A stretch of DNA of 64,000 nucleotides. Source: Isoetes taiwanensis (Eukaryota > Streptophyta > Lycopodiopsida > Isoetales > Isoetaceae). Positions 1 through 64,000 of the stretch are shown piece after piece. Numbering within the stretch: the first letter of the stretch is position 1; each line of letters opens with the position of its first letter. The stretch lies in the NCBI GenBank assembly GCA_021234155.1, contig JAJEKV010000139.1, positions 330,809-394,808 on the forward strand, given 5' to 3'. Made by a program: the position numbers and the translations under genes. The notes under the pieces were generated by a model. It searched no databases. It saw only the letters and a list, made by a program, of their open reading frames with translations, and was not told the origin of the DNA.

Positions 1-1129
1 AGCAACAAATGCTGTGAATTTCTTTAGCATATTGGAGTTGCAACTCTCAGAATTGAGAACTCATTAATCAGCTCCAGCTAAAGAGAATTTTCGGTGTGAA
101 TAAGGAGCAGTGGAATTACATGCAATGGCGAAATAGTTTTCAGGGCTGGAATAAGTTGCAAGTGTGGCTCTGTAAGAGGCATTACAGAGTCCGTGCTGGA
201 GTGTTCTTGCTCATGCTCTAGTATAGGTGCTTCATGTTGTTGCAGTTGCTCCTGTTCTACAAAGGTTTCATTGCTGGAAAATTCGTGGATTTGCAGTCCT
301 ATTACCATAGTAATCCTCGTAATCGTATCATATGCCCCCTTTAATGCCAGAGATGGCCACCATATTCTGCAAGACCTACTCATTTCAGACATCAACATAA
401 CAGATCTGTCGCTTGATATCAAAAGCAACCAATGCCACTTTCCTTACCTGCTGTGTCAAATTTAAAGTAGAAACAAAAAAATAGGTTTCTTTTACACACT
501 TCAGATTAGCTGTTAGCTATGGCGGAACAGAGTTTGGAAGGGGATATGTGCTGCGGCTGATGCAGGGACCTCGAAACACAAGCATTCATGAGCTGGAGTT
601 TAGATCTGGAAATATATCTTTGAATACAAAGGATTTGAAGAGTTTTAGGTCTTAGTTGAGCACTTCACAAACATGGTGGCAAATGATGGATGCAGTCTGA
701 ATGTAAGCACCGGAGGATCTTTTTCTCACCTTCATGGCAGAGATTGTAAATGGAAATTGATGGAGGAGATTGAAGATTAAGGATCGATCCTTCCACTCCA
801 TTGAACAAAAGGGGATTGATATGCCTGCCAAATTGATAGTCCTTGCACTGAATTCACCCAAATTCGAAGAGTTGAGTAAGCTTTTTGGAACGTAGTCAAA
901 AAGAGCCAGAGGGTTACCCAAGATCTTCTTCACAGAGGAATAGAAAACGAAGGAAAAATGGGGAAAATAAATCGGAAATGCTGCCATACCTGGATCTTAG
1001 GACCTATAACAGGTACGACAAGCAATCTGTTGCAGATGTTCCGGCATTTTGGAGTGTTCTGGAGCTACAAGTTTACCGGTTTCCAGAGGGGCTCCCCTGC
1101 AACATAAATGACCGAGCATTTACCGCCAA

Positions 1130-1236
1130 CGGTGGGTTTTTAGCAGTCATTAGCATATCCCATGTATATACTGGCATATACTTGAAATATGCCATAAACC
1201 CACATAAACAAGGGTTTGCCCTCTTAGGGGCAACCC
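1130..1236 (-). repeat. Dispersed hairpin module, copy A
   Basis: Read on the minus strand, this begins TTTGGGTTGCCC, closes a short hairpin with GGGCAAACCC, then runs through a GGGTTTATGGCATAT block and two GTATATGCC-like blocks. The same order of blocks recurs on the minus strand at 27900-28036 and 63225-63330, so this is a dispersed repeat and not local chance. The family is not recognised. Confidence 0.5.
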
Positions 1237-1479
1237 AAAAATAATCTATAAGGAGAAAGGGGGACCAAAAAGGTGGTTGTTCCCTTATTTCAGCTGTCTG
1301 AATTCTAAACATTTGAAAATGGTTAACATTTAGAAAACATGTAGAAAGAAACTGTATATTTTAGAAGCAAAAAATACACTAAAGGAAAAAACAGCAAAAA
1401 AGAAAAATAAAAGTTCAAAAATATTATGTGCCCTAAATGATGCAAGAACCTAAAAGATATTCTTCAATATGACCTGCCA

Positions 1480-1535
1480 AATAATATTCCCAACCGACCA
1501 TCAAATAAGGGTTTACCCCTTTGGGCAACAAAAAA
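1480..1535 (-). repeat. Weak copy of the same hairpin module
   Basis: The minus strand reads TTGTTGCCCAAAGGGGTAAACCC and then diverges. Only the hairpin core matches the module copies at 1130, 27900 and 63225. Confidence 0.3.
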
Positions 1536-2310
1536 ACAACCACTAACAACCAATCCGCAACAACCGCCCACCTCAATCAACACGAAACCACAAAACAAAG
1601 AATATGCAAACACATTCTCAGGGCCACCAGAGGGCAACCCTTCGTGCGCAGCACCTTGTTTATTTACTATGTTTACCTCGTTTTCATAAATTATTGCTAG
1701 AATTGATCTATTTATCATTATTTGAATCTCTTGGAATTAAAACTCAAAATTGTTTTTGCATTTTTGACCCCAAAGCCTCTTGCTAGCCAAGTAAGTCAAA
1801 TAATTAAATATATGATTGTTATATTCCAGGCGATACAACATGGAACCTGTAATCTTATCTTGCTAATCCCTGTTGTTGCAGATTTGCAAGCCTTGTTTAG
1901 TACCCTAAAATGCTATCCACGAGGCTTGCATGTTCAACCCCTAAAATAAAAAGAGGGCTTCTGTTGTGAGCCCTTGGATGTTGGACCATTGAAAAAAAAA
2001 AGCTAAATCAACGACTAAGAAATGGTGCACTCTAGATGTATGCATTAGTACATCCATTCGAATACGCCATGAAATCTTAGGAAAACCTTGGGGAAAAAAC
2101 CCCTGTTATTATGCTACATATTTTTAGCACAATATTCTCTAAATTCATAGGATAGATACAAGACTAGTAATTTATTTTCTAGCATTTATGGAATAATTTG
2201 AGGCCAAGATTTAGCTAGATGGTATTGTTTTAGAACGTTATCATAAAGAAAATGACCTAAGCAAATGGAAACAATTGAAAAGAAATATAGTAATTTTAGC
2301 TTACTGCATT

Positions 2311-2453
2311 CCATTGACCACACCATAGAAATATTTGGGATAATTTTAGGTTAGTTTAGCTAAACGCTAGAAAGTATGAGAGGGAAAATTTGCAAAGTTT
2401 AGCTAAACCATAGAGAGTTTTGGGATTAATCTCGGGCAAGTTTAGCTAAAGCC
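2311..2453. repeat. Degenerate 43-bp tandem repeat
   Basis: The palindrome gtttagctaaac occurs at 2354 and 2397, and a near copy at 2440, each exactly 43 bp apart. A more decayed unit precedes them (from about 2311). The intervening sequence (ccatagagagttttgggat and ccatagaaatatttgggat) confirms tandem origin. Confidence 0.6.
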
Positions 2454-3119
2454 ATTATGGCTAATAAAAAATACGCGATTTGTAATTTTTTGCCTGCAAA
2501 GAAAGCCATATGCAGAGATCAGACCTCGTTTTGCAATATCTCCACATTTCATGTATTTCTATGGTACATCCTATGATGCCAAGTCTTTATGGATGGGCAT
2601 TCAATCACATTAATGCTATGCAGATTCTCATAATGAAAGCAAAACAAAATTTCCACTCTTTTAGCAATGTTTCATTATTGTAAAAAACTTTACATTTTAG
2701 ATTGTTGAGTACAACTTTGTATACAAGGTCAACCAGTTGACATACAAAAATAAAATTCCTCACTAATTTTGGAAAACAAAGCACATTTTTGAGTTATATT
2801 GCTTTTCCATTTAAGTCAAACAATTCCAAAGTTCCAGAATCTACAATTTATTGCTAGCCTTTATCTCCTAACTGCATGTGTTGCTCCTACTCCCCTGCAC
2901 TCCTTGAGTAATTTAGATCTCCAAGTTACAATTTTCTCTGTTCCAGAATCTATAACCATTAACTTTATTTGTTTTACTAGAAATAGACAAAATGTTTTAC
3001 CTCTTTACCTCGGCATTTTCATCTTGCTTTTCCATCTCATCTTCTTCTAGATCTTGCACAATATTTACCGCTAGTCTCCTTTTGAATCTCCCCTTTCATT
3101 TATTTGCAAAAGCCTCCTC

Positions 3120-3625
3120 ATGAGGTTGCAAGTTTACCACTGCCTCTTCCCCTTCCAGATGTTCCTCTATGACTTGGACAATTTGCTACCAAATGGCCTT
3201 TTCCTCACAATTATAGCACTGAAAGCCCTTTCTGCATTTGGACATTTTGCATTCAAATGTCTGTACATATTACAGTTATAGCAAGGCCCAATATTACCCT
3301 TATTTAAGTTGCTTCCTCTTTTTGCCTTGTATACTTCTGTAGACTGATCATCATCATCAAAGTTAAAATTCTTTTGATCAAACTCCGTCAGCATGCTCTT
3401 TTGACCTTGCAACATTTCTCAACAAAGTTGCTAACTAACTGTTATAAGACATTAACCTGGATAAGGACAATATCTGATACTGATCATTAAGAATAACTCC
3501 AGCTCCATCTAGATCTGCAATAATAGAATCAATTTTTTCAAGGAAATCTGTTAGGTTATCCTTTTCCCTTACCTTAAGTTTCCTCAGCTATTTCTCCAAA
3601 ACATCAATTGGGGAGAGGTATTTGC
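3120..3625 (-). pseudogene. Ty1/copia gag fragment
   Basis: The minus strand encodes a gag-like helix region (LTDFLEKIDSIIADLDGAGV, then NDQYQILSLSR), then stop codons and a frame change, then an acidic linker and a zinc knuckle. The knuckle CYNCNMYRHLNAKC fits CX2CX4HX4C exactly (plus-strand 3230-3300). This is the arrangement of copia gag nucleocapsid. Protease, integrase and RT are not adjacent, so it is a decayed fragment. The knuckle is seen directly; the copia assignment is from family knowledge. Confidence 0.65.
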
Positions 3626-3770
3626 TTCATATTGTCTTATATTATAATGTTATACCATATTGGATTTGGATCAATCCCTACTTTGAATGGTTGAGATCAT
3701 TCGATTGAATATGAAGGCCAAGATTTATTGCACAAGTTCCCATCACCGTGATTGATCATGCTTTGATCCC

Positions 3771-4930
3771 TTAAGGGGAAAGGGAGAAAGAAAAGGGAAA
3801 AATGAAAAAGGGAGGAGGAAAAGAAGAATGTGAAAGGAAAAAATGCAGGGGAAAAAGAGAAAAGGGGAAGAGAGAAGGGCAAAGTGACATGAAAAAAAAG
3901 TTAAGGGAAAGGGAATAGAAAAAAAAGAGAGGAGACGGGAAGGGGAAAAGAGCATCGAAAAAAAGGGGAAGAGGGAATGGGTGGAGAAAGGAGGAAAAGG
4001 GAAGGAAAAAAGGGGAACAAGAAAAGGTTGGCAGAAGGGCATGGGAAAAAAGAAAGGAAGACGAAAAAGAAAAGAGGAGGGGAAAAGAGAATCCAGAAAA
4101 TATGGCATGAGGAAAAAAGAAAGAGGGAATGCAGAAAAGGGAAGGGAGGGAGAGTAAAGGGTGAAGAAAGTGGAAAAGGGAAATGAAAAAAGAGGATAAG
4201 AAAAGGGCATGCAAAAAAAAGGGAAGAGGAAAAGGGTGAGGAAAGGGGACAGGGAAGGGAAAAATAACATGGAAAAAGGGAAGTGAAAGGGAAAAAAAAG
4301 ATGGGAAAATGGAACAAAAAAAGAGGGGAAGAGGGAAAGGTTGGAGAAAGGAGGAAAAGGGAAGGGCAAAGAGGGATCAAGAAAAGGGTGGAGAGAAGGG
4401 AAGAGAAAAGGACATGGGAAAAGGGGAAGGAAAGGAAAGAAAAAGGGAGAAGGAAAAGGGAATCTGGGAAAAAGGGCACGAGAAAAACAGGAAGAAAGGA
4501 GCCGGAAAAGGGGGGACAGGGTGAAAGGGTGAAGAAAGGTGAAAAGAGAAGCGAGAAAAGAGCATGGGAAAGAGAAAAGAAAAAGGGGAAGAGGGAAAGG
4601 ATGGGGAAAAGAGGAAATGGAGCACAGGAGAAAAGTAAAGAGAAAAAATGTGATGGGAAAAAAGGAAATGGAAAAGGAATAGAAGGGGGAAAAGGATAAA
4701 TAAAATAAAAAAGGGCACGGGGAGAAGAGAAAATGGAAAGGAGAAAAGAGAAAAAAAAAGTCCATCAATAAAAGGGAAAAGGAAAAAGAAGGGAAGCGGA
4801 GGGAATGTGGGGTGTGGAACAAGAAAAAAGAAAAAAGAAAAGGGAAAAAAATGGGGGGTAGGAAAATGGGGAAAGGGGAAAAGAAAAATAATAAAATTGG
4901 GGTAAAGCAAATGGCAAATGGAATGGGGGC
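3771..4930 (+). repeat. Long homopurine tract with degenerate repeats
   Basis: For about 1.15 kb the plus strand is almost only G and A, built from gaaaaggg, ggaagaggg and gagaaagg blocks. The sparse C/T bases fall mostly in recurring gcatggg or gacatggg marks (for example near 3886, 3952, 4037, 4207, 4268, 4411, 4562 and 4649). Longer blocks such as the one at 3963 recur at 4319 and 4583, so it grew by tandem duplication. Long open frames here (F/P/L/S on the minus strand, K/G/E/R on the plus) are by-products of the composition. Confidence 0.85.
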
Positions 4931-5499
4931 ACTCATTACATTATTGTTCACTATAGGATCATTTCGACAACCCAAGCATTGCCGATAGCTTTTCATTGGC
5001 GCACTTGCGATCCCTGAATCCCTGTACTTCTAGGAACATTTTCAACTGATCAATCCGGCCACTAAGCCGGACCGACCTTCACTATTCCTTATTGATCTAC
5101 ACTAGGTTATTCTGGCTTTAACCTTTATGGCACCAACCAAATTAGATAATGCATCTATAGAATGCGTCAAACGAATTTCTTAAGAATATAACCATTGAGG
5201 CTATATATTCCAAGTTCCGGACCATGCAATAATCCTTTTTGGTATTTTCATCAGAGTCTCCAACTAAGGATATTGCATCATTTATTTCTGTAGAAGCACT
5301 ATCGAGAACATATAATCCATCATGAAATAGAAGATCGTCTTGAATCTCAGAATATGCACAGATCACATCTGTCGAGAAAATGAGACTGAACCAAGATGTG
5401 AAAGTATTTCTTGAGCCAATAGATTATACATGAAAGATGTTTGGATAGATTCCACTAAAGTTGCACTAAGAGGTGCCCCTATAAAATGAAAGCCATGAG

Positions 5500-6790
5500 C
5501 TACAATCGATCAAGATCTAGCATAGTCTGTGGTTGTGGATCATATGCTGGCTTACGCTTCAGGCATGATCTAGAGACAAAACATCAGGCTTCCTTCAGAG
5601 GGATCCAGGATAATACTTGATCATGAAATCAATGCAATACAAGACTTGAGTATGCCATTGGGCTTGTCAAAATGACTGGGAATTTGAGCCAACTAAAAGT
5701 ATAGCAAATTTCAGTGATCAGTACAGACTATGATCTTATGAGGAAATCCCTCTTGAAAATGTCTCCATTCCTCAAAAGAATTTACTTCGTCAAAGTTTCC
5801 TGTCATAAGTTGGATAAGTGATTTTCGCAGCCTGAAACTTCATGACCATCCTCCTCCTGTGATAATATATCTCCAAGAGCAAAGTCTGAAGCATCTGCTT
5901 CAATGGTATAAAGATGCGAGGGATCTGGATGGGCAAGTACTGGAGCCGAGGTTAAGGCATGCTTCAAGATAATGAATGTCGTTTCAGCTTCAACTATCCA
6001 TCCAAATGGTGTATCCTTCCCATTGAGATATGCCAAACGAAGGGTGATCTCTGAATAAATTTTGGATAAAAATCGATAAACCCAAAAGAGCACTAAACAT
6101 CTCGAACTGAAGGTGGTCTAATTTAGAATTGTATTCACTTTAGCTAGGCACATGGAAACTCTCTAAAGAGTGATGCAATTGCTAAGAACACATTATCCTC
6201 ATCAAACCAGCACTTTTCGACTTGGTATATGTCCCACACTCATGAAGCTTTTGAAGAACCTGTCAAACATGTCTCTCATGCTCCTCGAATGTTTCAAAAT
6301 AAATAAGAATAGCATTCACATATGTGATGACGAAAAGATCCATATTTTTTTCGAAGACATCGTTTGCCATATGCTTTAAGCTGTCCGGACATTGGTAAAC
6401 CCAAAAGGCATGACAATATGCTTGAAATGGCCATATCGACGAGTATAAAAAGTTTTCTTTCATTCTATTCTATTCTATTCCTTCAGGTATTTGGATAAGT
6501 TTATAAGCACCACGGAGATCAATCTTGATAACATAGCATGCACCTTGTAGGCGTTCGGGCAGCTCTAGAATTAAAGACCGAGGATATTGATTTGGCACTG
6601 TAATCTTGTTAAGACAGTGATAATCAACAATAAGATGCAGAGAATTTTTTTTGTTCACAAAAAAGATAAGCGCTTCAGCAAGCAACTGAGAATGTCGGAT
6701 AAGTCCTATGGTGAGATTCTTCTTGTGTGCAATACTTGCAGCGGCTTTATGATCCACTGGAGGGTCTGGCAACAGTATCCACATAGATGG
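5500..6790 (-). pseudogene. Ty3/gypsy pol fragment (RT-RNase H)
   Basis: Reading on the minus strand from 6784 down, the RT fingers and palm appear (VDYHCLNKITVPNQYPR, then KIDLRGAY), then after a frame break the segment with YVNAILIYFETFEEHERHV, then the RNase H start (FGWIVEAETTF, then HPDPSHLYTIEADASDFALG). The order matches Ty3/gypsy RT and RNase H. The polymerase active site, normally YLDD or YVDD in this family, reads YVNA here, so both aspartates are lost. A small ttcta repeat with in-frame stops near 6460 and further stops after 5800 also break it. Gag, protease and integrase are not seen nearby. Confidence 0.8.
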
Positions 6791-6794
6791 GCCT

Positions 6795-7375
6795 AGCGCT
6801 GGTCATTACAGAAGGGGATATTATAATGGGCCTATAGTGTCTAGTTAATGGGAAGGCAATAGATTTGGATGATATGCGGGCAGAGCTTCTCAAATGGGTT
6901 GGGCCTCCGATGGTGCCTGTCCTCACGCCATTATTCAATAGAGCATTGCAAGAGGCTTCGCCTAGCAGTAGACCACGAGTATAGTTGTTCCCACATACAA
7001 GACAGGCAACCCTCACTGCCCAGCCAACTATCGCACAATCATGGTCAGCTCCCTCTTTGCAAGATTATTGGCTGGCATCCTTGAGCACTGGCTGACGATA
7101 TGGGCAGAAGATGCAGAGATGCATGCTCTGACACAGGCAGGCTTCTGGCCCAGACATTCCACCATTGACCATATTTGCACCTTGAGAACACTCATTGAGA
7201 ATAGCAGAAACTGCTAGCAAAACCTGTACTATTGTTTTGTAAAGGCTTTCGACACTGTACCCGAGGACAAATTGTAAGATAGATTGAGGCAGCTAGGGAC
7301 CCCTATCGACTTGAGAAATGCAACATATCGGCTATATGAGCATGCTCTATGCTATATTTTGATTTCAGGTCAAAC
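6795..7375 (+). pseudogene. LINE reverse-transcriptase fragment
   Basis: The plus strand reads, with frame changes and stops, VNGKAIDLDDMRAELLKWVG, then a VP.YK.G block, NYRTIMVSSLFARLLAGIL, QAGFWPRHSTIDHICTLRTL, and finally KAFDTVP with LRQLGTPIDLRNA. This is the RT core of a non-LTR retrotransposon. It stops abruptly near 7375. It abuts the oppositely oriented gypsy relic at about 6790. Related pieces lie at 26525-26830 and 52110-52378. Confidence 0.8.
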
Positions 7376-7874
7376 GATTCCCTCAAGAAGGGTTTGGTAT
7401 GTGAAAGCCATTTTTTTTCCAAAAATTCCACTTGTTCTAATTTCAATATATGTTTGTAGATGTTTTTTAGAGCTATTTTCTATATGTTATTTTCATTTGG
7501 CGTTAACCATTGTTCTTGTAGGTGCTTTGAGGCAGTGTCACACATGCATGTTATCTTCGTTTGAGCTACTATTTATTGTCTTATGGCATTGTGGCACTTT
7601 GGTTCCCAATCACAACATTCATATTATGTGATGATGGCGTCTAACATGATTGATCTTCATTTTCCCTTCAGCTAATTCCCCGTGTTGGTGACGGCCTAGG
7701 AGTTCTTTGTGGATTATTCATGTGTTTTGTATAGATGCCTGTGGTTATGTTGGAGCTCGACATCAATGCTGCTTTTTCTTTTATGGCCGGTAGGCCTTCA
7801 CTTATTCTTTCTATTGTCTTCGAATAAGTTCCCTTTTCTCTCGGCACCATGCTGAGCTATTTTTAGCTCGATGA
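7376..7874. other. T-rich spacer
   Basis: No gene seen. The plus strand is strongly T-rich, similar to the DNA at 8930-10530 and 15168-17700. Confidence 0.4.
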
Positions 7875-8915
7875 TTTTTTTTTTTTTTTGAAGGACGAAA
7901 GCCAAAAAGTTTATTAATCAGAGAAAAAGTACAAAATTTACATGTCTCATCTAACTGTGTAAGCACACAGAGATGCTACAGGAGCACGAGCCTGGAGCAC
8001 AATGTACTTACTCCAGAATAGGAGACTAATGATAAGAATCAATTCAAAGATACTGAATCCAGATGCGTTCCACCAGTTCTGAGTCAAGAGAAGAACACTT
8101 TCGTGGGTCATCCAATATCTTTTTCCGGGGCCCACCGTAATAACACCGTGGTGCGCATGAATAAATGCCCCGAAGATGTGGTGTCTGCGCGCGCCCCATA
8201 TCGACCAAAGGAGCCAACCGGAACCAAGATGAAATGCCCTTTGTTTAGCCGAGGCCACGCGTTGGGATAGGGCGCCAAAAGGATGCATCGGCGGTCAATG
8301 TCTTTGTTAAACAAACCTTGTAGCCGGGACCACGCGGGTTGAACCTCGGGACAATGAAAGAGACAATGCTCAAGAGTCTCAACGTCCGAGAGACAGAGCG
8401 GGCATACTGCAGATATCACGAGGATCATAGCGATGTCGAAGGCATTAACCCGCAGCACTGTGGATAACCTCGCCACCACAAAGATGAGACTTTAGGGTGG
8501 AGCAACCTATCCCAAAGCCATCGCCATGTATGCGACACAAAGTGGGTCGTGGAACATGTAGGTGCCACCCATCCGCAACCGGAGGGGTTGTGGTGCTAAA
8601 AGAAGGCGATATACTGATCCGACAAATTGCTTGCCTTTGTGAATATTTTCATGACAGTCCCATGGCACCCTTTCAGCAACACCAACTTGCACTATGAGAG
8701 GCAAATTTTCTGCGACCTTCTCCCATAGAGATGCATCCCAATGAGAGAGCAGGAACTTTGCCTGAAATTCGGGCCAAGACAGTAGGCGACCCTCCTCATA
8801 CCATGCTTGAATAGAGACAACACCTGCAAGGACCCATCGTCTCTGTGTAAGGGGATGAACTGAGGCTGCCAATGGAGGTGCTGAGGGGTCTGGAGGCAGT
8901 GGTATGATGTGCACA
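7875..8915 (-). mobile_element. LINE 3' part with poly(A) tail
   Basis: A run of 15 T at 7875-7889 is the poly(A) tail of a minus-strand retroposon. Upstream in its sense direction (8479 to 8108) is a zf-RVT-type zinc finger, CPLCLSDVETLEHCLFHCP. Before that (8914 to 8507) comes a second frame with EEGRLLSWPEFQAKF, the region just upstream of the finger in plant LINE ORF2. A frameshift between the two frames and loss of the RT domain show a 5'-truncated dead copy. I could not find a convincing target-site duplication. Confidence 0.75.
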
Positions 8916-8929
8916 TGGTACGTACTTAC

Positions 8930-10530
8930 ATATGGTTCTTACTATAATTTGATATATGTGCTTGCATTTTTTCCTTATTTCCATCTATGTTACTAGTTCA
9001 TTTTTCAATTGTTGTACATATATCTTATCCTCTACGTGTCACTTTCATATTACTATAGCTGGAATAGGTGTTTGTTGTCGTCTCTCATCTATCTTTGGGC
9101 CATTTTAATCATTTGCCAAGTTCATTTTGATGCATATATTGTGGCATTTCTTCATCTATATTGATGGACATTACATCCCATGCTAGATTTATTGTTTGAC
9201 TTGTGCTGTCAACATCTTGTGGCATGTGAGATGTATAGCTACGTTGTTGGTCTGTCGTGCATATTTTGTTATGATGGCATTCTGGAGCTTGATCTTGGCG
9301 TTTCATTGATGTTGCATGATCTTGTACCACAAGACATAATGGTAGAAGATACGGCTTTGGTTGTGATTATCTTATTGACATGGTTTTGAGTTTTGTGCCT
9401 GTACACTCGCTTCTTTTACCTGGTGCTAGTTATAACTTATCTGCTCATTTTTGCTCTAGTGTGTTATTGTTCATGTACCACGTTGCTATATCTGTTATAT
9501 GTTCATGGCAGTGTCTCAACTTTGTTCTTGCTTTTCTATTTTCTATGCCTTAGACCATGGTCACATTATGTGTAGAGGTGTATTCACGAGGGTTATCTTC
9601 TCCGCGATGGTAGATGGCTTTTTGAAATCACAATTTTGGTTTGTTTTCCTTTTTTGTGGATGGTTATCCAGATCAATAGACCAATTTGTAGATGTTCTTT
9701 GCGTATGCTTTTAATCTATGAGTTTTTTCAACATCTTATCTTATGTAACCTGGCTCCTTTAAGTTATTTTCTTCTTTAAGGTAATTATTCGTTGATCTGT
9801 CTGCAACCTTCTTTTTCATTTTCCTGGCCTGGCAACCATCCCGATTATATCGTCATCATTGTTTAGGATTTTGACCCCATGAATCTTATTTTTTCATTTT
9901 CTTGACATGTTTGCTTTTTGCCTTGCTAACTCAATGCTTTTTATTCTGGTTTTTCCTTTGTTACCTCAGTGTCTGTCGCTTGTGTTTCTACTTTCTCCTT
10001 GGTTAAAACTGACTGTCTATCATCTCTCAATCTCTCATGTTCATTGATCATCTTACTCCTTTAACTCATTTGCTCTTTTGAACGTTCTTCTTTCTTGCTT
10101 CCTTTTTGCATCTATCTTGTTTGCTCCTTTTTGCTATGATCTCTTTCATAAGTGTCTCGTACCATCTGATCTTTTTTGCAGTAGTGGCCCTTTAGCCAGT
10201 TTGTATATATGTTACGTTCTTTTGTTGGGTTTGATGAATATTTTACCCGCTCTTTTGGCTTACCGTTTTTGTATCTTGTTCCACTTGTCTTGTTTTCCTC
10301 CATTTGTTCTATCTGCCTTCACTTGTTTAATTTGTGTTGGTAGTTTCCCTTTTTCTTATCTGTTTGTCTACTCCATTGGCATGTTTGTATCTCTAGTTCA
10401 CATATCTCTATTTGCCCCTTTCGCCTGCAATTTTTGTGTATTTGTTCCATTGTTTTGTTTGTACCATTAGTTCCCATATCCTGTCTGTCTATATGCTCCT
10501 ATGGCCTGCAATTTTTTGCTTGGTTACCCC
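8930..10530 (+). other. T-rich non-coding tract, left half
   Basis: No gene is seen. The plus strand is rich in T with C well above G, giving spurious F/L/C/S-rich frames. The same composition resumes at 15168 beyond the LTR retrotransposon, so the two halves were one tract before the insertion. It may be decayed LINE 3' UTR, because LINE tails end the right half. Confidence 0.45.
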
Positions 10531-10535
10531 ATTCT

Positions 10536-13035
10536 TATAACGAACCTAGTGGCCTTGTGTGCACCTGAAAGTGGCTTACTTTGTCTCAATATAGGATGGT
10601 GTAGATTATCTAACGACCTTGTTGATATGCGTCCATGGGTTATGTTAGTAGTGGCATTTAAAACTATAGAAATACATTAGCAAAGATCATATAAGCAGAA
10701 GGTGTTAGATTATTGAGTATTGGACTTATAAAATATGCTAAACATGCATTACATTGCATGCATGTACATGCACATGTACATGCACATGCTCATGCATGCA
10801 TGTGATTGAACAACACTTGTCTAGCATGCATATGCATTATTGGATGTGAACAAAGGAGAGGGTGTCGTGGTTTGGTGAAGGATCTTGTTTATTGTTCTCC
10901 TCTACCTATTCTCTAGAGAAAGGGAGGCTGGCCGAATTATAGAATAGTAGCAGAAACCGGAAGGAGTTTGCAGATGGGAAGGTGATGAGGAAATAGAAGC
11001 AAGAAAGGCAGATCCAGTCGATAGGAAGCAGAATCAATTCGAGAAACCGAGGTGGGGATTTGATGCGGGCTTGGGAATTTGATGAGTGCTTGGTTTGTTG
11101 TATTGCTTGGTTATGCTTCCAGTAGAATCGGCAGCTATGGCGAACTCAATCGGCAGTTTTGTCTAGAATAGATCTTGAATTTGGTTCTATAATGCCACCA
11201 AGAGTCTTCCTTATGAATTTCGGCCTGTTCTGCATCCAGCTCGGCCAGTTTTGATCTTGTTGCCAATCCGGCAGTATTTCTATAAAAGTAAACCTCTAAT
11301 ATGTCTTTTTGGTCTTTAAACATCGCTCTTGAGAATCTGTTTTGCCCATTAAGTTTATTGAAAGCTTTATAGGCTAGTTGGTTAGCAGTCGAGCCTTTAA
11401 GCTATAGACCCAAGTTTGAATCTAGTCTTAGGCATAAGTTTTTGCATAAGTACTCCTTTTGGACCTTCTCTTATTTAAGAGGGATACAAGGGTCAGATAA
11501 ACCATCCGTTTATATTAGTTGTTATCTTAAGGTTTCCACCATACCATAACACACCTTTATGTTTTAAAATATTAATCGCATTATTGGAACCGTAGAGTCC
11601 ATTCTTTAGAGTTGTAGACTTGCATGTCCTTGTTAGGCATGGTAGGCATGGTACTGGGAACCATACTTGAATAGTTATTGATAGGTTCGGAGCTATCGAA
11701 TCTAGTCTATAGAATTGTCCTAAGTCTTGAAGCCTACTTGATTCTATCTTCTAACTATCGAATCTTGTTGTAGGTTATAGTTAGGTGGTCGCCCAAACTA
11801 TTGTGTCATGTCTTGGATTAGTAAGGTGACTCGTTGTGTATGTATCTCCATGGCATTATTGTTAACCTATCTATCTGCCTTGACCCTATGCTGACCATTG
11901 TGGCATATATTTCCTGGTACGTTACTGCTAGCCTAAAGGGCTAGTATTTGAATTAAATATAGAGACTCTACAAACCCTTTTAAGATATCTTATTATAGGG
12001 TGGGATCATAGAGTTCTTTGCTCCAGGGTTGTACCATTGTATATGGCCTAGTTCACGGAAGCTTTGAGAATAGAGGCTAGCTTGATAACCATACCATAGA
12101 AGGTATACCGCCAGTATTTTGTTAGAGTAGCATGTGGATTCTATGATGCTAGAATAGATGGCGCATGGGTGTTGTGATCTCTTTTGCTATGGATATGGTC
12201 AAGACCATCTTGTGGTATTAGACGTCATGATGAGGTAGAATGAATGTCATTATCTCTAGACATTAGTTTGATTAAGATATTACATGAAAGTTATGGTTGC
12301 TTATATGTTAAGGGAGTTCATGTTCTTGCTTTGAGATGTGCAATGAGATGTTGTCACTTGGTTATGAAATATCTTGATGAACCTCATTAGAACTATTGTA
12401 TTGCATTGTTCTGTGGTTATTCTTGGAAGTAAGATGCATGAGGATTCTATGATATCTCGTATTGGATCAACCTGTAAGGTTATTGGTAATATTCTATCTT
12501 GTAAAGTCATGATGGATGATGTTGCATCTTGCATTGAAAACGGACCATCTTTGGAGGGCTGGAATGGCCGTGAGACTCTGCATCTGTTCTAGATGGCTAG
12601 ACGGATGGCATGACAGATGAGTTAAACCATGTATGTACAGATGGAGAGAGTGGTCTCCTTGGGGTCGCAACCCAAGGATTACGCTTGGCATATGTGCATA
12701 CATAGAGAAGTTGATGTGAACGTAAACATGTTTGTAGTATGAGTTCTAACTAATGCAGGGGCATAGTGGAGCAGGTAAATCTATTGTCTCCTTATCTTGG
12801 ATGTTATATGCTAGATTACTTTGTGGTTGATGTTGTGGATGCTCCCAAAATGTTTCTTCCTGAGCTGAGAATGCAGTATTTGGATGGAGAGTCTAGGGAT
12901 GAGGGTGCGAGCAGGAGTGTTTTCCATCAATGGGACTATACTTTATTGAGCAAGTATACGAGTATCTTGGATGTTTAACTTAGATGTTAAACGTGTCGGT
13001 GCAACGGCCTAGGCCAAGGGGCTAGGTCCGTTTCA
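10536..13035 (+). repeat. 5' LTR (2.5 kb)
   Basis: It shares its first ~190 bp and last ~440 bp with the 3' LTR. The middle part, about 10725-12600, has no counterpart there. This private part holds an alternating gcatgcatg/gtacatgcac stretch (10745-10802) and a tRNA-like segment near 11366. The private part is either an insertion into this LTR or sequence deleted from the other one. Confidence 0.8.
11366..11440 (+). repeat. Possible tRNA-derived SINE head
   Basis: The string ggctagttggttagcag resembles a Pol III A box with D arm, and aagtttgaatctagtc about 35 bp later resembles a B box. The acceptor and anticodon stems do not fold well, so it is not an intact tRNA. It lies in the part of the 5' LTR that the 3' LTR lacks. 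Confidence 0.3.
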
Positions 13036-13037
13036 GT

Positions 13038-13049
13038 TGGTATCAGAGC
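13038..13049 (+). other. Primer binding site for initiator tRNA-Met
   Basis: The 12-mer tggtatcagagc lies two bases after the end of the 5' LTR. It is the classic complement to the 3' end of plant initiator tRNA-Met used by many plant LTR retrotransposons. Confidence 0.9.
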
Positions 13050-14341
13050 GGAAAGTTCTGACACCTTCGGGCCATGGGAATTAGGGGCTAAAAGTTCAAG
13101 AGATTCTACTATAAAGTAGAATGGTTGGTTGGTTGGTAAATGCACTGGCCAAGATAAGTTAAGAGCAACAAGAAACGGGCATAGGACTAAGGGATTGATA
13201 GTATCTTAAGTTTTGATTATTATTCTGTGCTATGTAAGGTAGAAAAGCTAATGGAATGCAGTTCATCAAGGAGCTAAACTTGGTCGAAAGTTATCAAAAA
13301 TAGGATGAAATGTTAAGAAGGATATTTTCATGCAAGGCATGCACAATGGACCATGATAATTATGAAGGTATGTTTCTACAAATTTCTATAACTGGTAGAT
13401 TGTCTAATGGTGGACCACTTTGCCGTGTTACTTCAAAGTAGACCATGTGTAGGGAGTTGTAGTGCTTCAGCAAAATCAGTGCTAGGGTTGTGAGGGCCCA
13501 TGAATAGTGCTTAAAGAAGTAAACTCAAGGGTTTAGGAAGTTGTTAGCTATGTTGAGTAGGTTCTTTTTGTGAAAAGTCACAGTAAATTATGTTCGTAAT
13601 CTTTTAGGTTCCCTTGAATTTACTTGTGCGGGTTGTATAGCCATAAGATGCACAGATTGGGGGATGTGATTATGTCATTTATTTGTCACACTTGGATTTG
13701 GCCACCCAAGATGTGTAATATGAATACATATCTATTCCGAGCTGGGTATCTCTCTTGCCATGGTGAGGTTACTATTTCATAGTGCGCTATTTTATCCTTA
13801 ATAGGAAAGAGTAGATTAACCCTATGCAGATGTTTGTTATGCCAACTTGGACATGTACAGTAAATATTTTATATGAATTTCATTATAAGTTTAGTTCCAA
13901 ACTTTATACATGCTAGTGGCAAGGTTGATGCTCTTAGTTGTATTTTGAGTATGTGGTAGATTAAGCTGGGACTGCACCAATTTGGATGGACATAGTAGAG
14001 CTTAAGCCTATATGGGTTAATGAGGAAGTTGTTGTATAATGTGGAAGGGTATTGGGAATATCCATGTCCTATTGCTATTGTGGCGGAAATGTGCATTCGA
14101 GGAGACTGCATCAGAACACAACATTGGCTCAGAATCGCGAAAAGCCATATGTGGATAAGAGACGTAAAACCCTAGAGTTGGCTAAAGGTTAGTCTTTTGC
14201 ATTTAAAAGTAATAGAAGAAGTGTTAGACCGCATTGAAGCAGTGCCTTACGGAGTAGAGTTATGCCACATATTAAGGTTGGAGAAGCATGTGTACGTCAA
14301 ATAACTCATGAGGACATGAGTTGAATTTTACAAGCGGAGAA
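13050..14341 (+). other. Internal region of the LTR element, no ORF
   Basis: About 1.3 kb between PBS and 3' LTR. There is no frame longer than about 80 codons and no gag or pol motif, in keeping with a TRIM- or LARD-like parasite of another element. Confidence 0.6.
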
Positions 14342-15162
14342 TATAACGAACCTAGTGGCCTTGTGTGCATGACATTCGTAAGTTACCTGAAAGTTGCTTA
14401 CTTTGTCTCAATATAGGATGGTGTAGATTATCTAACGACCTTGTTGATATTGCGTCCATGGGTTATGCTAGTATAGACATACATACATTAGACATTAGCA
14501 AAGATCATATAGACATACATAGACATACATTAGCAAAGATCATATAAGCAGAAGGTGTTAGATTATTGAGTATTGAGACGGATGAGTTAAACCCTGTACG
14601 TACAGATGGAGAGAGTGGTCTCCTTGGGGTCGCAACCCAAGGATTACGCTTGGCATATGTGCATACATAGAGAAGTTGATGTGAACGTAAACATGTTTGT
14701 AGTATGAGTTCTAACTAATGCAGGGGCATAGTGGAGTAGGTAAATCTATTGTCTCCTTATCTTGGATGTTATATGCTAGATTACTTTGTGGTTGATGTTG
14801 TGGATGCTCCCGAAATGTTTCCTCCCCACTTAGTCCTTGTTGTCTAACCCCCTTGTGTTGTTTGTGTATGTTTAAGACGGTACGTCCTGAGCTGAGAATG
14901 CAGTATTCAGATGGAGAGTCTAGGGATAAGGGTGCGACAGCAGGAGTGTTTTCCAGAATCATCTTCGGTGACTTATAAGGAGGACTTGTTGAGCTAGTAG
15001 GAGTTGTTAGCATGCCAAACTCAGATGAGCTTGGTCTTGTATGTAATTATCTATCAATGGGACTATACTTTATTGAGCAAGTATACGAGTATCTTGGATG
15101 TTTAACTTAGATGTTAAACGTGTCGGTGCAACGATCTAGGCCAAGGGGCTAGGTCCGTTTCA
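14342..15162 (+). repeat. 3' LTR (0.82 kb)
   Basis: It is collinear with both ends of the 5' LTR but lacks about 1.9 kb. It has two private short insertions (about 14823-14884 and 14955-15055) and local agacatacat duplications near 14475-14535. These differences show substantial divergence since insertion or exchange with another family member. Confidence 0.8.
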
Positions 15163-15539
15163 ATTCTCCTATTTTTTTTTTGTCGATTCTTTGCAGATCA
15201 TTGTTCCTTTCCTCTGCTTTATTCCCTTTCCCTTGTTTAAGGCATTCTTGTCTCAGATTGATTCATTTGCTCATTTTTCTCTATCTTTTACATTTTCTGA
15301 TGAGATAATTTTTTAATAAATGTAGTTGACGTGTTTTTATGCTAGTATTGGCTTGGTACATTTGTTGAGAGAGGTCTTGTCTCGTAGGCAATTGGTTTCC
15401 TCGTTATTCTCGATCAGTGGCCTTCAAATCCTTGGTTGGGGTACTCTTAGTTGCCTACCCACGTCTTGGTTTTGTTTTTGATTTAGTTGCTATGTTCTGT
15501 AAGGGGCTTAGTCCCCATGTCTTCTTCTGTCCGGGCTTA

Positions 15540-15702
15540 TGCCCTTTATTTGCTCTTGGGTTGGGGTTTGAGTTCTTGTTTGGGCTTATGCCCTTTGTAC
15601 TGTTCCGTCCCATAAACTCGGAGAGCTTCCAGTGGACGTTAAAATTTTATCTTATCTTATCTTATCTTATCTTATCTTATCTTATCTTATCTTATCTTAT
15701 CC
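15540..15702 (+). mobile_element. LINE 3' tail with (CTTAT)n
   Basis: The end phrase, with gtcccata, then tccagtggacgttaaaa at about 15627-15644, is shared with the tails at 16612, 20521 and 61710. It is followed directly by about 11 copies of cttat (15646-15702). Only the 3' UTR is recognisable. Confidence 0.65.
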
Positions 15703-16498
15703 ATGTTTCTCTTAGTTGGGACGTTGATCAAGGTGTTAAAGGCGGGCATTTGTGCATTTTTTATGGTTTGTTACGCTCCAGTTGTTATATGCTCTTCACT
15801 ATTCCAATACCTCCTTTTGATCTCATTTCCTTGTTTTGGTGTGTTTGCGTTGTTTTCTTCATTAAGTTCTTTTGGCTTATTGTTCTGTTTAACTTTGTTG
15901 ACGTTATTACTCTTTTAGTTGCATCTTGGTTTCTTTATCTGCTCTTTTCTATGTGCTAGTCGGGTTGGTTACATCTTTATAGTATCTTTGTTCGTGTAGT
16001 TCATTATTCATTTAAAATATTTACTTTGTTGAGATTGTCACATTTGTAGTCTTGTCTGTTGTTATCCCATAAGTTCCTTGCCCATCTTGTACTCCATTGT
16101 TCCATTGTATCCATTCATTCCTTTTCCATATCTCTCTACATTGTTCAGTTGTGTCATTCATTTGTATACATCTCATTATTCGAATTCTGGCTTTAGTTGC
16201 TCATTGTACTTCTTCATTGCTCCATTGTCTCTGTCTCCTCTCTGTCCCATTTTGCTCCATTTTTCTTCCTCCCCTTTTAATCTGGTTGCCTTGGTTGCTC
16301 TTTTGTTCAATGAGCCATCCCTTTTAGTACTCCGGAACTCCTTGCTTGCCCCCTCTACTCGTTTGCCATATTGCTCTTAGATGCTCTGCGGCACCGCTGC
16401 ATCAATTGCTGGCATCGCCAATGGTTGCACGTCTCGCATCCTACATTTTGCAAGTCTCTACCGTCAGAGAATCCCTTACAGGACAAGGGATCTGAGAG

Positions 16499-16705
16499 CC
16501 TACTACCAGGGTTTTTCCTCCCATGTGGGGGTTTTTTCATCCCAGTAGTAGGGACACATTGTATAGTAGCATTTGTCTTTTTGGTGTGGTTTTATCTGCT
16601 TTGTGTACTGCATGTACCGTCTCATAGGTCAAGTTTGGCCTCCGCGGACGTTAAAATATACTTCCTTCCTTCCTTCTTTCCTTCCTTCCTTCCTTCCTTC
16701 CTTCC
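16499..16705 (+). mobile_element. LINE 3' tail with hairpin and (CTTC)n
   Basis: A hairpin with an 8-bp stem (cctactac at 16499-16506, gtagtagg at 16545-16552) encloses gggtttttcctcc and gggggttttttcatccc. About 75 bp on comes the shared end phrase tccgcggacgttaaaa (16641-16656), then a cttc/cttt microsatellite to 16705. The same layout is seen at 20448-20611, and on the minus strand at 61685-61872. Confidence 0.65.
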
Positions 16706-18796
16706 ATTATCTTGTTGTCTCATTATCCCCTTTATATCTCTATTATTTCATCCATTTTGTTGATGTCTTGTATTCACGCCATCCTATTGTCATTTCCTCC
16801 CTTCTTTTGTTTCTCCCTTTTACTCCTGTCAGATTATTCTTTTTGGGGAGATTCCTCTTCTATTGGCCACTTGGTTGTGTCATAGAACCCATTCTGAAAA
16901 TGCCACGGTTCTATTGCATTAGTAATAAAACTGACATTCCTTGGATGGGGACGCTTCACCTTACATCCCCTATTTTTTCTGTCTCCTCCTATTCTCATTC
17001 ATCGGCGTTCTCTTGAGCTAGATTTCTCCTCCTTCCTTGTCCTACCAATTTCTCTTACCCTCCCTCCCTTGGTGGTTCGCCTGTGATATGGCATGCTCAT
17101 TTTCTTATTTTCCATTATCCGGTTCCATTGTTGAAGTTGCTCCATTTCCTTTTGGTATGTTAGTTATCTTTAGTCTCTGTCTATGTTTCTATTTTTCTCA
17201 GGTCGCTCTACAGATTCCAACGTCCTCCATGTTTCTTTTTTATGTTCTTTGCAACTGCGGATGTGCTTATTTTTCTCGGCGTGGCATTGTAGCCTCCAGA
17301 GCATACTTATTGTTTCATTCTCTCTCGGCATGGCGTTGTAGCCTCCGAGGCAGCACTAATTGGATGTTTTTTCCCGCTGATCATTCCGTGGATGGTTTCC
17401 AATTGGTCGGTTGTTCTTTCTTTCTTGGCATGGCCCTGGAGCCTCCAAGTTTTATTATATATTTGATACTTTAATGCACAAGGCGCCTAACTCCCTGGCC
17501 GATCAATCTCTTTTTTTAGCTTTGACTTTGCAGGTTGTTTTTTAAGGGCTTTTGGTTGTCGGGGTGCACAGAGTACCTATGCGGCGGATGGTTCATCTTT
17601 GATCTTATATTCTTAACTTTGTCATGCTCTCGATGGTTGTCTAGTTTTGGAGCATCGTTTAGTTTGCAAGTTTTTTTCAAATATTTCTACCCCGAGTAAG
17701 GGGCACCAATTTGTACTCAGTATTTTCAAAAAGCTCAATGAGAATATCACTTCACTATCGGCCACTTGGTTGTGTCATAGGACCCATTCTAGGAATGTAT
17801 AATACAGCAGTGCTCTGAGCCTTCGATTTTGATAAAAAATGCAATTCTATGGTGATGGTCTCTCAAAATTTTTGGATCCATAGGATCTCGATCTAATTCT
17901 GTTAGGGTTTTAATAGACAGTTTTAGGGTTTTCAGAAAATCTAGAGGCATGCTCGGGCAAGGTATATCTAGAGGTGTGTTTCAGCTATGGCGCCACATGC
18001 GGCCTTCTGTTTTGAAGATATGGCCGTCCAATAGCCGTATCATCTGATGCAGCATGCCAGGCCCGGCTTTTGGATTCAAATTGGGGCTTTCAGTTTTCAA
18101 AGCTGGTAAGTAGGAAGTCGTTCAATAGACCTGAGATTGAGGCTCTTGTAGCAAGGTCTAATATTCCCTTTGCTAAATCATCTCACGATGTACTTAGCGA
18201 GAAAGGAGTCAGAACCTTGAAATCTCTTCTCAAATTCTAGATGTAATTAAATGAGCCCTCTGAAGAAGCTGCAAATGCAATTTTCGAGCTTTTACCTAGA
18301 GGTTGAAGGCAGCCGGTGTGTTGTAGGCATAGCATTTGCAGCTTGTTTCTACCATGCATCCATCAAAGTTGAACATGCCAAAAGATGGTAAATCTACTCT
18401 ATTGGCTTATTCAGGAAACGTATCATCCACACCAAAGAAATATTTTGGTATATTTTGTTACATACCTCTTAGCTGTTTTTCTCTTAGTTAGAATTCAATG
18501 TGGCTTATGTAGAAGTATACTTGAGGTTTTGTTGACACGGCTAACAATAAATTTCGATTTTTCCAATTCCTTGCTTGTATAGGTTCTATCGATCCATAAA
18601 TATCTGTAGATTCAAAACATGAAGCTTAATGTAGACACTGCATATCCATTTTTCCAGAAGCAGAAACTTTGAAGGGTGCAACAAACACTGTTGTTGTTAC
18701 CTCTTGCCATCCATTTTTGTAATCTATTTATCAAAGCATATCTGAACTTTAATACATTTGACATTTCCATTTCTCTTGCGGTCTGTAGCTTCAATT

Positions 18797-18905
18797 CAAA
18801 TGAAGATTGTTATGCAGCTTATGCACAAGATGAAGATTGTTATGCAGCTTATGCAGGCTAGATGAGGATCGTTATGCACCTTATTACATGCCAGATGCAA
18901 AACCT
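18797..18905 (+). repeat. 30-bp tandem repeat, coding-like
   Basis: The unit atgaagattgttatgcagct (first 20 bases of 30) occurs twice at 18800-18860, followed by a third diverged copy. In one frame it encodes DEDCYAAYAQ-type repeats that end at a stop and resume as DEDRYAPYYMPDAKPAYP. It may be a relic of a Tyr/Pro-rich repeat protein; no family is recognised. Confidence 0.45.
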
Positions 18906-19039
18906 GCATATCCATATCTTCATCAGCTACATTATAAAAATCCAAAGGAACACTGCTAATGCTTGGTAGTACATTGTCTTAAACCTTATAGTGTTTCACA
19001 AACCTCATTATATAGTATATCAAAACTTGTACAAGCATA

Positions 19040-19255
19040 CCCCACAAATGAAAATCGCTATCTACGATCTAGATCGAGGAATAAAGGGCAAATATGCCCA
19101 TCCGACAGCTCTCGATGCCTGGAGTCGCCCACCGTGTGAATATGCACCCAAACCAAAGGATACACCACAAACAAGGATAACTATCTACAAACCAAACGAG
19201 ACATTAGCTCTCAGTGCCAAAAGTCACCCCTCATACGAAATGAATATGCACCTTA
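19040..19255 (+). repeat. Two diverged copies of a ~115-bp unit
   Basis: Segments at about 19045-19150 and 19163-19255 share, in order, ccacaaa, atctac, agctctc, agtc and gaatatgcacc. They are too diverged to say whether they coded. Confidence 0.35.
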
Positions 19256-20185
19256 ATAAAAAAGGGGGAATTTATTTAAAAGTGTATGATGTAACGTGCT
19301 TTGTTGTTCCAATTTTTTTTAGAACATGCAATGATTTTGGATGACAAAACCAGAACCATCAATTCTTCATATATATTCATAAGATATGCCATAAGATTTC
19401 AAAACTTATCCTCTGATTAACAAATTGCCCATTAACACAAATAAATCTAGAAATTCCATAAATATCATAAAAAACAATGTAAATTGACTTTTGTAGTTTT
19501 GAATAAGTCTTCTTAATTTCTATAGGAAGTGTGGAAAGATAATTTACTTGAATCTAGTCCAATTATGTCCTCAGAAGTTGTAGATATTAACATAATACAT
19601 AGGTTGGAACTTTCTAAGTGGAGTAGTATTGATTTTCCTACTCATGGTACATGAACTTTGTACTACATGCTAGCTTATTAGTAGATTGTTAAGAGAATTG
19701 CAAACATGATATCATCACTAAATTTTTCCCCTCAGGCATTAAAGAAGCTTTATCATCTTGTGAATGATTCCTTGCTATAAGCTAGCTAGAAAGAGAAGTC
19801 CTTTTCTAGTCATGACACATGTAGTTCGCACATGTGGACAATAGATAACGCGAAGTCATTATGGAGATTAGTTTATCGAGTTGTACATAAAACTAATAGC
19901 ATGAGAACAACTGTGTTGAGCTGTTCATAGTGCGACACTATATTTATAATGAGTAAAAGACCTTTATTCAATATATTACTCAAATGAGATTCCATCATAT
20001 TTCATAAAACTTAAACATTTATTACAAGTAAACAAAAAAAAGGAATAATTATAAGACATTGCATAGACACATAGAACGTAAATGTAGAATTAAATAATTT
20101 TGTGATTATCATACTCAGATGAGTTCCTTTTCCATTACGTTTTAAGTAGCCAGTATGTCTTTACACACAATTTATAAATTTATTT

Positions 20186-20611
20186 TTGTTATTTTTGCCG
20201 CGAGAAGCGAGACTATGTGCCTGTTGCAAGTTACAGGTTATTGAAGATGAAAGCCATACTCTTCTGAGTTGCCCTGCTTTTGAGATAGTCCGGAATCATT
20301 TTTTGACCTTAGCATTCCATTCCACGCTCCCACAACTTCTCAGAGCACCATCTGTGCATGACTTGGCATTATACATACTTGAGGTTCTAGATAAACATCT
20401 GCAATTACTGAGCCTCCAGTAGTCATTATCTCTGTTTGTCTAGTATCATCATTACTGCAAAGGTTTTTCCCTTGAAAACCTTTCGAGGCAGGGGTTTTTT
20501 AATCCTAGTAGTAATGATTGTACTAGCCCATTGTATGGGTCCCATGACCTATTGGTCTCCGTGGACGTTAAAAAAACTATTCTATTCTATTCTATTCTAT
20601 TCTATTCTATT
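20186..20611 (+). mobile_element. LINE 3' end: zinc finger, hairpin, (CTATT)n tail
   Basis: A short frame (20186-20422) encodes a LINE ORF2 C-terminal zinc finger (CACCKLQVIEDESHTLLSC). It is followed by a 3' UTR hairpin (atcattact at 20448-20456, agtaatgat at 20510-20518), the shared end phrase ctccgtggacgttaaaa (20557-20573) and a (ctatt)n microsatellite to 20611. This copy links the zinc finger to the hairpin and tail of the same family. It is 5'-truncated; no RT lies upstream. Confidence 0.75.
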
Positions 20612-20639
20612 GAGATGGGAATGACCCAATGAGCTAAAG

Positions 20640-21241
20640 GTTAAGGAAAATAAATGAGCACAGCAAGACAATGATCATTGATTCATTATAATAGTAAGAT
20701 CAAGGCATCCATGGACCCTTTGAAGCTTTTTAATTATAACCTTGGCAAAAGGTAGGAGTTAAAGGGAGACAAAATGTCAAAGGCTATTGGCAATCCTAAT
20801 TGAAAATGTTTTTACTCATTGAAAAGTGCTTGGAGTTTAGTTTCTGAATCGGGGTGGTTGTTTGAAGGAATAATGCACAAAGGAAACGATGATATGAAAA
20901 CAAATCATTTTTTTAGAACATGTATATGATTTGAATGGGTCTCAGAGCTTGCTTCTAATCACCTTGGCTATTACCTTTCCTTTTAGGAGCCCTCTGGTTT
21001 CTTTCAGCCCACTAAACCTGCAAATTGGAGGATCTACATTCTATGGAGAATATGGAAGGGACATAACAATCAATTGTGAAATTACATATCCGAAGGGAGT
21101 CATCAAGCAACTTAAATATATTGTGCAATGGAATAACGAAGTTTTATAAAACTAATTGAAATTTTCTGTTTATAAAATCCTGTTTATCCTGGCACGCCAC
21201 ATCAATCGAAAGAGGATAAATTTCAATGCTAACAATGATTG
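20640..21241. other. No recognised gene; one short frame
   Basis: A 72-codon plus-strand frame (20931-21149) has a hydrophobic start and an INCEITYPKGVIKQLKYIV segment. I do not recognise it, and splice context is unclear. Confidence 0.3.
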
Positions 21242-21251
21242 AATCAAGGTG

Positions 21252-22021
21252 ACTGCCCAGAGTCTTATATACTCCAGAGGTATGTAGCTATGGCTGCTTG
21301 TTGCACTTTGGGTTTACAAAGGCTGTGGAGTTACTTTGCTGGCAACCATCCCCTATCCCAGTAGGGGAAGACTAGATTCAACAAGCTAGTGCAAGAACAG
21401 GCAGATCGAAACTTAGGGGTTCCAGCAAACCATGGACGGGAGACTAGGTAACAGTTGGATCACTATGGAACTCGGGTCTATACTGGCAGATCAAGGTGTG
21501 TAGAGGGAGCGAACAGACCACCCTCTTGGGTAGGCTTGTGGAAGCAGCATGAGATGGTGCAAGCCAAGTTAACGCACGGGATGAAGTAAGCTATCTCCAT
21601 GCCCTCATCTGTAAGGAAGGGCCCTAGTTCCAGTGTAGTGTTTCCTCTATTTGATTTGGTTGTGACAAGCACCTGCGGTAGACTCTTATCTTGGGTTGTG
21701 TCTGACACCCAAATTGCAGGATGATTGAAGTGCTGCTAATGGACGGAAAAAATAAGAGAAGCCCCTTTAGTATGTTTTGTTAATGGGAAGAAGCAGAGGC
21801 CTATTGGCAGGCTCGCCATAGTACTAGAGACATCACAGAAGATGGAGAGCTTTTCTTATTCCAGTACTTTGTTAGTTAGCTCTTCACCATCCTCCTGTTT
21901 GAGTGTGGTGCCAATATTTCCTATCTAGCCTGTTGAGAGGCTTTGAAATAAGGTTGTATACCATACTTTATTAATAAAATCAAAAATATCTTGCCTCCGA
22001 AAAAAAAAATAAAAAAAAAAA
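21252..22021 (+). mobile_element. Polyadenylated retroposed segment with target duplication
   Basis: The 10-mer aatcaaggtg occurs at 21242-21251 and again at 22022-22031, directly after a long A-rich tail (about 22000-22021). Between them is about 770 bp ending in ttaataaaatcaaaa and a poly(A), the signature of LINE-mediated retroposition on the plus strand. No RT or zinc finger is recognised, so it is a 5'-truncated LINE 3' region or a processed transcript. Confidence 0.7.
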
Positions 22022-22086
22022 AATCAAGGTGTTTGTTTCTCTCCATGAAGAACCTTGTGGATGCAATTGCTGTTGTGATCAAAATG

Positions 22087-22120
22087 AACAAGGTGACCTA
22101 GCAAACGCACTAATGACCTG
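22087..22120 (+). repeat. Left terminal inverted repeat (34 bp)
   Basis: It starts aacaaggtgacctagc and ends actaatgacctg. It is identical to the reverse complement of 26249-26282. Confidence 0.9.
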
Positions 22121-22476
22121 CATTTGCACCACAAAAAAGAATCTTTCAAAGATTCCCTAAAAAAACCTTAAATTTTGCCACTTTTAGGGGGTCAATTACA
22201 AAAATGGCCCTCAATTTACAATTGCGTGACCCATTTTAGGGTCCAAAGTTACTGGAAATTCTCGCTTTGTTAATTTTACACCTCCAAATTAGGTGTAAAA
22301 TTAGAATCACATTTAGGTGAATTTGGGATGTACCTGGAAAATGGAGAAATTGAAGAGCCACTAGAATCTTGACCAAAACTAAAGGCTAAAATGTGCGACA
22401 AATAAGACAAGCGACAAACAAGACACACCAAGACATTGTGCATGTATACCCATCGCTAAAAATGTTACTGAGCATG

Positions 22477-22793
22477 CTATGTGCACATAGCCATTTAGAA
22501 AAAAAAATTGTCAAGCTATGCGCGCATGGCATGGCAACTTTCTTATTAATGCAGAAGAGGTAAAAAAGATAAATAAAAAGATATCATTTCGCTCATAAAA
22601 TATCGCAGGTTTAAGAGAGGTCCATATATGCACATGTACAGGGTCGGAACTAAAACTAGTAGGTTGTCGAAAAAATTGGGCGGGTAGGAAAAGAACCTAG
22701 TATACGATTGAAAAGAAAAACCAAGAGGGTAGTGGAAAAGATGGGTAGGTAGGAAAAGGACACGGTAGGTAGTGCCCATGCGCCGCATGGGCA
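22477..22793. repeat. Left palindrome cluster
   Basis: Copies: ctatgtgcacatag at 22477-22490, ctatgcgcgcatgg at 22515-22528, and gcccatgcgccgcatgggc at 22775-22793. They match the motif repeated in the right half of the element. Confidence 0.7.
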
Positions 22794-24575
22794 AATCTTT
22801 CGTGATGTGCTATCGCGCCATAGAAAGGCATATTTTTTTTGTTTCGAGTCTTCCCCTTTGTCCCAAAATCGGCTTTAATCGCCGGACTTTGTTCCAAAGA
22901 TCGGCTTATCATGCTTTCATGTGTTTAAGATCATCGGCGCCGATCGCGAAGCCATCAATGCCGATTTCATCCAGATTTCCAAACCCTATTTCTTCAGTCT
23001 TATCGGGTAAGCTTCTCTATCGTCGAACCGAAGCTAAATTTGTTTAACCGGAAACCCAAATTTATTTTCATGTCCGCTCTGTTTTCGGCCTTCCTCAAGC
23101 GTTGCGCTCATTTATTTAAGAAACTTAGCAAAGCAGCGAGGAAGAAGTAAAGAAATTACATGTGAAGTTCAAGGAATCGGGTTGGAAACTTGTGTACTAT
23201 TTATCCGCCCGAAATCTTTGCCGCTTATTATTACATATCGAGCCATGGTTCAGATACAAAACAATTTTGGGTAGGACACGGGAGTCAAGTATGGCGAGCG
23301 TAAAGCTAAGTGAGAATCCTTCCTGTACCTTTTCCGTGATTAATGTGCTTGGATTTTAGTCTTATGTAGATTTCTTTAATCTCGGGTTAAAATTGAAAGT
23401 ATTATACTCCTTTGCAAGTGGATTTTATGTCTATAGCATATTTGCACTTCTTTTAAGGAGACGAGAAGGAAAGACTTTGTTGTGAGCATGCTCCATCATG
23501 TTGCTACGGATGATTCCGATTGTGTTTTCTTTTATGGCCAGGTATACTTCTTTAAATTCTTGCCTTGTTGTGTGTCTCGGTATCAATAATTAATGCATTG
23601 CGATTTTTCGTGTGGGCTCTGTGCGTGCTAGCTTTGCATGATGCCGCTGACGTGTTTCTAGAGATTGGGAAAATGACAAAGTATGCGAGGCATTTACATT
23701 GTTCCCGACGTGTCTTTTGCTATTTTTGTGGGCTCCGCGTTTTCCACGCCGGATCTCACATATATAGATGATGTAACATCTTTGCTTCTTTTTTGGGGAT
23801 GGGTCATATGAAACGTTTTTCCATATTTCACCGGGTTGGCATTTGACATTTTTCTAGATTATTTGGCAATGCTTAAATAGTAATGTTCAACTAATTGATT
23901 GTCACTTAGTAGATTGCAATCATAAAATCATTTCGGCGGCCTTAATTACGTGTGTATCATGTTGGTCGGGAAAGTATGCATTTTAAATAAAGGTAATGCG
24001 ATTTTTAAATAAAGGTGCTATTTATTTGCTTAACCATGAGATTGGATGCAAGATCTTGTTTATTGGTACTTCGCGATGTAGGAGCACCCGTTTGGCTGCT
24101 ATCATCCTGCTTACTCTGTATCTCGGTGGCGAGGCTACGCTTGTTTTTCTTGAAACGAATGTGTTTTAAGCTACAACACAAGATTTTATGGAAACAGTGA
24201 ATGTTTTTGTCCAATTCCACAATTAAGTTATGATAATATTGCGGTCATTTTGCAACTAATTGGAGGTCGCTTTTGCGTGTTCTTTATTCGTTATTGTAAT
24301 TTTGGTCATAAAAATTGCGATAAAACCCACTTTTTGGTTTGAGATCCGATCGATTCATCGCCTTTTTTATATTTTGGTAGTTTCTACCCATGCTCAAGAA
24401 AGATTGTTATAATGTTGTTATAATTCAAAAGATCTAGGATTCAATTATTTCTTGAAGCTTTGAAGGACCACGGGGCTTTAAAAACTTCTTCATCTCTAAA
24501 AAGCTTTTCCTTATGTAGTAGCTATTTTCATTACGTACCATTCAATGGAAAATGATATTAAGAAATTACCTGTTG

Positions 24576-24855
24576 TCTACGGGAGCATAGGCAAAAGCTT
24601 TTAAACTTTGTTGCTAAAAATTTAACTGTGGTCTATGCGCGCATAGGCGAGAGATTTTAAAATTTGTTGTTTGTCTATGCATGCATAAACAAACAATATA
24701 TTCTAAAACTCTAGCCTGTGAATAGGATAGACGCTTATAATTGTAGGTGCTCGCCTATGCTCATAGGCGGGGCATACTATTTAGAAACTCCCGCCATGCG
24801 CATAGATAGGCAATTAGCTAGTTTATTTCATTCATTCTATGCACGCATAACATGT
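24576..24855. repeat. Central palindrome cluster
   Basis: About six copies: ctacgggagcatag (24578), ctatgcgcgcatag (24633-24646), ctatgcatgcata (24675), cctatgctcatagg (24753), catgcgcatag (24794) and ctatgcacgcata (24838). Confidence 0.75.
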
Positions 24856-25339
24856 CTGTGTCCACTCTATGAGCTTTTATGCTTTGGTTCCTATGTTCAT
24901 TAGTGTATAAACTTGGAAAATGTTATTATTTGCAAAGATGCCACAAAGTCAACTTGTAATTGTTGTCCTCGAGTTAAAACTTACAAAGCAAAGCAAGGAA
25001 TTTACCTTTGCATTTGTTAAAGCATGCAACTACTTCTATATACTTATGCAAAGATCGACAATGAGTTTTTGAATGTTTTAATGTCAATTGTATGTTAGTT
25101 GCTTTGTTACGTTCTTGTAAGTTCTAAAATATAATCAGTCTTGCTTTTTAAAATATAATCAATCTTGCTTTTTAGATTGTCATTCAAATGTGTATGTTTT
25201 TTTTTTTTGCATTTCGTATTTATGGTTGTCTTTACAGATGTGCTTGTTTTACGTTGCTATTAGTTTTTTTATTTTATTTTTTACAATCGAGACTAAAAAA
25301 CACACAAAATTTTCAGTTTTTACATAGACAAACAAAAAA

Positions 25340-26056
25340 AACTTTTGCCTATGCGAGCATAAACTCAGACAAACAAAAAAGCTTTTGCCTATAAACTTTT
25401 GCCTATGCATGCATAGACACAGACAAACGAAGAAGATTTTGCCTATGCGCTCATAGACGCAGACAAACAAAAAAAAAAACTTTTCAATGCTGCACGCATG
25501 GACACGCGGACAAAACAGAAAAATATTTTGAAAGAACTTTGTTTTGAGCTTAGACAAAGAAAGCCTCAAACACAAGAGCATTTGGTTATAATGAAAATTA
25601 TCACGAAAACCTTCAAAATCTTGAAGAGGAGAAAAATGTTCCAGAAAGTGAGGAAGTTCACAGGGTTGTGGCATGTTATTTTGGGACATATCAAATTACA
25701 CAGTCTTTGTACTTAGAATGAGTGTATTACTCAAAGATAATGGTCATATATATGGACTTATTATTTATATGCGTGGAGGCAAAAAAAATCTTATCAATAG
25801 CTCTTTTTCATGATTATTTCACAAACCTAGGGTTTTTGAAGGAATATAAATTGTGCCTGTCTATGCACGCATAGGCAAACACTATACACGCATAGAAAAA
25901 CATTCAAGTGCTTTACACGCAAAACACTATATGCGCTCATTGATTCTGATACTAAAAAAGAAGTTACTGCAAAACAAACGTTCCCTTGATATTAAAAAAA
26001 CGTTTGTGAAATGTTAATTCAATTATACTGTCATATCTATGCGCGCATAGACATAT
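25340..26056. repeat. Right palindrome cluster
   Basis: About eight copies, from 25347 to 26056, several set in a repeated phrase acttttgcctatgc-N-gcatagac-acagacaaac. The most perfect is tctatgcgcgcataga at 26036-26051. Confidence 0.75.
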
Positions 26057-26248
26057 TTCTTTTCCCTTGCATTTTAGTGTTAAAAAAAAAGTACTATTTT
26101 TTAGTTTGACTTGAAGCAAAAAATGTCGTCCTCTGTTAAATGTGTACTTTTTGGATTGAAACTTTTTTTTTTGGTGCCCGTTTTTTTTAAAAAAGGTCAA
26201 AAATACCGAATTTACGTGTTTTCAAAAAAGGAATCTGCAATTGCACCA

Positions 26249-26282
26249 CAGGTCATTAGTGCGTTTGCTAGGTCACCTTGTT
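26249..26282 (-). repeat. Right terminal inverted repeat (34 bp)
   Basis: Perfect inverted copy of 22087-22120, followed by aatg at 26283-26286. Confidence 0.9.
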
Positions 26283-26524
26283 AATGCCGGTTTTAAAGAG
26301 CGCTATTATGCAAGGTTAAAGATCCAAAGGGAAGATACAATGTGGCAAAGCAGAGTCATGCATGTGCATTTTTTGCACTCTCAGTGTTTTGATTAAGGGA
26401 AATAGAAGGAAGGACAAAAACTTCAACCTCCAATCCTATCACTAAATCCTCTGGTCCCGTCTCTCCGTTTAGTCTAAAAGAATACTTTTATGATCCGTAA
26501 TATATTTCTTACATATAATAGTTT

Positions 26525-26830
26525 AATAGAGCCCGTTCTTCTACATGGGGTAGAGACGTAGGGGCCGATGGTATTACTTGCCACCTAAAATGGCCTAGAA
26601 CGAGCTCAGAAGGTCTTTCTGACTCAGACACTTGGGGTAAAGTCCATGGTCCCGTATCAAATACTCTTGCAAAAGACCAATTTCGTGACTCTAAAGAGGG
26701 CTTCTCTAGAATGCCACCTCATATACTTTCAGAAGGTGGTCAGTATGGGAAACACTTGCCAGAGCTATGGTTGTCGAGATTGGAATGTGTAGGAGCATAC
26801 GTGCATACAAGTAAAAACTGAGGAGAATCG
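26525..26830 (+). pseudogene. LINE ORF2 fragment downstream of RT
   Basis: The plus strand reads HGVET, a stop, GPM, then NGLERAQKVFLTQTLGVKSM, VPYQILLQ and YFQKVVSMG with in-frame stops. The pattern YGVE.WGP...ERAQK.FL...LGVK..TPY.ILL is the segment after the RT core in LINE ORF2. It is a dead fragment, probably of the same family as 6795-7375. Confidence 0.7.
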
Positions 26831-26929
26831 CAATCGCTAAATCAGTATTTCGATGGATGATTCCTCAACGAGCTTTGGGATGATGGGGCTTTAAAACTAG
26901 TATAAACCGCACACTATAAATACCAGATC

Positions 26930-27000
26930 AATGGTATTACTTGCCACCTAAAATGGCCTAGAACAAACTTGGAGTAAACTCCATGGTCCCATATCACAAA
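26930..27000 (+). repeat. Partial duplicate of the LINE fragment
   Basis: The phrase atggtattacttgccaccta and the next ~50 bp repeat part of 26567-26660, with an internal deletion. It then degenerates into ctgccagaatacta-type repeats up to about 27110. Confidence 0.7.
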
Positions 27001-27119
27001 TACTAATAAAACCTGCCAGAATACTAACTGGAGCACAAAGGATTCTATTAAAATAACCTGCCAGAATACTAGCTGGAAAGGATGCTACCAATACAACTTG
27101 CCGAATATAAGCACAAATA

Positions 27120-28843
27120 GCCATAGAATTTTACCAACACAATCTGCCAGAGAAGTTTTGCAAAGAGGGATGAAAAATAAACTTGAATCAATCTGCCTTT
27201 TGCTGGGCTTCTTTATTCTGGGCTTCTTTGATGAGAACCCTCTTCCTTATGTTGAGGCTAATTCTCAGCATGTAGGTCTCAATAGTGTCTTCATTGAAAA
27301 ATAATTCTCAACAGAAACAGCCATGCACATGATGCATTTCTGCCATGTCTGCTTCAGAATCAGAAAGTAAAGCCTACAGACCTTACCAATTTACATGATC
27401 TTAGACAGTTTCTTCCGACAATATAATATTATCTTTTCAAACCTAAAACAACTTAGAAGCTACCACACACAGCTTCGCCTAGAATAAAAGACTGTCACAA
27501 GGAATGATCACTTCCCCAAAGAAATGCGCCAATGGCATACTGTCGTTTTTCCTCAAGGCTGCCCATATCGGCAACAGGCAAGCCATGTTCTTCAAGAAGA
27601 CGATCGAGCTGCCATTCCGACATGAGGCATGATTTCATACTGGACCTTGTTAAATCTTGGATAATGGACAGGCATTTGGAAGACACAAGGGACAGAATGC
27701 TGGGCGATGGTAGAATACGGGCATTTTGTGATGGCATGCACAGAATTGGGCGGAAAAGATTTGAAGGAACCCCATAGCCGATCTTTAAAGATGTGAAGCT
27801 TGGTGGAGCTCAGTTGCGAGAGAAAGACCGCCGGAGGAAGGATTGCTCCTCTGGGTTCAAGGGCATGGTGGTGCGGGTTAGCGAGTTTCCACACCACCCC
27901 CAGCAACACTCGTGACCCAGTTTATAGGCAACAATAAGTTTGGAGCAGGCATATCCTAGGCATAATCCAGCATATACTTAGAATATGGCGAAACCCATGA
28001 GCGATGCGAGGGTTTGCCGCCCTAGGGCAACCCAAAACGCCTTTTAGGGCACAGCTGTTTCCTGTGGCTCTGTTTCTTCTGTTTCTCGCTAAGGCAAGCC
28101 TTAGAAGAATTTGAAACTGGATTACCATGCGGAACACGAAGCAGCGGTGAATGGGAGGGCATGAAGCAGAGGCGAATGGGGAGCTTACAGAAAAGCGGCA
28201 GGATGGACATACTTGCAGGAGAATGGGGCAGATGCTGTTGACAAAAAGGATGAAAAGGTATGCGAAAGCTTCAAACCTATAGAAGGTACCTTTATACCTG
28301 CAGAAGACAGGGAAAAGAGCGAAAATAGTAACAAACTTGAGGATGATTCCGAATGAGCAAAATGTGAAGCTATTCCAGCAAACTTGAAGCTATGGCTTGA
28401 TTTGGCTGGAATGAGCAAAACTTGACGCTATGGCTTGATTCAGCACCAAGGACATCACTCAGGGCAAAATCCGACACAAAGGCTTCTCTAGAAACACAAA
28501 GGTTTCTCTGTAGATCTGCTTCTCTGGAACAATGTTCCAGCTTTTAATATCATCGGAACATAGATGCAATTTGAACCACATGTTTAGTAATATGCTATTT
28601 AGCTCTTATTTGTTGATAAAAGACGAAATGTAGAAATGATAGTGTACCGACGTTAAATGACAATTAAAATAGTATGTCTTATTAGAATGCAATCATTGTA
28701 ACCTGAGTTCTGAGAAGAGCCTTACATTGACCATCTGTTCGTTTATTTGCTTACTTAAAGCTGATAGAATCATACACATACAAATAGTAGAATTAAGCCA
28801 AGCGACAGTAAACTTCATCCCTTAGAAGAGAAAGATTCACTTA
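27120..28843. other. No recognised gene
   Basis: Several minus-strand frames of 60-105 codons (27495-28418) have no recognisable domain. A minus-strand TATA-like box (ctataaa, 27919-27927) lies about 90 bp downstream of the hairpin module, which suggests a decayed promoter. Two copies of an aaacttgaAgctatggcttgatt phrase lie near 28380 and 28418. Confidence 0.35.
27900..28036 (-). repeat. Dispersed hairpin module, copy B
   Basis: The minus strand reads TTTGGGTTGCCCTAGGGCGG, CAAACCCTCG, ATGGGTTTCGCCATATTC, AAGTATATGC, GGATATGCC in order, matching copies at 1130 and 63225. It extends to a TATA-like ctataaactggg. Confidence 0.55.
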
Positions 28844-31547
28844 CTAGCTTCTACACATGGAAACCAACACTCTCCTGGGTGGTTTAGAAGGCTGCCTCGC
28901 ATGCAAGACTGCTGTGTTATCCACGAGCATTACATCCCCTTTGTTCCATGGAATGCAGACTTGTTCTTCTTTCATAATTTTCAAAGCCGCTTGTATAAAC
29001 TCAATGGGCAAATGTGATCCATCTCCAAAAGCCAGATTTTTAATGTTAGGAATCTGGGGACTACTTGAACCAATATTGTTGAACCATACTTTATGTCCTC
29101 TATGTTCGTCATATTTTACTGCTATACAAGGACCATGCATGACTTTAACACCGCCTTCTGGCAACCAAACCAAGCTCTTATGTTGTTTTTTGGCTCTACA
29201 CAAGATAAGTATCACTTTTAATACAAACTTACATCCTACTCATGGATGACAGCATAATTTTTGAGAAACTGGTCAGCTCAACAGAATTAAACAAATAATG
29301 CGAAAGATGCTACTTATGACTAACATATCATACTCCGGAGATAGAAGGAAAAACCTTGTGGGAAATACTGCAAAGGTGCAAGAAGGAATGCCAAGAAAAA
29401 AACACATTCTCCTTCCAATAGGTAAGGATTGATTTGATGGAAGGTCTATATTATGATCTGCGTTAAAGACTTATTAAGGATATAAAACGAATTGGGGAAT
29501 ATCGTCCAGTCCCAATATTCCCCTACCTCAAAACTCAGAAGCCTTGATGTTGCAGTAGAAAGCCAATTTGTCAAAAGTCTTGGTATTAGTATCAGACCCA
29601 CTTTCAAAACTATTCCAGGAATTGTCATAGCCATCTCTGATTCCTAGAGGGATCATACATCATCAAGGGCTGTGCAAATTAGAAAATAATTAATTAAACA
29701 TACTGAGCTCACAATTTAAGCTCCTTCCAGAACGTTTTCTTCACCTCGCCATTGAATGAAATAATATTTTTATCTGAACCTAGCAACCAAATGCTTAGAG
29801 CTCCTAATGCTGTCTGTACATATTGGCTCGCCCGAGGAAACCATAATTTAATGTATCAACGATTTTCCGTATTCTTAAAATGAGTGATATATCTTAAAGT
29901 AGAAGATGAATGCTAGCAAGGGGATCATCAGGTACAACTAGATATCTTGTTTGGTCCTGTAAATGAATGTTAAATTCATCTCTGCTTGCCTCCTTCACAT
30001 TCCCATGCTATTGGTAGCAATACATAAAAGATCACTGTGTAGTCTCTACAGGCATTCAAAGCTCATGACAAGAAATACTGAATTGGCTATTAATCATGCA
30101 AATCTGTTTTGGGGCTGCTATTAAAATGGCCTATTTTACCTTCTTTGGCTCCTATAAAAAAGGGAAAGGCAGTGCAGGCAAATGCGGTCTGCTAGTCTCC
30201 TATTCAGATAAGACAACTCTCAAAAATAGCCGACTTCTCTACTCTAGAAACTTGTTTAGAAGGCTACGTATGAATATTTTATATTTCTAAAATTGTTGAA
30301 AAATGCCACATGTTGGTTTCATTTTAGTTCTGCATAAAAGCTTTGATGCTGTCTGCAAGCACTTAATGACTTTTTCATCTGGTTTGAATGGTGTTTGCAT
30401 TGCACTATGTAGCTAATAGCTTTTAGAACGGCTATATATTCTGTTTGAATAGCCACTTATGACCCATTTGTTTTCTTCAATAGAATAATACAGTCCATGC
30501 ACAGATTTCTATCAACTGTACTTTGCTCCATAGGCCATCTTGTGTTCCTCTGTAAAAAATGAATTATTCTACTAAATTTTGCTTCTAAGCCACGTAATGA
30601 TATTGCAACTCTGTAGGATTTCTGTTTTATCCTCCAATCCCTTAATGGAATCTCTCCTTGCTCATGTGTATTAGTGTGCAAGACTTTTCTGATTGACAGA
30701 CATCAGTCATGGCTTGTGAATAGATAATATAGATTGCTGGCTTCTGCTATGTTAGGAGCATATAACCACTGGTAGTTGCTACTCTAGAAGTACTGGACTA
30801 GCCTCTGCTTCGGCATAATTAGTGATTGCATATGCAAACGTTAGTAAACAAACCAACAGCCAAGTATTTAGATCAGAAAGAAACGAACCTTTCTTCAGCT
30901 TGGACCCTGTCAGAGGCTTGAAACGTCATCTTCCAGCCATTCTCTCCATGCTCTTCCAAGATATTATAGTAAACAAGCCCTTTATGCTCCAATTGATCTA
31001 AAAGCTCAGGCATTTCTTTCTTCACTCTGTCATAGATAACCTGTCCCCGGACTATAGGTGTTATTCCACCTTCAGGAGGGGGGATTTCGCAGAAAAACAT
31101 AAGGAACTTTGGATTTTCAGGCAACTGCAATGCATAGATATGATCAACAAAAATTGCCATATAATTACTCGCTTGTGTAGGACAGCAACTCACATAAGCC
31201 ATTTCGTTATGAAAACCGATCTCATACTCAAGAGGCAGCTCGTTTGCAGTATATACAGCTCCCAACACACGATTTCTTGCAGCAGCGCCTCCGACATACC
31301 CAAAATCCTCATACCCTAAAGCTGCTACCAAGGTGTTGAAATCAGCTGCTCCTTCCAAATTAAATCCTCGAAAAATGATGGCTCCACTACGCAGCAGCTG
31401 CTCTTGGATCCAGGATTTGTTATCTCGGAGTACCTGGCAAAGAATATTTAAATCTGGGGAAGATGATGGCGAAAGAATGAGCGGAAAAGGAGCTCCTTCG
31501 ACCAATTTCTGTTGTGGGTGTTTGGCTTCGCTGAACATTTGCTCCAT
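28844..31547 (-). CDS. TauD/TfdA-family Fe(II)/2-oxoglutarate dioxygenase (clavaminate synthase-like)
   Basis: Proposed exons, read on the minus strand: 31547-31194, 31124-30889 and 29195-28844, 942 nt coding for 313 residues; the plant homologue At3g21360 has about 330. Exon 1 starts MEQMFSEAKHPQQ and carries SGAIIFRGFNLEGAADFN and YVGGAAARN. The iron-binding HxE reads FHNEMAY, the distal histidine is in DNTAVLHARQP, and the 2-oxoglutarate arginine is in PPRRVLVSMC. The large 1,693-bp intron has donor AAAG/GTTCGT and acceptor TTGTGTAG, splitting an Arg codon. A 69-bp in-frame intron (GTGAGT...TTGCAG, 31125-31193) must be removed to give the normal family spacing between HxE and FFCEI. All key residues are present, so it is probably functional, as a soluble oxygenase of unknown substrate. 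It is a member of the clavaminate synthase-like proteins of plants, which do not make clavaminate. Confidence 0.88.
31125..31193 (-). other. 69-nt in-frame intron
   Basis: It has GTGAGT at the 5' end and GCATTGCAG at the 3' end, is a multiple of three and has no stop, so it can be read through. Removing it joins MAY to LPENPKFLMFFCEI, equal in length to the plant homologue between the HxE motif and the FFxCE block. Confidence 0.75.
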
Positions 31548-31690
31548 CGCCGATCCAATCTTCTATATATTCACTACTTTTCAATGTTGCCTATAGCTTT
31601 AGATTGGACGTATTTGCTCCATCGCCGCCAATCTTCTAAGTATTCACTACTTTTCAATGTTGCCTATAGCTTTAGATTGGACGTATTCCG
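31540..31690 (-). repeat. 75-bp tandem duplication of leader and start codon
   Basis: The sequence just upstream of the dioxygenase start, including gcgATGGAGCAAAT, occurs twice in tandem with a 75-bp period. Sense-strand landmarks in both copies are acgtccaatctaaagc and aacattgaaaagtag. The outer copy's ATG (31622) opens an eight-codon frame ending at TAA (31622-31599): MEQIRPI. The inner ATG (31547) starts the protein. Confidence 0.85.
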
Positions 31691-31758
31691 AATACAAGGT
31701 TTCATCCAAATCATTCTATTATTAGATTTTCACTACCTATTCAATTTTTAATAGTTTT

Positions 31759-31815
31759 AAAAACTACAAACTATTTAAAATCTAATAGTTTAAAATTAAA
31801 TAGTTTGTAGTTTTT
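31759..31815. repeat. Perfect 19-bp hairpin in AT-rich DNA
   Basis: The arm aaaaactacaaactattta at 31759-31777 is the exact reverse complement of 31797-31815. It lies in the interval between the dioxygenase leader and the plus-strand TATA box, and may be a small MITE relic. Confidence 0.7.
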
Positions 31816-31996
31816 CAATTTTGTTTTTGTTCCTCCTGAATTTTTCAACGACGCAATCCATGTTCACATTGTTGCCACGTTTTCCTTAAAGACGTCCGAT
31901 GCTGTAACGTATCACGACATTCTATGTCGGAGAACAGTTTGGCAATGTAATTAGATGATCCAGTCTGGCAGTGGACAGCTTGATCCGGCATTCGCG

Positions 31997-32080
31997 TATA
32001 TAAGAAGCGATGCCCACTCAATAATTCTAAAATTTTGCTCAAATTGCTCTGCTCCAGTCGATGTCGTTCGATTGCTTCCA
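31997..32080 (+). promoter_or_regulatory. TATA box and possible first exon
   Basis: TATATAAG at 31997-32004 is followed about 57 bp on by ATGTCGTTCGATTGC (32061), reading MSFDCFQ and running into a splice donor AGTAAGT at 32081. Together with the minus-strand dioxygenase it would form a divergent promoter of about 450 bp. No downstream exon was recognised, so the gene may be decayed. Confidence 0.4.
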
Positions 32081-32212
32081 AGTAAGTCTACTCATACTTT
32101 CAATTAAGTCTACTTTGAGTGCTTCTAAGTAAGTCTACTCTTACTTTCAATTAAGTCTACTTTGAGTGCTTCTAAGTAAGTCTACTCTTACTTTCAATTA
32201 AGTCTGCTTCGA
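32081..32212 (+). repeat. 47-bp repeat carrying three splice donors
   Basis: Units begin at 32081, 32128 and 32175, each starting agtaagtctactc and containing tactttcaattaagtct. Each carries the same GTAAGT donor. Confidence 0.8.
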
Positions 32213-32883
32213 TTCCTTCTCTTTTTATGCAATGCTTTCCTTGAATTTGGCCCTGGATCCCTTCTCTTTCTTTCGATCCAAACAAAACCCTTGGTATGGC
32301 CGCTGCTATGGCGTTGGACTATGCAGTAAGGGCGTAAATACAATCTTGCTTGTGAGTTTTGTTCAGAGATCTTACCTCTTTGTGGAATCAAAACATGAAC
32401 ATAACACATTGGGAAACCAAATTCTAAGATTATAAATGGAGATAAAATGAAGATCTCGAAGTCTCTCACTCTTTTGGAAATGCTAAGCCACATATAAAAT
32501 GAATGGAGGGTACCGACAAGAACATACCCAAATAGAGCAAAAGAAAAATTGCAAAAGAATAAACTAGGCAAGCAAACACTGCTCTCTAGGCACAGGCTGT
32601 TGAAGCTTGGGTTTTGCCCTATGCAAAAAGGCGACGTTTGGAACTAGCTATGGTGATGGCTATGGCAGGGAAGGAAAAAAACGGGGCTAGTGCAAAGATG
32701 GAATAGAGGGAAAGAAAACCGGCCAAGAAAAAGATGGATGGTCTACCGCAGAATATATGCTCTGGCAGTGCAAATATCATAATCAGGTCGACATTTTCTT
32801 CGGACATGTGGCATCAACCAATATCACAAAATGATGATTGGGTCCACGAATTTTTGGTTTACTGGTTCAATCGGTGGATGCGA
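32213..32883. other. No recognised gene
   Basis: Frames of 60-125 codons on both strands without domains. The plus-strand gene that might begin at 32061 could continue here, but I see no supported exon. Confidence 0.35.
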
Positions 32884-34146
32884 TCAAGAACTTGCATTCA
32901 AGAAACCATTGGACGCAATCAAAAAGCCTGCTTGAAGTTTATGTAAGTGTATAAAATCTTCTTCAGGAGCATCCTTGGGCATATTGACAAAGCATGGTAG
33001 AGTTGTCTTCTTCTGGTCCATTCCATCAATGACAACTGATGCATAGCTGACTGGATGCTCTAGTACCTTCTTCCTGTGTTTTGTCAACTTTCTCCTTTCA
33101 AGAGGTTGTTGCTTCCCGTGCTTCTTGAGTTTCTCTTTCAATACATCTGGGAAGAAAAAATATTCAGAAAAAGATTCTAGCATTGAAAAGAACCTGGCGA
33201 CAAGAAGTCTTGGAAGCTTACTTTTAGTATGCAGTGATCTTGCATTCTGTCTTTGAGCTTTTAATTCAGAGCATGTAGCAGAGATAGAGATGCGGCCTTT
33301 CTAGGAATTGTTATACGCGAAAATTCCTTTTTCCATAGCACAGTGAAGTAAGAGTAGCATACATGCCATTACCGGACTCAATATATAAATTCTTTATAGT
33401 TATTATGAGCTTCATGTTTTGTGATGTTATCACTTAAGTGGTACATTGAACTATTAGGCAGAAGATCCTTGAAGAAGCCTTTCATCCAGGAAACACATTG
33501 AAATGCATGAATTCTCAAGATACTTCCCGAATGGCAGTAGTCGTTTATGCCATGATTCTTGTCAAGCCTTTTCTTCATTGTGTAAAGCCTTCTGCTGCCT
33601 AAAGCATGAATCATTTTAAAGGCTATTTGATGGATGGTGTGGCCACTAGCTATGTAAGTAAACTTATCACACTTGTCTGGCCTAATATTGAAGGCTAAGT
33701 AGCCCGTTTGATCTATTAAAGTCATTGAACTGTAGCTATCACAAATCAGTTTCAATTCCCTTAGTCCAATCTCTAGCAAACAAGGTTGTAGACAACAATA
33801 TTTTGTATGTCTTGCTCTCAAGTGCCCATCGTCCATTAGTTTCTTCCTTCTTTGTGATGTACAAGCTTTCTTGTGTAAATCTCATTTGAAGTTGTTAGTA
33901 TCAGAAGCAAATAATTCCAAAAAAATAGTGCATGAATCTATTTGGTGCATAAGTCCATGTTCTGTGCTAAGAATTGAGTCGCCTCTGTGAACCCTGCTCC
34001 CTGTTTTCTGCCCTGCTAGGGTAAGAAAATCCGTCATAAAGAGAAGCAAATCCATCATAAGAAAAGCTTTGGCCAGTGACAAAGAATTCTCAAATACCAT
34101 CGAATTCAGATCATACCTGTGTTGAAACCTCATCCGTCGCTGCCAT
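32884..34146 (-). pseudogene. Decayed multi-exon gene with DGMDQ motif (transposon-associated family)
   Basis: Minus-strand pieces in order: a possible first exon MAATDEVSTQ (34146-34117) ending CAG/GTATGA; a 152-codon frame (33836-33378) with CCLQPCLLE, FTYIASGHTIHQIAFKMIHA and LYTMKKRLDKNHGI; and a 99-codon frame (33183-32884) with SYASVVIDGMDQKKTTLP. From memory this order (a G..VC..AF block, then HGN, then a DGMDQ block) is that of an uncharacterised family scattered through non-seed plants and animals and thought to be transposon-derived. The usual Cys after the G motif reads His here, and the sequence after PKDAPEED no longer follows the family. This family call is from recall and needs a profile search. 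Confidence 0.45.
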
Positions 34147-34149
34147 CGG

Positions 34150-34985
34150 AAGCCGTGAACAGAAAAGGCAGGGGAACAGATTAGATAGGAAGGGTTTCGT
34201 GGGAGACAAGCATTCCATGGCCCTGTAAGATTTTCATCTTCGTTTAAGAAATATATAAAAAAAAAAAAAGCTTAAGATAAGATTCAAGCCATGGAACGGG
34301 ATAGCATGTTTAAGAAATATATGAACAGGGAACCCCAACCTGCAGCAAAAACAGGAAGATTTAGGAAGATTTTTGAAACATGCAGAAAAAGAGGTTGGAT
34401 CTATGAAAGCATAAGAACAAGAACCTGTTAAGAACTAAGAACTTAGGAATCGATTTATAAGAACAAGCATTAAGAACCATTTTGATTAAGAATAATCTTG
34501 GACCATTTCTACATCAGATCATTTGAACTACATCCAAGTATTCTAGATGAGTCTCTTTCCATTTGCTAAATAGCAACACTATGACGAAATCTTAGCTGCT
34601 ACATTGGAGAATCATATGTGCTTTAGATATCTTTGTAAACTTGAGTTCTTTCTATTCCAAGTTGTCTAAGCTCTCCTTTGAGATTACTGTCTAATTGCAA
34701 CAAGTTAGCTTCATTGGAAATGTCTTTATAAGGGCAACATCAACATCAAAAGAGAAGGATCATGCTGAAATACAACCAGAGACTATAAGTTTATTGCAAG
34801 TTACTATTCGGCATTGTTTGAATGCATTTGTTAATATAATATACTAATAAAAAGTGCAATCTTCTACTAAAGCCTAGCCTATGGTCGTTTGCTTATTTAT
34901 ATATGCATTTGTGAAACTTCTACAAGGAACATGGTTCCCTATCCCTACTGCAAGCCAAAATAGAATAGAATAGAGTAAACAGACC
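34150..34985. other. No recognised gene
   Basis: AT-rich DNA without long frames. A ttaagaaatatat phrase occurs twice (34240 and 34310). Confidence 0.4.
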
Positions 34986-34989
34986 AAGT

Positions 34990-35255
34990 TGTGCATTGGA
35001 GCCCTCAAAACTAGAAGCAACAAAAAAGTAAAAACTAGTCTGGCAAACAGACTGGAAAACGAAAACCATAGTGGTCAACAAGTCATGCATTCACGGAACC
35101 GTCAGAACTAGAAGCAACGAAGAAGTAAAAACAGTTAATGGTCTGGCAAACGGACTAGAAAACTAAAACCATAATAGTCAACACTGGAAAACTAGAAGCA
35201 ACAAAAAAGTAAAAACAGTCAGTGGTCTGGCAAAAGAACTAGAAGGTCAACAGTA
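34990..35255. repeat. Three diverged ~80-100-bp tandem units
   Basis: Units near 35008, 35104 and 35185 share actagaagcaac, aagtaaaaac, gtctggcaaa, ctaaaacca-type and gtcaac blocks in the same order. Confidence 0.6.
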
Positions 35256-35556
35256 GAAAAAATGACTGGAAAAAACTGAGAACATAATAAGTAAATAATG
35301 GCAACAAGACACTAGAAAAACTAAGAAACATAACAAGACAAGGTTTCTATATTTACTTCTTTTTTTGTACCTTGCACTTATGTTTAGTGTTCGCGATCTA
35401 ACTTGTGATGCATTACAAAATCACATTTTTTTGTCCTATGTTCACAATTACTCGATAGTAAAAAAAATGCGGTTGAAATAACGTATTCTAAATTTTGATC
35501 ACCATGATTTTTGGAATGTAACCCCTAAAATTGCCATTTCAAGTGGTTGATATGTT

Positions 35557-36948
35557 TTTTTTTTTTTTTTTTGAAGAACTGTGTCATCAATATATTAAAA
35601 GAATGGTAATGTTACAAAGCAAGTGAGGAGGAAGGAGAACTGCCCCAAAGAGACAGCGATACCTCGACACTCCACAACAAACTCACAGAAAAACTGCAAC
35701 TCTACTGCTGTACAAACCGACCATCACCATCTACAACACCCAAGAAGTCCCGCCAAATGGCAAACTTCCGCTCTACTACTCCCGGGAACACCAGAAAGCT
35801 TTGAAATAGCTTGTACCGAAGTCGAGGAATCGAGAGGGTCGCAGGCTGAATCCCCGAAGATCCACAACCGCCGCCGCCTTCCCGTCAGCCACACCAACCA
35901 AGCCCGCGCCTGACGGATGCAAGGCTTGTCGCCGCAAGAGCGCCAAGCACCGAGATACACATGAAGCGAAGAATGGCGGGCTAGTCAATCTCACCAAAAC
36001 AGAGCCCTAACCCAATCCCGTGCAGCCTCGCAAGTGAGGGCATAAAACCGCACAATGCTCCACAGTCTCACGATGAAGGCCACAACAAGGGCAGAGGGGC
36101 TCACACCCGCCTAAACCGACTCACAAGGGCATTCACCCCGATACAGCCGGTGCACCACGCCGCCAAGCACCCTAACCTTCTGTGGGGAAGTGAGCTCCAT
36201 GTCCACGCCCAAACCGAAGCCATCGAGAACCCTAAGGCTGCGAGACCACTTGCCCGAAGGGGGCGGTGTGTCATGAATAGCCAAAGACCCCGTAAGAAGA
36301 CCGCACAAAGCAAGAAGACACAACATCCGGATGAACCTTCCAAACCTGCACCACCACATCATCCCTCAGGGACTATAGGTATGTGTAGCGTATCATACTC
36401 CCCGCCACGTGCTCCCGGATAGCCCTGGTCCACCCCCTCGGCGAAAGCGAGCTCGAAAGAACTCCCACGGCTAGCTGACCACCCCAATACCAATCCTCCA
36501 AGGTGAGCACAAAACCTCCAACGCCTCCAAAGGAACGAGCATGCATGCAGTGGCGATAAGGGCAAGTCTTGCGCAGGGGTAGAGGAACCCACAAGAAAAG
36601 AGAAGAGTGGTGATAAATTGAGGCATAATCTAGCTGAAAGAGCACACGCACATGATCCCAAGCCCGCAACACTCCTGTGAGAAAAGGGGATGCATGTGGG
36701 AAAGGCCGGAGACCATACAACAGTGCCCAGGGCAACTCCACATGCACAGACGGCTTTCCAAACGCCACACAATGGCGAAGAGACTGCAACAACAGCGCCG
36801 CACCAGGAGAAGATGCTCCATCCTGCAGAACGCTCCAAACAAACTTGGAGACCAACACCTTACTATGCAGCGCCAAATCCAGAATAGCCAAGCCCCCATC
36901 CTCCCGGGGGCGGAGACACTTCCACCAAGCCACTTTAACAACCGCCCC
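35557..36948 (-). mobile_element. 5'-truncated LINE with 19-bp target duplication
   Basis: The 19-mer ttcaagtggttgatatgtt flanks the insert exactly at 35538-35556 and 36949-36967. The insert starts (plus view) with a T run, the poly(A) tail of a minus-strand LINE. Sense-strand coding begins at the truncation point with WWKCLRPREDGGLAILDLAL, typical of plant L1-type ORF2 after the RT. It continues through PWALLYGLRPFPH and the zinc finger CPCCGLHRETVEHCAVLCP near 36100-36040. Frameshifts break it. It is CpG- and GC-rich compared with its AT-rich surroundings, consistent with a recent insertion. Confidence 0.9.
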
Positions 36949-36999
36949 TTCAAGTGGTTGATATGTTGATCTAGTGTTACTTTTATTTTAGGGGATCTA

Positions 37000-37849
37000 A
37001 AATAGCACATTTTAAATCGTAATCAGACTTAACCTCTAAAAGGGTCATCTCAAATAGTTTATATGTTTTAGAAGGGAATCTTCAAACAGGAGTGCTGCAA
37101 CACTCTCGTTTAATATGCAACCGTGTTATTGAATGCAAAGGCCAAAAATTATATTTCAGAGTTAGAGGCAAAAGGTTTTGGATTTCATATTTTAATAAAA
37201 ACAAAAGGCAGTGTCTCTCTATCTTGTTCTCTCTTGTTCTGTCCACATGCTCATCCCAACACGCTCTACATTCCAAAATAGCCATGACTTAAGTATGCAA
37301 AAATGATCAGAATTTACCTGCCCTGAGACGTTCAAACTTGGCCAGGAATATGTCGTCCTCCTTTTTTATGCAAAAATAATCAGAGTAAGTTCAGTGAAGT
37401 TGAGTTTTGAGTTGGAGGCAGTGCTAGGTGCATCTTAAACAAATGTTGATACTGCTAAGAAAGAAATGATGGAGTTCTAAGAACATTTTTCAAAGACCAT
37501 AGAGAAGCTCAAAGTGGCAGAATGTACAGTTAATTAATTGGAGAGCAAGATAGTTGAATCCCAGAGCATGACATTGGATGCAAAGGATAACTCAAATCAT
37601 AGACTTAGAGGTTGAACTAGGGGAACAAAAGTTAATGTTTGTGATTTAATAAGTAAATAATAAACATTTTAAGATTCTATTTCTTAATTCTAGATTTACA
37701 ATATAAAACCTATGTCCAATCCATGTTATAGCCACTTGAACAATGACATGCTCGTATTGTTTACCCAATTATTCTACAATGGTTGAGAGTGGGTAGCTGC
37801 ATATTTGCAAGCTACCCACAATGAAAAAACATAGGGAATATCGAGTTAT
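37000..37849. other. No recognised gene
   Basis: AT-rich DNA with short frames only. Confidence 0.4.
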
Positions 37850-37869
37850 ATCATCTGGACCCCAAAAAA

Positions 37870-38080
37870 AATCTACAGATGTCGGTTAAGTATACCTGCA
37901 GAGAGCTTATCACTGGGATTAAAAAACCTCGCCCTTTCGGGTTTAAGAGGAAAAACCTTAGTGATAAGCCCTCTGCAAGGGGCTTGGACACAACGTAAGG
38001 CTGCAAAAACAAACGCTCCCACAAAGAAACCCCCGAAGCCTGAAGAAGACGGAGTCGCGCATCCCGCTGTACCTGCACAT
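37870..38080 (-). mobile_element. LINE 3' UTR hairpin fragment
   Basis: On the minus strand a 10-bp stem (gcttatcact/agtgataagc; plus arms 37905-37914 and 37960-37969) encloses aaggtttttcctc and gaggttttttaatccc. This is the loop sequence of the LINE 3' hairpins at 16499 and 20448 with a different stem. The shared end phrase ggacgttaaaa is missing; an A8-like run follows instead (plus 37863-37871). Confidence 0.55.
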
Positions 38081-38107
38081 CAACAAACTAGAACACAAAG
38101 ATAAGAA

Positions 38108-38260
38108 AACAACAACCTTGAAAAGCGAGGGGCTGGTCACGCATGTCACGCGACAAAAAAACAACCTCGAAAAAGCGAGGGGCTGGTCATGCGTGCCACG
38201 CGACAAAAAAACAACCTCGAAAAAGCGAGGGTTGGTCATGCGTGCCACGCAACAAAAACA
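38108..38260 (-). repeat. 51-bp tandem repeat, three copies
   Basis: Units contain aacaacctcg, aaaagcgaggggctggtca and cgtgccacgcgac in tandem. The unit is 17 codons long and open on the minus strand (TSPSLFKVV/THDQPLAFSRLFF). Confidence 0.8.
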
Positions 38261-38689
38261 ACATTTACAATAATATACACATTAAGGGAGGGGGGGTGGG
38301 AGTCAAGGGAACTGCTGAGAGAGGAGAAAACGCCGATGAGAAGTCAATGAAGAAGCTGCAAGAAATAGCGATCCCAAATGAAGCAGAGCCACAGAAAATG
38401 CATGCAATGCATGCAAGAGATGCATGTTCGCCCCGATCCGATGGCTCGGATCGATGGGATTATATGTATAAGTAAGTATTATGCGCAATTTGGTAGTATG
38501 TTATAGGAGAACTTGTTATTTTGATTGGAAAAAAAAATAAATAAATAAGTAAAAGAAGGCCCATAACGCACCATAACAAAAACAAGGTGCTGCACACGGA
38601 GGGTTGCCCTCCGATGGCTTGGTTTTTTTTTTGTTTTTTTTTTTTGTTGTTGCCTCGGTCTCGATCTAAACCGCGCCGGAGCTGATGCA

Positions 38690-38929
38690 ATGCCATCAAG
38701 AATTGCAAAGCTCTATGGTGATGATGACTATGAGAGTCCAGTCTCCACAGGAGGAGATGACTATGTGAGCATCATGTCCCTAAGAACTCCCTTAAAGACC
38801 TACCCTGTCATAGTAGACACTGGTAGTGACCTAGTCTGGCTCCAACGCAAACCCTGTGATATCTACTTTAAGCAAACTGACGCCCAAGCTCCTTTGCTTT
38901 TCAAGATAAGGTTAAATTGGAAAAGATAG
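38690..38929 (+). pseudogene. Nepenthesin-like aspartic protease N-terminal fragment
   Basis: The frame reads PVSTGGDDYVSIMSLRTPLK, then VIVDTGSDLVWLQRKPCD. This is the first catalytic motif (DTGS) of pepsin-like A1 proteases with the plant nepenthesin/CND41-type lead-in. The Cys expected after WLQ is Arg here. The homology stops after IYFKQTD, then the frame ends, so the second catalytic Asp and most of the protein are absent. It is a gene fragment or a lone first exon. Confidence 0.75.
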
Positions 38930-41780
38930 GACTTTGAGTAAATAAGAAGGTATGGGCATGCCTCATGAATAAAAAAAAGAAAGAGAGAGGGCCTTCCCTT
39001 AGTGTGTGTGTATAAGAGCTACCATAGATTCACTAGGCTTTCTCCTATAAATCATGTTTGCTTTGTGTAGTTCAACTTTGTGAATGATTAGAATCACACT
39101 TTTGATTTAGAGCAAGATATAACTTAGGTGTAACATCTATCTAGAGATGCAATAAGATCTACAAGAATAATGTTTGATAGGGTTGAATTGAATTGAGACC
39201 TCGTCTGGGCTTACAATTCTGAAGTCCCTTCCCTTCCGTCCTAAACTCCCCTTCTCATCATCCCCTTCTAGACCTTCTTCCACAGTAAGTTAGATATTTT
39301 TCAATGGTTTCACCAAACTAAACCCACTCATAAAAATCTATTTTAGATTAAAACCTTCTTTTTTTAAACCAAAATTTTGGTAAAAAACATTTACCAACGT
39401 AATAGCAATGTTATCGTATATCAAATCAATTTGTGCTCATTATTCACAAAATGGTCTACACTTTAAGTTCACCTCCCTTTTCAACTAAAAAATATGGATA
39501 CCCATTCCAAGTTTTGTCATATTGGAGCTCATGCTCATCACATTTAAATAAATGGATGTAGCAGAGCAAATGTTACCTTGCAATTGAGCTCGATAAAGCT
39601 GCAATTGAAGCATCACTATTAACTAGTCTGAAAGAGCATTGAAAATTCTTTGTTTTAGTATGCTAAGGAATAAAATCTTAAACTTTGATATGAAACCTAT
39701 ACATACTATTACTCTCAAGAGAGAAAATGCAAGATCATGTTGTGAACTTTATCAATGTCGACAAGTTCTTTAAAAACTAATAGTAACTTTTACATTTGAA
39801 AATGGAGAACCAAAATGAACAAAAAAAAAAAAAGCATACCAGCTATGGCACAGAGGGGCTATTTGCGTCCATCATCTACTTCCTCTCACAATTGCCATAG
39901 AAACATCATTGTGCTATGTGTTGAGAAATGAGCCTCCTTTTACTGAACGGACAGTCAAGAGATCGAACTCAGGACCTCTTGTACGATGTCCTGTAGAGTT
40001 GCCTTTTGCTTGCCATATAGTTTTCCATATGTCTCTAGGGAGCCAAGTTTTGGCTGAAAACATATATATTTAAAAGTTGACTTTCAATGCTTCTATTCCT
40101 CAGCAATGTCCTTGAAAGCTGTCAATGTGAAAATTTGGGATCTAATGGCCCATTATGCCATGTCAAACTGACATGGTAGAATGCACCCCTCGCTGGCAAA
40201 AAAGAATAAATCTGGAGGCTGGAATTGATCGTGACTAGTAATCATAAAGCACGGTGAGCCCGACCATTAAGAATATTTCTCAAAATGTCTAGGACATTAA
40301 CCATGTGGTTGCTTTTTGTGAAAGCTTGTCTTATGATGCATTCCATGCTAAAATTAAAAGCATATGATCGTTTTCTATAATATTTGGAACCTCCTCGAAT
40401 CGAGTCAGGAGCGGGTTTTGCACTATGCACAGGATAAGCTCATACTTTCGAAGATGTGGGGTTACAAGGTATTTGAATATGGGAGAAGGTGATTCAAATG
40501 TAAATCAAAGAACGCATTTAAGAACAAAGTTTGGGATAATGATGAAGAATCTTGAAAACACGGCATGCATTATTAACAAGAAAATCATAAACAGAGCTTT
40601 TTGAGTCTCGTATAGCCACCAATTGAAACTCCTTTTTTGCACCCACCATTTCTGCAGGTAAGAGCAGGAAAAATAGAAAATGCCATTGCCAAAGCCACCG
40701 TAGCAGAAGACACCGTAGCAGATGTTGAAGGTGCAAGCAGGAAGGCAAAGATTATTGATTTTTTATTTTATTTTATTTTTTTTAAACAATTAGGATTTCT
40801 CTAACGTTGGATAAAAAGAGATGGGAGAATAATATCTAGTATTTTTGTCCAATATGTGGAATATTTCAGCCACAACATCCTGCCATGGTGACGTATATGT
40901 CAAACTCGGGACTCGTTGCTGGATGATGTCTTATCCTCGATGAGTGATGAATGATCAGTCAACAACAGTGAACGACGTCTGTCATTGTCATCTTTTAACG
41001 ATGTTCGATCGTGTTCTGCAATGACAATCCCTTGTAATGAAGGCACAACTACGAAAGAGAGAGAAATTTGGAAGAAATACACACACATATAAAATCGTAC
41101 AGTGTACAGACATATCTTCTTTGCCTTTGAAATACTCACCCCTGTATGCAAACCCTATTTTTCCTAATCGGCACCTCTGTTTTCATCTGCAAAAACATCG
41201 AACAATGTTTAAACTAAAATGCCCTAATTTAAGAAGTGAGTGTTTGGTGTTTAAAATTTAGCCAAAAGGAGGGTTTGGTGTTTTTAGCTAGAAATTATGC
41301 ACAGTAAATCTAAACGAAGAGAGAGATAAAAAAGGGAAAAAAGGAAAGAAAGAAGAAGCAGAAGAAGCTATTTTGGGGTAAAAAATCTATTACGAAATGA
41401 ATTTTTATCATCTACGGAGACCAAGTGGCCTATGGGACCCAAATAAAAGGGACAACAAGTTAAAAGGGGAAAGTGGTTTTGATCTTGAAAGAATCCTGAG
41501 ATGCTCCATGAGGAAAACTGTCACCAAAAAAGAAGGTCTCTCACAAGGGGAATTCACTTTTGGGTGCTATACAATGTGCCTGAGTGACTTATAGGGGGTT
41601 TTTTAATACCATTTCCACACGTATACGACCACTATTTGGGATAAATTTTGTATGAAAGGGGTCAAATTTGCCTTTTAAAAAACCGTATATGGGGTTGCTT
41701 TGGTCACGCTTTGCATGCCCTGGCATACCTTTTTCTAAATAAGTGCATCCCTCGAGGACTCTCACTTTACACACTGAGTC
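38930..41780. other. No recognised gene
   Basis: AT-rich with short frames. A minus-strand 76-codon frame (40748-40518) has a leucine-rich hydrophobic start, but no homology is evident. Confidence 0.4.
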
Positions 41781-41783
41781 CAA

Positions 41784-41810
41784 CACTACCACCCCAAAAC
41801 TGGGTCCACA
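41784..41810 (+). repeat. CACTA left TIR
   Basis: It begins cactaccaccccaaaactgg. It is inverted at 49599-49625 with three mismatches, in the central caaaa block. Confidence 0.9.
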
Positions 41811-42470
41811 TGTTGTTTTTCAGTGTCTTTTTTGCTAAAAAACAACACCAAAAAACTACGTGTTGTTTTTTGTCCGGATTTGTTAGAAACAACGTGTAGT
41901 TTTTAGTCAAACTTTTAAACGTGTAGTTTTTTTTGTGAAAAGTCTACGCGTAGAATATTCTAAAAAATATCTACACGTAGGAATTGCATGTGTTTCTATA
42001 TGTTGTTTCTTAAAAGTGGTTGTAGTTTTCAAGTGTTGTTTTTCTAAAAAATAGACATGTAGTTCTTAATAAAACTAAAAATCACCATGTTATTTTTAAG
42101 TGTTATTTTGCAAAAAAAATAACACTAAAGTACCATGTATAGAATTTTGTCTGATTTTGCTAGAAACTACACGTAGTTTTCCTCAAGAATAGACATGTGG
42201 TCCTTAATAAAACTTAAAAAGTCCACATGTTGCTTTTTGAATTTTGTCCGAATTTGCTAGAAACTACGGGTGGTTTTCTAAATTTTTTTTTTTACTATGT
42301 TGTTTTCTCAAAAAACAATATGTGGTTTTAAAAAGAAAAAGTGATTTTTTAAAAATAGCTTTTGTATCTGAGTATTGTTTTACAGAAAATCCACATGTCA
42401 TTTTACAAAATAAATGTTTTAGGTATTATTTTTTTCAATAAAAGACCTGATTAAAAGTCAAAGTATTTTT
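41811..42470 (+). repeat. Left subterminal repeat array
   Basis: More than a dozen degenerate copies of acgtgtagttttt or acatgttgttttt, some back to back with their inverse (actacacgtagttttc at 42167). Confidence 0.8.
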
Positions 42471-45235
42471 TTGAGAGAATACTTTATTAAACTCTAAGAA
42501 CCCAATTGATTGCAACCTTCAATGGTGCTAAACAAACAATGTTATTCAAAATGTATTGCTAGAATATTCGATTTTGAAATTTTTCCACTCCAAATTGGCC
42601 AATCTATCATTTATCTGCTGATTTAATCATTTCTTACACTACAACCAGTAGTCATTTGTATAAAAAATAGAGTCATCTTTTCGTGAAACTGAGTTCAAGC
42701 TGCAATTGATGTTTGCAAGGATTTCAAGTCTCAAGTAACCTTGGCTCCATTGACATCATAGTGACTCAAAGTTCTAATGCTGAACAAGGCAATAAAAGGA
42801 AATGGGACATTTTAGAAATGGTTAACGTATGCTAACAGTGGCCATGGTGTCCAAGAAAAAAAAAGGGGGGGACTGCTCCCTGTACAGGAAACTCATTCTT
42901 GCATTCTAGCAAGTTTTGGCAGTAGTAGGGCTTATAAGAAAAAAAATAAACTGCTGCCACTGTTCTATTCCAGAACCACACCCTTGATGAAAACAAAACC
43001 TTTCTTATATGTTGGAGACAAGATGAAAAGGATGAATTCGGATATGTGGGCCTTCAAAGTCTTCACAACAAACATCAAACCCTGCACAGAGCTTGTGGAC
43101 TGTTGAATTAAGAGGGAGATCCAGTACCGAATCCCCAAATCCAAAGCAATCACAATACTGCTCGATCTTGATGTGCTGGGAGATTCGAATCTGGAGCAAT
43201 CTGTGTTGTTGTGACAGATTCCAATAAAATCTTCAATCTAATAATCTGGATAGCCTACAATAAAAAAAGTATGATCATTAGCAAATCATTACAGTTCGCA
43301 TCCTAACGTACTGCAAAATGCAAAGTAAAATTCATAACTATATTCTTAGAAGTTTTCTGATTCCCTACCTCTCTGGAAAATCACATGCATGCCGGTAGAT
43401 CTAAGCATGCATTCCGGCAAATCCAAAGATCTCCCTGTTCTGGGCAACTGCTGGTTTAGAAATCAATTCAAACTGTGTTAATTCAATCTACAGCATATGA
43501 ATCACAATAGATCCGTAGAAACCCCACCTCTTAGAGAAGATTTGATGCAGTCTCCAAGCTCCAACGTCCTTTCTTGCTTCGACAATCCTTCCAGTGCAAT
43601 CCTTCCAAGCTCCTGCCTCCTCATAGCTTCACGTTTGCAAAAAGCCCTCTTGGAAGGAGTTGGGCATGGCTGAATCAGGCTGAAACATCATAAGGATAGG
43701 CTGGAATTGCTCCTGGAAGGTCGTTTTGGCCGAATCAAAGATTTTGGGCATGATCTAAGAGCTATAACAGAGACTTGAGGTTGTATGAGAAGCAAGTAAA
43801 CAGATAAGAATTGAGTATAAATGCAAGGAATCAGGCCGAAATTAAGTTACAGGGTTGTTTGGAATGAATCAAGGGTCGACATGGCTGATCCACAGTGTTT
43901 GAAGAGATCCTCCAGCGACCCAACTGCCCCAAAATGCATTAAAACCAGCTGAATCGGGTCGATTTGGGTTGGGAGCAAAAGAGAAATAGTGCTCTAAATC
44001 TGTTCAAGAAGGAACCATTTGTAACAAACTGCCTCCAATCATTCACAGATCCAGTCTGCATCAACAATGGAATGCCCGAAAAATGAAGATAGAAGATCCA
44101 AGGAGATAGAAGCGGGAAGGAAGGGAGATCAAAAGATAGAAGATAGAAGCGAATATCAGAGGAGATAGAAGCGGGAAAGGAACCGAGGCGGGAGATAGAA
44201 GCGGCATTGAAAGAAACACAGGTGAGCCAAATTTTACCTTGCCGTTCAATAGGATCAGTCAGAGGAGTTGGATCACGATCTCAACCGTTGGATCGATACA
44301 CTTATATCATACCTAATTTTGCATCTGTGGGATCGATACAATATCATGCCTATTTTCGTAGTTCTTTTTAAATTTCATCACTAACAAAGTTCTATGGATT
44401 ATTTGCCCTAAATTATATCGTGTAAATGTCAGAGTGCCATATATGTCAGGGTTCGTGAGGCATTCCCGCCATACTACTCATGTATTTCTTCACGTGTAGA
44501 TGCCATTTTTTTAATTCTTAACCATGATCTAAAGGCCATAAAAATGTGTTGACCACTATTGGACTTTAAAATGTTCAATGGTTTTAGTCATAAGGAATAA
44601 GTGGGAGGTAGGCCAATTTTATGGAATCATTCTCTTCAAGATTTTTTACCATGGGATGTGGGTCTACACTTAATTATAGAAGCTTCTTTTTTAACCATAG
44701 TCTCAATGCTCAACCATGAAGAAATTTGGACATGGAAGTATGGCAAAATGAAGATCTCTTGGTGATAAAATAATATGGCAAGGTAGGCAATAATGGAAGT
44801 AAGATATGAGAAGGGTAATAATGGCTTAAAATGCAAAACCATGGGCTCATGGGAAATAACATCATAGTGGCAAAATTGCAAAGATGGTAAATCCCAAAAT
44901 AATAATGGTGTGACAAAGGCAAAAGTGATGGGGGTGAATACTCCCAAAGGTTCATATGGAAAAAAGAAGGAAATGCCTAGTCAAAATTACACAAGCGGTA
45001 GGCTAAGACAGTGCAAGGGTCGATATGTAGTAAAGGTGAGCATAGTAGAAGAAAAAACAAATGTGGATATGGAAATGGAGATCAGGGCTAAGGCTTAAAA
45101 CCATGTACCATGGGGTCTTTCAAACTATAACTTCCAAACTTCAAAGGACCATCTTCCAATCTTCTTAACCCAAAGTCTTCTAGAACATGTTTTGACCAAA
45201 TATTTGCCCACAAAACCTTGAGTGCTTTAACTTGA
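42471..45235. other. CACTA interior, left: exon-like but unassigned DNA
   Basis: Frames are short. On the minus strand 43199-43005 reads QYCDCFGFGDSVLDLPL and GPHIRIHPFHLVSN after a plausible acceptor, which looks exon-like, but I cannot assign it. 43500-44260 has a moderately GC-rich leader-like composition with ggagatagaagcggga repeats. Confidence 0.35.
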
Positions 45236-45239
45236 CCTT

Positions 45240-45335
45240 GAGGCATGTTTGAGCCACATGTTACATTTGAGCCTATGTGGTATGTTTGAGCCACATGTCA
45301 CCTTTGAGCGAAGGTAGCATGTTCTAGCCTAGGGG
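45240..45335 (+). repeat. Degenerate outlier of the 19-bp minisatellite
   Basis: Contains ggcatgtttgagccacatgt, ttgagcctatgtggtatg and a further copy, the same 19-bp unit as the array at 46775. A second outlier is at 45770-45862. Confidence 0.75.
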
Positions 45336-46049
45336 CACAACATTTTAACCATTAAAAAAACATACGAATCTCCTTCCTTGCTGGAAGAAAGCCCGAGCAT
45401 TTCAGACGGCCAGATCTATGCCCCCATAACGTATAAATATTGAGTGTCATATATACTAGCCACTATCACGTCATCCCATGCCCCCTGATCATGATGCCTC
45501 TTCTCCATGTGACATCAACGATGGCCCCAGACTTGGATTTCTTTAAAACAATTAAATCAGATTATATTTCATACAAGATCATATTCCACAAATAAGTCAT
45601 GCATAATTTGCCATCGCGTGTCATGCTCCACCGGCTAATGAGTATTACCGGATTTTGTATAGAAACTCCAAAGTTCTTACCAGATTTTCTTGTCGACAAC
45701 CGAAAACTCGAAACAAAGAATAAAAATTTCAACAAAAAGTAAGGAGACTAATGTCCTTTCTTTTTATGCATGCCTGGTAGCATGTTTGAGCCAAATCTCA
45801 TGTTTGAGTCTATGTGGCATGTTTGAGTCTCTATATGTTTGAGCCGAGCGACATGTTCCCATGGTAATGTTGACGTTTTGAGTCCACTGAAAGAGCCAAT
45901 TCACAGTTCTAGAATAGGGGAGATGCTCATCTGTCGCTAGAGCCTTCAAAGATGACTTTTGAGGCAAGCTACTTTCGAGGGCTTTTAAAGATCCTTCTTC
46001 TGACATCCACACCCTCCCTTTATGCCATGATATGGTGCAAGGCCCTGGT

Positions 46050-46145
46050 CAAATCTGACTACGATATGGCCTCCGAAATGTAACCCTGTGTGTTGATAAG
46101 TTCTTGAAGGGTTTATGTTTTGGAGGTCGATTTTTGATCATTTGC
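46050..46145. repeat. Small foldback, related to the large one
   Basis: cctccgaaatgtaaccct (left) pairs with agggtttatgttttggagg (right) around a loop centred near 46097. The stem sequence resembles the centre of the next hairpin. Confidence 0.6.
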
Positions 46146-46194
46146 ATTGGAGACATGGCTGAGAAGTTGCAGTTCAAAACGCACAGTAGTGAGA

Positions 46195-46650
46195 ACTGAC
46201 GGATGAGTTTGGATCTATCCTCTTCCCGATGTGGCAATTAGAAGTCAAGAGCCGCTTTTGCAGTAGCAAGATATTGTTTTGGATCATTCTGGATGGCCGA
46301 TGGATCCAAACTCCAGTTTTTCAGTTGCCATGGCTCTATATGCAAGTGTAGAGATGGTGCACCAAGTTGTCTATGAAAACGACCACGTTTCAGCCTTCGA
46401 AACGTAAACCCTATGAGAACCTAGTAACTCATAGGGTTTACATTTCGGAAGTCGAGACATGGTCGTTTGCATGGATAATTTGGTTCACCATCCCTAAACA
46501 TGCATGGAGAGGCATGGCCACCTGAAAAATAGAGTTTGAATCTATCGGCCATCCCGAGTTGTTCCAAGCATCATTGCTACTGCAAAAACTGCTATTGAAT
46601 TCTATCTAACAGATCAGGAAGAGGATAGATTCAAAATCCATTCCGTCTCC
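46195..46650. repeat. Large imperfect inverted repeat (223-bp arms)
   Basis: Arms 46195-46417 and 46428-46650 are imperfect reverse complements around a 10-bp loop. The inner 23 bp (cgaaacgtaaaccctatgag against ctcatagggtttacatttcg) are nearly perfect. Matching blocks continue outward: aaacgacca, agagatggtg/agggatggtg, catgg, ggatggccgat, tttttgcagtagcaa and atctatcctcttcc. Confidence 0.85.
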
Positions 46651-46774
46651 TGGGGTCTCATCGCAGCCGCGCAAAGTCCTGCCCTTGTTTGACTTAGGGA
46701 AGGTGCCAACGCTTTTGTCAGATCCAATCAGAGAGAGACGTAGAGAGAGGAAGGGAGGGAATGAGGGAGGAAGG

Positions 46775-48635
46775 GAGAGCATGTTGGAGCCTAGGTGGCA
46801 TGTTTGGACCACCTTGGCATATTGGAGCCTGGTGGCATTCCGAAGCCTAGGTGGCATGTTTGAGCCACCTTGGCATGTTGGACCCCAGATGGCACGTTGG
46901 AGCCTGCGTGGAATTTTGGAGCCTAGATGGCATGTTTGAGCCACCTTGGCATGTTGGAGCCTAGGTGGCATGTTGGAACCCGCATGGCATGTTTGAGCCA
47001 CCTTGGCATGTTTGAGCCTAGGTGGCATGTTGGAGCCCATGGCCATCTTGGCATGTTGGAGCCCACATGGCATGTTTGAGCCTAGGTGGCATGTTGGAGC
47101 CAAGGTGGCATGTTTGAGACACATTGGCATGTTGGAGCCCACGTGGAATGTTTGAGCCACCTTGGCATGTTTGAGCCTAGGTGGCATGTTGGAACCTGTG
47201 GCATGTTTGAGCCACCTTGGTACGCCCACTTTATTGGCTCCGAAATTGGTTCGCTGAACCAAGTGGGTTCGCCCAGCTAACCCGGAAGTCACCGGGCGAA
47301 CCCACTTGGTTCGCCTCCGGCCCGGGCGGAGCCTCGCGGGGCGGCGGGCGGCGTGTTTTCCTACCGGGTTCGCCTGGCTAACCCAACCCGGGTTAGTTGC
47401 GTGCTTTGGCAAAAGCGGCAAAAGGGGTAAGCCTACCGGGTTCGGCTTTGGGCAACCCCCGGCCGGGAGTACGGCGTTCTTGTGCCTACCCGTGATTCGC
47501 CGGGCTTAACCCTAGTAGGGTGGCCCACCACCGACGCCCAATCGACGCCTCCTTCCAATGCCGCAGAGGTAACCCGGTTAGGGGTTAAGCTTTTAACCCG
47601 GCAAAGAATGCCAAGTAAGCCAGCCGGTAGCCATAGCCACGCCTGCGACTTCGCTTGGTTTGGGGTTCGGCTTGGGACTCTCGTGGTTCGGCGGGCGAAC
47701 CAGCTTGGATGGCCAACTTCCTTTCGGGTGCCATTCGAAGCACCGACCTTGGTATGTTGGAGCCTAGGTGGCATGTTGGAACATGTGTGGCATGTTTGAG
47801 CCACCTTGGCATGTTGGAGCCTAGGTGGCATGTTGGAGCCCGCGTGGCATGTTTGAGCCACCATGGCATGTTGGAGCCCACGTAGCTTGGGCCACTTTGG
47901 CATGTTTGAGCCACCTTGGCATGTTGGAGCCTAGGTGGCATGTAGGAGCTTGTGTGGCATATTTGAGCCACCTTGGGATGTTTGAGCCTCCTTGGCAGGT
48001 CTTGAGCCTAGGTGGCATGTTGGAGCCGCGTGGCATGTTGAGCCACCTTGGCATGTTTGAGCCTAGGTGCATGTTGGAGCCTAGGTGGCATGTTTGAGCC
48101 ACCTTGGCATGTTGGAGCCTAGGTGGCATGTTGGAATCCACGTGGCACATGTTAGAGCCTAGGTGGCATGTTGGACCCCGCGTGGCAGTTTTGAGTTTCC
48201 TTGGCATGTTTGACCCACCTTGGCATGTTAGACGAGCCTAGGTGGCATGTTGGAGCCATCTTGGCATGTTTGAGTCTAGGTGGCATGTTGGAGCCTAGAT
48301 GGCATGTTTGAGCCACCTTGGCATGTTGGAGCCTAGATGGCATGTTGGAGCCCACGTGGCATGTTTGAGCCACCTTATCATGTTTGAGCTACCTTGGCAT
48401 GTTGGAGCCCGCGTGGCATGTTTCAGCCATGTTGGCATATTTGAGCCACCTTGGCATGTTGGATCCTAGGTAGCGTGTTTGAGCCCACGTGGCATGTTTG
48501 AGCCACCTTGGCATGTTGCAGCCTAGGTGGCATGTTGGAGCCCGCATGGCATGTTTGAGCCACCTTGGCATGTTGGAGCCCAGGTGGCATGTTGGAGCCC
48601 ACGTGGCATCTTTGATCTACCTTGGCATTGTTGCG
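46775..48635. repeat. 19-bp minisatellite with 57-bp higher-order unit
   Basis: Three 19-bp variants alternate: ggcatgttggagcctaggt, ggcatgttggagcccgcgt and ggcatgtttgagccacctt, giving a 57-bp (19-codon) higher-order repeat. Because 57 is a multiple of three, long frames stay open on both strands (for example minus HAKVAQTCHAGSNMPPRLQ). I treat these as by-products. The array is split by an insertion at 47223-47745. Confidence 0.9.
47223..47745. mobile_element. GC-rich foldback insertion in the minisatellite
   Basis: A 523-bp block unlike the array interrupts it. The 9-mer accttggta occurs on both sides (47214-47222 and 47746-47754), a likely target-site duplication. Inside it is GC- and CpG-rich, with a perfect 19-bp inverted repeat (gaaccaagtgggttcgccc at 47256-47274, inverted at 47294-47312) and many gggttcgcc and ctaacccgg phrases. 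Termini show only weak inverted similarity. A 9-bp duplication suggests a MULE-like origin, but no transposase is present. Confidence 0.65.
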
Positions 48636-48639
48636 TCTC

Positions 48640-49590
48640 AAAAAACCATACTTCCTTAAAAAAAACATCTACTTAGAAACTACACGTAGTTATAAAACAC
48701 ACCTGAAAAAACCATATTTCCTTAAGAAATAAGTGTTTAGAAACTACGCGTAATTATAAACCACACAAAAAACTATACTTCCTTAAAAAACAACCACTTA
48801 AAAACTACACCTACTTATGAACCACACCTTAAAAAACTATACTCTATTAAAAAACAACTACTTAAAAATTACACCTAATTATATAAACCATACCTCAAAA
48901 AAACCATACTTCCTTAAAAAATAGCTTCTTAAAAACTGTACCTAGTTACAAACTACACCACTTCAGAAAAGCCATATTTTATTAAAAAACAACCACTTAA
49001 AAACTACACCCACTTATAAACCACACCTCAAAAAACCATACTTCTTTCAAAAACAGCTACTTAAAAACTACACCCACTTATAAACCACACCTCAAAAAAA
49101 ACACCTCAACTTAAAAAATCACACCACTTCATAAAACTATACTTCCATAAAAAACAGCCACTTAAGAACTACACCCACTTATAAACCACACCTCAAAAAC
49201 CCATACTTCTTTCCAAAACAGCTGCTTAAAAACTACACTCACTTATAAACTACACTCACTTCCTTAGAAAACAGCTACTTAAAAACTACACCTACTTATA
49301 AACGACACTTTAAAAACCATATTTCCTTAAAAAATAGATACTTAAAAACAACACCTTATTATAAACCACACCTCAGAAAACAACATCCTTTTAAAAACAA
49401 CTCATCTTTAAAAAAAAAAACTACACTTTCGCAAAATGAAACCACACCTAAAAAAAAACCACACCTTCAAAAAAAAAAAAGCTATAGCTCCTTAAAAAAA
49501 ACCTACACCGTCTTCTTAATAAACCACACCTCCACATAACCACATGTAGAGTTTTTTGAACAACAACATGTGGTTTTTCTTTTACTGTTG
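48640..49590 (-). repeat. Right subterminal repeat array (64-bp period)
   Basis: About a dozen degenerate 64-bp units, with ctcaaaaaaccatacttcct, aaaaacagctacttaaaaac and tacacccacttataaaccac in order. The aaaaactacacc core is the inverse of the left array motif. Confidence 0.85.
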
Positions 49591-49598
49591 TTTTTAAG

Positions 49599-49625
49599 TG
49601 TGGACCCAGAATTAGGGTGGTAGTG
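49599..49625 (-). repeat. CACTA right TIR
   Basis: Ends ctagggtggtagtg-like (agggtggtagtg), followed by the target duplication caa at 49626-49628. Confidence 0.9.
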
Positions 49626-50106
49626 CAATAAAGAAATTTTATAAGCATATGGCAGTACATGTTTTGAGACTCAAAATGCAAATTAACCAAATGCATGGAC
49701 AATAAACCAAGAAAAGATTGTAAACGTTTTGATTAGGCTAAATGAAAAAATAAGATTGAAGGGAGCATTATATAAATCACTTGAAATTGTTACAAGGTCA
49801 ACCCTCTATCCTCTATCGTGCTTCGTATCTGCTTTAAAGTACGAGCTTGGACAGATGGACGAGGTTCTTTAGAGATTTAAAGCCTAAAGTGTTCCCAACT
49901 AAGCTTTTTCATGAGCTCGCTATCAGTCGATCTGGCATGGAATCCAGCGTTAACGTCTATTTTATGTCGTCATGGTTTAAAAAATAATAAAAGAAATTTC
50001 TTCGAGTTTTTACATAAGAGATGACGGTTTGTCTTTTACACGGAAAATCGAAAAGTCGTGCCATGTACAGACATGGTTTAGTGAGCACGAAGCACGTTAG
50101 GGGTCA

Positions 50107-50114
50107 TATATAAG
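50107..50114 (+). promoter_or_regulatory. TATA box of the phytocyanin-like gene
   Basis: TATATAAG lies 72 bp upstream of the start codon at 50179, which leaves room for a roughly 40-bp leader. Confidence 0.65.
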
Positions 50115-50178
50115 GAGGGCATAAGCATAAGATTGCATCAAAAGCTCTGCAACAATCTGAGAAGTTTTTGTCAACACA

Positions 50179-50987
50179 ATGGTTGCTAAAATGTCCAGAG
50201 CAACCATGAATCTGCTTTTTATTGCAGCTTGCATAGTACCTGCAATTTCTGCAGCGCAGTACATAGTGGGGGAAGCCGAGGGCTGGAACCCTGATGTTGG
50301 AACTAATTACACGGCCTGGGAATTGAAGTACCAGTTCCAAGTGGGAGACTCTCTGAGTAAGTTATCTTTTTTTTTTTTTTTTTTTTTTTTTTTCCTGGGA
50401 AGAACCACAGAGTTATAATTCAAACCGTTTTTTTGTGGTTTGATGATGCAGAGTTCAGTTCGTTTCGGCATCGTGTGATTTACAAAGTGACAGCAGAAAA
50501 CTACGCAATCTGCAGTGGGGTAAATGCGATTGCAACGTACACAGAAGACAGCACCAGCAATGTGACATATGTGAGTTTAGACAGCCAAGGAGAATGGAAT
50601 TTTATAGACAGCGATCCAGGCAACTGTGGGGCAACGATGAAGATGAAGATAACGGTATATGCGCAAGGGCAAGCACCTCCGGCGCCTCCGTCGCAGCCAG
50701 CACCGCCATCTCAGGCACCTCCATCTCAACAAGCACCAGCTCCAGGCTCTAACTCTAGCCCCGGAGAGGGCGAATGGGAAACTCCGCCGACCGGAGCTCC
50801 CCCATCATCACCTCATCCACCTCCACCACCAACACCACCAAAAGCTCCTAAATCTGCCCCTCCCTCCTCCCCCACTCCCTCCCTTGCTCCTGGTTCAAAC
50901 CCTAGCCCTAGCTCTGCCCATCTCCTCCTCTCTGCCTCTTCCTTTGTTTTTCTAGCCCTTGCTCTCTCCTTTGCTCTTGTGTTTTAA
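50179..50987 (+). CDS. Early nodulin-like (phytocyanin-family) GPI-anchored protein
   Basis: Two exons, 50179-50356 and 50452-50987, with a 95-bp intron (GTAAGT...GATGCAG) give 237 residues. Layout: signal peptide (residues about 1-27, ending AISAA); plastocyanin-like domain starting QYIVGEAEGWNPD and including AWELKYQFQVGDSL, FSSFRHRV and TAENYAIC; a Pro/Ser-rich arabinogalactan-type linker (APPAPPSQPAPPSQ, HPPPPPTPP); then a hydrophobic C-terminus after SPSSAH for GPI anchoring. The blue-copper ligands are not preserved: the usual YFIC reads NFID, and the GHC histidine reads GNC, while the disulphide Cys pair is kept. This is usual for early nodulin-like proteins, so it is likely a cell-surface protein that does not bind copper. 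The intron contains about 29 T residues next to its 5' end. Start choice is supported by the TATA box and the signal peptide. Confidence 0.93.
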
Positions 50988-51066
50988 CCACCTCTTGTTT
51001 CATGTCATTACTTAGAGTTTGGTTCCCTTCCTCCAGGCAGGCATTGTATAACACTTGCCCCTTATC

Positions 51067-51072
51067 AATAAA
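51067..51072 (+). terminator. Polyadenylation signal
   Basis: AATAAA 80 bp after the phytocyanin-like stop codon. Confidence 0.6.
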
Positions 51073-51089
51073 ATCTCTAAGACTTTAAA

Positions 51090-52105
51090 TGTAAAAAAAA
51101 ACTTCTATTACTACATATATTGCTTTTCTCTATGTTGTGGATCACGCCGTAAAATTTGACAGCCGAGATTTGGTTCAAACATTGAATGGTCTAGATAGCT
51201 AATTTCACTACCCTGCCCACCAACGATGGGCACCGTAACTAGTTATGATATTATGTTGAAACCGCCATGTTGTATTATACTCAAAAGCTCAACTTCTTCA
51301 TCAAATACTTCAGAAGGCTTCACTCCCTCCATCTTGGCTTAGTGGCCTTCTGTTGCAAGTACGGATGGATCAATGCCAAAAAACAAATTTCCAGCACAGG
51401 ATTGTAGCGGTTGGGCCACCCATTCTAAACTCGCTCCTGACTAACGTGCGTCCTGGAATGAGCAACATGATCCTATACATCATGAGATACAATGATATGT
51501 GTAGTTTACTTTGTTATATTCCCTTTGTAGTTCATTAAATCATTGTTCAGAGATATCACAAATGAATCTAAAGCTTGCACGTAAGACATAGAAGCCGTAT
51601 TCGAGTTAATGTCTCAAAAGCAATGTCATTTTATCATCTAGTATTGTAAATGTAGATGAAAATCGATTGCTTCACCAATCTCCTCTACTTTTTCAAAGTT
51701 CTCTTGAAGTTGCCAAGTCAATGCGATCTTCTTTGCAATAGTTGCAAAGTTGTATTGTGTCAAGCTTAAGGTCATAAATAGTACATAGGCTAAGATTTGG
51801 TGGCAACAATACCGATTTTAACCATATGCCTTACTAAATCTACTAACCTAAATTAATGCTATTTTACTACAAAGTTCGTGCAAAGGCATTTTTGGACTTG
51901 TGCATTCTATGAGCTAGGTATTGCTAATAGTATACATATTCTCGTGTATATGTATGTGTCTAGTACTTACTAGAAAGTGTAGCGTTGCAATTGGTTCTCT
52001 TGCTAGCAAAAGACCTATAGTTGCAATCGAACTAAAATTAAGGGATTTGAAGTAGTAGCGGTGGAAACTAAATGGTCGTGGAGGGATATAGTTTTGTCCA
52101 TTCAT
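51090..52105. other. No recognised gene
   Basis: AT-rich intergenic DNA, frames under 65 codons. Confidence 0.4.
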
Positions 52106-52109
52106 CCAT

Positions 52110-52378
52110 TGTCCACTAGCAGAGTTGTTCCCATCTATAAGCCAGGTGACCCCACTACCCAGCCAAATTAACGAACAATCATGGTCAGTTCGATGTTTGC
52201 AAAAACTGCGAGCCGGGATTCTCAAGCAGCAATTTATGGGCTGGGCAGAGGCAGGAGGAGTACGAGCCCTCATCCAGGTAGAATTCAGGCCCGACACTCA
52301 ACCATTGACCACATCTTCACGTTGCGAACTTTGGTTGAAGAAAACAGGAACTGCCGGCGAAGTCTATCTGGAAAATAA
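52110..52378 (+). pseudogene. LINE reverse-transcriptase fragment
   Basis: Reads VVPIYKPGDPTTQPN, then RTIMVSSMFAK, and after a frame change RHSTIDHIFTLRTLVEENRN. It is about 75% alike at DNA level to 6960-7220 by eye and belongs to the same family. It ends abruptly near 52378. Confidence 0.75.
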
Positions 52379-52379
52379 G

Positions 52380-55300
52380 TATTTTCGGCTAGTTCAAATT
52401 TCCATTGAATGTTGGCAACCAGCGTCCCACATGGGCAACACAAACTGGAAGGGAACGCTGCATGCAACGTTATATGTGGCATTCCAGGCACGGTTCCCAA
52501 TCCCATCCCAAAATAAAAAAAGAAAGAGTCTGAGACGTTAATTATTTAGTAATGTAGCTTATTAGCAAGTGCCATTGGGGCCAAATCGATTAGCCCTAAT
52601 GGACTTGCTAATCCAGGGATAATCAAAATTGGGCCTTCACCTGAATTTTATCCCAAATCGACTTGGGGATTTGGAAGAGTTGGAGCAGCTTGTTTAAACC
52701 ACAGAGATGGAGGCTTTGAGAGATAACGGTTCTAGCCAAGATACTGGTTAATGTGTAGATAGCTTGAGCTTCCAGCTAGAATTAACCTTTGTATGATCAG
52801 ATGAATGGTTAATCTTTTATTGTTGTTTAAATTGAGGTTATGGATGGATTTATGATTTATGGCAGTTCCTTTGTTGCACCTCTTGTGCTTGTGGGAGAAG
52901 AAAGGGTAGAGACCTAAAGCTAGTAGGAATATATATAGAGATGTTTCTAGCTAGATCTCATAAATCCAAAAATAAATGCGGCCAGTGCACAAGTGCCCAC
53001 CTGGTTGTGGAGGTTAAGCTGTGACTAAGCACCAGACAATAGACACAATGGGGAAGAGGAAGTGGGATCTTGCTGGGCAACGGGCCCCTGGGTTTAGCAG
53101 CCGTTTCATCATTGTAATTATTGTTATTCCTGAAAGAGCATGGGCACATGCCAAGGTTCAACTCCTCGGGCTCTGTTGGTTATGCAACATTATTCTTATA
53201 TGGAGTTGTTCTTAGTTTTTGTGTAATTTCATAGTTGACAACCATTGAATTAGATTTTATTTTATTTTTTTTGTCTCTATTGATCTGTTGGGATCAAAAC
53301 ATGGTTATTTGACCCCATCTTCCTTTTAGGGGGATGGCCTGCAGATCTCTAAAGAGAATATCCTACAAGGTATATGGTGATCCAATGGTCGAAAAAATTC
53401 TAAAGGCACCCCAAGCGATACTCGGACCTTATATAGCCATTTAATGATCGATAAAGGCATTCTCGTATCTTAAGAATATAAAAAATATGATAATGTAAAT
53501 GACTTATATGGCACCCAATCACGTTGGCAAATGCTTTTTACAAATTTTTGGTTAGGAAAAAAAGGTTTAATGAAAAATAGGAATTTTTTTTGTGTATTTG
53601 AACAATTGTAAAAAAAACCGAAACGATAGCAGAAGGGAGCAAAGAGAAAATGCACGATCAGAGTTGCAAAAAGGCTTTCTCACATGTTTACCTATATGAT
53701 CTCATGCGTTTAATTTGAGAACTTCTATTAATTTCTTAAGAAATCATAAAAACTTTCCAATGGAGATTTCGGTAGGTTGTTTTCAAGTTCCAAACAGTAG
53801 ACAGGTTTGCATTCTTCAATCACGCCCTCATTTTCTCCATCGCGAAGCGGAAAGATCCAGTGCTAGCAATGCCTGGCATATGCTAGATAGCCAATTTTGC
53901 CAGCCTTGCCACCGCAGGTAAAAATCCGACCTTGTGGTCGGCACCTGTCTGCAATGCAGCCTCGCCGGATCAGCTAATTTTGACTTGAAACAGAAGCTTC
54001 AGCCTTTGTTAGGTTTCTTCCCACCCAACCGGGTGGTGCCACGTCACCAACTATTTCTTATATAACATTTCATACTCGACATTTATTTGGTTTTAATTTT
54101 TGCCCCTTTGATTATTGGATGTTCATAACCTAGGGCACAGGAGAAACAAAACAGGGCACAGGCTCTATAATTGAAGAGAAGAATGATCTTCTTTCTGTTG
54201 TGGTAATGAAGACCCAGCCGCAGGAACTGTATATGTCTGTATGTCATACAAAGTAGATCATAGTGATTGCTGATGACTCAGCAATTAAAGACGCGCATCT
54301 AGCTAACCTCAAGTATGTATAATGCCAAGTCATGAATAGGTGGTTCTTTAAGAAGTTGTGGAAGCGTGGAATGTAATACTGATACCAAATAATGATTCAT
54401 GGTCATCTCAAAAGCAAGACATCTCAGAAGTGTATGGCTCTCATCTTCAACAATCTATAACGGTCAACATGCACGTCGCCTCTCACTGGTCGCTCTCATT
54501 TACAACTTTCAATCTATAGCTTGTGGGACCCTGTACGAATTGATGTTTGTACCTGGACAAAGAAGCAAGGAAATAAACTTGTGGTCCCTGAGTGGGGTTT
54601 ATATAATAATGACCAGTTTAAACTTGGAGTATAAGCTTTTACATCTAATTGAGACCAAAATCCATGTTCGAAGTCCATGTACTCAGGAGAATTTTAAAAT
54701 GCATAGGAGGATTGGATTGGATTTGGATTTGGATTGGAGAAGAAAGGCACTCTAGAAATGGAAAGGAGTCTCAAGTGACGTTCATGCTCAAAATCTAGGT
54801 CAAGCAACTAATTACATCGCTCCATATATACTAAACATGGACGAAGAAGGAGAAGAAGGGCATCTTGTTACGGAGACCCACCATATACAAATATTGCTAT
54901 GTGGGGCCCACATTCGTACCCCACATCAACATTGCACTATGGGTCTTACATTGCATGTCCCCTTAAGGACTCAACCCAAAGTGATATAGACATCAATTGT
55001 GTGAATTGAGTCATCAAGCGGTAAAACTCAATGTCATAAAATGTTAGTTATCAATGGTGCACCATTATGAACAATATTCTTAAGATTATGTTAGCTTCAA
55101 ACTTTGAACCCATCGTATAAATCCCTTTAGACCATAGGCGAGTCAAGCAACTACCTAATCCTCAATCAATAGACATGAAAAGAATGCAACGGCCATAAGA
55201 AAGTGCTATTTATCGTTGGTGCAGTATAAACAGGATTCATGCATAGTTTGGACCCATGGCATAGGTCCACATAGATCCCCTTAGACAAACTTGATCAAGC

Positions 55301-55720
55301 TAGCAAGTTAAAAATATAATCGTAAATATTGATGGTACATTTCTCAATGTGTTATTTAAAACACAGGCTTGATGAGTATTTAATATGTTATTCCAACTTA
55401 GACAAAAGTAGCAAGTTACATTTATGAGCGTCTGAAAATAATATATAAAGTTGATCAAGTAATTAAAAAGGCCTATTTTCATTGTGAGAATTGCTCAAAA
55501 TCTTGATGGTAATGAATTGTTGTATAAAATAAAACAATAAAAATTGTGATGACCTTGTATTAAAAAATGCATGAAGTCATGTCACCTCAAGGAAGGTAAC
55601 GACAATGTATAAAAAATTATATAACTTACTCGGAGGAAGGTAAGCAAAATAAAATTAGAATTTTGTAACTTAGTTAAAAGTGTGATGTTTTTATTGTGAG
55701 GCTTGATGACAAAAATCTCA
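52380..55720. other. No recognised gene
   Basis: One plus-strand frame of 118 codons (54399-54755) ends in an LDLDLDW repeat and has no recognised domain. The phrase acattgc(a/g)c(t/c)atg recurs at 54934, 56103 and 56221, a weak dispersed repeat. Confidence 0.35.
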
Positions 55721-55722
55721 CA

Positions 55723-55806
55723 TGCTAGCTGTGGGGTTTGAACCCACGCGCACATATGTGCAGGCGATCTTAAGTCGCCCCCCTTAGACCACTCGGGCAA
55801 GCTAGC
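55723..55806 (-). tRNA. tRNA-Leu (UAA anticodon)
   Basis: The minus strand folds as a complete class II tRNA. The acceptor GCTAGCT pairs with AGCTAGC before discriminator A. The A box is TTGCCCGAGTGG, the anticodon stem-loop is GGCGA-CTTAAGA-TCGCC with anticodon TAA, the long variable arm is TGCACATATGTGCG, and the T arm is GTGGGTTCAAACCCCAC (B box GGTTCAAACCC). TTTTT follows a few bases downstream (plus 55712-55716) as a Pol III terminator. There is no intron. The sequence type is nuclear, unlike the intron-bearing chloroplast gene. Confidence 0.95.
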
Positions 55807-55809
55807 TTA

Positions 55810-58800
55810 TTGTTAAATGAATCACTAATATTATAATATAGTCAACTAAAGATCTGAGCTATGAGTTTATATCTTAGCTTTGTCGCTAGTTAGTTGTATC
55901 CTTGCTTATAGGCAACTCATATGGGCAATCCAACTACTCAAATGAATAAGAAGTGAGGTCTTGATGAATGATATGAAGAATAGAATAGAATATAAAGGAG
56001 ATCGTAATCCACTATAATGAATAAATTTTGTAAGCGATTTTTTTTATTCTCATATTTATTTATTTATTTATTTATTTTGTTTTTTTTTTTTTTCGGAGCT
56101 CAATATTGCGCCATGGGTCTTGCCTCTGTTCTGATGGAAAGAATGTCAATTTGCAATCTTTTGAGCGCTAAGAAGAAGAAGAATAAAAGTTTTAATGTCC
56201 ACTAGGTCAGATACCACAACAACATTGCGCTATGTGTAATGTCCCCAATCATTTTACTTAAAAAGATTTTAGCATATATTGTATTATTATGTTTGAACAT
56301 GCTACATAAGAAAATATGTACTTCCATACATAGGTGTTGAAGTCCCTCAAGAAAGACTTTGTAGTGTTATATATTTTGGATAAGCGTCTATAATACTCGT
56401 AAACCACGGGCACCCTATGATTTCCGCTTTTTTTCCTGTATTTTTAATTCTTGGTAATTTTTGGTTTACCGATTCTAAGCGGCGCCGCCCAGAAGTTCTT
56501 AAAACATCAAGATTTCTAACAGAAGCATGAAGATTTTTCCCTCATGATGAAGAAGGCTATGGCTATGGCCTCGCTATGGGCTATGCCTTTGTATTTTCGG
56601 TATGTTTAAGTGTTTAACATATGCTGTTGAAGCAGAAGCTATGGCGTCTTTGTTTTGCAACGCGGTTAATCGGTGGTTTCAAATGAAACCGGTGGCGGTG
56701 CCACCACTCCGCCGCCGTGGCACCGGGCCACCAATTTCCACCGAAACCACCCTCTTGGTGGCACGTTTCCAAATACAAAAAGGCCATGCTTTTCCTTCTC
56801 AATGTCTCCATATAATGCTTCTTGATCTCCCCTTTCTTATATCCCGAGAGAGAGGGAGAGGGAGAGGTAGATGGAGTGTTGAAGCTGTAGAATAAAAAAT
56901 CGAGAGGAAGATGTGCCATTACCGTGGATGGGCCGCGTCCAACAAAGAATAAACAATTGTAATACAATGTGATACCTTAATAAGGGAAAGGAAACAACTG
57001 CTAAAATCGAGCTAATTGATTCCAAATCCATGCAAACACATATATGCTCCATATATAAATGAAACCAAGAATCTAACTCGCATAATGTACCTCGATTATG
57101 CATATTGGTAAAATAGTCTAGAACATGAATGGAAGAGATAACAAGGTGCAAAGCACTGTGGATTGCCCCCAAAATGCTATTATGAATAAAGCTTTGTCAG
57201 CTGTCTGGAGATACTCTCTCAACTCATTTGTATAAGCAATTGTTTCGAATATCTCGTGAACAATTGTATAGCTACTTGTAGGGTGGGGTGAAGATAAAAG
57301 ACCTTTAATCTTTTGATACAGGAAAGCTTGGATACATATGAGGATCTGTTATCCATACTTGCATGAGGGTTTTTTGCAGCTATTTGGATTAGCCATGATT
57401 CTAAATACTTCGAAATGCTTAGCACTATCATTTGCGATGCTTAGTGTAGTATATATTAAAGAGATTGTCTTGAATTTATTTTTGTATTGTATATTAAAAC
57501 AAGTCTTTGTACTATGATAGAGTGTATAAGTCGACTGGTAGGTTGCTGGAAAGTCAAAGTCAAAGTTGTGCAAAATCGACGAAAAGCTACATTTAAGAAC
57601 ATGCTATGGGGGTGTTTGACAAAATGTTGTGTCATCTCATAGCAAGGTTCGTATTGTGTTGTTTGTGTAATGTATGTTTTCATTCAAGTTTGAAGTATAA
57701 CGGAATTCTATGGTGGAAATTCAAATAAAAATTATAATTGCTTGCTCTAAGCTTGTTGATGCTCTTGATATTTGAAGTGCGTATTTATATTGGCTATCGA
57801 AATTTTATGATATAAAAGGATTGATAGGCTTCTTGATGGTTGAGGTCTATATACAATGGATCAACGTTAGTGAAAAAAGTTGTTGGTCTATATACAATGT
57901 TGGCTTACCCACACATATGACGAATCAATGAGCATGCGTGAATACATCCATCCTCTTCAGGTGTATAAGCACGAGCAGAAAGCCCTTGAAATGGGTTTTA
58001 AACTTATTCGTGTTGGTAGCCACTTGACCAATGCTCCAGTTATGCATTGTCCTGAAGAATGAACAACCTTTCTAGGCATTACTTAAGTTTGTCACAACCC
58101 AACTTCAAATATGGCAAGCAAGAGCCCTACACAACTGTAATATACTCCATTGTCTATATTTTTCTCTAGCTTTAGATGTTAAAGTTGGAAGTGAAATAAA
58201 TAAAGGGATAATTTTTGCAATACATGATATGCATTAGTGTTGGGTTGCTCTAGAACATAACTTCATAACAATATCCTTATTAAGATTAAGACCAAATGCT
58301 TATTTTTTAATTTGTAATTTCTACTTTTATGAAAACGTAGGCTTTCATCCCTAAACATTTCTAAATAACATCATCATGAAGCGGAAGCAAATCAAGATAA
58401 TTGGTGTGAAACTAAAGGGGGCAAGAGAGACTGGTAACAGAAAAATTATTGAATGCCTTGAATTTATGAATTGGTATATCTGTTTCTATGAACTTGAATA
58501 GTTGGACCGCTATGCATTTTCAGCTAAATAGTGCTCTACATCAACCCTATGTTGTATTTATTGTAAGATTTTTGTAAGATGTGCATCTATGACAATGATG
58601 CAAATATGTAATGTTGTAAACTTTGGCCACTTTTTAATTAAATTGGGTGCTAAAGAGTGTCAATGCATACATAGGAAGTGAACTTAGGATTGTTGCATAG
58701 TGATAACTTCTAAGTATATGTACACGGTTCCTAACAAAGCAATATTATATTCCAAAAGTATTCTTTAGAACAAAGCCCAACAAACTAGAAATATTCTTCC

Positions 58801-58860
58801 ACCACCACACAAAGCTAGAGTCTGCCCCCTAGGGCAACCCAAGAAGCAATATTTTAGGGC
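55810..58860. other. No recognised gene
   Basis: It has a (ttta)n plus T-run low-complexity segment (56052-56091) and a GC-rich foldback-like patch (56680-56760, with ggtttcaaatgaaacc and repeated ccaccg/cggtgg). A plus-strand frame at 57880-58062 has no recognised domain. A lone hairpin core agtctgccccctagggcaaccc is at 58818. Confidence 0.35.
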
Positions 58861-59739
58861 TTCAATTTAGGACCTAAAACCTTCGTGTTGTTGAATTCCA
58901 GATTCAGTGCAACAAATACTTTGAAAAAGCAATATCTTAATCTTCAATGTTTGAAATGCCTCACCGTAAATATCAAATTCTAAAAGCATTGCCTCATCAC
59001 ATGTACATGTGTCAATCTGACAACACACATTATGCCAAAACTTTGTTTGAACGATAAAGTTTTGCTGCATTATCTGAGGGACCCTGAATAAGAAACACAT
59101 CAATTGAGGAGTTGTATTCAGGAATGTCTCACTAGTACTAGAGAAGCCTAATGACAGACCACAAGGGAGCCTGTAGAAGAATGCGAAAAAAAACACATCA
59201 TGTGACTAGCAAATAGGTCGGGCTTAAACGGAATTAGAGGAATGTGCTTTCAAGGATCGAACAACACTTTTACATGATTCCAAAATTGTTGAGCTAACAT
59301 CCGCTTCTCAGCTAGCATCTCTTTCTGAAAGAGACCAACAAGTAAAGCTTCAAATTTATTAGGTAAAATCCTTTGACAAAATACCCAGTAATATTGCCAA
59401 CAAGGTCATCACTTTTTCAGAGCATCTCACTAGGTGCCAAATATTTGACGGACAAATATTGCATGTCATGCTTCATACATGCCTGCTCATCTTCATTTTG
59501 TAAAATAAAGATGTGTTTGTTTGAGCCCAACTATCTCCCAACAGTAGTAACTGAGAGAAGCAGCATGCTTATTTAAAAAATAAACCTTGTACGAAGACTG
59601 ATTTTAGATGTCAAAGTTCTCAAGTAAAATTTCAATCTTACTAGCAACTTGAAGTTTGAAGGATGGGTCTAGATGTATCTAGATATCCATAACAAAAACA
59701 TGACAATAGATCTGATTGAAGAACAAAAGGATGACATAC

Positions 59740-59827
59740 CACGATGACAGACCAGGATTCGCAGCCTTTTGCCTTGTTCATAATCTTCAAGACATATTAC
59801 CCAAGTTTCAGATGTGTCACTAGTAGA
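59740..59827 (-). pseudogene. RING-H2-like exon with a missing first cysteine
   Basis: Between an acceptor (TTATAAG) and a donor (G/GTATGT) the minus strand reads STSDTSETWVICLEDYEQGK, then RLRILVCHR. This matches the first half of RING-H2 fingers (C.ICLEDY..G..LR.LPC.H), as in the RMR/RNF13 group, but the first zinc-binding Cys is Trp and the Cys-x-His pair is scrambled to CHR. I found no second half. It is probably a decayed ubiquitin-ligase gene, or an exon misread by me. Confidence 0.5.
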
Positions 59828-61684
59828 CTTATAAATAGCAGTTGTCTAGTGTCCCCATCAAGATGTTATATACATGATCTGCAAGAACTACATGGTGAGA
59901 TATATTCCTAAGTCATGAAAGAATTTGCATTTGGCACAAATATATCTACCCAAAAAGACACCTAAATAAAAATATGTCTCACCCGTCGTTCTGTTATACA
60001 CAAGGAACAAATGATCTGTTCTACCATATGGCAAGGTAAATCATGGCACTCAGAATAATCCTGCTCGTTTAAATTTGTGGCTTCATTATGTCAGTGCCTG
60101 TAGCTGAAGATGGTATTGCAACATGGTGCCCTATCAAATGGCGATAGAGGTGATGAGAATGACCATATTCTAGAAGCCCTTCACTTCGATGGAGAAAATC
60201 AAGTTCATTTTTAGATCTCTGCTTTGAACCTTGTAAACTGGACTGAACCTCCAAAGCATCACACTAGACAAACAAACTGCAGTGGCATATTCATCAAAAG
60301 ACAGAGATGGGGCCTGATAGCATTCAATATCGATCATTGCAGCACACATCTTAATATTTTACAGCCCCAGATCTGACCATATCCCAAAAATTTATCAACT
60401 GGTGAGCATAAAAGGAAAGTATATGCATAAAAAATAGTGCATATAGATATGGAACTTGAATCCACCTCTAGATAAAGGCCTCTGCTGTAAACCCTGTAGA
60501 TCAAGACGTTCCGCTTTCGAAGAATGAAGCTTCAAAAGCAAAACTCTGTTTTCAGAATGAACTCGGCACATACGTCAATTGTGAAACTATCCAAGATATG
60601 CTATGGCACAGACTTAAACAACTCAATAAAACATGCTAAAATTCTAAATTTTTTTGAGCAATACATGCTTCAAGGTGAAGTTCGTACTCAATAAACTGTG
60701 GCATGCTTGAGCAATTTATGATTCAAGGGCAAGCTCGTATTTTGGCTAGTTTCACATGTAATTGCAACTACTAACTCCAAGATTGAAGATTCTCTGGCCA
60801 TCAACCTCTATTCCATCTATGCCAACAATTGCAAAGCAGATTTAAACTTTCTGAGCATGGGGCTAATTCCCCTATATTCCAGGGGAATAAGCATGCTTGA
60901 ATTTACCTAAGTATCATGTGATGCGTGGAACATGTGCACAAGCCTAAATATATGATTTAAAATAGAAAATATCACAAAATAGATTGCATGTACATAAGAG
61001 ATGCAAAGTTGCATTTGCATGCACCTGCTACATGGGACCCATTTCAGGAAATACAAAGATAGGGAACCATAATTTGGTATGGCAACTTATAGATCACACA
61101 TTTAAGTTTCAAAAATCGTTTCAATGAGAAATAGCTTACATGAGCCAAAGCATATGGAAGATACTTTCCGGCTGCTTGTTCTTTATAAAGGACAGTTCGC
61201 TCTGTTGCTACGCACAATAGGCATACATTCCCTCTTTACTATAAAGGAATCTTGTTGTGTGTTCTTGAATGCACATCCACAAGTTTAATATCTGATTACA
61301 TATAAAGCAAATAAAGGGACAGTAACTTTGTAAAACATGTAGCTAAAAAACAGGGCAGATAGGTAAAAAGAAAAGTCGAGCTTCGATAATGTGTCTGCTT
61401 TGCTACATAAGCAACATTTAAAATGCCCATGAAATGTTAACAAAAATTGGGATAGAAAGAACGAACTTTTGGATGTTGCATTCGTTGTTGAGTTCTTCTA
61501 AGAGCTTTTTTTCATGCCTGAAAAAAGCAAAGCAGTAAGAAAATGTTAGATCTTACATTACTGAAGAAATAGCTTATAAACGTTCTCTATAAGTTTACTG
61601 ATACATAGAATATTGCAGATTAATCATCAGCAAAATTACTCCCATTCGTCGCTCAGCTGAGCATGAGCTGGGCTCTAACATCCA

Positions 61685-61872
61685 AAGAAGGAAGGAAGGA
61701 AGGAAGAAACTTTTAATGTCCACGGAACCCAATCGGGTTATGGGACCACAAGTACAAAACGGGACCGAAGTCCCTAACCAGAACAAGGACCGAAGCCCAC
61801 AGAACAAACCATAATCACCATGGCCCAGATTAAAAACCACCTGGGAAAAAACTGTTGCCAGGATGACTACGC
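61685..61872 (-). mobile_element. LINE 3' tail with hairpin and (CTTC)n
   Basis: On the minus strand: hairpin arms tagtcatcctgg and ccatggtgatta around gttttttccc and ggtggtttttaatc (plus about 61811-61870), then the phrase gtcccataaccc, then gttccgtggacattaaaa, then (cttc)n. The layout is the same as the plus-strand tails at 16499 and 20448. Confidence 0.65.
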
Positions 61873-61959
61873 ATCCAAAAATCCATGCTATTGCAAGAAG
61901 CAATAAGCATACCTCCAACAGACAAGACTTCACCAAACGCCTCGGAACCGTGACCTCTT

Positions 61960-62245
61960 CACAACTGGGTGCTGGAAAACCGACGCCCCCAACGCCAATC
62001 GCCCAGACGCGCAGGGAAGGCGGCGCTCAGAGAAACCGCTCAGGGAAATCGCCCAGTGGAGGTGCCTCCTCACCAAAACGCTCCACCGATCCAGGCATGC
62101 TCTCAGGCGCATACGCTCAGGCACGTTGTGGCAGGCAGGCGCCACCCATCACTGCACCTCCCAGGCGCCATCCATCACTACGCCCAGACAACCCTGAGGG
62201 CGCCCAGGCGCTCAGGCAGGCGGCCGGGCCGGCGCTCAAAATTGT
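61960..62245. repeat. GC-rich patch with gctcaggcgc repeats
   Basis: CpG-rich DNA with recurrent gctcagg, cccaggcgc and caggcaggcgc motifs. It sits on the 5' side of the minus-strand LINE tail and may be part of that LINE. Frames are open on several strands, with no recognised domain. Confidence 0.5.
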
Positions 62246-62984
62246 ATCCGTCCATAATTTTGAGAATTTCCACTCAAAATGCATTGTAAGGTAACCAATG
62301 CAAAATGCCATGAGTGCGTTGATCTACATGGCATGTTATCAAACAAGCATCACTTTCTAAGCATCCACATCTAGTGTATGTTCCATGATATTCCATTTCT
62401 CCTCTATATGATAAAATACTAGAAATGCTTCTTGCAAATCACTGCATTTGCCATACATTCTCATTACTGATTACTGGATTTTGTGTCCTCAATTGAAATA
62501 TCTATCCTAACGTAAGCCAAAACTATAAATGCAAGCTGACCTTTTGCTACTAGTGTCCAGAATTTGACCTTTTGCTACTGGTGTGCAGAACCACCTAATT
62601 GAGCTCTGAATCTTTATTTTATCTCAGATTGTCGATGCCCTCCTCAAAACTGTTTCAAGCCCAAAGCATATGAATTAAATGCTTAAATTGCTGGTGCACT
62701 GGTTTGCCCAACAAAAACACAGAGAAACCTAAGATTACTTACCTTCTCAAGAAAGCATCTGGAAACAAAAAGCTTGTTCCTATGCTCAGGACATGAAGCC
62801 AGAAACGCAGGGGAACCTCCAATAAGGCTGCCGGAATCGCCTCCAGCGGATGGCAGGCGAAGCTTCAAAGGGATTTGGCAGTGCGCCCATCGCTGTTCTG
62901 GATAGAAAATGGTTATGATGAGATGAAGGGGACGTTACCACAACAACGCCCCACCACGCTTTATCCGCTGCCTTCCGGTCCTTT

Positions 62985-62993
62985 TCTATAAAT
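62985..62993 (-). promoter_or_regulatory. TATA-like box, minus strand
   Basis: TATTTATAG about 100 bp upstream of an ATG at 62887 on the minus strand. That ATG frame closes after 34 codons, so it could be an upstream ORF. Confidence 0.35.
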
Positions 62994-63224
62994 ACATTCC
63001 AATAAAAAAATAGTTTGTTTTAAAAATAAAAAACCCAAAGATAAATTCTAAAAAAAGGAATCTCTAGCCCAAAGGTTAAAAAAACCAATAGTTTTTCACA
63101 AAAAAAAAAAAAAAACGAGTTTCCGATCGCCGGAAAAATAATTTGGCGTCCAAAACACGGAAAACCTTAGCGTATATTCATACGCAAAAAAACCAAAAAG
63201 TTTTTACCGCCGGAAAAACAATCA

Positions 63225-63330
63225 GTAATGACGGCCGTCAGATTATCAGATATACCCCTGATATGCCAGAATATGCCAAAACCAACCCTCCCCCTAACGA
63301 ATTGCCCCCTTAACAGGGGCAATCCAAAAA
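63225..63330 (-). repeat. Dispersed hairpin module, copy C
   Basis: The minus strand reads TTTGGATTGCCCCTGTTAAG, GGGGCAATTCG, GGTTTTGGCATATTC, GGGTATATC. It is followed by tccggcggtaaaaac, comparable to ggcggtaaatgc after copy A. Confidence 0.5.
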
Positions 63331-64000
63331 GCACTCAAAGAAAGACAAAAAAACTAGAAACAACATACAAGAAAATAGGCATACAAAAGCTAGAGATACA
63401 ATTCAAAATAATCTCATCTATGGTAAAGATCTATTGAAACCCATTGAACCAGGAAAGCCCAAAAAATGACATGAAAACCACTTCAAAACATGGGAAAAAG
63501 AACATATTGCATATTCTTATCCAAAGAAGTTAATCTAAAAATTCGGGAAAAGAGTCCAATTCCAATAGAATAAAAATTATCAGTATTATGCAGATAAAGC
63601 CAATACGATATCCTACATAGGTATAAGCCAAAAAATACCGCTAAAAATATAAAAATTATCAAAAAATCAAAACAAGAAGCCATCTAAGTGTATGGTCCAA
63701 GTCCAAAACTAGGCTATCAAACTATGGAAATGAGGTCAAAATGAGGGATGAGATCGTGGTTGAAGTTTAGGCCAAGGTTGAATTGGAGTGTGGTGGTGAA
63801 ATTGGAACAAAAGGAAAAAGGAAAGAAAGTACTAGGTTAGACAGAGAAACAAAGGGACGAGGTCACTAGAAGACGAGTAGGAGTAGGTACCCATGGATCC
63901 ACAAGACTAAGGCATACATATGCCAAATAAATATGCATAGCTTGTGAAAGTAACCAAGATCATTATGGAGAAAAATCATGAGAATAATAATACTAAAGAC
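63331..64000. other. No recognised gene
   Basis: A-rich DNA without a supported feature. Confidence 0.4.

Follow-up and report, generated by a model that had tools for sequence, protein, structure and literature searches.

The element at positions 22,087 to 26,282 of the window (the whole 64-kb stretch of DNA that was analysed) is a cut-and-paste DNA transposon with terminal inverted repeats (TIRs). It is non-autonomous and gene-less, and it belongs to clade A of a large, high-copy DNA-transposon group of Isoetes taiwanensis. Each ParB clade of this group carries a 14-bp palindrome of its own, and its coding members encode a protein that joins a ParB-like domain to a DNA methyltransferase domain. 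Taken together, the sequence data make it probable that the palindromes are parS-like docking sites for this self-encoded ParB-methyltransferase, through which the transposon may mark or de-silence its own DNA. The new point is the clade-specific palindrome arrays. Transposon-borne ParB-methyltransferases are already known from algae; a literature search found no report of such a protein from a transposon of land plants, nor of these arrays.

The window element

The element spans 4.2 kb and is composed of the following features.

22083..22086, no strand: left target-site duplication AATG, identical to the right flank
22087..22120, plus strand: left TIR, 34 bp, AACAAGGTGACCTAGCAAACGCACTAATGACCTG, then the L-type subterminal sequence CATTTG; genome copies exist
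22477..22529, no strand: left palindrome pair, at 22477 (CTATGTGCACATAG, 2 mismatches) and 22516 (CTATGCGCGCATGG, 1 mismatch)
22640..24560, no strand: internal stretch in which no transposase, ParB or methyltransferase is encoded, mostly common to loci L009, L012, L004 and L007
24577..24850, no strand: central palindrome cluster, at 24577 (2 mismatches), 24633 (perfect arms), 24675 and 24837
25349..25456, no strand: right-central cluster, part of it in a 54-bp tandem repeat, at 25349, 25403 (perfect arms) and 25443
25861..26050, no strand: right subterminal palindromes, at 25861 (perfect arms), 25882 and 26037 (perfect arms)
26249..26282, minus strand: right TIR, perfect inverted copy, with the R-type subterminal sequence TGGTGCA (read inward)
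26283..26286, no strand: right target-site duplication AATG

The TIRs are identical inverted 34-mers, just as the earlier note had described them, and the 4-bp duplication it had offered as a possibility is confirmed by AATG on both sides and by identical 4-bp flanks in 18 of the 19 elements examined (the exception is L020). TIRs combined with a duplication of fixed length in independent copies are the mark of cut-and-paste transposition. Across the genome, 587 TIR places were found with up to three mismatches (288 + 299) and none with the reversed control, and the two element ends can be distinguished by their L-type and R-type subterminal sequences. In the window element, only the ends match the 9-kb coding elements, and a tblastn search with 15 protein parts as queries detected none of them within it at E <= 1e-3.

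Between the ends, the palindrome CTATGC-NN-GCATAG occurs 4 times with perfect arms, 10 times with up to one arm mismatch, 12 times with up to two and 15 times with up to three, against means of 0, 0.01, 0.08 and 1.3 in 100 mononucleotide shuffles of the element. The window as a whole holds 18 matches with up to two mismatches where 2.16 are expected, a number reached by none of 100 dinucleotide shuffles, and all 10 of its sites with up to one mismatch fall inside the element. The excess over shuffled sequence anticipated in the earlier note is therefore real, while its figure of about 17 palindromes is better put at 12 to 15, given the counts at two and three mismatches. Its picture of constant arms around a free centre holds only in part. 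Perfect arms flank 98 centres in 22 clade-A sequences, namely 21 loci and the window element; 73 of these centres are GC, 22 are GT, AC or AT, the products of CpG-type decay of GC, and 3 are other dinucleotides. The clade-A centre is thus not free: it is predominantly GC, and its loss largely follows the pattern of CpG decay. Spacing within arrays appears often to approximate whole helical turns. A hairpin or cruciform function was set aside on the shortness of the dyad alone.

Coding relatives

Coding elements with the same TIRs do exist. Members of about 9 kb in clades A, C and D have the same or similar TIRs, 4-bp duplications and two divergent genes, one for a DUF7869-domain protein and the other for a protein in which a beta-type N6/N4 DNA-methyltransferase domain comes after a ParB-like one. 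Both genes are also present in clade B, whose ends and duplication were not found; its locus L024 is interrupted by a D-type TIR at 9712. Each coding part is present in at least 150 scored copies in the genome.

Five ORFs match DUF7869, four of them at E 2.5e-54 to 6.8e-47 and the fifth at 3e-35. In elements of clades A (L019-L021), C and D the gene lies between both ends, and this position, together with conserved acidic motifs, suggests that its product is the transposase. No solved structure matches it. For the methyltransferase, PF01555 is matched at E 5.4e-15, 8.3e-12 and 1.2e-10, with scores of 42.2, 46 and 56.4 bits against a curated cut-off of 26.7, and all 150 places scored out of 1444 candidates exceed that cut-off. 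Two places align over 3-219 and 3-220 of the 221 model positions with two internal stops each, which were taken for an intron. The methyltransferase exon also resembles DNA methylases of phages, with hits in 353 phage records at E <= 0.01, the best at 1e-5. Motif I, FSGSGTT, is intact. The usual catalytic motif of N6/N4 methyltransferases is [DNS]PP[YFW], for example DPPY; because motif IV instead reads DIPY in A and C and DIPH in D, activity is uncertain.

The N-terminal part of the methyltransferase protein may be described as ParB-like, its similarity being weak. In hhalign comparisons with thin profiles, it aligned with two plasmid ParB proteins at E 9.5e-5 over 137 columns (Prob 58.6) and, in a second alignment, at E 3.8e-5 over 74 columns (Prob 70.7), against E 0.44 for a transposase control. 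ParB models were matched weakly by two of the four ParB parts in PHROGs and by the same two in NCBIfam; the other two matched no ParB model in the PHROGs, NCBIfam and Pfam scans, and Pfam gave no ParB match for any. All four plasmid tblastn hits are annotated ParB, each only at E 3-7. Solved structures gave the ParB profile only weak, unrelated-looking matches (best E 0.026), and phages yielded no relative of one ParB ORF. In scans seeded by short peptides, which can miss distant relatives, viral contigs gave no confirmed relative of either the DUF7869 or the ParB alignment, and prokaryote genomes gave none of the latter. Within clade A the ParB exon is under purifying selection (for example, L019 vs L020: 9 synonymous vs 1 non-synonymous change), and it alone among the exons tested shows strong codon constraint. 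Pooled pN/pS, from 15 pairs per exon with broken copies included, is 0.69 for the DUF7869 exon, 0.64 for the transposase middle exon, and 0.38 and 0.53 for the methyltransferase exons.

Palindromes change with the ParB clade

The palindromes of the ParB clades are CTATGCnnGCATAG, GTATTCnnGAATAC, GTATGA-AT-TCATAC and GTATAA-AT-TTATAC, with 2128, 7377, 64 and 12556 genome copies, respectively, against 4, 104, 11 and 17 for the reversed controls. By clade, CTATGCGCGCATAG belongs to clade A and GTATTCCGGAATAC / GTATAAATTTATAC to clades B and D. All four clade sequences are 6+2+6 palindromes of the form sTATnn-NN-nnATAs. In eight sequences, each element held 7-25 palindromes of its own type and 0-4 of other types, with shuffle means of 0-0.05. 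Palindrome type tracks the ParB tree with five changes where the minimum is four, and none of 200 shuffles was as low. The clade-specific, symmetrical replacement of the motif strengthens the earlier suggestion that these are dimeric protein-binding sites, albeit putative ones.

Every ParB clade has its palindromes in three kinds of place: the promoter region that the two genes share, probable introns, and DNA close to the ends. At six coding loci, 89 of 91 sites fall outside the protein stretches that match another clade, which cover 26-47% of each locus. There are exceptions: among 15 added ParB loci, L033 and L034 have no array and L029 has just 3 imperfect sites. In addition, L023, a locus with an intact-looking transposase, holds a single perfect-arm palindrome and a second with two mismatches in 9 kb.

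What may read the palindromes

On the sequence evidence, the likeliest binder is the element-encoded ParB-methyltransferase, rather than the transposase or silencing factor named in the earlier note. A dimer of this protein would dock on the parS-like palindromes, and docking would confine the enzyme to its own transposon family. Once docked, it could methylate or otherwise de-silence the element and control its two divergent promoters. A non-autonomous copy like the one in the window would retain its array and be served in trans.

In some plant transposons, subterminal repeats are transposase binding sites. The palindromes could likewise be internal sites for the transposase, or for an N-terminal helix-turn-helix part of it, in synapsis or promoter control, with the methyltransferase as an unrelated passenger. 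Some palindromes do lie near the ends, and a region of the transposase has a weak RFX winged-helix match, below the cut-off (E 0.013-0.13). Co-variation with ParB does not exclude this reader, since both proteins sit in one element and the transposase may co-vary as well. However, no such palindrome occurs in the A TIR, and many sites lie kilobases from the ends, in probable introns and the shared promoter. The TIR cores of A, C and D are alike (AACAA[ACG]GT..GCACT) although their palindromes differ, which argues for a reader other than a TIR-binding transposase. Binding of the palindromes by the transposase is unlikely.

An improbable reading is that the arrays are passive, functionless tandem-repeat expansions whose family-wide spread merely copies them. 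Several window clusters are indeed tandem repeats (54, 56 and 21 bp), and because the arrays are in part repeats of this kind, counts alone do not show selection. Within closely related copies, moreover, the divergence results go against constraint on the arms: in three non-autonomous sets, arms and 20-bp flanks diverge by 0.038 vs 0.031, 0.019 vs 0.016 and 0.031 vs 0.010, with arms lower at 11 of 15, 4 of 12 and 2 of 8 sites. In a five-copy set the arms stand at 0.048 against 0.080 for all other columns, with the centre at 0.117, a difference not significant by circular-shift test (134 of 500). Yet distant clade-A relatives retain the palindrome in non-coding DNA too diverged to align, isolated copies exist beyond the tandem arrays, and four different sequences in four clades all keep the one palindromic form. 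The earlier claim of constraint therefore holds only at deeper divergence.

Binding by a host factor, such as a transcription factor of RY/B3 type or a silencing protein, is very improbable: the palindromes sit in promoters, and cores like CATGCATG give some clade-A sites a likeness to RY elements, but such a core is just one variant of the centre, present in 3 of the 98 sites with perfect arms, clades of one genome differ in their motif, and a single factor would hardly track the ParB tree.

Docking by the ParB-methyltransferase leads to a more tentative proposal, which is possible but stops short of being probable. A vascular-plant transposon group may possess its own prokaryote-type, ParB-parS-like epigenetic system, in which palindromic loading sites specific to each clade recruit a self-encoded 4mC or 6mA methyltransferase that marks the group's own copies, gene-less ones included, and shields them from host silencing by cytosine methylation. 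Rapid joint change of protein and palindrome would then split the group into independent recognition clades. If true, these elements could be one origin of N4/N6 DNA methylation in plants. One land-plant genome brings together candidate sites in the thousands, four different specificities and the many coding copies, so recognition and marking by such enzymes are directly testable.

Comparison with known systems

Prokaryotic parS sites are palindromic and similar in length to the 14-bp Isoetes palindromes. The ParB-like domain relates the elements to the prokaryotic ParB-parS system (SPI-7/ICE-type ParB on plasmids, the hhalign matches above); unlike that system, they are eukaryotic transposons with a methyltransferase joined to ParB and with many sites in arrays.

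Sola1 transposons have a 4-bp target-site duplication. The Isoetes elements share that length, as well as an opposite-strand ParB-methyltransferase gene, a feature of one Sola1 element that does not define the superfamily. It is these two features that suggest a place in the Sola1 group; the earlier note had found no match among the common plant superfamilies and did not name this group. As described in parts of PMC12477816, ParB-methyltransferase genes occur in transposons of algae, including the brown-algal Sola1-1_Ec32 (Ectocarpus, 21.5 kb), in which a ParB-like and N4/N6 methyltransferase gene lies on the strand opposite the transposase, as in the Isoetes elements, which differ in host and size. 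Its authors suggest that the protein may bind and modify its own element; the main text names no binding site, and "palindrom", "tandem array" and "binding site" are absent from it. Sola2 elements, in the portion of PMC3627910 drawn on here, have 4-bp AT-rich duplications and carry an accessory protein, likenesses to the Isoetes elements, but that protein is Fanzor1 and the hosts are amoebozoan.

The closest functional analogue may be VANDAL/VANC of Arabidopsis, with a prokaryote-type modification protein in place of VANC. VANDALs belong to the MULE superfamily and carry a MULE transposase and a VANC protein; the Isoetes elements instead have a DUF7869 protein and a 4-bp duplication and so fall outside VANDAL/VANC. 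According to the relevant parts of PMC5735166 and PMC10398659, family-specific short motifs recruit the self-encoded VANC and, like the palindromes, vary between families and are dense in non-coding parts, including introns. Unlike the palindromes, the VANC motifs (YAGTATTAY, AGTTGTCC/AGTTGTAC) are non-palindromic, and those parts do not describe VANC as a ParB or a methyltransferase. If the proposed docking is true, Isoetes would add an independently evolved second example of sequence-specific anti-silencing of the VANC kind.

Genomic copies and element boundaries

The ends of the element under study lie as follows.

22087-26282: TIR element; its 34-bp ends are inverted copies of each other without a mismatch, with AATG at either side

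The boundaries are those of the earlier note, which had proposed 34-bp terminal inverted repeats (TIRs) with a possible 4-bp aatg duplication, and the TIR has many further copies. With at most 3 mismatches allowed, a search of the genome (1110 contigs, 1,658,258,908 bases) placed it 288 times in forward and 299 times in reverse orientation, and its reversed control 0 times. Left and right ends are told apart by the bases after the TIR. Identical 4-bp flanks border 18 of the 19 two-ended elements examined, the exception being the coding copy L020, and are AT-rich (58 of 72 bases in the 18 elements). The main text of the I. taiwanensis genome paper (PMC8566536) does not contain the terms 'DNA transposon', 'terminal inverted' or 'Sola'. 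Three more ends of the AACAAGGTGC type, mutually alike, lie in the window at 1625-1660, 38581-38616 and 57140-57175 and may belong to another family whose terminus is similar.

Coding relatives

A set of 15 protein parts from the transposase, ParB and the methyltransferase found no match at E <= 1e-3 in the window element or in any of 11 other copies (L003-L013). Coding relatives, for which the earlier note had suggested a search, were traced from pairs of TIR ends ~8.9 kb apart, three of which were examined. These elements carry two divergent genes, one encoding a DUF7869 protein and the other a ParB-like part with a DNA methyltransferase part (ParB-MTase). The copies examined are partly broken, as in L019, whose DUF7869 exon contains 5 stops.

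The Pfam DUF7869 domain was identified in five loci (L022, E 6.8e-52; L023, 6.8e-47; L024, 7.4e-53; L025, 2.5e-54; L028, 3e-35), and an alignment of five sequences shows little or no variation in VxDGMDQ, QLDNTTRENKNQ and HTHDQID. A genome search gave 9908 candidates, and all 150 that were scored lay above the cut-off; the domain was found in 0 of 14 control genomes, and its name was not found in the open-licence papers searched. Because of its position and conserved acidic residues, we take the DUF7869 protein to be a putative transposase. A second relic of the same superfamily lies in the window ~6.6 kb right of the element (32929-33923, minus strand); it is a transposase-like stretch that matches the clade-C protein across 212 residues with up to 58% amino acid identity (E 1.4e-70 in tblastn). 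L023 (C1033:561500-570500) holds an uninterrupted 737-aa DUF7869 frame at 4000-6210 on the plus strand, and its 9 kb contain one palindrome with perfect arms and one with 2 mismatches; it may be a relative poor in arrays, or a candidate gene retained by the host. Within the clade-A gene-less element L004, PPR-repeat frames (3244-4106, minus strand; PF13041 E 3.6e-51) suggest gene capture. Many PPR genes have been reported for the I. taiwanensis genome (PMC8566536).

In the second gene, the ParB-like part is followed by probable introns and then by a PF01555 methyltransferase part, which is near-complete at two places (3-219 and 3-220 of 221, with two stops within). Motif IV (DIPY in clades A and C, DIPH in D) comes before motif I (FSGSGTT), as it does in beta-type methyltransferases. 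In single-sequence scans two of four ParB parts, those of L024 and L022, gave weak matches to ParB models of PHROG, at E 0.011-0.24, as well as to NCBIfam TIGR03764, at E 0.0019 and 0.027. The parts of L025 and L028 matched no ParB model in either collection. The records matched by tblastn against plasmids were annotated as ParB at the matched position in 4 of 4 cases, though at E 3 to 7. Profile comparison of four transposon ParB parts with two plasmid ParBs gave E 9.5e-5 (probability 59%, 137 columns), and a second alignment of seven parts gave E 3.8e-5 (71%, 74 columns) against the plasmid profile; the control, a transposase alignment, gave E 0.44 against that profile. Codon comparisons of six copies (15 pairs) show purifying selection on the clade-A ParB exon, with synonymous against non-synonymous changes of, for example, 9 vs 1 for L019-L020 and 12 vs 2 for L019-L014; the least favourable pairs are L014-L016 (2 vs 2) and L020-L016 (4 vs 3).

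Clade-specific palindrome arrays

Within 22087-26282, CTATGC-NN-GCATAG occurs 4, 10, 12 and 15 times at 0, <=1, <=2 and <=3 arm mismatches, against means of 0, 0.01, 0.08 and 1.3 in 100 shuffles. The strong iteration that had been noticed is thus real, with 12 copies against a mean of 0.08 at <=2 mismatches; the number, first put at about 17, is 12 or, at <=3 mismatches, 15. The more distant L024 (~52% ParB identity) has 18 GTATTC-NN-GAATAC sites and 0 CTATGC sites, L025/L027 has 7 GTATGA-AT-TCATAC sites, and L028 has 25 GTATAA-AT-TTATAC sites (all at <=1 mismatch). CTATGC-NN-GCATAG and these three are the palindromes of ParB clades A, B, C and D, respectively. Among eight sequences, own-type sites number 7 to 25 and other types 0 to 4, with shuffle means of 0 to 0.05; the 4 are type-D sites in clade C, and types C and D differ by one base per arm.

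Exact palindromes genome-wide (one strand), with reversed-pattern controls
Type A: 2128; control 4
Type B: 7377; control 104
Type C: 64; control 11
Type D (GTATAAATTTATAC): 12556, above clade A's count; control 17

The clade-D L-type TIR likewise exceeds the clade-A TIR count, at 563 + 518 places.

Fifteen ParB loci of 4.7 kb each, spanning the identity range, were added; they were chosen from the 150 that were listed among 2113 candidates. Three or more sites, of one type only, were present in 13 of the 15; L029 has 3 sites only, 0 with perfect arms, and L033 and L034 have none in their 4.7 kb. In a ParB tree of 23 rows, the 7 B rows cluster together (support 100/98), as do the 12 A rows with the two array-less rows (100/99); clade C is sister to D (97/96). 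Palindrome labels require 5 changes on this tree (minimum 4), and 0 of 200 shuffles did as well; near-copies favour this test, yet three well-separated groups remain.

Placement and constraint

Sites occur in the promoter region between the divergent genes, within probable introns and close to the element ends. In six coding loci, where stretches matching another clade's protein part make up 26-47% of each, 89 of 91 sites fall outside these stretches. Both exceptions (L022 3338 and L024 4262) belong to the ParB gene; on inspection they share one position, at which the coding frame apparently passes into an intron. Among the genome matches listed, neighbours <=130 bp apart most often lie 41-42 bp from each other in clade A (8 of 16) and in clade B (14 of 26), and in clade D 31-32 bp (11 of 38) or 62-63 bp (8 of 38); across A loci, 39-42 bp accounts for 54 of the 137 spacings that are below 200 bp. 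The A, B and D values come close to whole numbers of helical turns and, owing to tandem duplication, are not independent of one another; C is spaced otherwise.

The constraint on the arms proposed in the earlier note is seen in distant relatives but not in close ones. The distant clade-A relatives L035-L037 share 65-72% DNA identity with L019 over the ParB-methyltransferase gene, in two main blocks at L019 5927-7180 and 7368-8207 plus a 38-bp piece in L036; alignment is lost upstream and between the blocks. CTATGC-NN-GCATAG sites, many exact, persist in this unalignable DNA, and L036 and L037 each have one within an aligned block. In closely related gene-less copies the arms are no less diverged than their flanks, as would follow if individual copies were not maintained.

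The centre, which had been considered free, is specified and decays largely via CpG transition, change being tolerated somewhat more than in the arms; this follows from the centre counts in clades A to D. Of 98 A sites with perfect arms, 73 have GC at the centre and 22 have GT, AC or AT. At 223 A sites unconditioned on positions 6-9, the centre bases depart from GC in 53 and 55 (CpG-type transitions, 33 and 40), and the adjoining C6 and G9 are changed in 31 and 34 (16 and 17). In clade B most centres read CG, CA or TG, again CpG decay, and AT is found in 7 of 7 clade C and 25 of 25 clade D sites. Outside palindromes, CpG columns of five gene-less copies diverge by 0.22 vs 0.07 for other columns, which fits host 5mC methylation.

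Other features of the window

55723-55806 (-): tRNA-Leu (TAA) gene
46743-48633: GC-rich arrays, ~23 and ~45 copies of a 19-bp degenerate unit (GGCATGTTGGAGCCTAGGT), higher-order period 57 bp; related units at 45243-45323
48637-49475: adjoining AT-rich, AAAACTACACCCACTTATAAACCACACC-like tandem arrays, periods 17, 32, 64, 165 and 199 bp
3746-5029 (+): ~1.2 kb, strongly purine-rich (skews 0.36/0.37 in 4001-6000); a low-complexity frame in L024 (1122-1821) is similar in make-up

Proposed role and comparison with known systems

The TIR cores of clades A, C and D stay alike although their palindromes differ, and therefore the palindromes are probably read by something other than the TIR-binding transposase. 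ParB proteins bind as dimers to parS sites, which are palindromic. The simplest account is therefore a putative docking of the element's own ParB-MTase on clade-specific palindromes, and gene-less copies with arrays would use the protein in trans. By analogy with VANC, docking may result in element methylation, silencing relief or promoter control.

This kind of element is already known, from algae. The stem 'palindrom' is absent from the main text of the Ectocarpus Sola1-1 paper (PMC12477816), and among the matches listed from open-licence papers no report was found of such elements in land plants or of palindrome arrays. The new part is the palindrome arrays specific to each clade, which would act in cis. 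Their closest likeness is to VANC, for which family-specific motifs are described in tandem repeats within introns and upstream regions (PMC5735166, PMC10398659), much as clade-specific palindromes occupy probable introns and the promoter region here.
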